This document shows positions 1 through 64,000 of a DNA stretch of 64,000 nucleotides, in pieces. Below the pieces are notes generated by a model, which saw only the letters and a program-made list of their open reading frames with translations, ran no database searches and was not told the DNA's origin. The DNA comes from Dictyobacter arantiisoli (GTDB lineage Bacteria > Chloroflexota > Ktedonobacteria > Ktedonobacterales > Ktedonobacteraceae), in NCBI RefSeq assembly GCF_008326305.1, contig NZ_BIXY01000017.1, forward strand, positions 1 through 64,000. Direction: 5' to 3'. The translations under genes and the position numbers were made by a program. Each line of letters starts with the position of its first letter. Position 1 is the first letter of the stretch.

Positions 1-468
1 GAATGGGGATATGACAAGAAGGTACAGAAGGGTCATGGGAGGCGAGAAGTGCGGGAAATTTGGACCAGTGTCCAGATGAATGAATGGTTCGAGAAAGAGT
101 GGTCTCATATCGCACAAGTGTTTAAGATGCGCCGATGGGTGAAAAAGGGAGAAGAAGAGCGAGAAGAAATTGTCTATGGCGTGACGAATCTTCCGAGAAA
201 GAAGGCAAGTGCCAGGCGCATTTTGGAGTTGAATCAAAAACACTGGTGCATCGAAAACCGTCTGCACTATCGACGTGATGTGACATTAGGAGAAGATGCC
301 TGTCAAGTTCGCATCAAAAACGCACCACAAGCGCTTGCAGCTTTAAATGGAGGAATCTTAGCATTAATGGATTGGTTGAGCGTTTCCAATGTTGCAAAAC
401 AAATGCGTCATTACTGCGCCCAGCCTCATGAAGCTTGCCAATTACTGCTTGACAAGCTTTCACGGTGA
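1..468 (+). CDS. ISAs1-family transposase, C-terminal part (5' end outside window)
   Basis: The reading frame is open from base 1, so this is the C-terminal portion (155 residues visible) of a gene that starts upstream. It carries the C-terminal signature of ISAs1-type DDE transposases: a KGHGRREVR segment followed downstream by HWCIENRLHYRRDVTLGEDA, which in this family holds the last acidic catalytic residue. The protein would catalyse cut-and-paste movement of its own element. The stop at 466-468 is followed by a short tail and a plausible element end near base 491. The visible part has no frameshift or internal stop. Whether the whole transposase is intact cannot be seen. The family call is confident; activity is unknown. 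Confidence 0.88.
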   Translation, partial: EWGYDKKVQKGHGRREVREIWTSVQMNEWFEKEWSHIAQVFKMRRWVKKGEEEREEIVYGVTNLPRKKASARRILELNQKHWCIENRLHYRRDVTLGEDACQVRIKNAPQALAALNGGILALMDWLSVSNVAKQMRHYCAQPHEACQLLLDKLSR

Positions 469-491
469 AACGGGACTACCAAAAAGCCCTG
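1..491 (+). mobile_element. ISAs1-type insertion sequence, right part
   Basis: The transposase gene ends at 468 and the sequence GCCCTG lies at 486-491. ISAs1-family inverted repeats commonly begin with CAGGG, so a right end here would read as its complement. The left end lies outside the window, so neither the second repeat nor a target duplication can be checked. The boundary is an inference. Confidence 0.5.
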
Positions 492-509
492 CTTTTGTGC
501 TGCCAGATC

Positions 510-571
510 TTGAGGATGCATTGCATCTGTGCTATACTATCTCTATGATACCTGCATGTCTGTACAGGTAT
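510..571 (+). promoter_or_regulatory. Promoter and likely ArsR/SmtB operator for the zinc efflux operon
   Basis: TTGAGG (510-515) and TATACT (533-538) are separated by 17 nt, a good sigma70 arrangement. Directly downstream is an interrupted palindrome, ATACCTG (548-554) and CAGGTAT (565-571), centred near the expected transcription start. This is where ArsR/SmtB-family repressors usually bind, and the next gene encodes such a repressor. The promoter is seen in the sequence; the operator role is inferred. Confidence 0.6.
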
Positions 572-590
572 GCGTGAAAGGTAAAAGTCT

Positions 591-1016
591 ATGACTACCA
601 GATCAGTGTCTGCGCAGCCATCTCTGTCTGACCCTGCTATGGATGAGTTATGCCAGGAGCGCGTTATTCACGTTGAACATGTTACGGCAATTCGCCATGC
701 TCTCCTTCAGAATGCTGAAGCCCAGCGTATTGCGACCCTCTTCTCCGTCCTGAGTGATCCCACCCGTTTACAGGTGCTCCACGCTTTATTAATTGCTCCC
801 GGTGGAGAGTTATGCGTGTGCGATCTAGCTACGGGCCTTGGACGTGATGATACGACAATTTCGCATCAATTACGTGTCTTGCGTCAGCATAAAGTGGTTA
901 CCATGCGTAAAGTTGGTCGGGTGGTCTACTATCGACTGGTGGATAATCACATCCGACAATTGTTACATATGGGTATTGACCATAGCAATGAACCGTCAGA
1001 GCAGGAGGTATGCTAA
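591..1016 (+). CDS. ArsR/SmtB-family zinc-responsive transcriptional repressor
   Basis: A 141-residue winged-helix repressor. The SDPTRLQVLHALL segment, the ELCVCDLA segment and the recognition helix TTISHQLRVLRQHKVV are classical for ArsR/SmtB/CadC proteins. The C-terminal helix contains D-x-H-x10-H-x2-E (in VDNHIRQLLHMGIDHSNE), exactly the spacing of the alpha5 Zn(II) site of SmtB and CzrA. That argues for zinc sensing; the CVC of ELCVCDLA could add an alpha3-type site. It is expected to release its operator when zinc binds. The stop codon overlaps the start of the CDF exporter gene by one base, so the pair is translationally coupled and the regulator probably controls its own operon through the palindrome at 548-571. 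ATG 591 is the only reasonable start. Confidence 0.92.
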   Translation: MTTRSVSAQPSLSDPAMDELCQERVIHVEHVTAIRHALLQNAEAQRIATLFSVLSDPTRLQVLHALLIAPGGELCVCDLATGLGRDDTTISHQLRVLRQHKVVTMRKVGRVVYYRLVDNHIRQLLHMGIDHSNEPSEQEVC

Positions 1017-2077
1017 TGAGTGTGGAACACACACATACACATTCGCATTCGCATGCACATTCCGCTCATCATGACCATACGCATGGGATGGCACGCAACA
1101 CATTAAGAACAGCTTTTTTTCTGACCATAGTAATCCTACTGGCAGGTTTACTGGGCGGTATTTTCTCGCATTCGCTGGCCATGCTTTCCGATGCTGGTCA
1201 TACCCTCACGGATCTGTTTGCTCTGGGATTAGCCTGGTTTGCGGCTATACAGTCTGAACGGCCATCAAATGAACGAAAGACGTTTGGTTACCATCGTGTT
1301 GGTATCCTGGTGGCGCTTTTAAATGCGGTGATATTGATTATTATTGCCATTTTGATTGCCTGGGAGGCTATCCAGCGTTTCCAGCATCCAACGCCAGTGC
1401 AACCGCTGATTATGTTCGTGGCAGCGGCAATTGCCATCGTGATCAATCTTTTCATTGGTTTTGGCCTGCAAAAAGACAGCCATAATCTCAATATACGAGC
1501 CGCCTCACTCCATGTTTTTGGGGACGTCGGTGCCTCGGTCGGGGTTATTCTGGGTGGTGTGATTATCCTGTTGACTGGCTGGACCTTTGTTGATCCCTTG
1601 TTGTCAGTTGCGATCGCTCTTTATATAGCCTATGGCGCCTGGGGTATTGTGCGTGAGACGACGGATATCTTGCTGGAGGCTGTACCAAAGGAGATTTCTT
1701 TGGAGCAATTAGTGGGGGATATGAAACAGATTCAAGGCGTCAATGCGGTACATGATCTGCATGTCTGGTGTATTGCCAGTGGAATGTTGACGTTATCCTG
1801 TCATATCTCGACCACCGAGTTATCCGGCGTAGAGAACGCGCGCCTTTTGACAGAGGTTAACTCTTTATTACAAAGCAAGTACAATATCAGCCACGCAACG
1901 ATCCAATGCGAATGTAAAGATCATCAGCAGTCATGCTGCCAGGAGACCAGCCTGTATTGCTGCTTGATTAGCAACAGCAGCGCACACAATCATGACCATG
2001 GTAATCATAATCACGATTACCATGAGCATGAGCAAGTTCTGCTTTCCTCGAGGGAAGAGGGAAATCATTATCACTAA
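1016..2077 (+). CDS. Cation diffusion facilitator (zinc exporter, CzcD/ZitB type)
   Basis: A membrane antiporter of the CDF family (353 residues) expected to export Zn(II), and perhaps Cd or Co, in exchange for protons. It has about six transmembrane segments, the SDAGHTLTD motif (transport-site Asp and His) in the second, a repeated His/Asp site in HVFGDVGASVG, and a cytoplasmic C-terminal domain. The N-terminus (HTHTHSHSHAH) and the C-terminal tail (NHDHGNHNHDYHEHE) are strongly His-rich, typical metal-binding extensions. I chose ATG 1016 rather than ATG 1010: AGGAGG at 1003-1008 is 7 nt from 1016 and only 1 nt from 1010, and 1016 gives a TAATG junction with the repressor. Its metal is inferred from the zinc-type sensor next to it. 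Confidence 0.94.
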   Translation: MSVEHTHTHSHSHAHSAHHDHTHGMARNTLRTAFFLTIVILLAGLLGGIFSHSLAMLSDAGHTLTDLFALGLAWFAAIQSERPSNERKTFGYHRVGILVALLNAVILIIIAILIAWEAIQRFQHPTPVQPLIMFVAAAIAIVINLFIGFGLQKDSHNLNIRAASLHVFGDVGASVGVILGGVIILLTGWTFVDPLLSVAIALYIAYGAWGIVRETTDILLEAVPKEISLEQLVGDMKQIQGVNAVHDLHVWCIASGMLTLSCHISTTELSGVENARLLTEVNSLLQSKYNISHATIQCECKDHQQSCCQETSLYCCLISNSSAHNHDHGNHNHDYHEHEQVLLSSREEGNHYH

Positions 2078-2096
2078 CTTGCCGGCATCAGCTAGT

Positions 2097-2135
2097 GTAG
2101 CCTGTTCATAAGGAATTATGAGCAGGCTACTTTTT
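2097..2135 (+). terminator. Intrinsic terminator of the arsR-CDF operon
   Basis: A 13-bp stem with one G-U pair (2097-2109 with 2118-2130), an 8-nt loop and a T5 run directly after it. It lies between two convergent genes; the T run suits plus-strand transcripts only. Confidence 0.85.
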
Positions 2136-2149
2136 GTGAACGAGGGCGG

Positions 2150-4258
2150 TTATTCTCCGCTATTGCGGAGTTTATAGACTTTGATAGCGACCTGTAAGGT
2201 CAGCCAGTTACCGCGTTCCTGTAAATCAATATCACAGAGCGATTGTAGACGTTCCAGGCGTTGGATAAGCGTATTACGATGGACAAAGAGTTTCTCGGAT
2301 GTCTTGGTCAGGTTCCCCGCGCATTCCAGATATGTTTCGAGGGTATCGAGCAGATCTGTATTTTTGCGTCGATCATAATTGTCAATATGTGCGATTTGAT
2401 CCTGGAAGACATCACGTAAATCATCCATATGCGCAATTTTGTAGAGGTAGCGATACACGCCGAGATCGTTGAAGTGTGTCACAATGGGTGGACGCTTACC
2501 ATCATTCACCTTCGAATCCTGCAAATTTTGTCCCATTTGTAAGGCTTCATTGGCCTCTGCGAAGCCGCGCCGGTAGTCTGCTATATACTGGCAGGTATTG
2601 CCAATACCGATAGATAAGAAGACGTCATACTCATTGCGCATCTGTTGAGCCAGATCCTTCAGCCAGGTTTTTAAGCGTGTACCACTGGGATCTTTGCTGA
2701 GAGGAATAATGCAAGTAATCAGGTTCTCATGTTCGTAGAAGATAGCTCCTGAATAATTATCCTGGATCCGACGGCGGATAATTCCACTCATGCGTTTATA
2801 AGCTGCCTGCAAAGAGGCCCCCTGGGTAAGACCTGTGTTTTCGCTGTTCCCTGCCAACGGAGCGGTGCGTCCACGCTCGATTTTCCCCTGTTTCTGTGTG
2901 GACGTTTCCTCATCCCAACGAGCATCCACATGGGTAATCTCGATCATTACTGCGGCGTGTGGTCGTGTCAGATCGCAACCCAGGAAGTGTGCGCGCTGGC
3001 GCAATGAATCTTCAGAGTCATTGGTGCCTTGAATCAGATCATCAAAGAAGCCCTTGATCAGATTCTTTTGTGCTAACTGATTTACCAGGTAACTATTTTT
3101 GATCGCGATTGCCGCCTGGTTAGCGATAGTTGTCAGGAGGGTTTGATCTTCAGGTGCATAGCGACGGGACTTATTGGAGTAGCAATTAATCAGTCCCAAT
3201 TGTTCGGTACCAGCAATCAGGGGGGCGGATACCAGCGTTCGATACTGATTATCTTTGAGTGGATTCAGGCGTTCAAGGGTATGCTCATTTTCGTAATCAA
3301 GGTCAAGCGATGCGTGGGAGCTATCCTTGTTCAGATTTGCCTCATTAAGCTCGCGGAGACGTTCAAGGGTGGTGCGATCAATATCGATAGCATGGAATTG
3401 CCCGCGATCATTGAGATTGGGAGACGTAGCTCGTACGGTCAGCCGTCTGGCCTGTCGGGAGGATTCCATATCGCGTTCACGGGCCTGATCCATCAGCATA
3501 ATCACACAGAGATCGACCTCCATTAGTTGAACAGTCAGGGTCGCGAGCGAGCGGAGCATATCATCGAGGTACAGGCCTGAACTAATCGTTTGACTTAAGA
3601 CGGACAGCGTTGTTAATGTACTGAGTTTGCGCTGGGTATTTTCATACAACTGCGCATTCTCGATTGCACTGGCAACCAATGATGCTGTGTTACTTATAAA
3701 TAGACGATGCTGATCCGTAAATTCGTGAGGAGCAATGGCCTGTACGGTAATCACCCCGATCAAGTGACGGGTTTTGGTGATGATTGGTACGGTCATAATG
3801 GACTGAAATTTTTCTTCCTCAAGTTCAGGAAAATAACAAAAGCGCGGATCATCGAGTGCCTCATCAGTGAGGAACACTGCTTTGCGGTGAAGCGCAACCC
3901 AACCGGCAATGCCTTCTCCGACCCCCATTGTAATCTTACCTACCAGATGATGGTACTGTTCATTCGTGCTTGCCAGGACAAGCCGTTCCTTGTCTTTATC
4001 ATACAGATAGATGAATGCAATGTGGCAGGAAGTGGCGCGGACGACTGTGTCCACAAGGTGCCGTAACACGTCATCAAGCCTCAGCGTTGAGCCCACGGTG
4101 GAGATAACTTCGTTCAGTAAGGTATTTTCTTGAGTGCGAACCTCGATCTCATTGCGCAACTCGCTGTTCTCACGTTGCAGTTGTTCGAGCGTGAGCTCAG
4201 AATCGGCGGGAGAATAGGGAGGGGGAAGCTGATGATTTGTACTTGCCTTGAAAGACAT
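2150..4258 (-). CDS. GAF-domain PucR/CdaR-family transcriptional regulator
   Basis: A 702-residue regulator. It starts with a short coiled coil (about residues 25-50), then two GAF sensor domains (about 60-205 and 225-400), a CdaR GGDEF-like region (about 430-610) and a PucR-type C-terminal helix-turn-helix with SEKLFVHRNTLIQRLERL. PucR/CdaR proteins usually activate purine or sugar-acid catabolic genes in response to small ligands. I place the start at ATG 4258 because AGGAGG lies 4 nt upstream; a longer frame back to 4405 has no ribosome-binding site and includes non-protein-like sequence. It is divergent from the NCS1 permease and cytosine deaminase genes, which suggests it regulates nucleobase uptake and salvage. 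The ligand is unknown. Confidence 0.85.
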   Translation of the reverse strand: MSFKASTNHQLPPPYSPADSELTLEQLQRENSELRNEIEVRTQENTLLNEVISTVGSTLRLDDVLRHLVDTVVRATSCHIAFIYLYDKDKERLVLASTNEQYHHLVGKITMGVGEGIAGWVALHRKAVFLTDEALDDPRFCYFPELEEEKFQSIMTVPIITKTRHLIGVITVQAIAPHEFTDQHRLFISNTASLVASAIENAQLYENTQRKLSTLTTLSVLSQTISSGLYLDDMLRSLATLTVQLMEVDLCVIMLMDQARERDMESSRQARRLTVRATSPNLNDRGQFHAIDIDRTTLERLRELNEANLNKDSSHASLDLDYENEHTLERLNPLKDNQYRTLVSAPLIAGTEQLGLINCYSNKSRRYAPEDQTLLTTIANQAAIAIKNSYLVNQLAQKNLIKGFFDDLIQGTNDSEDSLRQRAHFLGCDLTRPHAAVMIEITHVDARWDEETSTQKQGKIERGRTAPLAGNSENTGLTQGASLQAAYKRMSGIIRRRIQDNYSGAIFYEHENLITCIIPLSKDPSGTRLKTWLKDLAQQMRNEYDVFLSIGIGNTCQYIADYRRGFAEANEALQMGQNLQDSKVNDGKRPPIVTHFNDLGVYRYLYKIAHMDDLRDVFQDQIAHIDNYDRRKNTDLLDTLETYLECAGNLTKTSEKLFVHRNTLIQRLERLQSLCDIDLQERGNWLTLQVAIKVYKLRNSGE

Positions 4259-4384
4259 ACAACCTCCTGATCTGACAAATGATAGCACAGGTGTGCGTCT
4301 GTCACCACTGCTGCAATCATTGGAACCGTGGTTGTTGTAGAAGCCTCGAACCCTGTGAACAAAATAGTACTCTAATGTGTTGAT

Positions 4385-4430
4385 GGGCGACCAATGGTGC
4401 ATCACTGGAGCGTTACACCATTGGTCGCCC
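4385..4430. promoter_or_regulatory. Perfect 15-bp inverted repeat upstream of the pucR-type gene
   Basis: GGGCGACCAATGGTG at 4385-4399 is exactly complementary to 4416-4430, with a 16-nt spacer. No T run follows on either strand, so it is not an intrinsic terminator. It sits 127 nt upstream of the regulator start in the 640-bp divergent region, a good position for a regulator binding site or a transcript hairpin. Confidence 0.6.
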
Positions 4431-4760
4431 GATACAGGTTAGCTTCATATGGATACTCCGTCCATAACTATATATGAGCCATTGTACCCATTTTCTGGCG
4501 CTACGTCTAGAGTTTACACTGTTTTCTTACAAATTTGCTCAAAAATTGATGACAGCATAAATTTACTCTTCTGTGTCAATGTGAATTTCCCTATATCTCT
4601 ATGTGTTTTTCTCCTGTTGATATCTCCACATGGAGGTACAATTCATGCTACGTGCCGTTTATAGGTAATTGAAGGAATAATTGTATGAACTATCTATTTT
4701 CCTTGCATTTTTATGGTGGAGGTTTTTGCTATAGCTGCAAATTGAAAAGTTATTGATGAG

Positions 4761-4830
4761 TTGACAAGACATAATCATTGCCTGTTATAATTGGGTAAGA
4801 GATCCCACATATTTGTGTACAGCGCTGTAC
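4761..4830 (+). promoter_or_regulatory. Promoter of the NCS1 permease gene with a downstream palindrome
   Basis: TTGACA (4761-4766) and TATAAT (4786-4791) match both consensus boxes; the 19-nt spacer is longer than ideal. About 20 nt past the expected start site is a perfect 14-bp palindrome, GTACAGCGCTGTAC (4817-4830), a plausible operator. The rest of the 4259-4896 gap holds only this and the 15-bp inverted repeat at 4385-4430. Confidence 0.55.
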
Positions 4831-4896
4831 GTATTTTTTGTATGGCGTTTTTTCTATGTTGCCCCTAATTTTTTCATCCTTAAAGGAGATACTTCC

Positions 4897-6288
4897 TTGG
4901 CTACTGATACCATTGAGAATGCCATTGCCGAAAGTGGCATTGAAACACGCGGTATTGAGCGTGTTGCTCCCAATGCCCGCACGCACATGCGTATTTTTGA
5001 CAATTTTACGATGTGGCTGTCGGCAAATCTGGTTCTTTCTACCGTTGCCCTGGGCACATTAGCTGTGCCTATATTTGGGCTTGGTTTCTGGCAAAGCGTC
5101 GCAATTATCATTATTTTTAACATCCTGGGAGTCTTGCCCGTTGCATTCTTCGCAACCCTTGGACCCAAGCTCGGCCTCCGTCAGATGACCATCACTCGTT
5201 TCTCATTTGGCTGGTGGGGAACCGTGATTATGGCGTTTTTCAACATCGCGGCATGTATTGGTTGGTCAGCAGTTAATGTAATTGTAGGTGCGCAACTGGT
5301 ACAAGCTTTGAGCAATGGTGCCGTGCCCAGTTGGGTTGGCATTATTGTCATCGCGATTTTGACAACGATTGTAAGTATTTATGGATATAAATATGTGCAT
5401 CGCTATGAGCGTTTTGCCTGGATTCCCATGGCGATTATTTTTGCGCTGATGATCGTACTGGCTGCCCCCCATACCGTAATTGTACCTGCACCTGTCTTTA
5501 GCCTGGGGACATTCGCAGCGATGATCTCTTACGGTGGCGCGATTTATGGCTTTGCTACCGGTTGGAGTTCTTATGCGGCTGACTACAACGTTAACCAGCC
5601 TGAAGATACCTCCGCCAGTCGCGTGTTCTGGTTAACCTTCCTGGGTGTAACCATTCCCTGTGTGATCCTGGAAGTTCTCGGCTTAGCCGTTTCGACCGTG
5701 GTTGCCTACAATCCCAAAGGGGCTTCAACGGGTGATACGCTCTCTCTGGTCTTAAAGCCTCTGGGCGGTGTTGGTACCTTTATTATGATTTTACTGGCGC
5801 TGAGTGTCATTGCGAATAATATTCCGAATGACTACAGCCTGGGCCTCACGATGCAGGTATTGGGGAAGCCCTTTCAGAAGATCAACCGTGCCGTCTGGAC
5901 ATTGATCGGGGCTGTGATCTACATCCTCATTGCTATTCCTTCGTCAGCAAACTTTAGTGGAACACTGGATAATTTCTTACTACTGATCGCTTACTGGCTG
6001 GCACCCTGGTCCATTATCCTGATCCTGGAGCATTTCCGCTTCCGCCGCGGTAAATACAACGTTGAAGATTGGAATACACGCAGCAAATTACCACTTGGTT
6101 GGGCGGCGATGATCGCAATGTTGCTGGGTCTGGTCGGGGTCTATTTTGGGGCTTCACAGACATTGTTCACCGGCCCTCTCGCCAAAGCATTAGATGGCAT
6201 GGATCTTGGCCTGGAGCTGGGTGTTGTGGTAGCTGCGATTGTCTATCTCATCCTTCGTCCGATTGAGTTAAAGCGCAGTGCTCGTTAA
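4897..6288 (+). CDS. NCS1-family nucleobase:cation symporter (cytosine/purine permease)
   Basis: A 463-residue integral membrane protein with about 12 transmembrane segments, resembling CodB and other purine-cytosine permeases. Recognisable stretches are the N-terminal GIERVAPNARTH...NFTMWLSANL block and the GWSSYAADYNVNQP motif in the middle; NCS1 carriers import cytosine, purines, allantoin or similar compounds with Na+ or H+. I chose TTG 4897 because AAAGGAG (4882-4888) lies 8 nt upstream; the frame stays open back to ATG 4813 without a ribosome-binding site. A cytosine-deaminase-type gene follows 143 nt downstream, across a terminator hairpin, which supports cytosine or a related base as substrate. 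It is divergent from the PucR-type regulator. Confidence 0.9.
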   Translation: MATDTIENAIAESGIETRGIERVAPNARTHMRIFDNFTMWLSANLVLSTVALGTLAVPIFGLGFWQSVAIIIIFNILGVLPVAFFATLGPKLGLRQMTITRFSFGWWGTVIMAFFNIAACIGWSAVNVIVGAQLVQALSNGAVPSWVGIIVIAILTTIVSIYGYKYVHRYERFAWIPMAIIFALMIVLAAPHTVIVPAPVFSLGTFAAMISYGGAIYGFATGWSSYAADYNVNQPEDTSASRVFWLTFLGVTIPCVILEVLGLAVSTVVAYNPKGASTGDTLSLVLKPLGGVGTFIMILLALSVIANNIPNDYSLGLTMQVLGKPFQKINRAVWTLIGAVIYILIAIPSSANFSGTLDNFLLLIAYWLAPWSIILILEHFRFRRGKYNVEDWNTRSKLPLGWAAMIAMLLGLVGVYFGASQTLFTGPLAKALDGMDLGLELGVVVAAIVYLILRPIELKRSAR

Positions 6289-6341
6289 TCCTATTCCCTC
6301 GACACTGCTTGCTTGAGCCACTCCTAATTCGGTTACTATAG

Positions 6342-6376
6342 AGAGGTCTCCCTGGTTTCGGGGATACCTCTTTTTT
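6342..6376 (+). terminator. Intrinsic terminator between permease and deaminase genes
   Basis: AGAGGT (6342-6347) pairs with ACCTCT (6366-6371), with an inner TCCC/GGGA stem, followed by five further T residues. The hairpin would end or reduce readthrough from the permease gene, so the deaminase gene may have its own promoter or lower expression. Confidence 0.8.
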
Positions 6377-6431
6377 AGGTCTGCCAGTTATCAGCTTGCG
6401 CTGGTTACCTGGGTCAAGAAAGGATTAAATT

Positions 6432-7733
6432 ATGTCGTATGATGTGCTGATTCGTCATGCTCGTTTGCATCGTCAGTCAGAACTGGTGGATATTGCTATT
6501 CAGGATGGAATGTTCAGCCGGATTGGGCAAGATTTATCGGCTTTATCCGCCACGCGCGTGATTGATGCCGAGGGGCGGCTCGTTTCTCCTCCCTTTATTG
6601 ATGGACATGTTCATCTGGATGCTGTTTTGACTGTTGGTCAGCCACGCTATAACTCGTCTGGTACATTGCTTGAGGGAATTCAAATCTGGGGTGAGCGCAA
6701 GCCGAGCCTCTCACGTGAGGATGTCAAGCGACGCGTGCTGGAAGAGATTCAGTGGGAGGTGGCACAGGGGACCCTGCATATCCGCAGTCATGTAGATGTA
6801 TGCGATCCCAACCTGACCGCCTTGCGGGCGCTGCTTGAGGTGCGCGAAGAGGTGCATGATATCTGTGATCTCCAACTGGTGGCTTTCCCACAAGATGGTA
6901 TTCTTTCCTTCCCCAATGGACGCGAATTGATGCGTAAAGCGATGGAGTTGGGATGTGACGTTGTGGGGGGCATTCCCCACCATGAGTGGACACGAGATAT
7001 GGGTGTGGAGGATGTTCACTATGCTTTTTCGCTGGCAAAGGAATTTAACTGCGATATCGATTGTCATTGCGATGAGACCGATGATCCTCTTTCTCGCTTT
7101 ACAGAGATCATGGCCGCCGATACGATTGAGCAGGGCTGGCAGGGACGTGTCACGGGAAGCCATTGTACCGCCATGGGCTCTTATAATGATGCCTATGCAT
7201 TTAAGCTCATCGGCCTTCTGGCGCGCGCGCAGATGAATGTTATCGCTAATCCTTTTGATAACGTTGTCCTGCAAGGGCGTTTTGATACGTATCCCAAGCG
7301 CCGTGGCGTGACGCGCGTCAAAGAATTGTTGGCTGCAGGTGTCAATGTGGCGTTGGGACATGATTCGATTATGGACCCCTGGTTCCCGCTGGGACGCGGT
7401 GATATGTTAGCGGCGGCACAACTGGCCCTTTACCTCTGCCATATGAGCGGATATGAAGAGATAGATGCCGTTTTCAATCTGATTACCACCAACGCGGCAC
7501 GGGCCTTACGCATTCAGGATCGCTATGGTATTGAGGAAGGGAAGCCAGCCGATTTCCTGATCCTGGATGCACCAAATGCCTTTGAGGCATTACGTCTCCT
7601 CCCGGCTCGCTTACATGTCTTTAAACACGGACGAGAGGTGGCCACAACAACGTCTGCACGAAGTGTACTGCACCGGGAACATAACAGTGCTGAACAGGTT
7701 GTGACTTTCTGTCCTCAAACACAAGCAGATTAA
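6432..7733 (+). CDS. codA: Cytosine deaminase-type amidohydrolase
   Basis: A 433-residue metal-dependent hydrolase of the CodA branch of the amidohydrolase superfamily. Metal ligands are visible where CodA has them: DGHVHLD (His59, His61), IDCHCDETDD (the HCDE motif near residue 210) and GHDSIMDPWFPLG with its Asp near residue 313. The typical reaction is hydrolytic deamination of cytosine to uracil plus ammonia; relatives act on isocytosine, 5-methylcytosine or creatinine-like rings, so the exact substrate is open. The length matches E. coli CodA closely. AAAGGA lies just upstream of ATG 6432. Its place behind an NCS1 permease makes an uptake-and-deaminate salvage pair probable. Confidence 0.88.
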   Translation: MSYDVLIRHARLHRQSELVDIAIQDGMFSRIGQDLSALSATRVIDAEGRLVSPPFIDGHVHLDAVLTVGQPRYNSSGTLLEGIQIWGERKPSLSREDVKRRVLEEIQWEVAQGTLHIRSHVDVCDPNLTALRALLEVREEVHDICDLQLVAFPQDGILSFPNGRELMRKAMELGCDVVGGIPHHEWTRDMGVEDVHYAFSLAKEFNCDIDCHCDETDDPLSRFTEIMAADTIEQGWQGRVTGSHCTAMGSYNDAYAFKLIGLLARAQMNVIANPFDNVVLQGRFDTYPKRRGVTRVKELLAAGVNVALGHDSIMDPWFPLGRGDMLAAAQLALYLCHMSGYEEIDAVFNLITTNAARALRIQDRYGIEEGKPADFLILDAPNAFEALRLLPARLHVFKHGREVATTTSARSVLHREHNSAEQVVTFCPQTQAD

Positions 7734-7747
7734 CTGTGCTGACTATC

Positions 7748-8455
7748 TCAGACAATATTGATCGCACGGCCAATTAAAATGGTAAGGATTGTCATGGCGA
7801 TGATTGCTTCAATCATCATCAAGCATTTAGCAGGCCTGGTCAGCGGATAAGTGTCGGTGGGGCTGAGTGCTGTTGCCCCTGTGAAGGCTAAAAAAAGATA
7901 GTCCACAAAGTGCGGTGCCCAGCCCCAGCTATTGCCATCTATCTGTTGTGGAAAGAGAAAATCGCTGGCTTGATGTCCAGCCTGAAAACGCTTGTGAGGA
8001 CCATCTCCATCAATCTCCCAATACCAGAGTGCAAATACCAGGATATTGCAGAGATAGAGCAATGTCCCTGTACGTAATAAGCCAATCGCTTGTATCCCCT
8101 GTTGCCTCTGAGGTAGTGTGACGACCAACAGCACAATGCCTGAGATAAGCGAGACGGTGATAATGCCTAAGAGCACAAATGCCAGGATACGGTTGGTGCG
8201 TATCGAAAAGGGATGATTCAGCCAGTAGGCAATGGTTCCAGGTAAAATTATAATAAGTTCGATCACCAGGAGTATCCAACTGGGACCCACGGTAATCCAC
8301 TCCGGCAAAATCGCATAGAGTGCACCAAAGAGCAAGGCTGCTATCGTTGAAATCCATAAGGGCGCAACTCCTGCATTTTTAGGGCGTTTTCCTGTGGGTG
8401 AGAGGGTAGGAGGCTTTAATGGCAATTTATCAGTCTGCCCCATATTCTGTTCCAT
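7748..8455 (-). CDS. DUF1345 family integral membrane protein
   Basis: A membrane protein of about 235 residues with five to six hydrophobic segments. It matches the DUF1345 pattern: a YWEIDGDGP motif, then DFLFPQQ, the strongly conserved FVDYLFLAFTGATALSPTDT segment, and a last helix with MMIEAIIAMTILTILIGRA. The function of DUF1345 is not established. Upstream of ATG 8455 the frame stays open to a TTG at 8485 with no convincing ribosome-binding site, so the start is uncertain by about ten residues. It converges on the deaminase gene with only 14 nt between stops and is probably unrelated to it. Confidence 0.8.
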   Translation of the reverse strand: MEQNMGQTDKLPLKPPTLSPTGKRPKNAGVAPLWISTIAALLFGALYAILPEWITVGPSWILLVIELIIILPGTIAYWLNHPFSIRTNRILAFVLLGIITVSLISGIVLLVVTLPQRQQGIQAIGLLRTGTLLYLCNILVFALWYWEIDGDGPHKRFQAGHQASDFLFPQQIDGNSWGWAPHFVDYLFLAFTGATALSPTDTYPLTRPAKCLMMIEAIIAMTILTILIGRAINIV

Positions 8456-8612
8456 ATTTTCAAAAACTTTCGTCACAGTTATCAATCAGTGAAATAGACT
8501 ATTAGCATAATATAAGTGTCAATGCAAAGCAACGATCCTATTCTCATGAAATTGGGAGCAATTTCATGGTTCAGGGCGCTCCGTTAGGAGCATGGGCTAT
8601 TTGGGTGAGAAT

Positions 8613-8763
8613 GTGTCAGCCTCCCAATACCATTGGGATTTTGCTGCTCACTTGCTGTCAAGCTTTATTTGAAGGGCAGGGGTGCAGGGAATTGCATCCC
8701 ATAGAGGTAAGCTGAGGATACGTGTAAAATCCTATCATAAAGTAATTTGTTATATTGCAGAGA
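8613..8763 (+). repeat. Dispersed repeat, copy 1 (59-bp exact core)
   Basis: Bases 8705-8763 are identical, in inverted orientation, to 16127-16185 (59 of 59 by eye). A second shared block of 13 bp, GTGTCAGCCTCCC (8613-8625), matches the complement of 16409-16421. The two blocks are 79 nt apart here and 223 nt apart in the other copy, so both copies share their ends but not their interior, as expected for a non-autonomous mobile element or its relics. Confidence 0.75.
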
Positions 8764-9124
8764 GAAGAGATGCCCATCAAGCAAGCTTGATGGGCGAAGG
8801 ACAAAGATCGGCTGCTTACGAATCAAGAGGAGCCTCTTCACTTTCTTCTTCCAGCCACAAAGGAAAAGGGCAGGGAAGCCTCAAGTTTTTCTAGAAGCTT
8901 GAGGCGTGGGTGTGGGGGGGAAGGTACAGGCGATGCAAGTTTTACAAGCCACAGATCTGAGTCAAGCTGTTGTGTAGCGCTACCCCTAATATGCTGGCGA
9001 ATATCATGAACCACCTGTAGACGACCCCAATGCTGAAACGGATAGTACTTCTGTTGCTTTTCTTTCCATCTTCTGTCAGAAAAGTGAGAATACTAGGGAG
9101 ACGGAAATTAAAAGAGGAGGCATA
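8764..9124. other. Intergenic region upstream of the DUF4132 operon
   Basis: No convincing gene. It holds a perfect hairpin (GCCCATCAAGC at 8772-8782, AA loop, complement at 8785-8795) and a second weaker inverted repeat near 8876-8904. A good ribosome-binding site (AGAGGAGG) precedes the gene at 9125. No clear sigma70 promoter was found. Confidence 0.5.
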
Positions 9125-9505
9125 ATGCCAACCATTACACTTCAGGACGCCTCGCTACAGGGTCAGCAACAATCACCCTGGCAGATGGATATATTCGAGG
9201 AACAGAGCACGCTGCGCGAAATTCTGCGGAGCCGGATCTATCAAGAAGTGAGCGAATATAACGCGCAAAAACGTAGCCAGTCGCTCTGTCTGATCACTCT
9301 CATGCCTGTTGACCCCCCACAGGCTGATGCGGCCCCACCTGTAGACTGGCAAACCCATTATGAACGGGCTATAGAGGCATTTAAGAAAAGACGCTATCTT
9401 GTGCTGATCAATGGGCGGCAAATGACAAAACTTGATGCGCCTGTTCACCTCACAGATCAGACGACTATCACATTTTTGAAATTAATTCCCCTTATTGGAG
9501 GATAA
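9125..9505 (+). CDS. Small beta-grasp (ThiS/ubiquitin-like) protein with C-terminal Gly-Gly
   Basis: A 126-residue acidic-to-neutral cytosolic protein of no named family that I can assign. The N-terminal half has a strand, then a helix-like STLREILRSRIYQEVSEYNA. The C-terminal half reads YLVLINGRQMTKLDAPVHLTDQTTITFLKLIPLIGG, which follows the plan of ThiS/MoaD and other beta-grasp proteins (LINGR, a hydrophobic strand, then F-hydrophobic-P-L-x-GG) and ends exactly in Gly-Gly. AGAGGAGG precedes ATG 9125. Only two bases separate its stop from the DUF4132 gene, and the GGAGG encoding the final glycines is also that gene's ribosome-binding site, so the two are tightly coupled. No E1-like activating enzyme or JAMM protease is nearby, so a conjugation or sulfur-carrier role is speculation. 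Confidence 0.75.
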   Translation: MPTITLQDASLQGQQQSPWQMDIFEEQSTLREILRSRIYQEVSEYNAQKRSQSLCLITLMPVDPPQADAAPPVDWQTHYERAIEAFKKRRYLVLINGRQMTKLDAPVHLTDQTTITFLKLIPLIGG

Positions 9506-9507
9506 CG

Positions 9508-12500
9508 ATGTCAATCAGCGAGCAAGAGCAGCGGCTGCCGATCCTGGCGCCCTTGCTCAAACGTCTCACCAGCAGCGCCCATCAGCCTCAAGCAGAGGAT
9601 GCGCAGGCCGTGTTTGCTGCCTACCGTCAGGAAATGGGAGATTTCACACAACCTTCGCACCAGGACTGGGACCATCCTGCCCTTGATCTGCTCCTGCAAG
9701 AGACAAATAACCAGTTAAAAGTGCAACTGGTGCGCGTGACCCTGCAAGAAATCGACCTGACGTTTGAAAGTGCAGACTGGGAGGATACTCCCTTCCGGCA
9801 GGCAATGCAGCTACTGAAGAGAGTGGGGAGAGAACCCCTCACGTATAGCAGTGACGACGTGCGGGGGCTGCTCCAGGATATCCTGAAGCATCTTTCTAGA
9901 GAAGGGTACAAAGGTCATCATCATGCAAATGCAACCAATGAACTTGTGTTCGATCTGCTGTTGCGCCTGGAACCGTTGCTCAGACAGCAAGAGTTTTTTG
10001 CGCGATGTCAGAAGGAATTGACCTCTTTGCATGCTCTGGCAGCACACTGGGGCGGTTATTATCCCTATCAGGAGGCCTATCGCGCTCGCATGATGCTGGG
10101 CAATCTGTTGTTTGCCGATAATCCGCCCGGTCTGGCCTCGCTTTTGCGTGCATATGGCAGAGGCGAGGGACCATCTCTGCAAGAGCAGGCCCAAATCTGT
10201 CTGGCGACCTATCATCAGGAACTGGACACCTATAATAATACCTCATCGCATCCGGTGACAGAAATGCTGCTTCAGGAGGCCTACCCACGTTTAAAGGTGC
10301 AACTTATCCAGGAGGCTTTGCAGGAGGCCTATGCCTGGTATGAGCCTTCTCAGCAGACGTCTCCCCCCTTTTTTCAGACCGTTTGCTTGTTAGATGTTCT
10401 CTGCACCTCGGATTTGCCGTATAACCATGAAGATGTGCGTGCTATCCTTGGCTCCTTGAGTCGTATTCTCCTGCTGCGTAGCAATGGGTATCACAGGGGA
10501 GGATATTATAAGTTTAAAGGGTATTACAGGGGAAGATTGGCCGAACATACGCTGTATACTCTCTTCAAAGCCGTGACTTCCCGGTTCACGTCGGCAGAAC
10601 TGCTGGCCCTGTTTGAGAAAGAAATCAGCCAGCTCTATGAAGCTGTTTCCCAATGTGGGTGGTCCGGGCCCTCCGATTGGGAAAATATGATATGGCTTGA
10701 GTTACGGCGTGCGCTTTTTCCTGGGAGCGCAGGGCCATTGCTGGATGTGTTGCAGGCTGCTCCCGCCCCATTTGAGAGTGAGCGTGAACTTCAGATGTTC
10801 CTTGCTGCCTATCATCAGGATCTGGCCTGTGGTACGCCTAAAGAGATCGAGCCTGCGGTCCTCAAGCTCCTCAAGCAGAAACTGACGCCGCAGGCAACGA
10901 TACGGCTGCTCTCTCTCCTGCTCCAGGAAGCACACAATCGCCAGACAATGCCTGATGCCTCCCAACAATCTCACCAGGATGAACAGGCACATTTGCTCTT
11001 CAGGACGCTGTGCAAAAAAACGTTGCCCTTCAGCCCAGAGGATATTCATACCATGTTGCAAGGTATGATAACGAGCACGCTCTTCACTAATGGGAACCGG
11101 CTCTGGAACGGGAACCGGCTCTGGCGCATCTCTCCTCTGCTGATCGATGTTTTTGCTTTCTACTTTGATCAGCCCGAAGTGGTTGAGACCTGTTATCCTG
11201 ATCTGGAAGCCATCCGCAAGCTGTTTGAAGCAGTGGAACATCCCATTGGCGACGCCGCTCATGTTCGTCGATTTCGGCTGACGTTGCAGAGCCTGCTTTT
11301 GAAGCGCGACTACCCGTTCGACTCTCCACTCCTTCCTGACGCGTGGGCGCTGCCGATTCTCGCGGAACTCAAGGCCCTCTCGACCGAGGTGCGTGATCAC
11401 TGGCTGGCGCTTTTACACCACTGTGTACGAGCCACCTCTGTCGCTCCTACCGCTCACTGGCAACAGGAGGCGCAAGGTCTGGTTGCGGCCCTGGATAGCG
11501 CTACCTTCACCAACACCCTCTATCGCTGGATCAGCTTCTTCACGCACACAAAAGGGGAACGCATGGATGGGAACAACTCGGATATTCTGCGTGGACTCCT
11601 CTGGCTCTCCATCGGGAGTAGTGACCGCGCTCAGGCCGCGCTGCTGGCCGATGTGGCAATCGAAGGCTATCACAAAATGCCAGGAGTGGGACCACGCTGC
11701 CCCAAGGCGGGGGATGCGGCGGTCATCAGCCTGGAAGGGATGCGAGGGCGGGATGCTATCGCGCAGCTAGAACGCGTCCGCCGGGCGGTCAAACAGGCTT
11801 CCTATCAGCAAAGAATCGGGAAAGCGCTTGACGCCGTGGCGCAACGCGAACAGATGACGCGCCTGGATCTGGAAGAGTTAATGATCCCCACATTCGAGCT
11901 TGAAGATGCCCAACTCCACATCGCGGTGGAGAACTGGAACGCCCATCTCACGGTGAGCGGGAGAGGAGTGCAACAGCGCTGGTTGGACCCCGCAGGAGAG
12001 CCGCAAAAGAACCTGCCAGCGGCGATGAAGCGCACCGCAAAAGAGCAACTGACGGCCCTGACCCGGCTAGTCAAGGATATCGAGCACCTGGTGACCGATC
12101 AGCGCACTCGCTTGGAGCGCCTGTTTCTCCATGAGCGGCACTGGACCCTGCAAGACTGGCGTGAGCGCTACCTGGAGCATCCCCTGCTCAGTGTGCTGGC
12201 CCGTCATCTGATCTGGCAGGTCAGCAACGGCTCACAGAGCTGGCAGATGATCTGGTATCAAGGAGCGCTGGTTGATCCTGACACGCAGCCGGTGGCGCTC
12301 CCAGAGGAGGCGCTGGTCTCGCTCTGGCACCCCCTGATGAGTACGCGCGAGGAGGTTCAGCGCTGGTGCGTCTGGCTGGAAACGCAGCGCATCACGCAAC
12401 CATTCAAGCAGGCGCACCGCGAAATCTACCCGCTCACGGATGCGGAACGGGTCAGCGGCGATCACTCACGACGTTTTGCTGGACACTACATTCGTCAACA

Positions 12501-13245
12501 TCAACTCAATGCCCTGGCGCGGGCGCGTGGCTGGACCTTTTCCTTGCACAGCAGCTTTCAAGGGTCCATCAGCGGTGATCCGGTGAGGCTAGACCTGCCG
12601 CATCTGAGTATACGAGCAGAATTTGAGGTCAACATGGCGGAGGAGGAGTTTGAGATCCCTCGCTACCTCATCACCTCGCAGGTCCGTTTTGGGCGGCTGG
12701 GGACGGGAAACCCCTATGGCTATGGCATGCAACGCCAGCCGCTGGAACAGGTGCCACCGCTGGTCTTTTCCGAGGTGATGCGCGACATTGATCTGTTTGT
12801 CAGCGTGACCAGCCTGGGGGCTGACCCCAATGGCTACAACGGCGCTGAAGAGGGAGCGCTGCAAGACTACTGGCGGCTCTACAATCAAGACGAACTCTCG
12901 CTCTCCGCGCAGGGAAGGAAACAGATTCTGGAGCGGCTGGTCCCAATGCTGGAGATGGGGGAACGCTGTACTTTTGAGGAGCGGTATCTCCGTGTCCGAG
13001 GGCATCTCTGTACCTATCGTATTCATCTGGGATCGGGCAACATTATGATGGAGCCAGGGGATCAATACCTCTGCATTGTGTATGATACAAAGGTACGCGA
13101 GGCGACCGCGGGTCAGTTCTTCCTGCCCTTTGAGGGGGATATGCTCCTGGCGCTCATTCTTTCCAAAGCCCTGCTGCTGGCAGACGATACACATATCAAG
13201 GATAAATCCATTCTCAGTCAGATTCATTCCAGGCGACGGAACTGA
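9508..13245 (+). CDS. Large DUF4132 domain protein with three N-terminal repeats
   Basis: A 1245-residue soluble protein. The C-terminal half (from about residue 640) carries DUF4132 features: AIEGYHKMPGVGPRCPKAGD, RGRDAIAQLERVRRAVKQ, a DLEELMIPTFELE segment and a conserved RRFAGHYIRQHQLNALARARGW near residue 1000. DUF4132 is also found in E. coli YehI/MolR-type proteins; its biochemical role is not known. The N-terminal half has three tandem alpha-helical repeats of about 200 residues, starting near residues 38, 234 and 434 with AYRQEM, TYHQEL and AYHQDL and each containing an LLLQE-type helix and a later (D/E)D(V/I)RxxL helix. No catalytic motif, signal peptide or membrane segment was seen. 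Translation is coupled to the Gly-Gly protein upstream. Confidence 0.82.
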   Translation: MSISEQEQRLPILAPLLKRLTSSAHQPQAEDAQAVFAAYRQEMGDFTQPSHQDWDHPALDLLLQETNNQLKVQLVRVTLQEIDLTFESADWEDTPFRQAMQLLKRVGREPLTYSSDDVRGLLQDILKHLSREGYKGHHHANATNELVFDLLLRLEPLLRQQEFFARCQKELTSLHALAAHWGGYYPYQEAYRARMMLGNLLFADNPPGLASLLRAYGRGEGPSLQEQAQICLATYHQELDTYNNTSSHPVTEMLLQEAYPRLKVQLIQEALQEAYAWYEPSQQTSPPFFQTVCLLDVLCTSDLPYNHEDVRAILGSLSRILLLRSNGYHRGGYYKFKGYYRGRLAEHTLYTLFKAVTSRFTSAELLALFEKEISQLYEAVSQCGWSGPSDWENMIWLELRRALFPGSAGPLLDVLQAAPAPFESERELQMFLAAYHQDLACGTPKEIEPAVLKLLKQKLTPQATIRLLSLLLQEAHNRQTMPDASQQSHQDEQAHLLFRTLCKKTLPFSPEDIHTMLQGMITSTLFTNGNRLWNGNRLWRISPLLIDVFAFYFDQPEVVETCYPDLEAIRKLFEAVEHPIGDAAHVRRFRLTLQSLLLKRDYPFDSPLLPDAWALPILAELKALSTEVRDHWLALLHHCVRATSVAPTAHWQQEAQGLVAALDSATFTNTLYRWISFFTHTKGERMDGNNSDILRGLLWLSIGSSDRAQAALLADVAIEGYHKMPGVGPRCPKAGDAAVISLEGMRGRDAIAQLERVRRAVKQASYQQRIGKALDAVAQREQMTRLDLEELMIPTFELEDAQLHIAVENWNAHLTVSGRGVQQRWLDPAGEPQKNLPAAMKRTAKEQLTALTRLVKDIEHLVTDQRTRLERLFLHERHWTLQDWRERYLEHPLLSVLARHLIWQVSNGSQSWQMIWYQGALVDPDTQPVALPEEALVSLWHPLMSTREEVQRWCVWLETQRITQPFKQAHREIYPLTDAERVSGDHSRRFAGHYIRQHQLNALARARGWTFSLHSSFQGSISGDPVRLDLPHLSIRAEFEVNMAEEEFEIPRYLITSQVRFGRLGTGNPYGYGMQRQPLEQVPPLVFSEVMRDIDLFVSVTSLGADPNGYNGAEEGALQDYWRLYNQDELSLSAQGRKQILERLVPMLEMGERCTFEERYLRVRGHLCTYRIHLGSGNIMMEPGDQYLCIVYDTKVREATAGQFFLPFEGDMLLALILSKALLLADDTHIKDKSILSQIHSRRRN

Positions 13246-13361
13246 ACTACGTTGTTGACCCTACTCAGCCTATTAGCGCTACGCGTTATACACTCATTAT
13301 GCCTCTGCCCACCGTAACCTGCTAACAAAAGACCTTTACACATATGAAAGGATTAACCTGA

Positions 13362-14216
13362 ATGTCTCTCAGCACCGCATTTGAACATCACACTGCTCAG
13401 GTCGGCGATGTCACTATTCATTACGTTCGCATGGGCAATGGCGCACCCTTGGTCTTGCTCCATGGTTGGCCTCAGACATGGTTTGCGTGGCGACACATGA
13501 TTCCTCTACTTGCACAACACTATACGGTGATTGCTCCTGACTTACGTGGTTTGGGTGATTCATCAAAGCCCGTAAATGACTATGACAAGCGCACCATTGC
13601 TGAAGATGTGTATCAGCTTACTCTTCAGCTCGGCTTCGAGCACATACTGCTCGTTGGACACGATTGGGGTGGACATATTGCCTATGCCTACGCTGCGGGA
13701 CATCGTGATGGGGTTCAGCGACTCGCGATTGTTGAAAGTCTTGTCCGCAGTGGTGATACTGTGCGTGATGCAGCTCTAGGAAATGATGCCTGGTTTGCGA
13801 CGTTTCACCGTATTCCAAATTTGCCTGAAACGTTGATAAGTGGACGCGAACGTGTGTACCTCTCATGGTTTTACGAAAACCTTCCTGCCGTGAAAGGTGC
13901 AATTACTGAAGCTGACATCGACGAATACGTGCGCACCTACTCAGATCCTGGAGCCTTGCGTGCTGGATTTGAACTTTATCGAGCGCTTCCAACGGATCTC
14001 AAGAATAATGCCATGAGTGCCCAAAATCCGCTACGCATTCCCGTGTTTGCACTTGGTGGCGACAAGAGTTTGGGACCCAAGACGCGCCAGGCGCTCGAAG
14101 TCCTCGCAACGGACGTACGCGGGGGTATCATAAAGAATTGCGGTCACTTTGTCCCAGAGGAGTATCCTGATCTCCTAGCTAGTCAGCTTCTAGAGTTTTT
14201 TGCAGAGGAGCAATAA
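13362..14216 (+). CDS. Alpha/beta hydrolase, epoxide hydrolase/haloalkane dehalogenase-like
   Basis: A 284-residue alpha/beta hydrolase. HGWPQTW (residues 34-40) is the oxyanion-hole HGxP motif, GHDWGGH gives an Asp nucleophile (Asp101) as in epoxide hydrolases and dehalogenases rather than a Ser, and CGHFVPE supplies the catalytic His near residue 262. A cap region lies between. Substrate unknown. AAAGGA stands just upstream of ATG 13362. The 116-nt gap after the DUF4132 gene suggests an independent unit. It is followed after 10 nt by a broken quinone oxidoreductase gene that probably once belonged to the same operon. Confidence 0.88.
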   Translation: MSLSTAFEHHTAQVGDVTIHYVRMGNGAPLVLLHGWPQTWFAWRHMIPLLAQHYTVIAPDLRGLGDSSKPVNDYDKRTIAEDVYQLTLQLGFEHILLVGHDWGGHIAYAYAAGHRDGVQRLAIVESLVRSGDTVRDAALGNDAWFATFHRIPNLPETLISGRERVYLSWFYENLPAVKGAITEADIDEYVRTYSDPGALRAGFELYRALPTDLKNNAMSAQNPLRIPVFALGGDKSLGPKTRQALEVLATDVRGGIIKNCGHFVPEEYPDLLASQLLEFFAEEQ

Positions 14217-14226
14217 CACGAGCATC

Positions 14227-14433
14227 ATGAAAGCTATATGCGTTCATGCCTTCGGCAGACCAGAGGTTCTTTCCTACGAAGACGTTCCGCGATCCGAGGC
14301 TGGCCCTTCAGAGGTCCTTCTTCGCGTTACCAGTGCAGGCTCAACCCCGTCGATTGGAAGAGTTGAGCGCGTCTTTCCTCTACATCAGGAGCTTGCCAGG
14401 CATGTGGCAGGTGTTAAGTTTCCTCGACTTTAG
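14227..14433 (+). pseudogene. Zinc-type/quinone oxidoreductase (MDR family), N-terminal remnant
   Basis: ATG 14227 begins MKAICVHAFGRPEVLSYEDV, the usual start of medium-chain quinone oxidoreductases. After SAG the frame is broken: LNPVDWK, the expected continuation, is found in another frame. Only about 70 codons can be read before similarity fades and a stop follows; the remaining roughly 230 residues are absent. The gene is dead. It lies 10 nt after the hydrolase stop. Confidence 0.72.
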
Positions 14434-14481
14434 CGTGAAGGCCAGAATGCCACAGACGGGGACGGTCGAAAGGCTTCAGAC

Positions 14482-14520
14482 GTGCGAGCGTAACCGCGAC
14501 CCTCGCGGTTACGCTCGCAC
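14482..14520. repeat. Perfect 18-bp hairpin with 3-nt loop
   Basis: Bases 14482-14499 are fully complementary to 14503-14520 with a CCC loop (arm GTGCGAGCGTAACCGCGA). No T run follows, so it is not a standard terminator. It resembles REP-type extragenic palindromes and lies at the start of the decayed region. Confidence 0.7.
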
Positions 14521-14593
14521 AGAAGCACAGCGACACCGGGAGCCAGTGCTGCGAGAGCCGATCCTACCGTTTCATTTTTCTCTTCGCATTACC

Positions 14594-14775
14594 TGAGAAC
14601 AGTAGGACCCAGCACCTCTTCGCACCACACCCGGAAACTGGTTGGTGCGCGCTGAGCCTCCGCCGCATCTGCTTTGTAGAATCCCTCGTCCCTCGCTTTG
14701 TGCGACAGCCATATCGGCCAGACCTTGGGCCACGGCGTCACTGGCACCGAATTGCATCATGTTCGCTTTATAGGT
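14594..14775 (-). pseudogene. NmrA/NAD(P)-binding family protein, C-terminal remnant
   Basis: On the minus strand, directly after the inverted-repeat element, the frame reads TYKANMMQFGASDAVAQGLADM and then, after a frameshift, FRVWCEEVLGPTVLR before a stop. This is the kind of C-terminal tail found in NmrA-like NAD(P)-binding proteins. The N-terminal part is missing, and the fragment abuts the element at 14776-14973. The family assignment is from memory of the tail pattern and is moderate. Confidence 0.5.
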
Positions 14776-14973
14776 CCCCAAGTATTAACCATACGGGAAA
14801 CAACGATAAGGACTGAAAACCATTCATGGAGCTTTCTTGCAAGCCATTTTGCCAGTTTAGACAAGGATAAACTCATTGGTTGATCCTTTCTGGATCTGTT
14901 CTGATCCAGGAAGAAACGGGTGGACGAGCTCAAAAATCCTTATCGTTGTTTCCCGTATGGTTAATACTTGGGG
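14776..14973. mobile_element. MITE-like element with perfect 37-bp terminal inverted repeats
   Basis: Bases 14776-14812 and 14937-14973 are exact reverse complements (37 of 37 by eye) enclosing 124 nt without a gene. The total is 198 bp, a typical size for a non-autonomous element mobilised by a transposase elsewhere. It separates two minus-strand remnants, a TetR gene and an NmrA-type gene. No clear target duplication was found, which fits a deletion at its edge. Confidence 0.75.
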
Positions 14974-15400
14974 GCCAATTCGGGGAAGACCTGATTGAAA
15001 CAAGAGAAAAACCCCTTTTCGATCTTGTGGCGAAAGCGTTGCGTAAAGAGTGGATCGCCTTGCATGCCGAGCATCACACGGTAGAAGCCAGCAAACTGCT
15101 GGATGTGTTTGAGCAGGTTGATGAGACTTGATGACACTTCAGGGGGATTTGGGCCCGCTATCACCTGCTGGTCTTCGAATGACACATACATCTCATTGAG
15201 ATATTGTTCAAGCAGGTCGTATTTATCCAGATAGTGACGATAAAACGTCGAACGGTTCACCATAGCACGCTCGGTAATATCGCGTACGGTGAGGGCCGCA
15301 AAGCCTTTTTCGGCAGTACATTCGAAAAGGCATGCTGGAGCATTTTGCAGGTGCGACGAACGCGTAGATCCTCAGTTATTTCTGGGTTGTGGGCTTCTAG
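14974..15400 (-). pseudogene. TetR-family regulator, frameshifted and truncated
   Basis: Reading the minus strand, EDLRVRRTCKMLQHAFSNVL appears in one frame and EKGFAALTVRDITERAMV in another, so a frameshift near 15310 splits the first helix of a TetR DNA-binding domain. The second frame continues with NRSTFYRHYLDKYDLLEQYL (recognition helix) for about 100 residues and then runs into the 198-bp element. No start codon with a ribosome-binding site was found for the first part, and the ligand-binding C-terminus is gone. Confidence 0.75.
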
Positions 15401-15737
15401 CGCTGCAGGCGCAAGATATTCCCATCATGCCTTTCAGTATGAAGGTGCTTTTTCTTTGGATGCCTCGCTGGCTCGTAGTCATGCTTTTCCAATCGCTCTT
15501 GCAGACGCCGACTGCGGCACCTGGTATTGATAATCAATTTGATAGTGATAATCATCTGAATACAGGTGTACTTAAAGAGAGGCATGAAATGGCCAGGGAG
15601 ATGATGGCACAATTGCAGACATCGCCTCTCGCCACACCGACGCTGAGTCGTTTGATAGAGTTTTTGGAGATGCCGACTGAAGCAGGTAGGGTATGAAAAA
15701 GGGAGTGCTCAAGAAAGACTTAGCGTTGTTTTTCGTT
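15401..15737. other. Non-coding or decayed stretch
   Basis: Short frames are present on both strands but none has a recognisable family, a good ribosome-binding site or a convincing protein composition. It is probably relic DNA, like its surroundings. Confidence 0.4.
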
Positions 15738-15843
15738 CCGTTAATGATACTGTTGCTAAATTCATTTGCCCGGCTGAGATCGATGAGGAAATATACACTC
15801 ACGCTGAGCACAGAAAAACAATTTAGCAACAGTATCCGTTAAT
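15738..15843. mobile_element. Short MITE-like element with 8-bp target duplication
   Basis: ATACTGTTGCTAAATT (15747-15762) is the exact reverse complement of 15820-15835, giving an element of about 90 bp. The 8-bp sequence CCGTTAAT occurs directly on both sides (15738-15745 and 15836-15843), as expected for a target duplication. Removing the element and one duplicate joins two flanks that can be read as open frames (for example a stretch containing RLSVCQQCWEEEMKRRGNW), but I do not recognise a protein. The interior has no gene. Confidence 0.75.
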
Positions 15844-16126
15844 ACTCAAGGGCCCTCTTGGTGGGAAGACCTATCGGGGAGTTGCCTTTGCCATAAAAAC
15901 AGAGCGCGGAAGACTGAGTGTCTGTCAACAGTGTTGGGAAGAGGAGATGAAACGGCGTGGCAACTGGCGTCAGGTAGAACTCCTTCACAGGGACAAGAAA
16001 AGATCTCGGCAGAATCTCTCCGAGAGATCACATTCAAATACTGATGGTGATCAAGGCAAATAAACAGGGTGGAATACATGGCACAGCACTCTCGCTACAG
16101 ACAGGATGTCAGATCTGCCTCACACG

Positions 16127-16421
16127 TCTCTGCAATATAACAAATTACTTTATGATAGGATTTTACACGTATCCTCAGCTTACCTCCCATAGGTGCGAAC
16201 GTAAGGCTTTTCAAGCGGGATTGCAAAGGGCTCGCCGCCCTTTGCCGGGGTTTGGAGTGTCCCCAAATACCTCTTTTTCTTCTTTTCTTCGCCGCCGCAT
16301 GCGGCGGCGAGAGGGAGGTGAGAGACCGGGCCACAGCCCCAGACCTCAGGTTAAGGGTTGCACCCTTAACAATCCCGCTTACGTTCGCACCTATGGGGGG
16401 GAGACCACGGGAGGCTGACAC
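16127..16421 (-). repeat. Dispersed repeat, copy 2, carrying an internal palindromic element
   Basis: Bases 16127-16185 equal the complement of 8705-8763 without mismatch, and 16409-16421 equal the complement of 8613-8625. Between these shared ends lies the 212-bp element at 16186-16397, unlike the 79 nt in copy 1. The two copies are 7.4 kb apart in opposite orientation and could recombine to invert the DNA between them. Confidence 0.75.
16186..16397. mobile_element. 212-bp palindromic element with 20-bp terminal inverted repeats
   Basis: CCCATAGGTGCGAACGTAAG (16186-16205) is the exact reverse complement of 16378-16397. Further partial complementarity continues inward (GCGGGATTG and AAGGG blocks), and GTTAAGGGT-TGC-ACCCTTAAC forms an inner hairpin near 16350-16370. 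No coding frame inside. It looks like a MITE or large extragenic palindrome. Confidence 0.75.
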
Positions 16422-16717
16422 TCTCTGAGGATAATCTTCTCTTGCGAAGTATATATGTTTGGATCAGCTTCGTCCAGTATATGATTTCTGGTATACTGAA
16501 TGAGGTAAGGTGACAATTTGTTCATATTGATAACAATTTAGTGCAAATTTACCTGTATTATGTTATAGTAGCATGTAATCATCGCTTAAGTGTTCCTCTG
16601 CTGATCAGAAACTTCACGGCGTGACCGCCAGGCGGCTTGCTTTCTGGTTGTAATCATTCTTACGATGTGATTACAATTGCACGAGATGCAGGTTTTGAGG
16701 AATGAAGGGGATGTGTT

Positions 16718-19159
16718 GTGGTAGAGGAAGAGGGGACATGTGTAACGATGGAAGTGGAGCAATGGTGTGAACAAATACAGGTACCTGTTGTCCTACACTC
16801 ACTTTTGAACGATTTTAGTGCAGTAACTGATTACCGAACATTACGTGATAGTTTGCCCCGGCGTTTAGCGACGGCGCTTCAATGTCGTTGTGTACTCCTC
16901 TATCTTCGCGTTGGTGAAACTCTCCAACTTGCTTCAGGCTCCTTTAATGATGTTCCTGGATGGTCAGCGGCTCTGCTGGCTGTGGCGCATGTGAATCCTG
17001 TAGACATTCAGGGAGGGGAACCAGAGGCTTGTGCGTGGCGTGAGCGCTGCGTGATACAACGCCCAGAAACGGCTGAGCCGACCCTGCTGGCTGTTCCTCT
17101 CCTGTATCGACAGCGCGCCATTGGTGTGCTGGTGTTGCTGCGTGGTCATGATGAAGCAGATGTGCCACGCGAGGATATGGCCCATTTTCCTCACTGCTGG
17201 GCTGCGGACTCGGCTACGATTGTAAATGCTGTGGCTGATGTGGTGGCGCTTTTATTAGAGAATACACGTCTGCTAGAGCGTGATCGCGAACGCATCCATG
17301 AATTATCGTTGCTCAATAGCATTAGTAGTCAGATGAATAGCTCTATTTTTGAGATTGAGCGCCTACGTAACGTGGTATTACAGCGGACCCGCGAGATTTC
17401 TTCGGCTGATCTCTGTGAATTGTTAGAGCCAACGACTGATCTGACCACCATATCCTGGATCACACCACGTTTACGAAGTTTGTTATTTCAACGTTTTCGT
17501 GAGCAACGAGCTCTGACTCCGATTATTATTGAGAGACCAGGAGATGGGAAGCATGCCTATGTCAATGATTATTTTGCGGAATTGCCTGCACGTATCAATA
17601 CTTTTTTTGCGTTACCACTCCTGAGCAGCCAGCCGTTGGCGAAGCCGGCGCTAGAGACACTGGATTGGGCGGTGTTGGATGATATCAAGAATATTCCTCC
17701 TTCGCATCTTTTTGGTTGTGTGGTGGGCGGCTATTATCGACCCTGGAAGATGCGCCGTTCGGAGTCTGCTCTGTTACAGGTAGTTGTCAGTCAGGCGAGT
17801 GCGGTTCTGGAAAATATTCATCTGGTCGAGGAGGTCGTGCAGGCACGCAATGAGGCACGCAAACTCCTGCGTCAGGTTTTGGATGATCAGCGTTTGCATG
17901 AATTGATTCTTGAGAGTGTGCCCAGTGGCCTCATTGCAACCGATCAAAGTGGGCGTATTCATACCTTCAATCGCGCCGCTGCTATTATCCTTGGGTATCA
18001 TCCTTATGAAGTGTTAGGGCAGCAACTCAAGAGGATTCTGAATTTGCGTACAGCGCGGACTTCTACTGCACGGTCGGTAGAGGTTGAGCCAACTACTATG
18101 GCTCAGCAAGAGGGATTCCTGGCTGGTATGCATATCGGAGAGGTACAGAGCGAGACGTTGTTAACAGTCGATCGGTACGAGCGTAAACTGGTGCTAGAAG
18201 TCGATATGCGGCCTCTCTATGACGATACAGGCACACAGATGGGGCTACTGACCACCTTCATCGATGTGACGGCTATGCATCGTCTGGAGGAAGAAAAGCG
18301 TCGTCTGGATCGTCTGGCTTCTCTCGGAGAAATGGCTGCCAGTGTCGCACATGAAGTACGCAATCCGCTGGCTTCAATTAAAACATCTATGCAGATGCTA
18401 CACGATGATCTCTTAGGTGAGGATGCGCTAGCTCTGAATAGGAGTCAACAACGAGAATGGATTTTGGAATCTGTTGGGGTGGTACGAAAAGAAGTGGAAC
18501 GGCTGGATACCATTGTGCGTGATTTGTTACTCTTTGCGAAGCCACATCAACTGCATCGGGTCCGTTGCGATATTGTTGAGCTATGTGAACAGGTTCTCGC
18601 GTTGGTACAAAATCAGTGTACCGACGCGAATGTCGCGATCCATCGTATCTTCGACGAGATGCCCCCAATCTGGGTAGATACGGGACAAATTGAGCAAGTG
18701 TTATTGAACCTTTATTTGAATGCGTTACAAGCAATGCCTGATGGTGGTATCTTGACCGTCCACGGGCATTGTATCTCAACTGAGCAGGCTATTTACGATA
18801 CTGCTGACTCTGATTGCCCTCCAACGCAAAAGCCTTCTGGTGCCTCTGGTACTGCTGTCAGTGCCTATTCATGGTTGATTGATAAGCAAGTGATGCATAA
18901 GGAATTCCGAGTGCCACAATGGGTGGAAATTATTGTGCGCGACACCGGGATAGGAATGTCACCGGATCAGCTTGAGCATATTTTTCAGCCGTTTTATACG
19001 ACGAAAGCGCATGGCATCGGATTAGGCCTGGCAATTTCACGGCGACTGATTGAGGACCATGGTGGTTATCTGCGTATTGAAAGCCAGTATGGGTATGGTG
19101 CGACGGTTGCGATACGCATGCCCTTTGTGGCTGATACAGGCGGTTCCGAGGACAATTGA
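16718..19159 (+). CDS. GAF/PAS sensor histidine kinase (NtrB/AtoS type)
   Basis: An 813-residue soluble histidine kinase. Two GAF-like sensor regions fill about residues 25-370, a PAS domain follows (LHELILESVPSGLIATDQSG, about 390-510), then a HisKA domain with MAASVAHEVRNPLASIKTS (phospho-accepting His near residue 543) and an HATPase domain with QVLLNLYLNALQAMP, DTGIGM and HGIGLGLAISRRL. No transmembrane segment is seen, so it should sense a cytoplasmic signal. GTG 16718 is preceded by GAAGGGG at 7 nt; ATG 16748 is an alternative start. It is followed after 51 nt by its probable partner, an NtrC-type response regulator. The signal is unknown. Confidence 0.92.
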   Translation: MVEEEGTCVTMEVEQWCEQIQVPVVLHSLLNDFSAVTDYRTLRDSLPRRLATALQCRCVLLYLRVGETLQLASGSFNDVPGWSAALLAVAHVNPVDIQGGEPEACAWRERCVIQRPETAEPTLLAVPLLYRQRAIGVLVLLRGHDEADVPREDMAHFPHCWAADSATIVNAVADVVALLLENTRLLERDRERIHELSLLNSISSQMNSSIFEIERLRNVVLQRTREISSADLCELLEPTTDLTTISWITPRLRSLLFQRFREQRALTPIIIERPGDGKHAYVNDYFAELPARINTFFALPLLSSQPLAKPALETLDWAVLDDIKNIPPSHLFGCVVGGYYRPWKMRRSESALLQVVVSQASAVLENIHLVEEVVQARNEARKLLRQVLDDQRLHELILESVPSGLIATDQSGRIHTFNRAAAIILGYHPYEVLGQQLKRILNLRTARTSTARSVEVEPTTMAQQEGFLAGMHIGEVQSETLLTVDRYERKLVLEVDMRPLYDDTGTQMGLLTTFIDVTAMHRLEEEKRRLDRLASLGEMAASVAHEVRNPLASIKTSMQMLHDDLLGEDALALNRSQQREWILESVGVVRKEVERLDTIVRDLLLFAKPHQLHRVRCDIVELCEQVLALVQNQCTDANVAIHRIFDEMPPIWVDTGQIEQVLLNLYLNALQAMPDGGILTVHGHCISTEQAIYDTADSDCPPTQKPSGASGTAVSAYSWLIDKQVMHKEFRVPQWVEIIVRDTGIGMSPDQLEHIFQPFYTTKAHGIGLGLAISRRLIEDHGGYLRIESQYGYGATVAIRMPFVADTGGSEDN

Positions 19160-19210
19160 TCAGGTTGTGTCTGTTTTTGGGTTGCACTGAAGGTTGGGAG
19201 AAAGGATAGG

Positions 19211-20608
19211 ATGAGCTTAGCCATTCTTATTATTGACGATGAACCATATTTGCCACATCAGTTTGCCCGTTTTTTGAAGCGCCATAGTTATGAGGTTGCA
19301 ACGGCTGCTGATGGAGAGGCCGGGCTGGCTGAAATGCATCGACGTACAATTGATCTGGTTTTGCTGGATTTGCGGTTGCCAAAGCTGAGTGGGCTAGAGG
19401 TGTTGACGCAAATTCGCACGTTTGATGTCGATGTGCCAGTCGTAATCCTGACCGCATATGGGGACGTGCAAACGGCGGTGACGGCGATGAAATTGGGGGC
19501 GGCTGATTATCTTCTTAAGGGGTTTGATCTGGAGGAATTGCTGCTGGTGGTCCAGCGAGCGCTAGAGACGAGTGCTATGTCGCGTGAGTTGCGGCAGTTG
19601 CGGCAGGAGCGTCGTGACAATTACCATTTCAACTATGTCGTAGGGCATAGTGAACGTATGCGTGAAGTTTTTGATATGGTCGCCAGAGTGGCCCGTAGCG
19701 AGGCATCAGTCCTGATTATGGGTGAAAGTGGTACGGGAAAAGAAGTGGTGGCCCATGCTATCCATGAGCAAAGCGCCCGTGCCTCGGGACCTTTCCATGC
19801 GCTTAATTGTGCTGCCATTGCCAGCCATCTCCTGGAGAGCGAACTATTTGGCTACGAGCCATATGCCTTTACGGATGCGAAAAAGCAAAAACGTGGCCTG
19901 TTAGAATTAGCAGAATCCGGTACGTTGTTTCTCGATGAAGTTGGGGAGATGCCACTGGATATGCAGGCAAAGCTATTGCGGGTGCTGGAGACACGTACTT
20001 TTTTTCGTTTAGGAGGGAGTAAAGAGGTGACATTAGATGTACGTGTCCTGGCGGCGACAAATCGCGATCTCAAGCAGGCGCGGGCCACCGGTTCTTTTCG
20101 TTCTGACCTCTATTATCGCTTCGCTGTGCTGACCATTCAACTCCCTCCATTGCGTGAGCGTACTGGCGATATTTTATTGTTTGCCTCTCGTTTTATTGAT
20201 GATTTCAACCGTAGCATGGGGCGCAATGTCAAGCGCATCTCACCTGAGGCCCAGAAATTATTGCTGGCGTATCCCTGGCCGGGTAATATTCGGGAGTTAA
20301 AAAACGTCATTGAATGGTCAATGATCATGGGAAGTAGTGAAGAATTGCTGCCGATGCATCTTCCCCAGGAGATTGTTGGCCAGGTTGACCGCGATGGTAT
20401 TGCCGCTTATGATCCCTGGGAACGCTGGCTACGCGCTCGACCCACGGGTACGTTGGCTCTGGAAGAAATCATTGCACGCGTCGAAAAACATTTGGTACGC
20501 TGGGCCCTGGAAATGGCAAAAAACAACCGGACCCAGGCGACAGAGTTGCTTGGTTTAGCGAAAGTAGATCAGTTGCGTTATTTGATGAAAAAACATTTGA
20601 TCGAGTGA
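19211..20608 (+). CDS. NtrC-type response regulator with altered GAFTGA loop
   Basis: A 465-residue three-domain regulator. The receiver domain has acidic residues DD at 9-10 and the phosphorylation site Asp53 (LVLLDLRLP); the usual KPF motif reads KGF. The AAA+ domain has Walker A GESGTGKE, Walker B GTLFLDEVGEM and the PWPGNIRELKNVI segment. The C-terminal Fis-like helix-turn-helix contains NNRTQATELLGLAKVDQLRYLM. In enhancer-binding proteins the loop GAFTGA contacts sigma54; here it reads YAFTDA (about residues 218-223), with both glycines replaced. GAFTDA variants are known in this family, but Tyr in first place is unusual. It may work with a variant sigma54 contact or with sigma70, as TyrR does. 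It is co-directional with the kinase gene. Confidence 0.92.
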   Translation: MSLAILIIDDEPYLPHQFARFLKRHSYEVATAADGEAGLAEMHRRTIDLVLLDLRLPKLSGLEVLTQIRTFDVDVPVVILTAYGDVQTAVTAMKLGAADYLLKGFDLEELLLVVQRALETSAMSRELRQLRQERRDNYHFNYVVGHSERMREVFDMVARVARSEASVLIMGESGTGKEVVAHAIHEQSARASGPFHALNCAAIASHLLESELFGYEPYAFTDAKKQKRGLLELAESGTLFLDEVGEMPLDMQAKLLRVLETRTFFRLGGSKEVTLDVRVLAATNRDLKQARATGSFRSDLYYRFAVLTIQLPPLRERTGDILLFASRFIDDFNRSMGRNVKRISPEAQKLLLAYPWPGNIRELKNVIEWSMIMGSSEELLPMHLPQEIVGQVDRDGIAAYDPWERWLRARPTGTLALEEIIARVEKHLVRWALEMAKNNRTQATELLGLAKVDQLRYLMKKHLIE

Positions 20609-20636
20609 ACTGGTTCTTATGAAGCGTTGCCTGACT

Positions 20637-21635
20637 CTAATGATAAGCGTTTATGATCTGGCTACTGCTGAGGCGCAGCAATTCGCTCTCTAATTCTTTC
20701 CATGCTTCTAATTCAATATCCGCATTACTTGCATACTTTTGTTGATATCTGGCTTGTTGAAATTTAGCGGTTACCCGTTGCCGGAAATGAGCCAGAATTG
20801 GACGTTGTATATCAGGTTTTGGCATCACACGTAGATCAATCATGCTGGTATCGTAGAAATCGGATTTATCAAAGGCGAGCGCGATAAGATCGCTAAAAGT
20901 TGTAAGAAGGTTGAGGCGCTGTTGTGAGAAATAATTTACCTGAGTACTGGAGGCTAACAAGCAGCCAGCAACGCGGCCCTCAAAGCGAATTGGATGGGCT
21001 GCGGCACTCACTTCATAGGTATCCTGGATCGCGGGAAATGTCTTGTTCTGGCGTAAATCATCGTCACTCACAATATGGCGCACCTCAACAGCATAGCCGG
21101 AGAGGGACTCTAAACCGAGAAAGAGGACGTCATGTTCCAGATCAGCTGTCCATGGCAGTGTTCCTTTCCCGGCGCGTTCACGCAGGCTACGGACCTTCCC
21201 ATCGGGGCCTGGACGCATACATTGAACCAGCTTTACTGCCATACCCAGATGATTAGGGTCCAATTGAGCCAGGGCTTGTTTCAAAATCAACTCGCTAATG
21301 CGCCAGAAACGTAAACTTTCGGTGGTTGTCGTACGAATACTGAGCACCTGTGCAAAAAAATCTGAAGGGATATTTTCCGGTGTATTCTCAGTTAACCAGG
21401 ATTGGATATCAGGATAAATTTGTTCAAGGGCTTCAAGGAGTTCGGGGCGTTGCGTAGGGCTTACTACCTGCAACAAATGAATCAAATGTTGCCGTTGTGG
21501 TTTAGACTCGCCGCTGGCCCAACGAGAGAGCGTCATACTCGTCACGCCAAGGGAGGATGCAAGACGTTGGCGTTCTCCCGAAGATTTGATAATACCTTGT
21601 AAGACGCTTGACCATGAGGAAGGAGGGGTGACCAT
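20637..21635 (-). CDS. HTH-GAF transcriptional regulator
   Basis: A 332-residue protein with an N-terminal Cro/C1-like helix-turn-helix (ERQRLASSLGVTSMTLSRWASGESKPQ, about residues 20-50) and a GAF-like sensor domain over about residues 110-270, ending in a helical tail. This architecture is frequent in Ktedonobacteria-type genomes, but targets and ligands are not known. I chose ATG 21635, which has AGAGGTGG 6 nt upstream, over the longer frame from 21692. It converges with the NtrC-type gene. Confidence 0.78.
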   Translation of the reverse strand: MVTPPSSWSSVLQGIIKSSGERQRLASSLGVTSMTLSRWASGESKPQRQHLIHLLQVVSPTQRPELLEALEQIYPDIQSWLTENTPENIPSDFFAQVLSIRTTTTESLRFWRISELILKQALAQLDPNHLGMAVKLVQCMRPGPDGKVRSLRERAGKGTLPWTADLEHDVLFLGLESLSGYAVEVRHIVSDDDLRQNKTFPAIQDTYEVSAAAHPIRFEGRVAGCLLASSTQVNYFSQQRLNLLTTFSDLIALAFDKSDFYDTSMIDLRVMPKPDIQRPILAHFRQRVTAKFQQARYQQKYASNADIELEAWKELESELLRLSSSQIINAYH

Positions 21636-21854
21636 GTCTTTCCACCTCTTTACTGCTAGTATTAAACAGGTTGTCATCAGGCTCTGAGGCATATGATAAC
21701 AGAGGAAGAGCTGCCAGTCAATACTTCAGCGAAGAATACAAGAAAAAAGAGCAAATTGTTAATCTATTTGGGCACATGAGTTGTACTTCTCTGCAGAAAT
21801 CTGTATCATAATAAGAGAGAGCAGGTAAACAGGTGAGAAGATCAGGTGGGGGAT

Positions 21855-22238
21855 ATGGCGAAAAGCATAATCGTGGTAGATGATGATAAAGAAATACGAG
21901 AAATCATGACCTTTGTCCTGATGCGCCATGGTTTTCAAGTAGAGGCGGTAGCGAGCGGTCAGCAATTGCAGCGTGTTTTGAGTTTCCAGGTACCCGATTT
22001 AATCATATTAGATGTCATGATGCCAGGGGAGGATGGCTATCATATTTGTCGGAGCCTGCGAGCCAATCCGCTGACCTGCGATATACCGGTAATGATGATC
22101 ACTGCGCATGCTGAAGACATTTATGAACGCATCAGCATCGATCTGGGGGCGGTCCAGCATATGACTAAACCGTTTCATCCTCTGGCATTAGCGGCGAAAG
22201 TGCAGGCCATATTGGGGAGCGAAACCTATAGTTGTTGA
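21855..22238 (+). CDS. Single-domain response regulator (CheY-like)
   Basis: A 127-residue stand-alone receiver: VVDDDKE, phosphorylation site Asp53 in LIILDVMMPGEDGY, a conserved Thr in MMITAH and Lys in TKPFHP. There is no output domain, so it should act through protein contacts or as a phosphorelay intermediate. ATG 21855 has AGGTGG 5 nt upstream; GTG 21846 is in frame but less well placed. No kinase is directly adjacent; the nearest is the sensor at 16718. Confidence 0.9.
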   Translation: MAKSIIVVDDDKEIREIMTFVLMRHGFQVEAVASGQQLQRVLSFQVPDLIILDVMMPGEDGYHICRSLRANPLTCDIPVMMITAHAEDIYERISIDLGAVQHMTKPFHPLALAAKVQAILGSETYSC

Positions 22239-22352
22239 GAACACCTGCAGATATCTCGAAAATCGGTCACAAAGTACTTGTTTCTACGCTGAAAAGTTGG
22301 TATCATTACAAGCAAGAGCGTCTCCTGACGAGTTCAAGGAAGCAGAGCGGCT

Positions 22353-22802
22353 ATGCCAAATAGATACGAACGTGAGATAGAAGAAATCCTACGTAATCTG
22401 GATCCCATCGATCCAAAGGTAGGAAAGACCCAGAAATTTGGAGCAAAATTCCGTCGTAGGCCAGCACCTAATCTTCGTCCTCAACCTGCGCGGTCGGCCT
22501 CCTGGAATCTTTCGCTCTCCGAGCGTCTCCTGCTAGGAGCCGTTATCTGTGCGATGCTTGCTGGAGGTTATGCCTTTCTGGCGGGACCAAACATCATCAC
22601 ACTCATCGTGGCGTTGATTGGTTTCATCGGCATCGTATTCGTAGCGTTATCACAATTTGTTTCACTCCCGCAGCGCACGCAATCCGTACGGTATGGGAAT
22701 GTCACAATTACACCATTGCGCCGGAGTCCCTGGAGCACGATTAAAACGCAGTGGAACCTCTTCTGGCTCAAACTCAAATACCGTCGGAAAAATGAGCCGT
22801 AG
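22353..22802 (+). CDS. Small membrane protein of unknown function
   Basis: A 149-residue protein. The N-terminal 50 residues are hydrophilic and basic, beginning MPNRYEREIEEILRNLD; two adjacent transmembrane helices follow (LLLGAVICAMLAGGYAFLAG and IITLIVALIGFIGIVFVAL), then a basic tail. The two closely spaced helices predict a hairpin with both ends in the cytoplasm. I recognise no named family. It lies just upstream of two tRNA genes, with its own start and a 114-nt gap. Confidence 0.7.
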   Translation: MPNRYEREIEEILRNLDPIDPKVGKTQKFGAKFRRRPAPNLRPQPARSASWNLSLSERLLLGAVICAMLAGGYAFLAGPNIITLIVALIGFIGIVFVALSQFVSLPQRTQSVRYGNVTITPLRRSPWSTIKTQWNLFWLKLKYRRKNEP

Positions 22803-22875
22803 CCTGAGGGGAGAGGGTGGAGCAAGCAAGGAAAACGAATTTTTTCATTTTTTAAGAAAAGTCTTCAAAAAGTGC

Positions 22876-22904
22876 TTGACAAAGCTCTAGGGGAGTGGTA
22901 TAGT
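22876..22904 (+). promoter_or_regulatory. Sigma70 promoter of the tRNA pair
   Basis: TTGACA (22876-22881), 17-nt spacer, TATAGT (22899-22904). The predicted start lies a few bases before the tRNA-Pro gene, as in stable-RNA operons. Confidence 0.85.
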
Positions 22905-22916
22905 ACATCAAGTCGA

Positions 22917-22989
22917 CGGGGTGTGGCGCAGTTGGTAGCGTGCCTGGTTTGGGACCAGGAGGTCCGCGGTTCGAGTCCGCGCACCCCGA
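22917..22989 (+). tRNA. tRNA-Pro (anticodon TGG)
   Basis: A 73-nt cloverleaf. The acceptor stem CGGGGTG (22917-22923) pairs with CACCCCG (22982-22988), with discriminator A. The anticodon stem CCTGG/CCAGG encloses loop TTTGGGA with anticodon TGG, and GGTTCGAGTCC forms the T arm. CCA is not encoded. Confidence 0.96.
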
Positions 22990-22994
22990 CTTCA

Positions 22995-23067
22995 GCGGGA
23001 GTAACTCAGTTGGTAGAGTCCCTGCCTTCCAAGCAGGTTGTCGCGAGTTCGAGTCTCGTCTCCCGCT
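22995..23067 (+). tRNA. tRNA-Gly (anticodon TCC)
   Basis: A 73-nt cloverleaf five bases after tRNA-Pro. GCGGGAG (22995-23001) pairs with CTCCCGC (23060-23066), with discriminator T. The anticodon stem CCTGC/GCAGG encloses loop CTTCCAA with anticodon TCC; GTTCGAGTC forms the T loop. CCA is not encoded. It is co-transcribed with tRNA-Pro. Confidence 0.96.
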
Positions 23068-23077
23068 CTTTTCATGT

Positions 23078-23160
23078 CAATCGTCCCCTTGCAGGCCGGT
23101 GAGAGGCTGCTTCATACGAAGTGATCGTCATCAGGTCAGCAAGGGGACGATTGTGTTTTT
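23078..23160 (+). terminator. Terminator-like long hairpin after the tRNA operon
   Basis: CAATCGTCCCCTTGC (23078-23092) is fully complementary to 23139-23153, followed by TGTTTTT. The stem is strong, but the 46-nt loop is long for an intrinsic terminator. Its position 10 nt after the last tRNA supports termination. Confidence 0.65.
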
Positions 23161-23540
23161 GGAGAATATCTGCCCACGACAGCCTGTCTCCTGACTCGCA
23201 ACATCCTGTCGTAAATATGAGTGTCAGAACACCTCCATAAGTAAAACATCCTGCCTTCTGGTGGCTAACACCCTGCCACAAATTTGGGTGTTACACGTTC
23301 CAAAACAGGTAATAGGTTTTCTTTGGGTAGGTAAAATCCTGCCTCATAGAGAGCAGCCGCCTGTTTCAAGGGACGTGGTATTCTGCCTTACCAGTAAGGG
23401 AACAGCCTGCGTTGGAGCCCTCAAACCCTTCTTGACCGAAGTGACGTGCCAAGGGTGAGTGATTACCACGTTTCCCGGCATAAGCTACCTTGCCAGCACC
23501 CCATCGTGCATCAAGCTTTCTAAGTACACTCAACTTCGGA
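23161..23540. other. Intergenic relic DNA
   Basis: No intact gene. The minus strand continues the decayed transposon reading from the fragment at 23541-23656 in several frames with many stops. No promoter was recognised. Confidence 0.4.
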
Positions 23541-23656
23541 ATGTAAACGTTTTTCAGCACACCTTGCAACGATAGCGTTCACGTTGACGATCATGAACCA
23601 CAATAGTCCCTTGTCCTGTTTTGCCTCTTGCAGAACATGTCAAATTAGGGAAAAAT
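23541..23656 (-). pseudogene. Transposase zinc-ribbon remnant
   Basis: On the minus strand one frame reads FPNLTCSARGKTGQGTIVV, HDRQRERYRCKVC, a stop, then KTFT. The spacing of cysteines (C-x-A-R-G ... YRCxxC ... KTF) is that of the N-terminal zinc ribbon of IS1-like and related transposases. The in-frame stop and the absence of a readable catalytic domain downstream show that it is dead. Confidence 0.55.
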
Positions 23657-23889
23657 TGGAGTGACGCGTCCATTGGCTTTTGTTTTCTTTTTGCATAAAA
23701 ACAGCATGCCTTGTAACGCGTCATTTTTCACGTCCCTTTTCCCTTTCACCACTTAGTGTAGCTGTACCGCATACTTGTTGCTAATTGAGAAACGAGTTAT
23801 ATTTGTTATTCTTGATTATGCTAAGCATGCTAAAGAGACAGTACTCCACGAAAACGCGGGAAGTTTAGAGTACCATTTCTGCGGGATAA

Positions 23890-24975
23890 CTAATCACAGG
23901 GCATGCTATGATCAATGATTTTTATATAATCAGGGAACGATTGAATGTGGGAAAGATCATCCTCCATGAGCACATTGTTTCCATTGCGTTGTATTTCTTT
24001 GAATCCACCAAACTTGTAGGTAATATACATCATGCGGTTGCTCTTTGTTTCGACAAATTCTGCCTGCAGTCGTACGCCTGCTTTCTTAGCCTGTTGCATA
24101 ATATAGTTGACCATAATTGTGCCTACTCCGCGTGAAAGAACGCGGCATGACATCAAAAGCAGTTTAATCGTCCAGACCTCAGGTGTACATTCAATAAGAG
24201 TCAGGCCGATCTTGCCATAGGTACCATATCTATCATCCAGGCTGGAGATGTATAATTTGTAGCGTTTGGATTGACGAATGGCGTTGAGTTCATCATAGGA
24301 ATAGGTGTAGCCAGTAGTATTGAGTTGATGCGTACGCAGCGTGAGTTCTTCAGCACGACGCAGATCGGATTCCTGGGCTATAGATATTGTAAAGATCATA
24401 TTCAGGCTTGCCAGGAACTTTTCAGCAGGACCTTGAAACTCTTGCTCGGATTCATTGCGTTTGATGTCGCTCATATACATTTGTCTACGTCTACTTGAAT
24501 CCTCAGTGATAAAGCGGGGTTGCATCTCAGGTTTATCAAGCATGGTTGCAATGTTAGTGACATCCAGACACAGGATATCGGGATGGTTAAAGGCGACTTC
24601 TTCTCGTTCGAATGGTTGATCATCTATAAATGCTAGTGTATCTATGGAAATATTAAGAGCACGCGCAATGGTAGAGATTGAGGTGCTTTTGGGTTGCCAG
24701 TTGATCTGGGGATAAAGAAAATATTCCATGATTTCCCACTCTTTCAGTTTTTGTATTGCGGGCTCATAAGCATTTTTGCTAGCGATAGATTGCAGGATGC
24801 CGCGACTATCGAGAGTTTTTATAATAGTGAGAATTTCCGATCGTGGCATCACCTGTTCATCTTCAAGCAGAACACCATTCCAGAGTGTATGATCGAGATC
24901 CCAGATGACGCACTTGATCGTTCGCTGTTTATCCTGTAACGCATTAGCTAGAGGTGTTGTTTTATCTATTGTCAT
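23890..24975 (-). CDS. FkbH-like HAD-IIIC protein (glyceryl-ACP forming)
   Basis: A 361-residue two-domain enzyme. The N-terminal HAD domain has VIWDLDHTLWNGVLLED (the DxDxT-type phosphatase motif) and LAFIDDQPFEREEV; the C-terminal half is GNAT-like (YGTYGKIGLTLIE, LLMSCRVLSRGVGTIMVNYI). FkbH enzymes take 1,3-bisphosphoglycerate, load a glyceryl unit on an ACP and remove the phosphate, the first step to methoxy- or hydroxymalonyl-ACP. AAGGAG lies 7 nt upstream of ATG 24975. It is the last gene of the minus-strand run that also holds FkbI-, FkbJ- and FkbK-type genes, which strongly supports the extender-unit role. Only 37 nt separate it from the acyl-CoA dehydrogenase gene. Confidence 0.92.
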   Translation of the reverse strand: MTIDKTTPLANALQDKQRTIKCVIWDLDHTLWNGVLLEDEQVMPRSEILTIIKTLDSRGILQSIASKNAYEPAIQKLKEWEIMEYFLYPQINWQPKSTSISTIARALNISIDTLAFIDDQPFEREEVAFNHPDILCLDVTNIATMLDKPEMQPRFITEDSSRRRQMYMSDIKRNESEQEFQGPAEKFLASLNMIFTISIAQESDLRRAEELTLRTHQLNTTGYTYSYDELNAIRQSKRYKLYISSLDDRYGTYGKIGLTLIECTPEVWTIKLLLMSCRVLSRGVGTIMVNYIMQQAKKAGVRLQAEFVETKSNRMMYITYKFGGFKEIQRNGNNVLMEDDLSHIQSFPDYIKIIDHSMPCD

Positions 24976-25012
24976 AGGTTATCTCCTTACTTATATGTGC
25001 TACTGCAATCGG

Positions 25013-26152
25013 TTAGTAAGACTGTGTCTGATAGCCATATTCAGAGATCGTAATTTGTTGAATTTGAGTGCTGCCTTCGATAATTTCCATGCATTTTGCA
25101 TCGCGTAGATAGCGTTGTACAGGGTGGTTTATATGACAACCATGTGCGCCATGGATCTGTACTGCATCAAGAGCAACGCGCGTAGCATTAGTAGAGGCAA
25201 AATATTTAGCGATCCAGGTTTCCATCACCGTTTTGGGTTGGCCTATATCCTTTGAGTAGCCAGCCTGGAGGCAGAGGAGACGTGCAGCTTGTATATTGGT
25301 GATCATATTGGTGATCATTTCACGAATCAATTGGTGATCCTTCAAGTAGGTTTGAAATTGTTGTCGTTGACTTGTGTAGTCCAAGCTGGCATCCAGGCAA
25401 GCTTGAGCGATGCCAACGCAACCCCAGGCGACGCTATAGCGACCTATATCGAGGGCTGATGCAGCTATTGAAGCCAGACCAAAACCAATGCCTCCAATTC
25501 TATTTTTGTCTGGAATGCGGCAATCCTGAAGATGAAGCTCCGCAATCATTGATGCTCTGGTTCCAAGCATGCCTGTAAGTGGTGTGATTGAGAAGCTAGG
25601 TGTCTCACGCTCAACCAGAAATGCAGAGATCCTACCGTCTGTCTGGGCAAAGACAAGGAAAAGGTCGGCAATCTGTCCAAATGTTGTCCATTTTTTTTGT
25701 CCATTCAAGATATAGCTATCACCATCGGAGTGTGCGCTTGTTTCTATGCTTTTAGCATCGCTCCCGACAGCAGGTTCGCTCAAAGCGAATGCGCCAATGA
25801 TCTCTCCTGTTGCCAACCTGGGAAGATAGTAATTCTTTTGTTGTTGACTACCCCAGCGTTGAATTGCATAGCTCACCATACTATGGACTGTTAGCAAGCT
25901 CCGTAGCGAAGAGCATGCTCGTCCGATCTCTTCATTGATCAGCCCGAAGGTGATCATATCCAGTGGGTGTCCACCATACCGTTGCGAGATGAGTGCGCCA
26001 AGATATCCCAGCTCTTTACATTGCTGGATAATAGCGCTGGGCATATGTTCTTCCTGATCATATTGATTTGCGGATGGAGCGACCTGCGTTTGTGCGAACT
26101 CTTTACACATTGCCTGTGCCTTTTTCTGTTGCGGTGTTAGCTCGATGTGCAT
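25013..26152 (-). CDS. Acyl-CoA dehydrogenase family protein (FkbI-like)
   Basis: A 379-residue FAD-dependent dehydrogenase. Recognisable motifs are the N-terminal EEIGRACSSLRSLLTVH, AFALSEPAVGSDAKSIETSA, the GQKKWTTFG segment and the C-terminal IEGSTQIQQITISEYG. In methoxymalonyl- and hydroxymalonyl-ACP pathways FkbI-type enzymes oxidise the C2-C3 unit on the carrier protein, acting with the FkbK-type dehydrogenase. AAGGA precedes ATG 26152. The neighbours FkbH, ACP and FkbK make this role much more likely than fatty-acid degradation. There is no sign of damage. Confidence 0.9.
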   Translation of the reverse strand: MHIELTPQQKKAQAMCKEFAQTQVAPSANQYDQEEHMPSAIIQQCKELGYLGALISQRYGGHPLDMITFGLINEEIGRACSSLRSLLTVHSMVSYAIQRWGSQQQKNYYLPRLATGEIIGAFALSEPAVGSDAKSIETSAHSDGDSYILNGQKKWTTFGQIADLFLVFAQTDGRISAFLVERETPSFSITPLTGMLGTRASMIAELHLQDCRIPDKNRIGGIGFGLASIAASALDIGRYSVAWGCVGIAQACLDASLDYTSQRQQFQTYLKDHQLIREMITNMITNIQAARLLCLQAGYSKDIGQPKTVMETWIAKYFASTNATRVALDAVQIHGAHGCHINHPVQRYLRDAKCMEIIEGSTQIQQITISEYGYQTQSY

Positions 26153-26288
26153 CTTTTTTTTCCTTGTAATCTGCTATTTGCCAACTCATAGAAAATCAGG
26201 GAATGGAAGTGGCTCATGAATTTGGCATGAAACAGGCGGTAAATGTGTTTAATGTGACGGAATAATTTGTGATCCGCGCTGGAGAACA

Positions 26289-26534
26289 CTAGGCAGCATT
26301 GCCAGCCTTGCGCTCCACCAGGCTGGCAATAGCGTTGATGGATTTGAAATTATTAATATCGAGATCTTCGTTCTCTACCGTAATACCAAACTCGCTTTCC
26401 ACAAACATGACCAATTGCATAGCGAACAATGAATTAATAAAGCCCATCGTGAAAATATCCTGATCATCTTGTATGGTAACATTGGGGAAAAAATGGTTGA
26501 TAAAGTCTCTTGTTTTTGTGTGGATGTCTGCCAT
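26289..26534 (-). CDS. Free-standing acyl carrier protein (FkbJ-like)
   Basis: An 81-residue acyl carrier protein. The phosphopantetheine attachment site is Ser35 in IFTMGFINSLFAMQLVMFVE; the usual DSL reads NSL, as in several FkbJ-type carriers. The protein starts MADIHTKTRD at 26534, with GAGGAG 10 nt upstream; the longer frame back to 26648 lacks a ribosome-binding site. It should carry glycerate on its way to hydroxymalonyl-ACP. It lies between the FkbK- and FkbI-type genes. Confidence 0.9.
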   Translation of the reverse strand: MADIHTKTRDFINHFFPNVTIQDDQDIFTMGFINSLFAMQLVMFVESEFGITVENEDLDINNFKSINAIASLVERKAGNAA

Positions 26535-26724
26535 GATATAAGATCTCCTCTGGTGAATAATACTTTGATGCACGGTATGAACCATAGCTGCCTTATGATT
26601 TTGGGATACGAGATTTCCTAATCCAGTTGGCCGTCCTCCTGCTTTCACTAGTCAAGTGAGCTATCCTAGAATGATAGTGTTGTGACAGGTGTCAGGCGCG
26701 TTGTTTTGAAAGAGCAAGGATTAT

Positions 26725-27579
26725 TTAACGATAGGTATAGAACCCCTGTCCATTTTTTCGCCCATATAAGCCAGCATCAACCATTTTTTTGAGTAATGGG
26801 CAGGGGCGATATTTGCTATCGTTGTAACTTTCGTATAGCACATCTATGGAATAGAGAATGGTATCAAGCCCGATCAGGTCAGCGGTTTCCAGTGGGCCCA
26901 TTTTATGTCCAAAGCAAGCGCGGAATATTTTATCTACCTCTTCTGCCGTTGCAACCTGTTCGTGGAGCAGAAAGACCGCCTCATTAATGGTAAGCATGAG
27001 AACACGATTGGAGACAAAGCCAGGCATATCATTGACGAGGATACTCTCTTTGCCCATCATGGTAAGCAGTTCTTGAGCTGTGGTGATAGTATGCTCTGAT
27101 GTATGATAACCGCGAATGACCTCAACTGTTGATTTCAGCGGGACCGGATTCATGAAGTGTATGCCGAGCACACGATCAGGCCGTGTGCTGGCTGATGCAA
27201 TACGTGTAATTGAAATGGCCGAAGTATTGGCCGCAAAAATACAGTGTGCGGGGCAGACAACATTAAGCTGCCCATGGACCTCTCTCTTGGGTTCCCATTT
27301 TTCGATTACATTCTCAATGACGAAGTCTGCTGCGGCAAAAGGAGTATAGCTGGTAGTGAGTGTGATACGATCGAGAATAGCATCGATACTCTCCTGACCA
27401 GTTTTTTTCTCAAGCATGCGCTGCATACGAATATTTCTGGTAATTTCTGTGCGTGCTTTTTGCAAGATCGCATCTGATACATCCAATAAGAGTACATGGA
27501 GTCCTGCTTGTGCGAGATTTTGGGCGACACCGATTCCCATCACTCCGGCTCCTACCACGCCCACCGTTTGTATACTCAT
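26725..27579 (-). CDS. 3-Hydroxyacyl-CoA dehydrogenase family protein (FkbK-like)
   Basis: A 284-residue NAD(P)-dependent dehydrogenase with an N-terminal Rossmann motif (VGVVGAGVMGIGVAQNLAQAG), a central GIHFMNPVPL segment with the catalytic His, NDMPGFVSNRVLM, and the GPLETADLIGLDT segment of the C-terminal domain. In the FkbH-K pathway it oxidises the C3 hydroxyl of glyceryl-ACP. GGAGG lies 8-9 nt upstream of ATG 27579, better than ATG 27594. No O-methyltransferase (FkbG) is found next to it or anywhere in the window. Confidence 0.92.
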   Translation of the reverse strand: MSIQTVGVVGAGVMGIGVAQNLAQAGLHVLLLDVSDAILQKARTEITRNIRMQRMLEKKTGQESIDAILDRITLTTSYTPFAAADFVIENVIEKWEPKREVHGQLNVVCPAHCIFAANTSAISITRIASASTRPDRVLGIHFMNPVPLKSTVEVIRGYHTSEHTITTAQELLTMMGKESILVNDMPGFVSNRVLMLTINEAVFLLHEQVATAEEVDKIFRACFGHKMGPLETADLIGLDTILYSIDVLYESYNDSKYRPCPLLKKMVDAGLYGRKNGQGFYTYR

Positions 27580-27682
27580 GGGATATTCCTCCAATATGTG
27601 AGATGATTAAATTTTTTGTCAACATTGCTACTATGGTGCGTATAAAATGTACCGTAAGAAGTTATTTACCTTCTACGAACAA

Positions 27683-29410
27683 TTATGCTCCTTTCGTGTC
27701 TGGAAGAGTGAATGTGTGGTGGAGTGTGCCAGCTCGTGGGGAACGGACAATAATGTCTATAGGTGTTCCAGGCATTCCTTCGAGCACCCATTCTACTTTG
27801 CGCCGATTGTCAGTAGGAGAATGGTGATGGTTGAATTCGCTTCTTAGTTTATTCGAGCGACCCTCGATGTGCCCGATTTTTTGGTGCTGCTTTCCTGCTA
27901 GAACGTAAACATCTTCAGGGAGTGAGAGTGAAACGTTTACCTCCTCGACAGCATTGTTCTCTAGTGCTTTCCTACTTGTATATGTTGGCAGGAAGCCAGC
28001 GTTTTCCACGACAGCGATGACACGAAATAGCGTCTGGCGGACCGATGTCACTTTTACGGTATGAAAGCGTAGATATGGAAGTAATGAGGCATGAGAAAGT
28101 GTTAGACGTACCATTTTTAAACATATCTCACGTAGGTATCTGGGCGGAGCATTGCGTACGGAAAATTTGGTTTTCCATCCACCTATCTCTATCTGGCCAA
28201 GTTGCGGATGGTTGAATGCTTTCCATTCTTGAAATACTTCACCATTCATTCCTTCGTCATTCCATTTCATAAGTTTGATATCATCCTCCTCTGGATGCTG
28301 TTGTTGCCAGAGAAGAGGATGTTGTCCTGTGATATTAGCAGCTGCAAGCATATCCCACAGTTCAACTGTAAAACCGAACCAGCCAAAGGTATCGTAGACG
28401 TAGTCATCCATGCCACCGTGGGTTATCTCTTCACGTGATTCTCGAAAATCATGATAGGTAGAAAAGCAAGGATAGCCGGTTATTTGAGTGGCTCGCTCTC
28501 CCATACGGTTGAAGACCTCGAGATCGTGAAGCGGTACAGTCGTGTCCGGACGGGTACTATAAGGGCGCAATACTATCCCACCTGCGGTGTGATAGGTAAG
28601 AAAGGCTGATATGTTTGGATGGGTATGCCAGAATTCAACCTCTGCTCTGGTTTCAGGTTCTGATAGGGGATAGGTTCCTGCGCCTTGTTGTGTTCCTTCA
28701 GGTGCCCATTCAAAGGGGTAATTCCGATTAAAATCGATGCCGTAGGTTTCTTGTGCGATAGGTAAAAAAAACTCGTCGTAGTTATAGAGATGGCCCTCGG
28801 GTAAGAGATGGTAGTATTCACCATCTTCTTCATCAATTTCGCGCCGTCTCATGACACGTGGATCTTTAGCGGAGCATTTCCAGGCGCCATTTGGATCTTT
28901 GATGCGCATAGTTAAGATATTTCCATCTCCATCAATATCTTCTACCTGCAAGCCTTCTCGCAGCTTGTTACTATCTGGATAAGGACGCTTACTGCTTCGG
29001 AGGCTCCCCGGGGTCGTCAAGAAATGTTCAGCACCATCAACACTTATGCGAGGGAGTATATAGAATACTGAACGATCCAAGAGTCGAGTGACTGATGGAT
29101 TATGTTCGTAATTTGTAAGGAGATACCATAGGGTGTAAAGAGCGACCGTCGATCCCATGACCTCATCTGCATGGGTATTCCCATCAATCCAGTATGCAGG
29201 TTTTTCATTGGCAGGTCCACTCTCATAATTTGTTACTGTAACCAACCAGAGATCTCGTCCTTCAAAGCTTTTTCCGAGAGATTCGATATGCGCTAGTTGT
29301 GGGTGATTTTGAACTATTTGGTGCAAACTACTAGTGAGCTCATGGTAGGTGTAGTAGGAAAGTATGTTATGTTCCGCTTGAACATCTTCGGGAAATCTAT
29401 TTCCAGGCAT
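27683..29410 (-). CDS. M14-family zinc carboxypeptidase
   Basis: A metallopeptidase of about 575 residues. The zinc ligands are in DGNTHADEVMGS (HxxE) and the later SAFLTYHTAGG; the catalytic Glu lies in FGFTVELWDM. A C-terminal domain of about 150 residues follows. There is no obvious signal peptide. I prefer ATG 29410, which has AGAGGA 10 nt upstream and begins MPGNRFPEDVQ; the frame runs to TTG 29491 without a ribosome-binding site. Its place inside the biosynthetic run, between the NRPS and the extender genes, suggests it trims the product or a precursor, or provides resistance by cleaving it. The substrate cannot be predicted. Confidence 0.85.
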   Translation of the reverse strand: MPGNRFPEDVQAEHNILSYYTYHELTSSLHQIVQNHPQLAHIESLGKSFEGRDLWLVTVTNYESGPANEKPAYWIDGNTHADEVMGSTVALYTLWYLLTNYEHNPSVTRLLDRSVFYILPRISVDGAEHFLTTPGSLRSSKRPYPDSNKLREGLQVEDIDGDGNILTMRIKDPNGAWKCSAKDPRVMRRREIDEEDGEYYHLLPEGHLYNYDEFFLPIAQETYGIDFNRNYPFEWAPEGTQQGAGTYPLSEPETRAEVEFWHTHPNISAFLTYHTAGGIVLRPYSTRPDTTVPLHDLEVFNRMGERATQITGYPCFSTYHDFRESREEITHGGMDDYVYDTFGWFGFTVELWDMLAAANITGQHPLLWQQQHPEEDDIKLMKWNDEGMNGEVFQEWKAFNHPQLGQIEIGGWKTKFSVRNAPPRYLREICLKMVRLTLSHASLLPYLRFHTVKVTSVRQTLFRVIAVVENAGFLPTYTSRKALENNAVEEVNVSLSLPEDVYVLAGKQHQKIGHIEGRSNKLRSEFNHHHSPTDNRRKVEWVLEGMPGTPIDIIVRSPRAGTLHHTFTLPDTKGA

Positions 29411-29618
29411 CAATACATATTCCTCTGATTTATCGAAGTGAATATGCTTCCAATGTCGAAACATATTCTGGTATTTACGATAAGTATCCAATAATAAGGC
29501 TAGCGCAGACTATCCCTTTTGGACTCGTTATGCCCTGGCCTCTTCGCCCGGTAAAGTCTGCTTTGAGCGGGGGATCAATGATTGCCTCACTGTTCCCCTG
29601 AACTTTTATGCGCGCGCT

Positions 29619-32600
29619 CTAGCGAACTTGTCGCAGACGTGCCTGTAACTGTTGCGCTAGTTGGCTGACATGCGGTTGTTGCAGCATAGTATAGTGATTA
29701 CCATCTATCTGATGGACGGTAAGTTTTTCTTGCGTTAGCGTTTTCCAGTGACGTAATTGAGCTTCCTTTTGCTCTGGCTGGCAGTCTGTCGCCTGGAAAA
29801 GTGTGATAGGTCGCGGGTATATGGACGGCGTGTAATCACAGGCTGCTCTTACGTGACTTTTATACCGTTGTATCAAACGCCATAGATAGTCAGTAGGCAT
29901 ATCAGCGGGCAAGATTTCTGTTTGTTGCATGTAGTTGAGAAGAGTATGCCTCTGTTGCTGTGGCTCTAGCTGCCGAAATGTCTCAATCGATAGTGACAGG
30001 GGCGCGGAGGAAAGTTGCTGGATGTCTTGAAGAAATTGCCACGTTAAAATTGTGTCATCCATGCCGTCTTTCTCATTCATTATTGTGGTGTCACTATCGA
30101 GAAGTGCAAGTAGCGATACTTCGTATCCTTGTTTATACAGCTGTTGAGCCATTTCATACGCGATAATACCGCCTGATGACCAGCCACCAAGGTTATATGG
30201 ACCTTCTTTTTGTATTTTTTGTAGGTGTTTGATATACAACTGAGCCATCTGTTCAATCGTGAGTTGTGCCTGTGCCTCCCCATCATCTTCTGCTTCGGCT
30301 GACTGTAGCGCAAAAACTGGCTGTTCACTATCAATATGTTGTGCAAGTTGTAGATAGCAAGAGATCATACCGCCTGCAGGATGGATGAGAAAAATGGGTC
30401 TATGCTGGCCCTGTACCTGTAACGGAACAATAGGTGTATGGCTAGTTGCCAGCATTGACTGATCGCGCAAGAGAACGGCAAGGCGCTCAATGGTTGGATA
30501 CTGGAAGATAGCCGATACAGGTATTGTTTTCTGATATCTCTGCTGAAGCTTTGCGACCAGGCGCACTGCTAGTAATGAATGTCCACCTGCTTCAAAGAAA
30601 TTCGTTGTAATACTACCAATACGATGACCAAGTACCTCTTCCCACAATCGTAGTAGCTGTAGTTCTAATGTGTCGCGTGGTGGCGTTGTATCAAACGACT
30701 CTATAGCCTGCTCGAACTCTAGCTGTGCTAATGCCTGTCGATCAACTTTACCTGAGGCTGTACGAGGTATAGCATCAAGGAAAATAAACGCTGAGGGCAC
30801 CATGTAGTCAGGGAGTTTTGTCTTTAGAAACTGACGTAACTCTTCGCCGGTTATCGTTGCGTTTTGATGCGTCAGTATATAGGCCCATAAGGTCTGCTGG
30901 TGCTCTTGTAAAAGAGCATCTTGAACAGCGGTATGTTGGCGTAATGTCGCCTCAATTTCGCCTAGTTCGATGCGGAATCCTCGTATCTTAACCTGTTGAT
31001 CATTACGACTCACATATTCAAGATTACCATCTGGGAGATAGCGAGCAAAATCGCCTGTTTTGTATAAACGTTCCCCTGGCAGTGAACTGAAGGGATGCGG
31101 AATGAAAGACGCAGCGGTAAGGTCACTACGATTTGCATAGCCTCGTGCTAATCCTATACCGCCAATATAGAGTTCAGCTGTGACCCCTAACGGTACTGGT
31201 TGTAGTTGCTTATCCAGTAGATAAGCCTGAGTATTTGCTATTGGTTGGCCAATAGGAACGATATGCATCTTTCGATAATCAAATTTCGACGAATGTTGAT
31301 AGAGCGTAGACGTGATAGTTGCCTCAGTTAAACCGTAAGCATTGATCAGCGAGATGCGTTTTTCGGCATAGCGTTGCCAGCGTATAAAGTGGGTTATTGT
31401 TGCACGGTCACTGCCTATAATGACTGTACGGAGATATGGGAAATCTGCCAGAGCATAGAGTTCACATACCTCGGTCCATTCTTGCCAGAGAGGGGTTGGA
31501 AGGTTGAGTACAGTTAACATCTCTCTTTGAATGAATTGAAGCAACGCGTGAATAGATTTTGTTTCCTGATAGGGCCATAAGACGATCGTTGCGCCACTAT
31601 ACCAGGAGGGGAAAAGCTCTTCACCCATGACATCAAAGGTCGTAGATGCAAATTGTAAAATGCGATCTTCACATTGTAGTTGATACGCGTGCGCTGTAAC
31701 GAGGCAATGATTGACAAGCCCTTGATGAGATATAAGTACTCCTTTAGGTTTGCCTGTTGTCCCGGAAGTATAGATGATATAAGCCAGATTCTGACTGCTA
31801 CAGAGACGATTTTCAAGATCTGTGTCGTTCTCCTGACGAATATTTTCCCAGGCTCTATCCAGATAGAGAAGCGTTTGTGTATTGTTGCCAGGGAGACGCT
31901 TATGCAAATGGCTTTGTGTCAGTATCACGCTGATTTGAGCATCCTCAATAATAAACGCGCATCGTTCTAGTGGCATGTTGGTATCGAGAGGGACATATGC
32001 TCCACCAGCCTTTAATACAGCAAGAATACTCACCATCATTTCTAATGAGCGATTCAGCAAGATTCCGACACGTACCTCTGGTCCAACGCCAATTTTACGG
32101 AGATACCTGGCTAGCTGGTTTGCGCGAACGTTTAATTGTTGATAAGTGAGGTTCATTCCCTCAAATGTAACTGCGAGATTGTTTGGAGTACGCGATACCT
32201 GTTTTTCAAAGAGTGTTTGCAGATATATGTCTTCCGCTAGCGGTTTGGGAGTTGTATTCCATTTTTCTAATTGTAGTTGTCGCTCCTTATCCAGAAGTAA
32301 ATGTGTTTGTAAATACCTACCAGAAGGGTTTGAAGCGAGTTCTATGAGTACGCGCTGATAGTATTCGCGGAGCATATCAACCTGCTCGGCTGCGAGTTGT
32401 GTCATATCGCAATGGATCGCCAGTTGGATTTGTGAAGTGAATGGATCCTGGCGAAACGCTACGGACAACGTAAAGTTCGTCTCTTCGTAAAATTTCCAAT
32501 CAAGGAGTTTAATCTCTTCTACCTTTTCTAAGTTTTGTATGACGTGAAAGTGATTAAAGTCAAAAAATGTTTCAAAAAGTTCTTTTTTATTCTGCTGTAT

Positions 32601-35600
32601 TTGAATTTGCGCCAATGGATAGCGCCGGTAGGGCAGAGCTTCCTGTTCAGCCTGGTATGTTGCGTGGATAAGATCCTTCCAGGTGCCAGTCGTTAATTGC
32701 AAGCGAAATGGCAGTGTATTTAAAAAGAGACCAATGATGCGTTGGCTATCAGCGACCTCGGGTCTCCCATGTGTCACCATTCCAGTAAGAACGTCTTGTT
32801 CATTAGTCAGCAGACCAAGTACCCGCAGATGGGCTGCAAGCAAAACGCTTTTAAGCGGTACAGAGTTTTCTGAAGCGATATAAATCAGATTCGTAGATGT
32901 TTCGGCTGTAATGGGTACATCAATGATGCGCAAACGTTCGCCTGCCTTTGGTGTATCAGCATCAATCATGGGCCAGCGGGGCAAGCGGGTAAACATACTT
33001 TCTTGTAGTAGCTGTGACCAGTAATGTTCTTGTGCTGGTTCGGTCAGTGCCGCTTTTTCCAGTGCGACATAATCTCTGAAGGTAGCTGATAACGGTTTAA
33101 CGGGTTCATCAATCTCTGAGAGCGTGGATATATAGTATTGAAAGAGGTCGGTAAGCATGGACATATTGCTCCAACCATCGATGATAGGGTGGTGAAGTGT
33201 AACCGATAATTTAAATGTATCCTCAGTCAGGTAGTGAATGACAAAGCGTAGGAGGGGTGGGTGTGCTAGGTCAAACTTCCTTTGCTTTTCTTCTTTTAGC
33301 CAGCTATTGAAAACCTCTTCTTGTTGTTCTACCGCGACAGAGCGCAGATCGAATATTTGTAAAGGTGTAGATGCAGTTTTGTGAACTAACTGTAATGGTT
33401 CGCTATAGGTAGCCAGGTCAAATGATGTACGCAACATAGGATGTTGCATAATCAATTTTTGCAAAGCTTTGGTCAATGCCGCAGCGTCGAAGCGGGTTTG
33501 GAGGTGGTAGCTTTGGATGTCATGATATAAAGCGGAATCTGAAGTAAACTCGTTATGGAACACCATGCCCATTTGTAGCATAGTCAAAGGAAAAGCGTCT
33601 TCAATATCTGAGGGAAGCTTCTGGCGGTCATCCTCTAAAATCAAACTAAATGGTTGCGCCTGTACTCCAGAGGGATGGACCTGTTCTTCTTGTTGTGTAC
33701 CGGATAGGGCTAATGCCAATTGTTCTATGGTTCTATGTTGAAAGAGTTGTTGTACAGAGAATGGTAATCCATATTCCTGCGCTCGCACTCTAATCTGGAT
33801 GCCGCGAATAGAGTCGCCTCCTAGCGAAAAAAAGTTATCATGGATGCCAATGCGTTCGATGCCAAGCACTTCTGCCCAGATATGAGCGAGTTTCTGTTCA
33901 GTGGGTGTGCGTGGAGCGATAAAGGTGCTTTCTCTTGTTAATGTAGCTATTTCCAGACTTTGGAGGGCCTGGCGGTCAACCTTGCCGCTTGGCGTAAGTG
34001 GGAAGGAGCGTAGTATACTCAAGGAATGTGGGATCATATACTCTGGTAACCATGCCTTTAAGAAATCGGTGAGTTCTGTATGAGAGAGCTGTTTGCCGGA
34101 AACTAATACGAGAAAGGCGTGCAAATAGTGTTCTCTTTGCGAATTATGCTTGAGTAAGACAACGGCGTGTAGGACGGAGGGATGTTTGCCAATGACCTCT
34201 TCAATTTCACCTAGCTCAATGCGGAAGCTACGAATCTTTATTTGTTGGTCATTGCGCCCAAGATATTCCAGATTGCCATCGAGTCGATGACGGACAATAT
34301 CGCCAGTACGATACAAGCGTGTTCCTGGTTGATTGCCAAATGGATCAGGAAGGAAATATTCAGCTGTCAGATCTGGACGCTGATAATAACCACGAGCTAC
34401 TCCATCGCCGCCTATATAAAGCTCTCCAGGAACACCGACCGGTACAGGTTGGGCATAGGCGTCTAAAACGTAGAGTTGGGTATTAGCGATGGGGTGACCG
34501 ATAGGAACGATACCATCTTCAGCTTGATCAGCAGGTACTTCATATACACAGCAACCAACGACGGTTTCAGTTGGGCCATATTCGTTTATTAAACGTGTCG
34601 TAGGGGCATATTGTTGCCAGCGTTTCAAGCTCTCTATGCGTAGAGCCTCTCCTCCAATAATCAGGGCATGAGTACTATTGGCAATAGTCGTGGGCGTGAG
34701 TAGCTGATCGAGCAGTCCTAAATGAGTAGGTGTTAATTTTACCAGGCTAAAGTTGTTTTTACCTTCAAGAATGCTCTGTAGTGCTTCTATTCCCTGCTCT
34801 TCGGGGACCAGGTGCACGCACTGTCCTGAGAGGAGCGGAGCGAAGAAACTTGTGAGTGTAAGGTCAAAGCTCATCGAGGAGTGTAGAGGAGCACCGTGTC
34901 CCTGTGTTACATCATAAGCTTGCACACACCAGGTAAGATAATTGATCAGACTTTGATGCGAGATCATAACGCCTTTAGGTGCCCCTGTGGAGCCAGAGGT
35001 GTAGAGTACATACGCAAGATTGTTGGAGAGAGCACGATTGATCAGATTCTGGTTGGATTCGTTTCTGATGTGGGTATTCCACTCAGTGTCAATGCATACT
35101 AATTTGGCCGGATTATTTACAATAGTGGTTTTGTAGCGCTCCGTAGTTATGAGTACCGAGCAGCGCGTATTCTCTAAAATATAGAGTAAGCGCTCTGGGG
35201 GTAGTGTGGGGTCAAGAGGGACATATGTTCCACTCGCCTTTAATACACCAAGCAGGCTGACTGCTAGTTGCAAAGATCGATCTATAGCGATACCCACGCA
35301 TACCTCTGGTCCTACTCCTAACGTTGTTAAATAATGGGCCAGTTGATTTGCTTGCGCATTCAGTTCTTCATAAGTAAGCTGTTCTTCCTCGGTAACGATA
35401 GCAAGCTGAGTTGGTGTTTGCCCAACTTTCTGTTCAAAGAGTTGGTGTACAGTAAGGTCTTTGGGGTAGATGGTCTCTGTCTTATTAAAGTCGATGAGGA
35501 GTCGTTGATATTCTTCTGCTGACAAGATGTGTAACGCTGCCACGGGAGTCGTGGGGTGGGCTATAGCATCAAGTAATAATGATTGTAAACAATGGATCAG

Positions 35601-36842
35601 ATACGTAGCCGCTTCTGAAGATAGATAGGATGGATTGTAGAAAAGTGTCAAGGAGAGCTGTTCATCTTTAGCATAGCACGTAAGTTTAAGATTGAAATCT
35701 TCACTATACGATGATAGCTGAATCAGAGAGAATGATAAAGAGGAGTGCGGCTGTATTGTTGGTAGCTCAATCATCTCAAAGCAAATAGGGAAAGTTGGTT
35801 GCTGATTATTACCTTGTTGCCTATTTTTACCATTGTCTCCATTAAAATATTCTTGCCAGGCAGTCGTATCATTGACGTATTCTTGTGTCTGTTGAATAAG
35901 AGATAAGAAAGTCATTGGTGCAGTTATATTATAAGGAACGGGAACATAGCGTGTGAATAGTCCTATACAATCTTTTAGTTCCTCATATTCTCTTCCGGAG
36001 CAGGCTAGACCAATAACACCCTCCGTCTCTTCAGAGAAGCGATATATCAGGCTTTCCCAGCTTGCAAGTAAAGTTGTTGAGATTGGCACATTGTACGTTT
36101 GCGAGAGTTGTTGAAGGCCAGTGAGAGTTTGTTGCTCGAGTGTCTGCATAATAGCTTGTGGTTTCGTTGTATGTTGCTCCTGTGTATTTTTACTCTGGAG
36201 CATGAAGCGTAGGTCTGAGGAAGGTAGATACAGCTTACGCCAGTAATCGTAGCCGGAAGCAGCATTTTCACCTTCAAGAAGATCGTACAGCCATTCGGCA
36301 TAGTCCGCATATTGTAGGATCTCTTCTTCCTCATCATTGTATCCATCCAGGGTTGTATAGAGTGAGTACAGCTCAGCAGTTATATTGATCACTGTTTGAG
36401 CATCCGCACATAGTGCGGGGAGGCACATGATCAACACATGATTGTCTCGCGCCAATCGTATCAATGTGCTGCGCAGAACGGGGCCATGTTCTAAATCGAA
36501 AGGTCGTGTGCTTAGCTCGCTATAACATGCATGTACTCGATCTTGTTGCGTCTCGGGATCGCTAGTCTGGAGATTTTCTAAATAGAAGCAGTTTTCTCTG
36601 TCTAGCTCATCAATAACCTGGATAGGATATTGTACACCGGAAATGCGCCTAAAGGTTGTGTGTAAAATCTCATAGCGGCCAATGAGTGTATGAATAGCCT
36701 TTTCAAACGTACTGACATCTAGATAACCTTTGATATCTACCCTGCAAATAGTATGGTATGGAATACTTGTAAGGAGCATGAGCGGCCATAGATGAGACTG
36801 TTGTGGTGATAGGCGAAAACCTTCAATGATTTCATCTTGCAT
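29619..36842 (-). CDS. Two-module NRPS: C*-A(Asn)-T-C-A-T-TE
   Basis: A peptide synthetase of about 2400 residues. Domains: an N-terminal condensation-like domain (1-430) whose HHxxxDG motif is replaced by PALCADA, so it is probably non-catalytic; A1 (about 470-970, YTSGSTGAPKG); T1 (LGGDSI, near 1010); a normal C domain (HHPIIDGW, near 1219); A2 (about 1540-2030); T2 (AGGHSL, near 2087); and a thioesterase with GWSSGG near 2224. My reading of the A1 specificity code is DLTKIGEVGK, nearly identical to the known asparagine code. A2 reads DVENIGAIT-K, which I cannot assign. The thioesterase makes this the terminal protein of the line. I chose ATG 36842 (AAGGA upstream); the frame opens at 36890. 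Confidence 0.93.
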   Translation of the reverse strand: MQDEIIEGFRLSPQQSHLWPLMLLTSIPYHTICRVDIKGYLDVSTFEKAIHTLIGRYEILHTTFRRISGVQYPIQVIDELDRENCFYLENLQTSDPETQQDRVHACYSELSTRPFDLEHGPVLRSTLIRLARDNHVLIMCLPALCADAQTVINITAELYSLYTTLDGYNDEEEEILQYADYAEWLYDLLEGENAASGYDYWRKLYLPSSDLRFMLQSKNTQEQHTTKPQAIMQTLEQQTLTGLQQLSQTYNVPISTTLLASWESLIYRFSEETEGVIGLACSGREYEELKDCIGLFTRYVPVPYNITAPMTFLSLIQQTQEYVNDTTAWQEYFNGDNGKNRQQGNNQQPTFPICFEMIELPTIQPHSSLSFSLIQLSSYSEDFNLKLTCYAKDEQLSLTLFYNPSYLSSEAATYLIHCLQSLLLDAIAHPTTPVAALHILSAEEYQRLLIDFNKTETIYPKDLTVHQLFEQKVGQTPTQLAIVTEEEQLTYEELNAQANQLAHYLTTLGVGPEVCVGIAIDRSLQLAVSLLGVLKASGTYVPLDPTLPPERLLYILENTRCSVLITTERYKTTIVNNPAKLVCIDTEWNTHIRNESNQNLINRALSNNLAYVLYTSGSTGAPKGVMISHQSLINYLTWCVQAYDVTQGHGAPLHSSMSFDLTLTSFFAPLLSGQCVHLVPEEQGIEALQSILEGKNNFSLVKLTPTHLGLLDQLLTPTTIANSTHALIIGGEALRIESLKRWQQYAPTTRLINEYGPTETVVGCCVYEVPADQAEDGIVPIGHPIANTQLYVLDAYAQPVPVGVPGELYIGGDGVARGYYQRPDLTAEYFLPDPFGNQPGTRLYRTGDIVRHRLDGNLEYLGRNDQQIKIRSFRIELGEIEEVIGKHPSVLHAVVLLKHNSQREHYLHAFLVLVSGKQLSHTELTDFLKAWLPEYMIPHSLSILRSFPLTPSGKVDRQALQSLEIATLTRESTFIAPRTPTEQKLAHIWAEVLGIERIGIHDNFFSLGGDSIRGIQIRVRAQEYGLPFSVQQLFQHRTIEQLALALSGTQQEEQVHPSGVQAQPFSLILEDDRQKLPSDIEDAFPLTMLQMGMVFHNEFTSDSALYHDIQSYHLQTRFDAAALTKALQKLIMQHPMLRTSFDLATYSEPLQLVHKTASTPLQIFDLRSVAVEQQEEVFNSWLKEEKQRKFDLAHPPLLRFVIHYLTEDTFKLSVTLHHPIIDGWSNMSMLTDLFQYYISTLSEIDEPVKPLSATFRDYVALEKAALTEPAQEHYWSQLLQESMFTRLPRWPMIDADTPKAGERLRIIDVPITAETSTNLIYIASENSVPLKSVLLAAHLRVLGLLTNEQDVLTGMVTHGRPEVADSQRIIGLFLNTLPFRLQLTTGTWKDLIHATYQAEQEALPYRRYPLAQIQIQQNKKELFETFFDFNHFHVIQNLEKVEEIKLLDWKFYEETNFTLSVAFRQDPFTSQIQLAIHCDMTQLAAEQVDMLREYYQRVLIELASNPSGRYLQTHLLLDKERQLQLEKWNTTPKPLAEDIYLQTLFEKQVSRTPNNLAVTFEGMNLTYQQLNVRANQLARYLRKIGVGPEVRVGILLNRSLEMMVSILAVLKAGGAYVPLDTNMPLERCAFIIEDAQISVILTQSHLHKRLPGNNTQTLLYLDRAWENIRQENDTDLENRLCSSQNLAYIIYTSGTTGKPKGVLISHQGLVNHCLVTAHAYQLQCEDRILQFASTTFDVMGEELFPSWYSGATIVLWPYQETKSIHALLQFIQREMLTVLNLPTPLWQEWTEVCELYALADFPYLRTVIIGSDRATITHFIRWQRYAEKRISLINAYGLTEATITSTLYQHSSKFDYRKMHIVPIGQPIANTQAYLLDKQLQPVPLGVTAELYIGGIGLARGYANRSDLTAASFIPHPFSSLPGERLYKTGDFARYLPDGNLEYVSRNDQQVKIRGFRIELGEIEATLRQHTAVQDALLQEHQQTLWAYILTHQNATITGEELRQFLKTKLPDYMVPSAFIFLDAIPRTASGKVDRQALAQLEFEQAIESFDTTPPRDTLELQLLRLWEEVLGHRIGSITTNFFEAGGHSLLAVRLVAKLQQRYQKTIPVSAIFQYPTIERLAVLLRDQSMLATSHTPIVPLQVQGQHRPIFLIHPAGGMISCYLQLAQHIDSEQPVFALQSAEAEDDGEAQAQLTIEQMAQLYIKHLQKIQKEGPYNLGGWSSGGIIAYEMAQQLYKQGYEVSLLALLDSDTTIMNEKDGMDDTILTWQFLQDIQQLSSAPLSLSIETFRQLEPQQQRHTLLNYMQQTEILPADMPTDYLWRLIQRYKSHVRAACDYTPSIYPRPITLFQATDCQPEQKEAQLRHWKTLTQEKLTVHQIDGNHYTMLQQPHVSQLAQQLQARLRQVR

Positions 36843-37074
36843 GTTTAACGTCTGTTCCTTTCTCATTTGAAGCAATGTAGTATATTTCAAATTTTTATTG
36901 AAATTAGCTCATCAGAGGTGAACGGTATGAGGTTCTCAGCTAGTGATTCCTCCTAAACGTCATATAACAGATAGAGCAGCTTAATATGTACAAGGTTTCC
37001 TTTCTGTCTGATCCGTTATATAACGTTTGGCATTTCAGCTCTTGCTGAGAAACCTCAAGTAAGATGCTGAGATG

Positions 37075-38790
37075 CTATTGAGCAGTAGGTTTTAGCGAAA
37101 CAAGTTTTTGGCCTGGCTGGTCCTTACGATCTGCCAGATAGTCATGCCACGAAGGAACGGTTGTTGCCTGGTCATCTTTGTGTAGAACCTGATAGAGCTG
37201 TGAGAATGAGTATTGAACCTGATCATCTGATTCAGCATTGAGGAAGGACTTGGTAAGAGCATTGCGTGCTCGGAACGCCTGATTTCTTTTCTCCATTCCG
37301 AGCCATTCTCCTCCATCATTGCCGTAGTAATCATACGGGACATTGTTAATTTGTTTGAATAGGTACGGTGCCCATTTTGAGACGGCTTCCTCGTAGTTCA
37401 TCGTGTCGTGGGACCATGATACATAGCGACCTTTCAAATTGTATTCCTGACGATACTCAAGGCTATCAATGGAGGTAATAGGGCTGACGTACAGTGGGTA
37501 AGCATGATAGGAAGGATACGAGCGGTGATTGACCTCAAGGCGATTAATAAAGCTGGTGGTGACATCGAGCGTTTGTTGTGTTTCACCCGGAAAGCCAACA
37601 ATGAATGTCAGCATAGGATGGATACCCGCCTGCGTGCATAAGTTGATCCCGCGGAAAAGTTCCTCGGGCTTACACCCTTTTCTGATGCGTTTAATCATAG
37701 ATACATCCGCTGACTCAATGCCGCAATAGCCATAGCGGCATCCAGACTCGTAAATGTTTTCAATATTGGTTTCGTCAACACGATCAACGCGGAAGAATCC
37801 ACCCCAGTAAATGCCCATCTCATGCTCACGGATCATCGTGGTTATCTCGCCAATGCGTTTCTTTGATAAAAAGATATTGTCATCAATAAAGTTGAAGATT
37901 GTGCGTCCCCGTTGTTTCGCGAGTTGAATCTCTTCTATGAGTGATTGTGGACTACGCATAATCACCTTTGGATGTAACTCTATATAGTCACAGAAGCGAC
38001 AGCGATAGGGGCAACCGATGCTAGCACGAATAGGAACCATATCTGGAATTGAATCTACCAGATCCCAGCGGGTGTAGTCCTTATTGACATCGACGGGTTC
38101 TTGAGCCCATTCGGTCAGGTGCCAGGAACCATTAGGTAGAGAAAGTACCAGATTATTTATTGTTGAGAGTGAGTTTATGTCAGTATGCCCTTGCTCGATC
38201 ATTTGTAAGACCTTAAGCATGGTATGTTCGCCAAACTCATTGGCTACATAAATCGCATCTCTCAGAACAGGTTGAGCGTTGGGGCTGAATAAGAAGTCAG
38301 CTGTCACATCAGCATCGAATTCTTTTAGCCTCTCAATCGTCGTTGCATCATAGCGGTTAACTGCCATTGTTTGTTTCCAAACATAAGGGCCTCCAACAAT
38401 AATTGGTATATCGTGGACTGTTTCGCGCAGAGTTGCCAGGCAGGAGGCGAGCATTTCGGGGCTAATGACATAAGTGGTAGAAAACGCGATGGCGATAGGA
38501 TCTATTTGTAGCGCTTGTTCAATATCTTCTTTATGCCAGTTGAAGAGTGCATGTGCGTCGTAATTATGCTGACGCAAAAAACTCTCAAGGTAGTATCCGG
38601 CCATAGGATTCAGTTGTTTCATGCCATTATCGAGTGTTGCCCCTGACATATCATAATTGAAAAGGCGATTGAGGTTGCTCAAAGATGCAAGATGCTTTGT
38701 TTTGGTCGCGACCTGGAAAGGGGCTTCCATACCTGTTACGCCAATTGGGGCAAATGAGTTTGGAGCGATGATTAAGACTGACTTTGACAT
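37075..38790 (-). CDS. Radical SAM protein with N-terminal B12-binding-like domain
   Basis: A 571-residue enzyme. CPYRCRFC (Cys260, Cys264, Cys267) is the CxxxCxxC cluster motif of radical SAM enzymes. The N-terminal 200 residues resemble the cobalamin-binding-like fold of class B methyltransferases and relatives (IAFSTTYVISPEMLA, DIPIIVGGPYVWKQ), but no clear DxHxxG cobalamin motif is visible. A C-terminal region of about 120 residues is of unknown type. Such enzymes often methylate unactivated carbons or rearrange substrates. GGAGAG precedes ATG 38790. Only 38 nt separate it from the C-hydroxylase gene, so it is probably a tailoring enzyme of this pathway. Confidence 0.85.
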   Translation of the reverse strand: MSKSVLIIAPNSFAPIGVTGMEAPFQVATKTKHLASLSNLNRLFNYDMSGATLDNGMKQLNPMAGYYLESFLRQHNYDAHALFNWHKEDIEQALQIDPIAIAFSTTYVISPEMLASCLATLRETVHDIPIIVGGPYVWKQTMAVNRYDATTIERLKEFDADVTADFLFSPNAQPVLRDAIYVANEFGEHTMLKVLQMIEQGHTDINSLSTINNLVLSLPNGSWHLTEWAQEPVDVNKDYTRWDLVDSIPDMVPIRASIGCPYRCRFCDYIELHPKVIMRSPQSLIEEIQLAKQRGRTIFNFIDDNIFLSKKRIGEITTMIREHEMGIYWGGFFRVDRVDETNIENIYESGCRYGYCGIESADVSMIKRIRKGCKPEELFRGINLCTQAGIHPMLTFIVGFPGETQQTLDVTTSFINRLEVNHRSYPSYHAYPLYVSPITSIDSLEYRQEYNLKGRYVSWSHDTMNYEEAVSKWAPYLFKQINNVPYDYYGNDGGEWLGMEKRNQAFRARNALTKSFLNAESDDQVQYSFSQLYQVLHKDDQATTVPSWHDYLADRKDQPGQKLVSLKPTAQ

Positions 38791-38828
38791 ATATTCTCTC
38801 CTTTTTGCTTTTTGATATCTGTCTTCGT

Positions 38829-41378
38829 TTACCTCAAGACTAGTTTTTGATCGCTGTCCAGACTATTAAAAGGTTCTGTCATTGTTACAACCACTTTGCG
38901 TGTACCCGTGTAGGGAGCGCGCCCGTGAGCAACGAGCATGTTATCCAATAATAAAATGTCTCCTTGCTGCCAGGGAAAACTAATGGTTGCTTGTTGATAC
39001 GCCTGACGAATAACCATGAGCGTTTCTGACTCCAGGGGAGTTCCATCTCCGTAATAGGCGTTGCGTGGCAGATCTTCCTCCTTAAAAGTAGCCACTAATG
39101 CTTCTCGTACATTGGCTGTGAGACCAGAGATATGGAAAAGGTGGGCTTGATTGAACCAGACCGTTTCGCCTGTTACTGGATGATGTGCTACTGACTGACG
39201 TACCTGGCGTGTTTTTAAATGATCCTCATCTTTCCACTCGAACTCAATACCTGCGTCGCGGCAATACTGCTCAACCTCTGCTTTGTTTGTTGTTTGAAAT
39301 GCCGTTTGCCAGGAGAGGTCGATGCCATCGCCATAATTGCGGACATACATGACATCTTTTCGTTGGAATCGCTCACGAATGGTAGGCGGAATCAGTTGTA
39401 ATACTTTGCGGCTATCAGCGATAGGTGTTTCACCGCCTCGCTGCGCGGTTTGCATACTAAAGAATGCAATTTTTAATGGCCACGCATGTGAATAAGATAG
39501 CTCATTGTGGAGAGGAATGGGTTGATCCGCTGGATAGTCCGTTGATGTATAGACATTATTGCTCACATTACTGCGTTGGGTGGATCGCTCTTTGTAGTTA
39601 AGCAGTTGTGGATGGATTGCCTGTGTAAATTGTTCAAATGCAGTGAGCGACTCAACCTGGAAATCGCGGAATAATATACCACCATGGTCTTGTAGTGCAC
39701 TGGCAATCTCATCGTGATGATGGCTTATCCAATCCACCAGATCGACATTGTTCATCTGGGGTTGAATAACGAGAGGCAAACTCTGCCCCTCCTGGAGATT
39801 ATGCTTTTTTATCACATTTTCCTGAGAATAGACCAATTTTTTACGTTTCGTAGCTTTAAGTTTCCCACGGTCTGTATCCCTTTGAATTTTTTGCTGGTCC
39901 ATCTTTTGACTCCTTTGCATATGATCAACAGCGGATATCAGCGAGCCAATTTGTTGATCTGGGTGTAGAAGAGCAGCGTGAAGTAGCAGGCGATAAAACT
40001 CGATAATTTGAATAATCGTTTGTTCTTTGAAAAGATCAGTATTGTATTCCAGAAAGCCGGTAAAGCCTTCGGGAAGATTTTCCAGGTAGAGCTCTAGATC
40101 AAACTTTGCAGTTGAGCTATCTATATGGATCTGGTTTAACGTAAGATTCGGGAGGCGTAAGGGTGGCATAGCGAGATTCTGGAACGTGAAGGTGACCTGG
40201 AGCAGTGGAGGATAGCTCGGATCACGCTGCACATGCAGTTCTTCTAAGAGTTTTTCGAATGGAACGTCCGAGTTGGCATAGGCACCTAGTGTTGTTACCC
40301 GTACGCGTTCGAGCAGTTCACGAAACGTAAGTTGTTCAGTTAATTGGGTGCGTAGGACTAATGTATTCACCACAAAACCGATTAAGTTCTCTGTTTCGAC
40401 CTGATTGCGATTGGCTATGCCACTGCCTACTACAATGTCCGTTTGATGGGTATAGCGATAAAGGAGGATCTTGAGAGTGGTAAGGAGGATCATAAAAGCA
40501 GTGGTACTGGTTTGCTGACCTAATGTAATCACTCCTTGTGAGTCGGATTGGGCAAGTGAAAAATGATATTGTGCTCCACGAAACGTCTGCAATGGTGGCC
40601 TTGGATGATCAGTTGGGAGTTGAAGAATGGCAGGAATATTCTTCAACTGATTCTTCCAGTAGACCATTTTTTGTGCAATGACGCTGTCCTGTAACCATTG
40701 TCGTTGCCATAGAGCGAAATCGGCATAGTGAATAAGTAGAGGCGCCAATGGAGTTGGCTGTTTGTAAAGTAAAGCCTCATAGAGCAGCGTGATTTCGCGC
40801 ATAAATATCCGAATGGACCAGCCATCAGCGATCAAGTGATGCAGGACAATGACGAGCACATATTCATCTACTCCCAGTTGGAACAAATGTGCTCGTAATA
40901 GCGGATCGTAGACAATGTCGAAAGGGCGGCGTATCAACGCTTTTGCCTGTGCATACATGTGTTCCTGGCGTATAGAGGCAGGTTCACTCATCAAATTGGT
41001 ATAGTCTAGCGGTATGGACAGTGATGGTTTGATCAACTGGATTGGTTGTCTATCCTTGACAGTGAAATTAGTACGTAGCGCTTCATGGCGTTGTACTACC
41101 ATATTGAGTCCTTGCGCCAGGATATGTGTCTTAAGCTCCCCTTTGAGTTGTACCACACAGGGAATATTGTAGATTGGCGTCTCTGGTTCTATTTGATGCA
41201 GGAACCAGAGACGTTCCTGTGAGATTGAAAGTGGTAACGAGGTATTGTTCTGCCGTCGTTGAATGCTGGTATGCTCGTAATGATTATGTGTTTCTTGTTT
41301 CAATCGCAACTCGAGTAGGGCCCGCTGTTCTGGTGATAGCCTGCTCAGGCGTTCCACTAAAGAATTATTATCTGTCAC
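38829..41378 (-). CDS. Condensation domain fused to a TauD/SyrP-like hydroxylase
   Basis: A fusion of about 849 residues. The N-terminal half is an intact condensation domain (LPLSISQERLWFLHQIEP, HHLIADGWS near residue 181). After a linker rich in Lys and Gln, residues of about 560-840 form an Fe(II)/2-oxoglutarate oxygenase of the TauD/SyrP group: HNELSYSHAWP (HxE ligands, near 623), RGGETPIADSR, and VAHGRAPYTGTRK with the distal His (near 816) and the Arg for 2-oxoglutarate. SyrP-type enzymes beta-hydroxylate carrier-bound Asp or Asn. There are no A or T domains, so it must act in trans, most likely on the Asn module. GTG 41378 with TAGGA 6 nt upstream is better than the frame start at 41420. 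Confidence 0.9.
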   Translation of the reverse strand: MTDNNSLVERLSRLSPEQRALLELRLKQETHNHYEHTSIQRRQNNTSLPLSISQERLWFLHQIEPETPIYNIPCVVQLKGELKTHILAQGLNMVVQRHEALRTNFTVKDRQPIQLIKPSLSIPLDYTNLMSEPASIRQEHMYAQAKALIRRPFDIVYDPLLRAHLFQLGVDEYVLVIVLHHLIADGWSIRIFMREITLLYEALLYKQPTPLAPLLIHYADFALWQRQWLQDSVIAQKMVYWKNQLKNIPAILQLPTDHPRPPLQTFRGAQYHFSLAQSDSQGVITLGQQTSTTAFMILLTTLKILLYRYTHQTDIVVGSGIANRNQVETENLIGFVVNTLVLRTQLTEQLTFRELLERVRVTTLGAYANSDVPFEKLLEELHVQRDPSYPPLLQVTFTFQNLAMPPLRLPNLTLNQIHIDSSTAKFDLELYLENLPEGFTGFLEYNTDLFKEQTIIQIIEFYRLLLHAALLHPDQQIGSLISAVDHMQRSQKMDQQKIQRDTDRGKLKATKRKKLVYSQENVIKKHNLQEGQSLPLVIQPQMNNVDLVDWISHHHDEIASALQDHGGILFRDFQVESLTAFEQFTQAIHPQLLNYKERSTQRSNVSNNVYTSTDYPADQPIPLHNELSYSHAWPLKIAFFSMQTAQRGGETPIADSRKVLQLIPPTIRERFQRKDVMYVRNYGDGIDLSWQTAFQTTNKAEVEQYCRDAGIEFEWKDEDHLKTRQVRQSVAHHPVTGETVWFNQAHLFHISGLTANVREALVATFKEEDLPRNAYYGDGTPLESETLMVIRQAYQQATISFPWQQGDILLLDNMLVAHGRAPYTGTRKVVVTMTEPFNSLDSDQKLVLR

Positions 41379-41462
41379 TCGTATTCCTACCTTATGATAA
41401 ATTGCTGGTAGTATGGGCACACTATTTAACGAACAAAGAAATGATGAGCGTACCTGATAATG

Positions 41463-44400
41463 CTACTGTTGAAGGTTTTCATTTGCTAATTGTTGTCGGG
41501 CTTCATCAGGTGTCAGCGCCTCAACCTCTTCTAATAGCTGCGCCAGTCTGTCGGCATTATCGTCTTTTGACGGTTTGACTGACTGTGTCTTGCGTTTCTC
41601 CGTGATAATTTGTGCCAGCCCAGCTACCGTCTGTGCATAGAAAAAACCTTCTAAAGGCAGATCAATTTCAAAGATGTTACGCAAGCGAGAAATGATTTGT
41701 ATTGCGACAAGCGAGTTGCCACCGAGTTCAAAAAAGTCAGTATGAACTCCAATGTGTTGATTGCCAATGACATCCTTCCAGATATCTAAAATTTGCTGCT
41801 CGACCTCATCTTTAGGGAGGTTGTGTTCTGTTGGGTGGAATGGTTGATGAGTGGTGTCATGGTGTTGTGTGGATTGAGGTACACGAATATGAGTCCATTG
41901 TGCGAGCCTTGCCTGTAAATCGCCAGTAGCTGCAATGATCTGTGCCTGATCTCCTTGAGAAAGTGCACGTGCAAAAACCTCGCCCACCTCCTCAGGTGCC
42001 ATCATCAACGCATGTAAGTGTTTCCCAAAGCGATTAGCGAGATTGTCATGACCTTCCCATCCTTCCCAGTTAATGCTTATCCAGTGCTGATTTTGCATAT
42101 AGTTCTGATAATGGGAAAATGCATCCATAAAGGTATTTGCAGCAGAATAGGCGGAAAATCCGAGGCCACCGAGAATGGGAGAAAGAGAAGACGTAAGGAC
42201 GCAGAAATCGAGTTGCATCTTTGCACATAGTTTTGCAAGTACCAGGGTCCCGTAAACCTTCGCCTGGAAATGTTGCTCACAGTTATCGCGGGTGATTTCA
42301 GAAATTGTCTTGAATGCCTGTACACCCATAATGCCAGCTGCATGGATAATCCCATGAATTGTCCCGAAATGCCCCATGCTGTGGGCAATGGCCTGAGCCA
42401 TCTGTGTTTCATCTGCAACATCTGCCTGAAGTATAAGGACCTCCGTGCCCAAACCTTCCAGTGTTATAATCTCACGGATACTCTGGCGTAGAGTTTCATC
42501 TTTGCTAAAAAGATTGATCTCATCCCATTGCTCACGAGGTGGGAGACTCCTACGGCTGATCAGCGTTATTTTTAGCGTGTTTGACTGAGTGAGGTAGTTT
42601 GCCAATATTAATCCCAGCACTCCCAGGCCGCCCGTAATCAAGTAGTGCCCTTCATCTCTTATTTGTACATTGTTCAATGTGTTTGTATTGATTTTGAACG
42701 GTTCAAAGTGTTGCGTCCAACGGTATGCTCCCCGATAAGCGATAGTTGTATCTGTTTTATCGGCATAGAGCTCGTTAATAACCTGATCAATGAGCTTCTC
42801 ACCAGCAAGCGGGTCGAATTGGCCTATATCAATGCTACAACAATGCATATTTGGATATTCCTGTGGGATGACTTTACATGGGCCTAGCAGTAGAGCCTTT
42901 TCGGGCGAGATCGCTTCTTCACCTGTAACGCTATGCAGCTGATTTGCAAGCACAGTGATACGGACAGAGTGATTATAGAGATGTTTAGCAAGAGCCTGAG
43001 CAAGAAAGAGTAAGCTATAGAAGCCCTTTGATAGTGCGGTTGTGACAGTTGCTTGCTCTAGAGATTGTGGTGGGGACGACGTCACATTCCATAGATGGAT
43101 GATATGATCTGGCTGTATCTGGTTGTCTTGCAGATATGTAATGAGAGCATCGTAATCCTCCTGATTGTCGGGGTTGATAATGAACTGACGGTCAGCTTGA
43201 TGAACGAATTGTTGTCCAGGAGAAACAAGTATAATTTGGTTGGCTTGAATTTCCAGCTGCTTTATCAGGCGTGTTGCAAAGTCCCCCTGATCTGTAAACA
43301 CGAGCCATTGTATCTTGCGTTCAGTGTGTGTTGTTGGTTTTCTGGAAAGAGCCGCTCGTTTCCATGAAGGAAGATAGAACCAATCTGCGATATCTGGGCG
43401 TTTTTCTATAACTGGTTGCAAATGCGTCTGTTGTGTTGAGTGTTGTGTGCCTCGATATTCTACCCAATAGCGTTTTCGTTCAAACGGATACGTAGGAAGT
43501 GGCACCCGTAGACGTTTTTCATGCTGATAGAATCCGGACCAATCGATAGGTACACCGGCCAGCCAGAGCTTGCCGAGTGTATTGAGAATAAAGGGAATAT
43601 CTGATTCGCTCTCAAATACCTGGCGCAAGGTCTGGAGTATTGGGCGTTCAGCGGTTTTGCCACTATCGGGATGGAGGCGTACGAAAGAGCTTAACGCCTG
43701 GCCTGGCCCTACTTCGAGGAAGGCCAGTTCTGGTTCCTGGAGCAGTACCTTGATACCATCCGCGAAGCGGACCGTTTGACAGAGCTGTTGTGTCCAATAA
43801 TTGGGATTGGTAGCTTGCTCATCAGTGATCCATGTTCCAGTGACATTTGATATGTAAGGAATGCCAGGTACGTGCAAAGGAATGGTTTGCATGAGTTGTG
43901 TGAAGGCGTGATGAATGGGTTCCATCATAAAGGAATGGAAGGCATGTGTTGTTTGTACCTTACGATAAGCAATTTTTTGTGCTGTTAATTGTTGTGCAAG
44001 ATTTGTCGTGGCCTCAGAGGTGCCAGTAACAACACTGAGCATTGGACCGTTTATGGCTGCCAGCGACAACTGTGGATTCAAAAATGGCTGTATCTGCTCA
44101 GGCGAGAGAGGGATTGCTAACATCTCTCCTTGAGGTAGAGGCTGGATCATTTTTGCTCGTGTCATAATGAGATGAAGGGCATCAGTAATTGAAAAGACGC
44201 CAGCAATACAGGCGGCTACATACTCACCAATACTATACCCGAGCATGGCGCGAGGCTGTATTCCCCATTCTAACCAGAGTTGTGCCAGAGCATACTCAAT
44301 CACAAATAGAACAGGTTGAGCCAACCATGTTTGTTTAAGTTGGGGCTCAACATCGTTTTCTGTTTCGCGTGAGCGGCGTAACATCGCGCGCAAATCTATT

Positions 44401-46199
44401 GTGTGATGTTCTCCGTTGTTGCCAGCCTTTTCTAAATGAGAAGGGGGATAGAGAGCATCTCGAATATCCACCTGAAAATGCTCTTTGAGATAATCCGCGC
44501 AGAAGTCTATATGCTTACGGACAGTGGGCTCAGACAGATATAATTCTCGGCCCATCTGAGAATACTGATCTCCCAGGCCCGGGAAGAGGAATGCGACTGG
44601 ACGCTCGCCGGACTCATGCGTCCCTGTCAGTACTCGTTTTCCCCAACTGCTCAGTTCGTTGATCGCCTCATCGCTACTCTGGCAGACAAATGCACGACGA
44701 TATGGAAAAACTTTACGACCGACCTGATAGGTGTAGGCGATATCTGCAAGAGAGGATGGTGATTGTTTTTTGAGATACTGTACAAAATTATCGGTCATTG
44801 TTTCCAATTCTGAGGCAGAGCGAGCTGATAGTAGCACCAATTGATGAGAGCGAGATGGCATGGAAGGCTGCAGAGCCGGTGGCTCTTCCAGGATAAGGTG
44901 TGCATTTGTGCCGCCGATACCAAATGAACTGACACCTGCACGCAGAGGTGTCGATTCTGCTTGCCAATCTTGTAACATCGTATTAACGAAGAAGGGGCTA
45001 TTCTCGAAATCTATCTTCTCGTTAGGCGTATGAAAATGTAAACTGGGAGGAAGTTGTTTATGTTTGAGTGCCAGAGCTGTCTTAATGATGCCAGCGACAC
45101 CAGCAGCGACATCTAGATGTCCAATATTTGTTTTTACTGAGCCAATTGCACAGAACTGTTTTTTGTCAGTTTGTGCACGGAATGCTTGCGTAAGGGCTGC
45201 AAATTCGATTGGATCACCAAGTGCTGTACCTGTGCCATGTGTCTCGATGTATGAAATAGATTCTGCTGATACCCCGGCGATTGTTTGGGCTGCCATAATG
45301 ACCTCGGTCTGACCTTCAATGCTGGGTGCCGTAAAGCCAATTTTGTGTGCTCCATCGTTGTTGATCGCCGTTCCCTTAATGACCGCAGAAATATGATCTC
45401 CATCTGCCAGAGCTTCATCTAGTCGTTTGAGGGCAATAACTCCGCCACCATTACCAAATACTGTTCCTTTCGCGGCAGCGTCAAACGCTCGGCAATGTCC
45501 ATCGGGTGAGAAACCGCCCCCATCCTGATACATATAGCCAGTTTTCTGTGGAACTGAAATATTGATTCCCCCGGCTAAAGCAATATCACATTGATAATTC
45601 AGTAGCGCCTGGCATGCCAGGGAGGTAGCAACCATTGAACTTGAACATGCTGTTTGAACACCGATACTGGGTCCACTGAGATTAAGTTTGTAGGAGACAC
45701 GTACAGGGAGGAAATCTTTATCATTTCCAATGAACGTTTGGAAATCACCTGCTGCTTCGACCTGATCTCGATTGGTCAACAGATGGTAGATAAGATAAGT
45801 ATTAAGACCTGTTCCTGCATAGACGCCGATAGAGCCATGATAGACATCAGGATTATAGCCACTGTGTTCAAGGCATTCCCAGGCCATTTCAAGAAAGATC
45901 CGGTGTTGGGGGTCCATGACCTCAACCTCGCGTGGCGTCAGGCCAAAGAAATCAGCATCGAAAAGTTCAATGCCTTCTACAATCCCTTTAGCTCTTATAT
46001 AATTGGGATTGCGAACCAGGTCAGGATCAATGCCTGCTGAGATTAAATCGTCAGCAGTGAAAAAAGTAAGGGATTCGACACCATCACGAACATTTTGCCA
46101 GAATTGTTCAACATTCCTAGCTCCAGGGAATCTTCCCGCCATACCTATAATTGCGATATCTAATGCACTATTTTCATTATCTATAATAGATTGTGACAT
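41463..46199 (-). CDS. Modular type I PKS: KS-AT-KR-ACP
   Basis: A single 1578-residue module. KS (about 10-435) has TACSSSM with the active-site Cys near 184, plus THGTGTALGDP and NIGHLD. AT (about 540-850) has GYSIGEY (Ser near 653) and HAFH, the pattern of malonyl-type ATs. KR has GGLGVLG (near 1191) and SAYSAAN; the LDD motif of B-type reductases is not seen. The ACP has LGGNSL (near 1491), followed by an acidic tail. No DH, ER or methyltransferase, so the unit ends as a beta-hydroxy group. The FkbH-K genes nearby suggest a hydroxymalonyl-ACP extender; the HAFH motif does not settle this. AAAGGA lies 10 nt before ATG 46199. Confidence 0.94.
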   Translation of the reverse strand: MSQSIIDNENSALDIAIIGMAGRFPGARNVEQFWQNVRDGVESLTFFTADDLISAGIDPDLVRNPNYIRAKGIVEGIELFDADFFGLTPREVEVMDPQHRIFLEMAWECLEHSGYNPDVYHGSIGVYAGTGLNTYLIYHLLTNRDQVEAAGDFQTFIGNDKDFLPVRVSYKLNLSGPSIGVQTACSSSMVATSLACQALLNYQCDIALAGGINISVPQKTGYMYQDGGGFSPDGHCRAFDAAAKGTVFGNGGGVIALKRLDEALADGDHISAVIKGTAINNDGAHKIGFTAPSIEGQTEVIMAAQTIAGVSAESISYIETHGTGTALGDPIEFAALTQAFRAQTDKKQFCAIGSVKTNIGHLDVAAGVAGIIKTALALKHKQLPPSLHFHTPNEKIDFENSPFFVNTMLQDWQAESTPLRAGVSSFGIGGTNAHLILEEPPALQPSMPSRSHQLVLLSARSASELETMTDNFVQYLKKQSPSSLADIAYTYQVGRKVFPYRRAFVCQSSDEAINELSSWGKRVLTGTHESGERPVAFLFPGLGDQYSQMGRELYLSEPTVRKHIDFCADYLKEHFQVDIRDALYPPSHLEKAGNNGEHHTIDLRAMLRRSRETENDVEPQLKQTWLAQPVLFVIEYALAQLWLEWGIQPRAMLGYSIGEYVAACIAGVFSITDALHLIMTRAKMIQPLPQGEMLAIPLSPEQIQPFLNPQLSLAAINGPMLSVVTGTSEATTNLAQQLTAQKIAYRKVQTTHAFHSFMMEPIHHAFTQLMQTIPLHVPGIPYISNVTGTWITDEQATNPNYWTQQLCQTVRFADGIKVLLQEPELAFLEVGPGQALSSFVRLHPDSGKTAERPILQTLRQVFESESDIPFILNTLGKLWLAGVPIDWSGFYQHEKRLRVPLPTYPFERKRYWVEYRGTQHSTQQTHLQPVIEKRPDIADWFYLPSWKRAALSRKPTTHTERKIQWLVFTDQGDFATRLIKQLEIQANQIILVSPGQQFVHQADRQFIINPDNQEDYDALITYLQDNQIQPDHIIHLWNVTSSPPQSLEQATVTTALSKGFYSLLFLAQALAKHLYNHSVRITVLANQLHSVTGEEAISPEKALLLGPCKVIPQEYPNMHCCSIDIGQFDPLAGEKLIDQVINELYADKTDTTIAYRGAYRWTQHFEPFKINTNTLNNVQIRDEGHYLITGGLGVLGLILANYLTQSNTLKITLISRRSLPPREQWDEINLFSKDETLRQSIREIITLEGLGTEVLILQADVADETQMAQAIAHSMGHFGTIHGIIHAAGIMGVQAFKTISEITRDNCEQHFQAKVYGTLVLAKLCAKMQLDFCVLTSSLSPILGGLGFSAYSAANTFMDAFSHYQNYMQNQHWISINWEGWEGHDNLANRFGKHLHALMMAPEEVGEVFARALSQGDQAQIIAATGDLQARLAQWTHIRVPQSTQHHDTTHQPFHPTEHNLPKDEVEQQILDIWKDVIGNQHIGVHTDFFELGGNSLVAIQIISRLRNIFEIDLPLEGFFYAQTVAGLAQIITEKRKTQSVKPSKDDNADRLAQLLEEVEALTPDEARQQLANENLQQ

Positions 46200-46298
46200 A
46201 GAACCAGGGTCCTTTCTATGTGTACATGTAAATTTTGCAATGTTTAGTTGATCGCCGTTTAGTCCATGAGCGATGGGCGTGTTTTCGGGCGTATAGAG

Positions 46299-49200
46299 TT
46301 AGCGCCGTTGAGAGCGTCGCTGTGCCACATCGCGCATGTGTTGGTGTTGTCTTTGTAGGGCTTGTTTCTGACGTTCACCTCGCTCAATGGTTTGATTGGT
46401 ATGTATAGGTGTTTCCTGATTTAAGTACTTTGCTAGTGAACTGATCGTTGTATGTTTGAACATTTCAATTAAAGGAATGTCCCGTTTGAGCAATTTCTGA
46501 ATTTTGTCGTGTACCTCCACCATACTGAGTGAATGACCGCCAAGATCGAAGAAGTTATCATTAATACCGATACGGTCGATTTGGAGCACATCACGCCAGA
46601 TGGAAACGAGCATACGTTCAAATTCGTTTCTTGGTGATACGTATATCGATGTTTCAGCCTGATCCTGGTGCTTCGGGTTGGGGAGCCGATGTCTGTCGAT
46701 CTTACCATTTGACAATAACGGAAGCTGGTCAAGCACAATAAATGCAGCAGGCATCATATACTCTGGCAGGTACGTGCGTAGAAGGTTGCGTAGTTCGTTC
46801 GTGTGTATGGTATAGCCTGGTGTTGAAATGACATAGGCAATGAGACGTTTGTCCTCCTGATAGTTTTGAACAACGACAACGGTTTGTTTGATCGAAGGGT
46901 GTTTTAATAAGAGCGCCTCAATCTCGCCGGTTTCAATACGCATACCTCGAATTTTTACCTGATAATCGAGGCGTCCAAGATATTCAATCTCCCCTGTAGC
47001 ATGATATCGTGCCAGATCGCCGGTGCGGTAAAGGCGCTCTCCAGGTGTGAGGCTGAATGGATGAGGAATATATTTCTCAGCCGTGAGTGTAACAGTATTT
47101 TGCACATCCTTGGCTGCTGATATCTCGTTGGCACGTTGCTTAAGTGTCGCCAGATGCTCAAGGCCAGCAAGCGTATTATCAACATCAATACCAAAGTCAA
47201 CCAGGCAAGCGATCTCATCGACACCACTTTGTTGTAGCTGATGGACCAGCGGTAGGCAGGAGTTCACCGTCCCAAAGAGGCCACTGGTATTGAAGTACCG
47301 TTCAAATGCGTGGTCAAGTAAAAGCTCAAGGTGTTGTGCCGTAAAATCCTTTGAGTCCATATCGAGGTCCATACTACGAGCGAGGTTTCGCGTGAGATCG
47401 GCAGAGGATTTAAGATAATTGCGAAATGGTTGATGTACAATCTGACGAACTTTCGCGGTATCATCGCCTACAAAGGTGTGCAGCATGAGTGTCACATGTC
47501 CAGACCCTGAATGCCCACTATTTTGCCAGGCTTCACGATACACGGTAATTTTTTCCGCCAGATCTTTTGGTGTTTGCCCTAGAAGATGGGTTAATACAGA
47601 GGCGCCAATTTCGCCAGCTAAGCGAAATGTCTCTGGATTAAAAGCGGCAGTGATCCATATTGGTAATTCGGGTTGAATCGGTTTTGGATAGATAGATATA
47701 TTTACCTCTTTGCCTATACCGTTTGGTATCATGAGAGATTCGCCACGCCAGAGTTTGCGCACTGTCTCAATACTCTGCATCATAATCTCTTTGCGTTCTT
47801 TATAGGACTGGGGAGCCAGGACAAAATCATCTGCATGCCAGCCTGAGGCAAAGGAAATACCAACTCTGCCATGTGATAGATTATCGATGACAGCCCACTC
47901 TTCCGCTATATTGACAGGATTGTGGAGTGGTAGTACAACGCTTCCCGCTCGTAATTGAATAGTGTTTGTGATAGTTGAGAGTGCCGCATTGGTAATAGAC
48001 GGACTTGGGTAAATTCCTCCGAATTCATGAAAATGCCGCTCAGGTGTCCAGACGGCGGCAAAGCCATGCTGATCTGCAAATTTAGCGCCCTCAATGAGGA
48101 GACGATACTTATCGGCACTATTTTCATTATCGCTTGCGAAGTAGAATAGGCTGAATGCCAGTTCTTTATGAACCTTTTCCGGGGCGGGTTGTTTGTTTTT
48201 GGATAATTGTCGAGTTAACTGCGTTGTATTCAGGTAGCCGCGTGTCAAATTTGCGCCACCCACGAAGATTTCTCCCGCTACGCCAACTGGTACTGGTTGG
48301 AACTGACGATCCAGGATATAGATTTGTGTATTGGTGATCGGTTTCCCAATTGGGACCGCTGTAGAATCTGCACTTGATCGTATCTTCTGGTCGCTGACAT
48401 CTGCAGTTACCTCTGAAGAACCATAGAGATTAATCAGGGTTGCATAGGGTAACCGAGTGACGAAACGCTGAATGAGCTCATGAGGTAGAGCTTCTCCGCT
48501 GGAGAACCAGAGTTTCAAATGTTGTAGCAGTTGAGGAAGATTTTCCTCATTATTGAGCAGTGCTCGAAGCAGTGATGGGACCAGAGTAATGCGCGTGACG
48601 CCTGTATCGAGCAGAGCATGCATGAATACAGAAGGAGATTTTACGATCTCATCTGAAAGAATAACAGTTGGAATTCCTTGCAGCAGTGGACCAAGCATTT
48701 CCCAAAGAGAATCGACGAATCCCAATGATGTCTTTTGGCAACAAACCTCATGCTTTTCGAATGGGTAAGCATTCCACATCCAGTTGAAACGGTTATAAAG
48801 ATTGCGATGCAATCCAACCACTCCTTTAGGTGTTCCTGTTGAACCTGAGGTATAGATGACAAATGCTGCATTGTCTACTGTGACTGAACTGTTACTATTG
48901 TTCGTGCTATTTTGAGCAATAACAGGCCAATCGCTGTCCAGGCATACGCAAGAGAGAGATAGACGTGTAGTGGATAAGCTTGTTTGTAGTTGCTGTGTTG
49001 TGATAACCACCTCGACATGGGCATCCTGAAGGATAAAGTGTAGGCGGTCCTGAGGATACGATGGTTCAATAGGGAGATAGGCACCACCAGCTTTTAAGAT
49101 GCCCAATAGGGCTATGAAAGCTTCAAAAGATCTTTCAAGATATACGGCAACGATGCTTTCAGGCCCAATACCCAGAGATTGTAGATGTCCTGCGAGTTGG

Positions 49201-52200
49201 TTGGCGCGTTGATTGAGTTGCTCATAATTGAGCGTCTGGCTAAGATTGTGTAATGCGGGAGCAGTAGGAGTGCGTTGTACCTGTTGCTCAAAGATATGTT
49301 GAATGCAGCAACTTGTAGCGTTCTCGTGATACGTATCATTCCATTCGTGGAGTAATTGTCTCTGTTCGTGTGTATTAAGTAGTGGCAAGAGACTAACATG
49401 CTGCATAGGATTGTCTATGATACCTTGAAGCAGTGTCTGGAAGTGTCGCAACATACGTTCTATCGTATTGTCATTGAAAAGGTCCGTATTATAGCGTAGA
49501 GCAATCCCAAGACCATCATTTGTTTCGGCAGCCGTGAGCGTCAAGTCGAATTGAGCGGTTAATTGAGGAATCGCAAGGGTAGTTGCCTTGATAGTGCCAA
49601 TCGTGACCGGAACCTCGTCCTGTCCTAGTGCCAGCGAAGTAAGTCCCTCAGTATCAGGAAATGGCGATTGCTGAAAGACAAACATGACCTGGAAAAGGGG
49701 TGATCGACTGGGATTGTGATCAACCTGAAGCCGCTCTGTAAGCGTTGGAAATGCTGCATTCTGATGCTCAAGTGAGTCAAGCACCGTCTGCCTGACTTGA
49801 GCCAGGAACGTGCTGAATGATGGATCGTCCCCCAAATGGGCTCGAAGTACCAGAGGGTTTGTGAAATAGCCAACAATATCATGGACATCAGCAGTCATTC
49901 TACCAGTTACAGGTGAACCAACAAGGATATCAGTTTGTCCTGTATAGCGATGAAGGTAGACTTGAAAAGCAGCCAGAAGTGTCATATAGAGCGTTGTGTT
50001 GTGTTCGTACCCGAGATGTTTGATTTGTTGTGTTAGTTTTTTTCCAAGGGAAACACGCTGTTCGTTGCCGTGATAAGTTTGTGTTGGTGGGCGTGACCGA
50101 TCGGTTGGTATGTCGAGAGTGGGAAGATCCCCGGCGAGTCGTTGTTGCCAATAGTGCCATAACTCTGTATCAGGATTTGCAAGTTCCTGATTGTACCTGT
50201 AGACATAATCAACATAGCGTAGTGGCAGAGGGGGGAGTGATATGTCTTTGTCCTCGGCGGTTGCTGTATATAACAGTCCTAATTCATGAAGTAATAGAGA
50301 GAGGGACCAGAAGTCCGAGAGAATATGATGTGTAACGAATGCGATTGCGTATTGTTGGTGAGCACGTTTGAAGAGCCGAACACGTAAAATCGTATTGTGT
50401 TCAAGATTGAATGGTTGATGAATGATCGCGTGAAGTTGCTGTTGAAAAAGCTCAGCACTCCACTGATCAGCATCTATAACCTGAAAATCTGGATCAAACT
50501 GCTCATGGATCTGTTGCACTGGTTCGCCATTTACTGTATTGAATGTCGTCCGTAGTGCTTCATGACGTTGTGTGAGTAATTGCATCGCAGTTTTGAATGC
50601 GGAAATATCAAGATGAGATTGGACGTTTAGCACGCCTGAGATATGGTAAGCGGCGCTATCAGGTGCTAGACGATATAAGAACCATAAAGCTTTTTGCCCT
50701 GCTGATAAGGGATAATCTGTGCCTTTAATCGGAGCTTGCTGGTTGTGGGTTGCTTGAATTGGTAGAGGGTGGGGCGTAGTTGTTAGGAGCTCTTGTAGTT
50801 GTTCGGCTAACTGAGAGATACCGGGACTCTGTAGCAGAGTAGTTAGAGCAACAGCGATACCCAGGTGTTTTTCAATTGCATATTGTAGTTCTACTGCTTG
50901 TAAGGAGTCCATTCCTAGCGAAATAAAAGATTGATTTTCGTCTATTTTTTCCTGTGGCAGTGAGAGACTACTGGCAATGAGTCGATGGAGGAGAGTTTTA
51001 AGCAGCGTGACACGATTTTCAAGAGTAGAAGAGCGTAGCATATCCTGAATAATAGATATATCTTCATTCATAGGCTGCGATAAAGCAACATCTTGAGTAG
51101 GGAGCGTATCACTGGCGATACTTTTGAAGTCCTGTGTGAGGAAGCGCGATCGACAGGCGAAGCGTTGAATTTTGCCGCTTGACGTTTTCGGTATGCTACC
51201 GGGTAAAGTAAGGACAATTGTATCAATGGATAGATCATGATTTTCCATGACAGCCTGGCGGATAGCGTGAAAGATGGGCTCAGGGTCAGCATTACGATGT
51301 TTGCGGTCCAACTCATGTATAAGGATAAGATGTTCGCCCGCTTCATGTTCTACGGAGAAAGCGGCTGCGCCATTCGCCAGCAGTGCAGGGTGGCTATGCG
51401 TGGCCGTTAATTCTATATCTTGTGGATAGTGGTTACGGCCATTAATAATAATTACATCTTTGAGACGACCAGTAATAAAAAGCTCCTCATTATAGAGAAA
51501 GCCAAGATCCCCAGTTCTCAGGAATGGGCCCTCTTGTGTATCGGTGATGAATGCATCAAAGGTCTGGCGTGTTTCCTCGGCTTTTTGCCAGTAGCCCTTT
51601 GCCACACCTGCGCCTGAGATCCAAATTTCCCCAATGCCATCATCGAGGCAGCGTGTACAACTATCTGGTTTGATGATGGCGATCTGATAGTTAGACGAAC
51701 ATTTTCCACAGCTCACGAGTGACTGACCACTAGCTTCCCCGCTTGTTACACATTTCACCTGATTCTGCTCTAGAGCAGTGCGCTCAAAATATTGTGGTGT
51801 TACAGGTGTAGTTGGATTTCCTCCAGTGACAAAAAGCGTTGCTTCAGCTAGACCATAACAAGGATAGAATGCCTCAGGTCTGAAGCCGCACGTTTTGAAA
51901 GCCTCTGCAAAACGCCGTAATGTATCATTGCGAATGGGCTCAGCACCGTTGAATGCAATACGCCAGGTACTCAAATCCAATGTTGCTTTCTGGTCTTCGG
52001 TCACTTTGCGTATGCACAGATCGTAAGCAAAGTCAGGACCACCACTAGATGTTGCATGGTAGCGAGAAATTGCCTGAAGCCAGCGTACTGGTTTCTGCAT
52101 GAAAGAGTAAGGAGACATCAGAATCACGGGAAAATCGGCATATAAAGGTTGCAAAATACCTCCTATTAACCCCATGTCATGATAAGGAGGCAACCAGATA

Positions 52201-52841
52201 ACGCCAATGCTTGTTGTGGTATGCTCAAAACGTTGTTGAATCGTGGCGAGATTGTGTAGTAAGTTCTTATGGCTTATCATTACGCCTTTTGGAGATGCTG
52301 TAGACCCGGAGGTATATTGAAGGAAAGCCAGCGTATTCCCATCTAGTTCAGGCTCAATCCAATCCTCATCATGTGGCGAGTTCTCCCCATCGGTTGTAAT
52401 CACCTCAATGTTGGAAGAAGATATTTCGTGTGCAAAATAATGATTGATAGTTGTGACCAGAGGAGTTGTAGTGAGTATGAGCTGAACTTCAGCGTCTGCC
52501 ATAATTGCCTTGAGGCGAGGTGTTGAACGGTGAGATTGTGGCGGGTATGCTGGTACTGCGATAACACCAGCGTAGAGGCAGCCAAAATATGCGCTAATAT
52601 ATTCCAATCCTGGTGGATAGAGCAATAAAGCCCGTTTCCCTACATTTTTGGGAGTTTGCAATTGCCTGGCAATTGAACGTGCCTGGCAATCCAGTTCTTT
52701 GTAAGTGAGATGCCGCTCCTCTGTTTCTCCGTCAACTAAAAATGTGTATATGCGGTGGTCTGCATAATAGTTGGCGCGCCAACGCAGTAAATCAACCAGG
52801 GTTGAAAATTGTGTAGACTGTTGTTGGTCCTGTTTGTTCAT
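46299..52841 (-). CDS. FAAL-ACP-C-A(luciferase-like monooxygenase insert)-T synthetase
   Basis: A 2180-residue starter enzyme. Residues 1-600 form a fatty acyl-AMP ligase (VIAVPAYPPQ, TSGSTASPKGV); an ACP follows (GMDSLQAVEL, near 645), then a C domain (THHILSDFWS, near 839), then an A domain with YTSGSTGTPKGV near 1330. Between core motifs A6 (GEIFVGGANLTRGYL) and A7 (YRTGDLARY) lies an insertion of about 350 residues (about 1550-1900). It is a MupA/Atu3671-type FMN-dependent luciferase-like monooxygenase, with AAVWTPERHFHEFGG and LRAGSVVLPLHNPV. The T domain (LGGHSL) is near 2099, with a basic RQKQALQRQ tail. The A code reads VDWTFSLADK, close to beta-alanine codes (VDxVxSxADK). It should start the chain: fatty acid, then a beta-amino acid that is oxygenated in place. 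Confidence 0.93.
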   Translation of the reverse strand: MNKQDQQQSTQFSTLVDLLRWRANYYADHRIYTFLVDGETEERHLTYKELDCQARSIARQLQTPKNVGKRALLLYPPGLEYISAYFGCLYAGVIAVPAYPPQSHRSTPRLKAIMADAEVQLILTTTPLVTTINHYFAHEISSSNIEVITTDGENSPHDEDWIEPELDGNTLAFLQYTSGSTASPKGVMISHKNLLHNLATIQQRFEHTTTSIGVIWLPPYHDMGLIGGILQPLYADFPVILMSPYSFMQKPVRWLQAISRYHATSSGGPDFAYDLCIRKVTEDQKATLDLSTWRIAFNGAEPIRNDTLRRFAEAFKTCGFRPEAFYPCYGLAEATLFVTGGNPTTPVTPQYFERTALEQNQVKCVTSGEASGQSLVSCGKCSSNYQIAIIKPDSCTRCLDDGIGEIWISGAGVAKGYWQKAEETRQTFDAFITDTQEGPFLRTGDLGFLYNEELFITGRLKDVIIINGRNHYPQDIELTATHSHPALLANGAAAFSVEHEAGEHLILIHELDRKHRNADPEPIFHAIRQAVMENHDLSIDTIVLTLPGSIPKTSSGKIQRFACRSRFLTQDFKSIASDTLPTQDVALSQPMNEDISIIQDMLRSSTLENRVTLLKTLLHRLIASSLSLPQEKIDENQSFISLGMDSLQAVELQYAIEKHLGIAVALTTLLQSPGISQLAEQLQELLTTTPHPLPIQATHNQQAPIKGTDYPLSAGQKALWFLYRLAPDSAAYHISGVLNVQSHLDISAFKTAMQLLTQRHEALRTTFNTVNGEPVQQIHEQFDPDFQVIDADQWSAELFQQQLHAIIHQPFNLEHNTILRVRLFKRAHQQYAIAFVTHHILSDFWSLSLLLHELGLLYTATAEDKDISLPPLPLRYVDYVYRYNQELANPDTELWHYWQQRLAGDLPTLDIPTDRSRPPTQTYHGNEQRVSLGKKLTQQIKHLGYEHNTTLYMTLLAAFQVYLHRYTGQTDILVGSPVTGRMTADVHDIVGYFTNPLVLRAHLGDDPSFSTFLAQVRQTVLDSLEHQNAAFPTLTERLQVDHNPSRSPLFQVMFVFQQSPFPDTEGLTSLALGQDEVPVTIGTIKATTLAIPQLTAQFDLTLTAAETNDGLGIALRYNTDLFNDNTIERMLRHFQTLLQGIIDNPMQHVSLLPLLNTHEQRQLLHEWNDTYHENATSCCIQHIFEQQVQRTPTAPALHNLSQTLNYEQLNQRANQLAGHLQSLGIGPESIVAVYLERSFEAFIALLGILKAGGAYLPIEPSYPQDRLHFILQDAHVEVVITTQQLQTSLSTTRLSLSCVCLDSDWPVIAQNSTNNSNSSVTVDNAAFVIYTSGSTGTPKGVVGLHRNLYNRFNWMWNAYPFEKHEVCCQKTSLGFVDSLWEMLGPLLQGIPTVILSDEIVKSPSVFMHALLDTGVTRITLVPSLLRALLNNEENLPQLLQHLKLWFSSGEALPHELIQRFVTRLPYATLINLYGSSEVTADVSDQKIRSSADSTAVPIGKPITNTQIYILDRQFQPVPVGVAGEIFVGGANLTRGYLNTTQLTRQLSKNKQPAPEKVHKELAFSLFYFASDNENSADKYRLLIEGAKFADQHGFAAVWTPERHFHEFGGIYPSPSITNAALSTITNTIQLRAGSVVLPLHNPVNIAEEWAVIDNLSHGRVGISFASGWHADDFVLAPQSYKERKEIMMQSIETVRKLWRGESLMIPNGIGKEVNISIYPKPIQPELPIWITAAFNPETFRLAGEIGASVLTHLLGQTPKDLAEKITVYREAWQNSGHSGSGHVTLMLHTFVGDDTAKVRQIVHQPFRNYLKSSADLTRNLARSMDLDMDSKDFTAQHLELLLDHAFERYFNTSGLFGTVNSCLPLVHQLQQSGVDEIACLVDFGIDVDNTLAGLEHLATLKQRANEISAAKDVQNTVTLTAEKYIPHPFSLTPGERLYRTGDLARYHATGEIEYLGRLDYQVKIRGMRIETGEIEALLLKHPSIKQTVVVVQNYQEDKRLIAYVISTPGYTIHTNELRNLLRTYLPEYMMPAAFIVLDQLPLLSNGKIDRHRLPNPKHQDQAETSIYVSPRNEFERMLVSIWRDVLQIDRIGINDNFFDLGGHSLSMVEVHDKIQKLLKRDIPLIEMFKHTTISSLAKYLNQETPIHTNQTIERGERQKQALQRQHQHMRDVAQRRSQRR

Positions 52842-53135
52842 GTATCACCTACAATATATGCTGAAACTACCAATCTACGTGAGCCTACGATCGTTGACTA
52901 TACATTTGCTTGCTTGCTTGATTCCTTCCTTTCTTCCTGTATTCCGATTTTGATGTCCTCATCTTTCTTATAGAACACGAAAAATATTTTTACGAAGATA
53001 CTGTGTTCTGTGTCAGAAAGCGCATGCTTTCCCTCTTTGATTTTAGAAACACATTTGCATAATAGATGACTTTATAGTGATTTAGCCAAATATATGCATA
53101 TGTATCAAGAGCGTATATAAATTAATTACATAAAA
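52842..53135 (-). other. Long untranslated leader of the minus-strand biosynthetic run
   Basis: About 290 nt between the predicted transcription start and the ATG at 52841. It contains a short TTGC/TTCC-type repeat tract (about 52908-52940). No gene or clear riboswitch fold was recognised, but a leader of this length may hold control elements. Confidence 0.4.
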
Positions 53136-53165
53136 ATTATACTGCTTTCTCAAACGGTTTGTCAA
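53136..53165 (-). promoter_or_regulatory. Strong sigma70 promoter of the minus-strand biosynthetic run
   Basis: On the minus strand TTGACA (53160-53165) and TATAAT (53136-53141), both perfect consensus boxes, are separated by 18 nt. It is the best promoter sequence in the 1.35-kb divergent region and points toward the FAAL gene. Confidence 0.75.
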
Positions 53166-53324
53166 ATATTTTAGGGTCTAGAGGCTTTTTGATCTTATAA
53201 AGAGGTAGAATTATTAAAAAGTATTCATTAAGTAGACAGGATATAAATATATAGAGATTCCATAGCAAGGTGTGGGTATTGTATATAGATATCTCTGGAA
53301 TTTATCAGGGATTGCTTATATAAA

Positions 53325-53378
53325 ATGGTTCATATGGTAGAAATAGTTTGTATGGTAGAGATGGTTCATATAGTAGAG
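53325..53378. repeat. Three tandem 18-bp units
   Basis: ATGGTTCATATGGTAGAA (53325-53342), ATAGTTTGTATGGTAGAG (53343-53360) and ATGGTTCATATAGTAGAG (53361-53378) are imperfect copies in perfect register. They lie 160 nt upstream of the promoter at 53136-53165, where an iterated regulator site could sit. Confidence 0.65.
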
Positions 53379-53419
53379 CTTGTGCTGAAAATAAACATTA
53401 AATAGTAATTGTTTTTTAT

Positions 53420-53645
53420 ACTCGGTTTTCCGTGTTTCAGGAAAGGAGCACATTTCGCTTGGATGAGATCCCTTGGCACATGTAGAGCGATTTGTCCGTT
53501 GATACTTCGATGTCCACGACGATCGTGCTTGTGATTGTTGTGAAGGGTCGTGATATCATGCCCCAAGAAGCGTGCTGCTCCGGTTCGAGCGTGTGTAATC
53601 AACGTCTTTTTCCTCTTCAAGGAGACACATTTTTCTGCTGATTCG
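53420..53645 (-). pseudogene. Group II intron reverse transcriptase/maturase remnant
   Basis: On the minus strand LITHARTGAARFLGHDITTL, then HNNHKHDRRGHRSINGQIAL and VPRDLIQAKCAPFLKHGKP can be read. This is the maturase (domain X) end of bacterial group II intron proteins. It has no reverse-transcriptase domain upstream and stops short of the normal C-terminus. The longer open frame covering it continues into antisense of the next remnant and is not a gene. Confidence 0.75.
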
Positions 53646-53656
53646 CTACTGGTTAT

Positions 53657-53921
53657 ATCTCGTTGCGCAACTCGTGGGTATTGGGGCGTGATTTGGTCGA
53701 AGTTGAACTGCGTCCCTGGGAAAACAAGCAGCGCAAGCCAACGCCTCAACAGGTGCGGCGCGGGATGCACAAATTGTTGGCACGTTTGGGCACTCCTGCC
53801 CAGCCACCACAACCACGCGGGAAATCGAAAGGCCGGATGATGAGGAGCAAAAGTTGGCAAAGCACCACGTTTTCCCATCATTCGTAAGCAGCCAAAGGTA
53901 CCTCAACTTGTACCATCCTGA
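53657..53921 (+). pseudogene. Transposase C-terminal remnant
   Basis: The plus strand reads SLRNSWVLGRDLVEVELRPW, ENKQRKPTPQQVRRGMHKLL and PAQPPQPRGKSKGR. After a frameshift it continues GAKVGKAPRFPIIRKQPKVP to a stop at 53919-53921. This proline/arginine-rich tail is typical of the C-terminus of large transposases that are common in these genomes. The catalytic part is missing. It abuts the group II intron remnant. Confidence 0.6.
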
Positions 53922-54190
53922 TGGCAGAGACGACATATTGATTCATCGTCTTTCTTTGAACGGAACTTCTCATGGAGTTCTGGTAGAATTTTTTAGTTTA
54001 AACGTCAAATAAGAACAAATATATTAAGAAATGTTTTTCTTTTCTGGAATAGTTTATTTGTCCAAGAGCATTGAAATGAGCAAAAAAATTGAGTAGACTA
54101 TTAGGTATAGATAGTTTTTTTGTAATCTATAATTATCATACATGTTATTATGAATTTTGATGTGATTGATTTACTTGAGGAGTATCTGAG
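53922..54190 (+). other. A+T-rich upstream region of the plus-strand biosynthetic arm
   Basis: No gene. GAGGAG at 54176-54181 is a good ribosome-binding site for ATG 54191. A TATAAT-like box is visible near 54128, but no well-spaced -35 box. Confidence 0.4.
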
Positions 54191-55435
54191 ATGAAGGCGC
54201 ACGTTCTGGTCACAGGCGGTTTGCGAGAGGTCCACAAAAAGCTCCTAGCTTTGGGAGCTCGATTGACTCTAATGATAAATATTCCATATATTACTCAGGA
54301 AGATATACATATGTATGAACGTGTAATCGGTCTTCCTATTGCAGCTACAGATGAGGAATGGATAGAAGTAGCGGCATTGATCAATAGAATAGACCCATTC
54401 ATCGCTCTTGGTGGATTTAGCGAAGGCGTACAACGACAAACCGCATTGATCGCCCGTGTCCTTGATCTTCCTTTTCATCGTCTGGAGATAGTTGATATGG
54501 TTGCGCGTAAGGAATTGATGCGGCAACGATTAGTTGATGCAGAGGTGGACCCGACGCCAGCCCATATTGTTCAGACCAATGAGGAGATAAAAGCTTTTGC
54601 TGCGGAATATGGTTATCCTCTTATTTTAAAGCCCAATGATGGTCGGGGAAGTACTGGTATTTTGAGGATTAGCAGTGCTGATACTGTCGCAGTAGCACTC
54701 ACGCGTTTTCAGGAATTTACGCCGCAATCTGCCTTATTTTCAAATGCTCATTTTGACATGCTGGTGGAACCATATCTACAAGGGGATGAATTAAGCGTTG
54801 AAGCATTTTCAGAAAATGGGAAGCATAAAGTTATTGCGATCACACAGAAATTCAAAGAGGCCGATACGTTTATAGAGATTGGACATTGTATCCCTGCTTC
54901 GCTTACACCGCAGGTGGCAAGCAAGATTGAGCACCTGGTGTTCCAGGCCTTAACCGCTTTGGAGATAGCATCAGGTCCATCTCATACTGAGATTATCCTG
55001 ACAGATGCTGGCCCGAGAATTGTTGAAACTCACATACGTCTAGGGGGCGATTGTATTCCTGAGCTGATTCAGCTTGTGTATGGTATTGATCTACTAGATT
55101 TATGGGCACGTCAAGTATTAGGAGAGAGTGTCTGGCATGCTTTGCCCGAAGTAGTTTCTACCCATACCTGTGCGGCCATCTGGTATGTTTCCTTGTTACC
55201 TCCTGGAGTGGTGAAAAATGTATCTGGTGTAGAGGAAGCACGCGATGTTTCCTGTATTCATGATGTGCATATTTTAAAGAATGAAGGTGATGTGCTAGGG
55301 AATGTAAAAAATTCGTTTACCCGCGGCGCATATGCTATTGCAACGGCATCCTCTCCTGATAAGGCTTTGTCTTCTGCACGTATGGCTACTGAATGCCTTA
55401 CCTTTGAGATAGCAGAGAACGAAGAAAAGGAGTAA
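54191..55435 (+). CDS. ATP-grasp ligase (amino acid ligase-like)
   Basis: A 414-residue ATP-grasp enzyme. YPLILKPNDGRGSTGILRIS is the ATP-binding lysine and glycine-rich loop; HTEIILTDAGPRIVETHIRLGGD holds the metal-binding Glu/Asn-equivalent positions. Such proteins activate a carboxylate as acyl phosphate and couple it to an amine. The closest general types are L-amino acid ligases such as BacD and carnosine-synthase-like enzymes. A pairing of an ATP-grasp ligase with an MFS exporter is also seen in bacilysin clusters (BacD/BacE). Here it may join an amino acid to the product or protect it by aminoacylation. GAGGAG lies 9 nt upstream of ATG 54191; four bases separate it from the exporter gene. 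Confidence 0.85.
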   Translation: MKAHVLVTGGLREVHKKLLALGARLTLMINIPYITQEDIHMYERVIGLPIAATDEEWIEVAALINRIDPFIALGGFSEGVQRQTALIARVLDLPFHRLEIVDMVARKELMRQRLVDAEVDPTPAHIVQTNEEIKAFAAEYGYPLILKPNDGRGSTGILRISSADTVAVALTRFQEFTPQSALFSNAHFDMLVEPYLQGDELSVEAFSENGKHKVIAITQKFKEADTFIEIGHCIPASLTPQVASKIEHLVFQALTALEIASGPSHTEIILTDAGPRIVETHIRLGGDCIPELIQLVYGIDLLDLWARQVLGESVWHALPEVVSTHTCAAIWYVSLLPPGVVKNVSGVEEARDVSCIHDVHILKNEGDVLGNVKNSFTRGAYAIATASSPDKALSSARMATECLTFEIAENEEKE

Positions 55436-55439
55436 ATAG

Positions 55440-56708
55440 ATGACTTGCCATGAGCAGGAGGAAAAAGTAAAGTTATCCTTGAGTGCGTCTCTGGTGCTGA
55501 CAGCAGTCTTTATCAGTAATATTGGAAATGGGATGAATACTATTACTGTAGGAAGAGCTTTATATGATAAAACAGGGAATGTTCTCGCTTTTGGTATAGT
55601 TATTATCATCCAATATTTTATTAATTCTTTAATGTATATATTTAGTGGTACCCTCGTAGATCGGCATAGTCCAAAGCTGGTTTGTATATTGGCTGATGTT
55701 GTGCGGGGGATATTTATTTGTATCGCTAGTTTTTTTGTCTTATCGCAGCAAGGGCAATGGTGGATTTTTGTATCTGTGATTGTCATTAACATTATTACCC
55801 CTTTTTATAATTCAGCTACATTTGCCCTGGCCCCTGTCATTGCGCCAGGGCCGACTCTGATACGCTATAACACTCTTTTTGTTGCTCTCTTGCAAGCCGG
55901 GCAACTCATAGGAACCGCTCTGGTGGGTTTTATCCTTGAATATTTTCATGTCAGTGTCTCGTTTGGTCTGGACGGTCTATCCTATCTTCTCTCTGCCATC
56001 GTTATTGGCATGGCCTATATTCCCCGGGTAGATATCAAGCTTCCTGAATGTCATCGTTTCTGGCTTAATGACCTTTATAATGATTGGCGGGAGATAAGGT
56101 GTTGTCTACGCTTGAATACCGCATTGTTTTTGCATATTATCCTTTGTGCTGGTGATTTTCTGGCCGTTAATTTTATTAACTTGTCGTATGTGCCAATGGT
56201 TACGCTGTGGTATGGCAATAACAATTACTGGTTGTCAATCTTTGATGGATCATTTGCAATTGGAGCAATTCTGGCAACATTCATTGCTCCTAGGATAATG
56301 AAATATCGAGATGTGCGAGTTGTCACAGCGCTATGCCTCGGCTTAGAAGCTCTGTTTTTTGCCTGCTTATCTGCCGTACATATTCCCTATGTAACAATCA
56401 TTGCTATGTTGGGTTTAGGCATCTCTAATGCATCTTCTATTATTATTCTGATGACTTATCTTCAGCGGCGTATCGTGGGACCTATCAAAGGGCGTATTGC
56501 GGCAATACGCCAGCTGATCATCTCACTCTTCACCGTCGCTCTGATCCCTTTCATCAGCTATGCTTATAGTTTTTCTGTGAATGGAGGATTACTGTTATCG
56601 GGAGTCGTTTGTTTTGTCTTCAGCGGTAGTCTATTTATGTTTAGCCGCCAACGATTTTTTGGATATGCCCTTTTAGAAGACAAAGATATTTCCTCCTTTT
56701 CTTCGTGA
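55440..56708 (+). CDS. Major facilitator superfamily exporter
   Basis: A 422-residue membrane protein with about 12 hydrophobic segments, with the TLVDRHSPKLVCILADVVRG loop (MFS motif-A-like: D-R-x-S-P-K) between helices 2 and 3. It resembles MFS-type antibiotic or peptide exporters (MFS_3-like). It is probably responsible for export of and self-resistance to the product. AAAGGAG within the end of the ligase gene serves as its ribosome-binding site, so the two are co-translated. Confidence 0.88.
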   Translation: MTCHEQEEKVKLSLSASLVLTAVFISNIGNGMNTITVGRALYDKTGNVLAFGIVIIIQYFINSLMYIFSGTLVDRHSPKLVCILADVVRGIFICIASFFVLSQQGQWWIFVSVIVINIITPFYNSATFALAPVIAPGPTLIRYNTLFVALLQAGQLIGTALVGFILEYFHVSVSFGLDGLSYLLSAIVIGMAYIPRVDIKLPECHRFWLNDLYNDWREIRCCLRLNTALFLHIILCAGDFLAVNFINLSYVPMVTLWYGNNNYWLSIFDGSFAIGAILATFIAPRIMKYRDVRVVTALCLGLEALFFACLSAVHIPYVTIIAMLGLGISNASSIIILMTYLQRRIVGPIKGRIAAIRQLIISLFTVALIPFISYAYSFSVNGGLLLSGVVCFVFSGSLFMFSRQRFFGYALLEDKDISSFSS

Positions 56709-56860
56709 TAAAGAGTTGATTGTATTATCTGGAAAGCACGGTCTAGGAATAGTGTTTTTCGTACTTATGGGCAGCGTGATTGTTCAGTATATGAAGGGAG
56801 GAGTAATTCTAGTTAAACTTTCATCCTCATTCTTATCCAGGCTGTATTTGAAAGGTGGAA

Positions 56861-59800
56861 ATGATAGTGAATAATAACAGTAATGTATGTCTGCATCAGT
56901 TATTTGAGGAACAAGTAAAAAGAACTCCAGATGCTGTTGCACTCATTTATCAAGATAGGGAGATCACCTACAAGCACCTGAATCGTCAAGCGGATCTGTT
57001 ATCTCTATATTTACGACAAGCAGGTATTGTACCAGAATCTCGTGTCGCCCTTTGTTTGAACCGTACCCCCGAATTGATCATCGCGGTGCTTGGTATTCTT
57101 AAAGCTGGTGGTGCTTACATCCCACTTGATCCTCTCTATCCAGTGGAGAGGTTAGAGTATATGCTTGCAGATGCCAACGTTTCGTTGATTCTTACCCAAA
57201 AAGCGTATACAACTCTCTTTTCTCAGTATGCGGTGAGGTTGCTTGATATTGATAGCGATTATGAGCCATCATCATCTCTGGATACAATCAAACACTGTTT
57301 CCCGGAGCCAGCTAACCTGGCCTATATTATCTATACTTCTGGATCAACCGGGCGACCGAAAGGGGTTGCCATTCAACATAGTAGCGCCTGCAGTTTTGTT
57401 GAATGGGCTGGGGAAGTTTTTACAGAGTCAGTTCTTGCCGGTGTTCTTGCCACTACATCCATTTGTTTTGATCTATCTATCTTTGAGATTTTTGTACCAT
57501 TGAGTTATGGCGGAACCGTTATCCTGGCAGAAAATCTCTTGCAGTTGCCTGAATTAGGTGCTGCTGAACGTATAACCCTCATTAATACTGTGCCTTCTGT
57601 TATGACAGCACTTCTGAATATAGGTCGTTTGCCTTCTTCTATTCGTACCGTTAATCTTGCTGGTGAGTCACTGCCTCTGAGGCTTGTTCAGCGCTTATAT
57701 CGTGAGACTGAGGTAGAGCATATCTACAATCTGTATGGACCGTCGGAGGATACCACATATTCCACCTGGATGTTGATTCCCGATGACACACAGGTATCTC
57801 CACCTATTGGGTATCCTATAACTGGATCTCAAGCATATATTTTGAATGAGCGCATGGAGCCTGCTGCACCTGATGAGGACGGAGAACTCTATCTTGGTGG
57901 TAAAGGGCTTGCCCGTGGCTATTTACATCGCCCTGACTTAACGGCAGAGAAGTTTGTGCCAGATCCCTTTACTAAGCAGGCCGGGGCACGTCTTTATAAG
58001 ACGGGTGATCTGGTGAGCGTTGGTACAGATGGAGCACTTACATTTTTAGGGCGTATAGACCAGCAAGTAAAAATCCATGGTTTCAGGATAGAATTGGGGG
58101 AGATCGAAACTATACTCCAACTACATCCTCAGATACAGGATGTAGTTGTACTTGCTCGCGAAGATGAGGCTATGGAGAAACAGCTCGTAGCTTATGTTTA
58201 TCCTTATTCTGGAACAGTGATCGATATCACTGTAATACGTGATTTTCTGTGTTCAAAGCTTCCTGCCTATATGTTCCCGACCGCATTAGTCCTCCTTTCC
58301 TCCATACCTTTGAGCCCTAATGGGAAGGTTGATCGAAAGGCATTAGCTGCATTACCTATTCAGCCCGGTTCGGCTACCAGATATGTTGCTCCCCAGATGC
58401 CATTGGAACAGATCCTGGTAGATATCTGGCAGCAACTCTTTGAGATCAAGCAGATTGGAATCCAGGATAACTTTTTTGCCTTGGGCGGTCATTCGCTTCT
58501 CGCGGCCCGTATGGCCTCGCTCATCCTGGAGAGGCTCTCCATACATATTAGTCCTATGAGTATTTTTACCTTTCCTACTATTGAGCAATTGTCCACCCAC
58601 TTACAAATAGCGCAAGATGAGCAAGCTGATCAGGTTGTACCACCTTTGCAGCCGGTGAAGCGTGATCGTGATATCCCGCTATCATTGATTCAGGAGCAGT
58701 GGTTTGTGCGCCCGCGATTTGCTCCTCAGTATGTCGATCCGGTTAGTAGCGCATTTTCTGTGGTCGGTTGGCTAGATATAGCAGCGCTAAAGCAGAGTTT
58801 ACATAGCATTGTACAAAGACATGAAATCTTGCGTACACATTTTTTGATATGTTCGGGGCAACCGATACAACGGCTAGATGACCTGGCAGCTTCATCTGTA
58901 CCTGTGTCCGTTATTGATCTTTGCCATCTTGTTCCTAAAGAGCGAGCAGGGGCACTGACCGATATTATCGATGCCGATCGAAAAGCTCCATTTGATCTGA
59001 TGCAGGATATGTTGTTGCGGGCAAAGATTGTGCGGCTCAAGGCAGAAGAACATGTAGTCATCTTAACTGTAGATCATATCGCATGTGATGGTCAGTCATA
59101 TAATATGATTATCCGTGAGCTTTCCTTATTGTACAGCTCCCTGGTTAAAGGTGAGCCGTCCCCTCTAGCTCAACCAAAGTTACAATATGGTGATTTTGCA
59201 TTCTGGCAGAGACAATGGCTTCGTGGATCGGTACTTGAGCAGCATCTTGCATGGTGGCGGAAGCAGTTAGACGGTGCGCATGCCATGCATCTTTCTACTT
59301 ACACACCACGAGAGACATGTTTTTCATTACGAGGCGAAACTGTATCCTTCGAATTGCCCACTCGATTAGTACAACAACTGAGGCAACTGAGCGAATCTCA
59401 AGGGGTCACACCATTTATCACGCTGCTTGCTGTTTTTCAGACACTGCTTACGTTTTATACGCGTCAATTTGATATTAGTACGCTTACACCTGTCGGAATT
59501 CGCAATCCCGTTGAAGCGGAAGATATTGTAGGAATGTTTGTAACGATGGTAGTGTTGCGTACCTCACTGTCTGGTGATCCTACTTTTCAAGAAGTTATGA
59601 GGCGTGTGCGGGATGTGACGATAGAGACATTTCCCCATCAAGACATTCCCTATGAGATGGTATTGGAGGTCCATAATCCGTTAGGTGATCGTGCGACCTC
59701 GCCCTTTCAAGTCTGGTTTACCTTAGAACGCGATAGTAATGAGCCATTGCAACTAGAAGGTGTGACCGTTCAAGGAATTGATACTCGTGAGATCATATCT

Positions 59801-59992
59801 ACACTTGATATGTGGTTTTTAGCTCGTGAGCGAGGTGATACGATCTCAGGATATATTCTATACCGTGCTGATCTTTTTCAGGAGGAGTTCATCAAGTCAG
59901 TATTGGATCATTTTCAGATGCTCGTTATGCACATCGTTGAGCATCCAGAGCGATCCATCTCCGAATTGCTATCGTCTGATGATACTAGATGA
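56861..59992 (+). CDS. NRPS protein A(Ala)-T-C
   Basis: A protein of about 1043 residues: an A domain (1-510, YTSGSTGRPKGV near 157-168), a T domain (LGGHSL near 540) and a terminal C domain with VDHIACDGQS (the second His of HHxxxDG kept, the first replaced by Asp). My reading of the A code is DLFNNALTYK, which I recall as a known alanine code. There is no thioesterase and no following T domain, so the C domain must use an acceptor in trans. Its own starter module lacks an upstream C domain, so it would begin a chain with free alanine. Starts at 56855 (GTG), 56861 (ATG) and 56867 (GTG) are all close to AAAGGTGG; I chose the ATG. Confidence 0.92.
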   Translation: MIVNNNSNVCLHQLFEEQVKRTPDAVALIYQDREITYKHLNRQADLLSLYLRQAGIVPESRVALCLNRTPELIIAVLGILKAGGAYIPLDPLYPVERLEYMLADANVSLILTQKAYTTLFSQYAVRLLDIDSDYEPSSSLDTIKHCFPEPANLAYIIYTSGSTGRPKGVAIQHSSACSFVEWAGEVFTESVLAGVLATTSICFDLSIFEIFVPLSYGGTVILAENLLQLPELGAAERITLINTVPSVMTALLNIGRLPSSIRTVNLAGESLPLRLVQRLYRETEVEHIYNLYGPSEDTTYSTWMLIPDDTQVSPPIGYPITGSQAYILNERMEPAAPDEDGELYLGGKGLARGYLHRPDLTAEKFVPDPFTKQAGARLYKTGDLVSVGTDGALTFLGRIDQQVKIHGFRIELGEIETILQLHPQIQDVVVLAREDEAMEKQLVAYVYPYSGTVIDITVIRDFLCSKLPAYMFPTALVLLSSIPLSPNGKVDRKALAALPIQPGSATRYVAPQMPLEQILVDIWQQLFEIKQIGIQDNFFALGGHSLLAARMASLILERLSIHISPMSIFTFPTIEQLSTHLQIAQDEQADQVVPPLQPVKRDRDIPLSLIQEQWFVRPRFAPQYVDPVSSAFSVVGWLDIAALKQSLHSIVQRHEILRTHFLICSGQPIQRLDDLAASSVPVSVIDLCHLVPKERAGALTDIIDADRKAPFDLMQDMLLRAKIVRLKAEEHVVILTVDHIACDGQSYNMIIRELSLLYSSLVKGEPSPLAQPKLQYGDFAFWQRQWLRGSVLEQHLAWWRKQLDGAHAMHLSTYTPRETCFSLRGETVSFELPTRLVQQLRQLSESQGVTPFITLLAVFQTLLTFYTRQFDISTLTPVGIRNPVEAEDIVGMFVTMVVLRTSLSGDPTFQEVMRRVRDVTIETFPHQDIPYEMVLEVHNPLGDRATSPFQVWFTLERDSNEPLQLEGVTVQGIDTREIISTLDMWFLARERGDTISGYILYRADLFQEEFIKSVLDHFQMLVMHIVEHPERSISELLSSDDTR

Positions 59993-60057
59993 ATCCTCGC
60001 CAGGAAAACATATGAACGCCAAGGTTTTGGGTATGAGTGAACGTTGCATGCTAAATT

Positions 60058-62442
60058 ATGGATAATTATCCTATGAAGAAACAAAGAAAATTAGCTGTTG
60101 TGGCCTGGATGCGCATCATTTTTATTCTATCTATTGTCCCTATGGGGAGTGTAATACGAGCTGTAAAGAACTTTTTTGCGCGCTGGCTCACCTCTTGTAG
60201 TGATAAATGGTTTATCTCTCATATGGGAGATGCTATGCTCGCAAGAGTCACTATTGATCATTTTGGAGTGCCAACCATTCATGCACCCTCTCGCCTGATA
60301 GCATTCCGGACGCTAGGATATATGGTAGCGCGTCATAGATTGTTTCAATTGGATCTTCTGCGTCGTCTTACGGCAGGGAATCTATCTGAGATAGTAGGAA
60401 AAGCGGCCGTTGACGTAGATATTAACCAGCGCGTATTTGGTTTTCGCCATGTGGCTAGAGAAGTCATCAAGCGTTTACCAGAGGAGCAAATAGCTGTATT
60501 GCAGGCATATGCAGAAGGTATAAATATGTATATGCAGCAAATAAAAGTATATCCACCTGAATTTCTTGCTTTACGCTATACGCCTAAACGCTGGGAACCC
60601 GAGGATAGTATCCTGGTTGGTTTATATCTCTTTCAAAATCTGACCGCAGATGAAGAAGAATTTGAGCGAATGATGACAGTAATGGAGGCGAGTTTACCCG
60701 CGGAGGTTGTACGTTTTTTGACCCCTGATGAAGATGCGTATATGACTGCCTTGGCAGGCGGGCAAGAACCTCTTCGTCCCAGTCAGAAGATTCCTATAGA
60801 TGCCTTGAATATTTTGCGCCAACGGAGCAAGTCAGCAGATAATACTTTACCTTCTATTGAAGAAATGAACTTTGCAAAAGGTTCAAATGGTTGGGTGGTC
60901 GGACATAACAAGACGCATGACGGACGTGCTATTTTAGCGAATGATATTCACCTTGATCTCTCTGCTCCTAACATATGGTACAAAGTCCATATGCATTATG
61001 AAGATGCTCATCTGTCTGGATTTGTTGTACCTGGGCTTCCGATTATGACTGTGGGCTCGAACCAATATGTTGCATGGGGATATACTGTTATGCATAGTGA
61101 TGTGCTCGACCTGGTCACTCTTGAGTTAAGCTCGGAGCATCCTGACGAGTATAAAACCCCTGATGGGTGGCAACCATTCATCATGACAGAAGAAGTGATT
61201 CAAGTCAAAGGGCAAGAAGATATTCATGTTACTTGTAAGGCAACAATCTGGGGACCCGTTCTACCAAAGCCGCTGCTAAATCAGCATGTTGCACTACACT
61301 GGACGGCATTAGATCCTCAAGCTGTTGATATCGGCTTGCTAGATATGGATAAAGTCCAGACGCTTAATGAGGCTATCCGTGTTGTTAATGAATTTGGCGG
61401 ACCTCCTATGAATGTTATGCTCGCAGATGATGACGGTCACATTGCCTGGACATTTTGTGGTAAGCTACCTCTACGTAAAGGACATGATGGTCTATCTGCT
61501 CGTGTATGGAAAGATGGAAATATTGGATGGGATGGCTATATTGCAGCAGATGAGTTACCTAGAGTAATAGATCCACCGGCAGATTTTCTTGTAACTGCTA
61601 ATAATCGAACTTTAGGAACTCATTATCCTTATAGTATTGGTTATAATTTTGTTAGTGGGTATCGCGCGTATGCTATCAGTCAGAAATTGCAGGCTCAAGA
61701 GCATGTTACAGAAAGAGAGATGTTTGACCTCCAACTGGACACTACCACCACATTTTACGATTTTTATCGTTCCCTGCTACAAGACGTGTTGACGCCAGAA
61801 GTTCTGGACGGGCAAGCGGATTTAACGTATGCTTGTCAATTGATAGCTGACTGGGATGGTGAAGTGCGAACATCGAGTACAGGATTTCCGATCCTATACC
61901 GGTTCAGAGAGGTCCTTATTAAAGAAATTTTGCCCACGTATCTTGCTCCTTGTAAAGAGAAAGAAGAGAGTTTTGTGTATCGTTGGGGAACAATGGAGAC
62001 ACCGTTACGTCAGCTCTTAAAGGAAAGGATTCCGGAGACATTGCCATACCCGGATACATATAGTAGTTGGGATGATTTGTGTGTATGTTTATTGCAATTG
62101 GTTATCAATGAACTGAAAAAAGAGTGTAAGACCTCCCATCTAGATGGGATCACATGGGGGAAAATCAATATTTGTAAAGTGCGCCATCCACTTGCGGCCG
62201 GAATACCTTTTGCTGCCAGGATACTGAATATGCCCTACTATAAATTACCGGGATGTGATTTCACGATACGGGTCGCGCAACCAAAAATTGGCGTCTCTGT
62301 TCGTTTTGTGTTGTCGCCAGGAGAGGAGGCAGAGGCGTTATGGAATATGCCCTGTGGCCAATCAGGGTATCCATTGTCCTATCATTATAAGGATCTGCAT
62401 CGCTTTTGGATGGAGGGAATGCCTTTGCCCTTTTATGTATGA
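60058..62442 (+). CDS. Penicillin acylase-type N-terminal nucleophile hydrolase
   Basis: A 794-residue precursor of an Ntn-hydrolase. An N-terminal hydrophobic stretch (LAVVAWMRIIFILSIVPMG) suggests export. The alpha chain has HGVPTIHA-type sequence (FGVPTIHAPSRLIAFRTLGY); autocleavage is expected before Ser276 in FAKGSNGWVV, which becomes the nucleophile of the beta chain. Later conserved parts are NDIHLDLSAPNIWY, GLPIMTVGSNQYVAWGYT and TANNRT. Relatives such as PvdQ remove the acyl chain from lipopeptide precursors in NRPS pathways. As the assembly line here begins with a fatty acyl-AMP ligase, removal of that acyl cap after export is a consistent role. The ribosome-binding site is weak; ATG 60073 is an alternative. 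Confidence 0.9.
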   Translation: MDNYPMKKQRKLAVVAWMRIIFILSIVPMGSVIRAVKNFFARWLTSCSDKWFISHMGDAMLARVTIDHFGVPTIHAPSRLIAFRTLGYMVARHRLFQLDLLRRLTAGNLSEIVGKAAVDVDINQRVFGFRHVAREVIKRLPEEQIAVLQAYAEGINMYMQQIKVYPPEFLALRYTPKRWEPEDSILVGLYLFQNLTADEEEFERMMTVMEASLPAEVVRFLTPDEDAYMTALAGGQEPLRPSQKIPIDALNILRQRSKSADNTLPSIEEMNFAKGSNGWVVGHNKTHDGRAILANDIHLDLSAPNIWYKVHMHYEDAHLSGFVVPGLPIMTVGSNQYVAWGYTVMHSDVLDLVTLELSSEHPDEYKTPDGWQPFIMTEEVIQVKGQEDIHVTCKATIWGPVLPKPLLNQHVALHWTALDPQAVDIGLLDMDKVQTLNEAIRVVNEFGGPPMNVMLADDDGHIAWTFCGKLPLRKGHDGLSARVWKDGNIGWDGYIAADELPRVIDPPADFLVTANNRTLGTHYPYSIGYNFVSGYRAYAISQKLQAQEHVTEREMFDLQLDTTTTFYDFYRSLLQDVLTPEVLDGQADLTYACQLIADWDGEVRTSSTGFPILYRFREVLIKEILPTYLAPCKEKEESFVYRWGTMETPLRQLLKERIPETLPYPDTYSSWDDLCVCLLQLVINELKKECKTSHLDGITWGKINICKVRHPLAAGIPFAARILNMPYYKLPGCDFTIRVAQPKIGVSVRFVLSPGEEAEALWNMPCGQSGYPLSYHYKDLHRFWMEGMPLPFYV

Positions 62443-62582
62443 GTAGGAACCTCTGATTTTAGAACGTGTCATACTCCTATAGCCTTTGCCCTCTCGATGT
62501 CGGAGTTTTTGAGCTGGACCCACTGGCATGTTGAATGGGGGACGAGAAGGAGCAGATATACCATACACACGTGTTCAATTTG

Positions 62583-62852
62583 CTAGGAACAACTGAGGCT
62601 GGAAAAATTCACGTCATTACTGGTAATTTGACTCGCATAAACGAGTTGCTGCTCACTTCTGAGATAGTGCTCAAACACCATGAGCGCCATCTGATGCCAT
62701 TCCAACGTTTTGTAACGTCGGCCGACGTGTTGTTGATGGTCAACATAGGCCTGGATAGCTCCTTGGATCGTCATCGTGAGCCGTTGCATCTGCGAATCAT
62801 GGTCACATTCCTCCTCACTCATCCCTTCTGACGACTCATCTGAAACAGTCAT
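62583..62852 (-). pseudogene. Tyrosine recombinase/integrase, N-terminal remnant
   Basis: About 90 residues on the minus strand. IQGAIQAYVDHQQHVGRRYK, TLEWHQMALMVFEHYL and YASQITSNDV match the SAM-like N-terminal DNA-binding domain of phage-type integrases. The catalytic domain (R...HxxR...Y) is absent: the frame ends shortly after ITSNDV. No strong ribosome-binding site is present. Confidence 0.65.
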
Positions 62853-62930
62853 TGTTAGCGTAGGTAATCCAGACAATCACCTGTATGGTATACTTCGAAG
62901 AAGATGTTCCAGATCAGGGAAAATATCTCT

Positions 62931-63388
62931 ATGTCAGAAATGCATCTGTCGCTAGAGGAAGTAGAACCAGGTGCGGCACGTGCCAACCCGGGCGATGTGA
63001 CCGCAACGATCGCAAAGATTGTGTCTCAGTCGAACTGGCTGCACCTGGGCGGAGCACAAGGCCAGAGGATTCAAGCGATCGCCAATCAGACAGAAAGTCA
63101 GGACCTCTTCGCAGTACTTCGCAACTGGCATACCTATCTGGAGAAACGTCTGGCCTCCCTTTTGCCGCCATAGTGCAAGAATATCAACGTGGGCCGATGC
63201 GTCAAGGAACTCGGATCACTGTATTGGCCATCTCCTCCCGGGATGAGATGTATGGCACCACTGTGATGGTGAAGATGAAAAAACAGGGAGTCAGTGAACT
63301 TTCTTTGTGTGATCTAAAGGCCACGGATGCGCCTATCAAAACCCAACAGTTGGTGGAAGATTACGCGATGTGGTTCGCCAATCGCTAG
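62931..63388 (+). pseudogene. Calcium-binding-family protein gene with a -1 frameshift
   Basis: Two overlapping frames form one protein of about 150 residues. The first (ATG 62931, AGGGA upstream) gives MSEMHLSLEEVEPGAARANP and onward to NWHTYLEKRLASLL, then stops at 63171-63173. The second, shifted by -1 from the run CCCTTTTG near 63158-63165, continues FAAIVQEYQRGPMRQGTRIT and ends in DLKATDAPIKTQQLVEDYAM. The joined product resembles small proteins annotated as the 'calcium-binding' family (PF11535-like). Either a mutation, a sequencing error or a programmed shift explains it; the coding quality on both sides is good. A pRiA4b ORF-3-like gene follows after 23 nt. Confidence 0.6.
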
Positions 63389-63411
63389 AGGTAAGAAGGA
63401 AGGTTGAAGGA

Positions 63412-64000
63412 ATGGCGAGAACAACAACAAAAGGCACCTGTCATTTCTGCCGGCAGGTTTTTGGCAAAGCGACCATGACCCGGCATCTCGAAACGTGTCC
63501 CCAGAGAGCTGTATCTTTTGCGACAGCTCACGGGAAAACCTCAGCGGTGCCAGCCCGATTATTACATCTGCGAGCAGAGGGGCTGGATGCACCGAGCTAT
63601 TGGATGCACCTGGAAATCCCTATGGAGGCGTCACTCCAAACACTCGACAGTTTTCTCCGAAAGAGTTGGTTGGAATGTTGTGGTCATCTGAGCCGCTTTG
63701 AGATCCATGGAACCTCTTACTCATCCTATATCGATTCTGAGTTTGGGGATAAAAGTATGCGTGTGCAGGTAGGGAAGATTCTAGAAGTCGGAGACCAATT
63801 TGTGCATGAGTATGATTTTGGCACAACGACGGAGCTGCGCTTAAAAGTGCTAGCAGAACGAGAAGGCGTGCTGCAAAAAAAGGCTGTCGAATTGCTGGCA
63901 CACAATATTCCGCCTGTAATTCCTTGTGATATCTGTGGCAAGCCAGCCACACAAATCTGCTCACAATGTATCTACGAAGGAGGAGGCTGGTTGTGTGAAT
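63412..64000 (+). CDS. pRiA4b ORF-3-like protein with zinc fingers (3' end outside window)
   Basis: An open frame from ATG 63412 to the end of the window (196 residues visible) without a stop. The N-terminus has a C2H2-like finger (CHFCRQVFGKATMTRHLETC). The central part matches the plasmid pRiA4b ORF-3 domain: MHLEIPMEASLQTLDSFLRK, WLECCGHLSRF, VGDQFVHEYDFGTTTELRLK. A C-terminal zinc ribbon begins CDICGKPATQICSQC. This domain is found beside mobile elements and toxin-like genes; its function is not known. AGGAAGG lies about 9 nt upstream. It probably forms an operon with the frameshifted gene before it. Confidence 0.85.
   Translation, partial: MARTTTKGTCHFCRQVFGKATMTRHLETCPQRAVSFATAHGKTSAVPARLLHLRAEGLDAPSYWMHLEIPMEASLQTLDSFLRKSWLECCGHLSRFEIHGTSYSSYIDSEFGDKSMRVQVGKILEVGDQFVHEYDFGTTTELRLKVLAEREGVLQKKAVELLAHNIPPVIPCDICGKPATQICSQCIYEGGGWLCE

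Follow-up and report, generated by a model that had tools for sequence, protein, structure and literature searches.

A Predicted MoaD/Urm1-Like Protein with a Conserved Gly-Gly Tail Is Paired with DUF4132-DUF7737 Proteins in Several Bacterial Phyla and May Act in Stress Responses

A small protein ending in Gly-Gly, encoded directly upstream of a giant partner

In the 64,000-nucleotide stretch of Dictyobacter arantiisoli DNA analyzed here (contig NZ_BIXY01000017.1; "the window"), a short open reading frame (ORF) is followed by a very long one, and the locus raises the question of whether the Gly-Gly at the end of the small protein is the working tail of a ubiquitin-like protein (Ubl) with a dedicated partner or merely a by-product of the translation signal of the next gene. 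The basic layout proposed by the first-pass annotation proved exact when checked against ORF coordinates and Pfam: a 126-residue protein ending in LKLIPLIGG (C terminus, ITFLKLIPLIGG, directly before the stop codon) is followed by a 1245-residue DUF4132 protein, the ORF of which starts 2 nt past the stop of the small ORF (Table 1). With a score of 162 bits against a PF13569 cutoff of 27, the large protein is a member of the DUF4132 family. It also contains a DUF7737 domain, which the first reading had missed.

Table 1. Features of the pair in the window
Feature	Position	Strand	Description
Small Ubl ORF	9125..9505	+	126 aa; predicted MoaD/Urm1-like beta-grasp, C-terminal Gly-Gly
Gly125-Gly126 codons	9497..9502	+	GGA GGA, last two residues; stop TAA next
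Partner ORF	9508..13245	+	1245 aa; N-terminal alpha-helical (HEAT/ARM-like) arm, DUF4132, DUF7737
DUF4132 (PF13569) coding region	11995..12534	+	Pfam match aa 830-1009, E 1e-47
DUF7737 (PF24879) coding region	12910..13224	+	Pfam match aa 1135-1239, E 2e-38
C1189 codon, YLCIV motif, partner DUF7737	13072..13074	+	

The family of the small protein is absent from every family library tried, i.e., Pfam (zero matches at E ≤ 10, PF02597 [ThiS] included), NCBIfam, PHROGs, and PADLOC, and a sequence search of solved structures returned no relative. An AlphaFold2 model, built on an alignment of 56 sequences, is a beta-grasp (pLDDT 76) in which residues 123 to 126 are disordered (pLDDT <50). The top VIA-align match of this model was MoaD/MOCS2A (Z 8.1; rmsd 3.3; 80 residues aligned), followed by Urm1, SAMP1, and ubiquitin, with a mycobacterial MoaD also near the top; the entries listed by VIA-align were of the beta-grasp/Ubl type, and the best Foldseek matches were mostly Ubls (E about 0.01 to 0.07). 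Structure prediction and fold searches thus bore out the ThiS/MoaD/ubiquitin plan suggested earlier and support a predicted MoaD/Urm1-like Ubl fold. A profile-profile comparison (hhalign) between the Ubl family and ThiS/MoaD proteins of the clade was too weak to serve as proof of homology (P 2.8e-4; probability 18%).

Homologous pairs were found in at least seven phyla (Chloroflexota, Actinomycetota, Deinococcota, Planctomycetota, Cyanobacteriota, Pseudomonadota, and Bacteroidota); the carriers include many soil and extremophile bacteria, among them many Streptomyces, Micromonosporaceae, and Deinococcus genomes. Since the small gene precedes a DUF4132-DUF7737 gene across such a range, the pairing goes beyond chance. 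In phages, no DNA similar to the pair was found, and among viral contigs, a search with the Ubl family alignment yielded zero relatives, a single match of 20 residues being obtained with the Bacteroides query only.

DUF7737 marks the Ubl-partnered DUF4132 proteins

Gene survey data suggest that DUF7737 is the domain that marks DUF4132 proteins with a Ubl partner. In Chloroflexota, intact DUF4132-DUF7737 genes carry the Ubl, whereas DUF4132 genes lacking DUF7737 carry none, and plasmid records follow the same trend. The proposal that tight gene coupling reflects a job shared with DUF4132 is thereby supported and, at the same time, narrowed to the DUF7737-bearing subtype. A model of residues 410 to 1245 of the partner (AlphaFold2; pLDDT 86) gave fold matches confined to its helical half, which resembles CAND1 and the karyopherins (Z about 9).

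The tail of the Ubl, for its part, appears to track C1189, an otherwise invariant residue of the DUF7737 domain. This cysteine is kept in 99/99 readable partners of GG-type Ubls, while the partners of both GG-less Ubls lack it (C to P at locus L026 and C to A at locus L198), and a DUF7737 protein for which no Ubl was found (L194) has C to F at the same position. The probability that all three cases would share one column by chance is about 0.04, a figure to be read with the consideration that the link rests on two or three losses, one of them possibly in a decaying copy. We take the apparent co-loss of Gly-Gly and C1189 as a hint of chemistry.

The Gly-Gly tail is likely selected in the protein

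Among 107 unique partnered loci, the Ubl ends exactly in Gly-Gly in 99 and carries one or two further residues after it in 5; the tail is lost in 2, and one was interpreted as a GD fusion. Homologues that lack the tail or extend beyond it, which the first-pass annotation had named as evidence against its reading, do therefore exist, as a minority. Bacteroides is a case in which the pair is kept and the Ubl has no Gly-Gly (SGRLW is the tail of GG-less Ubls in Bacteroidota), and of the 15 orphan homologues, i.e., those with no partner, none has a terminal Gly-Gly. The conserved terminal block of the Gly-Gly Ubls reads F-[LF]-[KR]-L-[VTI]-P-L-V-G-G; positions -1 and -2 are strictly Gly, and most of residues -3 to -10 are somewhat variable.

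It had also been cautioned that the Gly codons double as the ribosome-binding site of the downstream gene. This holds for the window, where a purine-rich stretch lies at that distance, but most homologues show no such coincidence. The 99 exact tails are encoded by 15 of the 16 possible codon pairs, and their distance to the partner start could be measured in 90 loci; in 55 of these, no more than 4 nt lie between the start and the Gly codons (mostly GGTGGC), too few for the codons to serve as its ribosome-binding site. Moreover, in two loci, the gap to the partner is 75 to 80 nt, and in L033, the gene order is reversed and Gly-Gly is kept (codons GGCGGT). Taken together, these comparisons of coding sequences support selection on Gly-Gly at the protein level, rather than as a ribosome-binding site.

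Promoters of the damage-response type and the Deinococcus radiodurans pair

A PafBC-type motif (TTGTCRGTG-N8-TANNNT; consensus from PMC5656591) was found upstream of the pair in 37/40 Streptomyces and 4 relatives, versus 0.012 expected; the Streptomyces promoter is exemplified by TTGTCAGTG. The motif occurred in zero non-actinobacterial loci, the window included, and an RDRM was present in three of four Deinococcus loci; the window promoter has neither, nor have the further loci outside Actinomycetota other than those of Deinococcus. An SOS box (GAACN4GTTC), considered for loci outside Actinomycetota, was rejected as not enriched (8 with one mismatch versus 4.05 expected).

The D. radiodurans pair consists of DR_A0165 (SEP068184) and DR_A0166. 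DR_A0165 matches the family HMM (E 8e-18), ends in ALAGG directly before its stop, and is separated by 2 nt from DR_A0166, which combines DUF4132 and DUF7737 with a DUF5724 arm. The two genes have been published as DdrO controlled and mitomycin induced, with the induction of DR_A0166 by mitomycin depending on IrrE (PMC8533742). DR_A0165, for which a MoaD-like structure was predicted earlier, was labeled Deinococcus-only, and both genes were studied one by one (PMC9650054, PMC8533742). The phenotype reported for D. radiodurans concerns catalase/redox and thioredoxin binding; deletion of DR_A0165 raises H2O2 resistance, which is not what a simple repair role predicts. Pull-downs, for which both N- and C-terminal tags were used, were interpreted as binding, in an account that mentions neither ubiquitin nor a covalent linkage; Gly-Gly goes unmentioned in the text searched. 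The earlier statement that no described system was known thus needs qualification: both genes had already been studied singly, but the Ubl, its Gly-Gly, and the partner were not linked in the texts considered (PMC9650054, PMC8533742).

The promoters of the pair in Streptomyces and Deinococcus look DNA-damage activated, judging from their motifs and, in Deinococcus, from published experiments as well. We read this as a sign of a ubiquitin-like system, so far undescribed, that serves in damage stress.

A possible mechanism and its alternatives

As had been noted before, no E1-like or protease gene lies near the pair: the window encodes no E1- or JAB-like protein. A phmmer search of all surveyed loci with ThiF and JAB queries from the genome itself gave a single match (L021), which came from a rhodanese-bearing ThiF query and was taken to reflect the rhodanese part. 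No association with E1, E2, JAB, or sulfurtransferase genes emerged from these loci, the families searched for being E1 and JAB. Elsewhere in the D. arantiisoli genome, ThiF is found at C18 and C103 and, weakly, at C54, MoaD/ThiS at three sites, and JAB at two.

We consider the pair likely to be a stress-induced Ubl-partner module. The flexible Leu-Val-Gly-Gly tail would be the business end of a MoaD/Urm1-like Ubl and the DUF4132-DUF7737 protein its dedicated partner; the C-terminal domain of the partner would offer a conserved site, C1189 included, for the tail to dock into and probably to react with. The terminal Gly may be activated in trans by a general cellular MoeB/ThiF-type E1, just as TtuB and the SAMPs share an E1. 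The helical arm of the partner may bind substrates, and in Streptomyces and Deinococcus, the operon would be induced by DNA damage, as the promoters suggest. To this two-protein stress module as a whole, we assign a probability of roughly 0.4. A bolder version, which we regard as unlikely, envisages a new bacterial Ubl transfer system of the DNA damage response. In it, an E1 shared with other systems would charge the Ubl, the invariant cysteine of DUF7737, here a new catalytic domain, would take it over as a thioester or an acyl adduct, and targets bound by the helical arm would receive it; if true, DUF7737-DUF4132 would work like an E2/E3 but bear no relation to the known enzymes of this kind.

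The most serious alternative, itself somewhat doubtful, is non-covalent: the Ubl would serve permanently as a subunit, regulatory or structural, with a tail that only fits a narrow DUF7737 pocket, similar to that of MoaD in MoaE, and is never activated. The absence of E1 and JAB genes from the loci, the stand-alone appearance of the two-gene unit, the conservation of the whole terminal block beyond Gly-Gly, the tolerance of one or two extra residues, one G004 copy that reads as a fusion, and the published data reporting binding alone would all fit such a subunit, whereas the strictness of positions -1 and -2 next to more variable neighbors and the apparent Gly-Gly/Cys co-loss speak for chemistry. 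Quite improbable, in our estimate, is a sulfur carrier thiocarboxylated like MoaD, ThiS, or CysO, with the partner as the synthase of a thiolated product under DNA damage or redox stress. MoaD is indeed the nearest fold of the Ubl, its PL[VI]GG tail resembles the MoaD/CysO tails of the same clade (PP(M/V)GGG and PAMAGG), and the D. radiodurans phenotype involves redox functions; however, a recurring sulfur metabolism gene was not noticed in the loci inspected, and the partner model (aa 410 to 1245), matched in its helical half only, gave no MoaE-like synthase match. Finally, we give hardly any credence to the notion that GGAGG, as the ribosome-binding site of the partner, alone preserves the Gly codons: GGAGGA or GGAGGG does lie at ribosome-binding distance in the window and in many Ktedonobacter copies, but codon-pair diversity and distances refute this as a general explanation.

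The stress module reading turns two hypothetical/DUF entries into a testable unit, comprising a Ubl with an apparently selected Gly-Gly, a DUF7737 partner subtype, a candidate active-site cysteine, and a putative DNA damage promoter. It also gives unexplained published data on DR_A0165/DR_A0166 a structural frame and is relevant to whether, apart from Pup and the E1-E2 operons already known, bacteria draw on Ubl tails when they respond to damage.

Comparison with known systems

To our knowledge, the small protein has neither the fold nor the tail of Pup. As in bacterial Ubl conjugation operons (the types described in PMC1779556; CBASS E1-E2 and Bil), a small Ubl adjoins a large protein, but E1 and JAB were not found in the pair loci; the pairing of a Ubl with DUF4132 was not seen in the part of the 2006 survey considered here (Iyer, PMC1779556). 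The DUF4132 domain is what the window partner has in common with E. coli-type DUF4132 proteins (MolR/YehI) of MoxR AAA-DUF5682-vWA-SWIM clusters; MolR/YehI has no entry in Kaur 2020 (PMC7159879). The Sinorhizobium and Iodobacter examples of DUF4132 proteins have neither DUF7737 nor a Ubl and adjoin AAA, DUF5682, vWA, and SWIM genes, with a WGR domain in the Sinorhizobium case; in the gene lists of the inspected Ubl loci, MoxR AAA, DUF5682, vWA, and SWIM were not noticed. DR_A0165-DR_A0166 is homologous to the window pair, with the same 2-nt gap and a DUF4132-DUF7737 partner, and differs from it by the DUF5724 arm. Compared with ThiS, MoaD, CysO, Urm1, SAMP, and TtuB, the Ubl is larger (about 126 to 155 aa), has an extra helical insert, and is tied to a DUF4132-DUF7737 protein without an E1 or JAB neighbor; unlike ThiS and MoaD, it has no PF02597 match, and the profile link is weak. 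What it shares with all of these proteins is the predicted beta-grasp, the disordered Gly-Gly tail, and a Pro-x-x-Gly-Gly-like ending.

The Gly-Gly small protein belongs to a widespread two-gene operon

The gene pair of the first-pass annotation, a small frame with a Gly-Gly end followed by a giant DUF4132 gene, is present exactly as described there (see the table). Pfam assigns no domain to the small product, a ubiquitin-like protein (Ubl), and places DUF4132 at residues 830 to 1009 and DUF7737 at residues 1135 to 1239 of the large partner. The same genome carries a second pair, on contig C28 (L012/L021), in which the large frame is intact and an in-frame TAG interrupts the small gene at the position of the window's Trp75 (D*QTHY versus DWQTHY).

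Coordinates of the features discussed
Feature	Location	Strand	Remark
Small ORF	window 9125-9505	+	126 aa; ends LKLIPLIGG, then stop
Large ORF	window 9508-13245	+	1245 aa; starts 2 nt past the small ORF
NRPS/PKS gene cluster	window 29619-59992	both	large cluster
NRPS protein in that cluster	window 46299-52841		luciferase-like monooxygenase domain
Paralogous small gene	G000:C28:36865-37242		same genome; in-frame TAG
RDRM of D. radiodurans	L193:1552-1571		82 nt upstream of DR_A0165 ATG
Bacteroides finegoldii plasmid pair	L198:3130-10887		flanked by rhomboid protease and GAF-domain genes; tail SGRLW, no GG; partner without Cys

Genome-contig searches for the small gene, with patterns that included its KLVPL stretch and left out Gly-Gly, gave 131 matches, of which 80 were retained; with further Chloroflexota and plasmid copies added and duplicates removed, the set comprised 122 loci. 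The small gene is thus a multi-phylum family, with hosts including Streptomyces, Micromonosporaceae, Stackebrandtia, Deinococcus, Bacteroides, Anaerolineales, Ktedonobacter, Phycisphaerae and other planctomycetes, proteobacteria (one uncultured; Novosphingobium), and one cyanobacterium. In the examples tested, the gene following it encodes DUF4132 and then DUF7737, and among the loci inspected by eye, no third gene recurs throughout. Chloroflexia also carry orphan relatives (L071-L077 and L256-L262) that stand apart from any DUF4132 gene and do not end in Gly-Gly; RLYQR and ...DAA are examples of their tails.

The proposed coupling held in that a DUF4132 partner adjoins the Ubl gene in 107 of the 122 loci (in 5 of these, the partner is cut off or broken), but not for DUF4132 as such: the mark of the partner is DUF7737. 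When positions were compared by hand in 400 Chloroflexota genomes, about 24 DUF7737 loci had a Ubl, the DUF7737 matches without one being short, at contig edges or in broken reading frames, and the DUF4132 loci lacking DUF7737 (three in G317, one in G041) had none. In plasmid records, DUF7737 and Ubl occur together at the loci of Deinococcus, Novosphingobium and Bacteroides and at one of Nonomuraea; DUF4132 genes of Sinorhizobium and Iodobacter lie within AAA-DUF5682-vWA-SWIM clusters and have neither. Two loci break the pattern, having DUF7737 but no adjoining Ubl: L194 of Acetobacter and another from Nonomuraea, L204.

Conservation of the Gly-Gly tail

Homologues that lack the terminal Gly-Gly or run past it had been named as evidence against a functional tail; they exist, but as a minority, with exactly Gly-Gly ending 99 of the 107 partnered proteins, one or two further residues following it in 5, and Gly-Gly missing from 3. 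Among the extended examples examined, the stop codon and the start of the partner gene overlap. The Gly-Gly-less loci are L026 (tail PLASQPICLWIKLTD), which may be a decaying copy, L198 (SGRLW), and L035 in G004, where both genes share a single frame (...IGDKLMNESEA / ...PLIGDKLMNESEA); a single-base difference within a run of G, either genuine or introduced in sequencing, would account for this, making L035 either a recent fusion or an artifact of assembly. None of the 15 orphans ends in Gly-Gly, which amounts to a handful of independent losses rather than 15, because they cluster in a few clades.

The first-pass annotation had cautioned that the Gly-Gly codons double as the next gene's ribosome-binding site, which alone could preserve them. 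For the window taken alone this caution stands; across the family it is ruled out, because in 55 of the 90 exact-Gly-Gly loci where the distance was measurable the codons end no more than 4 nt before the partner gene begins (5 to 13 nt in 33, beyond 40 nt in 2), 15 different codon pairs are used, and L033 retains Gly-Gly with the gene order reversed.

A possible link to a partner cysteine

The DUF4132-DUF7737 region of partners of Gly-Gly-type Ubls contains 21 fully invariant columns. Only one of these, C1189 in DUF7737, is changed in all three of L026 (P) and L198 (A), whose Ubls lack Gly-Gly, and L194 (F), which has no Ubl. A Fisher test that ignores relatedness gave p ~6e-4 (99/0/1/2), and an estimate from the invariant columns, taking the three cases as independent, gave ~0.04; L026, as noted, may be decaying. 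Because the association was sought after the alignment had been viewed, a link between tail and cysteine is only suggestive.

Fold of the small protein

The predicted beta-grasp fold was borne out by modeling. AlphaFold2, given the window protein and 55 homologues, returned a model (pLDDT 76) whose elements follow the beta-grasp order, with a helix inserted and the end disordered (pLDDT below 50 for residues 123 to 126). Foldseek E-values on their own were weak (~0.01 to 0.07 for the top-ranking Ubls, interspersed with some entries of other kinds), and re-alignment of the candidates placed MOCS2A/MoaD on top (Z 8.1), closely followed by Urm1, mycobacterial MoaD, SAMP1 and ubiquitin; these scores are middling, yet the rows listed form one fold class. 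A MoaD/Urm1-like fold is therefore well supported by the model. Profile-profile comparison with same-clade ThiS/MoaD gave a weak match, and membership of PF02597 is not supported.

Probable regulation by DNA damage

The D. radiodurans pair, DR_A0165-DR_A0166, belongs to the family (E 8e-18 with Z 3000 against the family HMM; end ALAGG; partner start 2 nt on). Its operon is a DdrO target derepressed upon DdrO depletion, and mitomycin C increases the DRA0166-V5 level in a way that depends on IrrE (PMC8533742). A second group reports that the DR_A0165 product has a predicted MoaD-like structure and binds thioredoxin Trx1, and that deletion of the gene increases H2O2 resistance (PMC9650054). The DdrO-regulon motif (RDRM), said to be absent at DR_A0165 in that study, is present there, in agreement with PMC8533742, and occurs in three of four Deinococcus loci.

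In Actinomycetota, T[GT]GTC[AG]GTG-N7-9-TANNNT lies 30 to 49 nt before the gene in 37/40 Streptomyces loci, a phylogenetically redundant count, and also in Streptantibioticus, Streptomonospora and two of three Hamadaea loci, against a background of 3 matches in 2.4 million positions; a relaxed version of the pattern matches 56 of 66 actinobacterial loci. It agrees with the RecA-independent damage promoter consensus tTGTCRgtg-8 nt-TannnT (PMC5656591), which is bound by PafBC (PMC8223512). Judging from this motif, PafBC is a candidate regulator of the Streptomyces copies, and only that, because an initial search in Streptomyces venezuelae reportedly did not find the mycobacterial PafBC motif conserved (PMC9380542). 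The window's own pair has neither an RDRM nor a PafBC-type motif. Before Chloroflexia Ubl genes, paired (L063, L067, L254, L255) or orphan (L071-L077, L257, L258, L260-L262), a palindrome, TGTGAC-N7-TGTCACA or its core, occurs ~75 to 150 nt upstream (15 matches versus 1.0 expected).

Proposed mechanism and relation to known Ubl systems

This is a real, widespread and undescribed Ubl-partner operon, with a probable role in DNA damage or stress. In a fold search with the predicted model, HEAT/ARM scaffolds resembled the helical half of the partner; the conserved half, searched only as part of the larger model, had no fold match. On the simplest interpretation, the tail of the Ubl would enter a site within the C-terminal domain of its partner; any chemistry at the tail, activation included, is putative. 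As the first-pass annotation had cautioned for the window, no E1 or JAB genes lie near the surveyed loci, and the host genome encodes ThiF-type E1 and JAB proteins elsewhere. A distant E1 is no objection, because TtuB of Thermus and the SAMPs of archaea each share one E1 with other Ubls.
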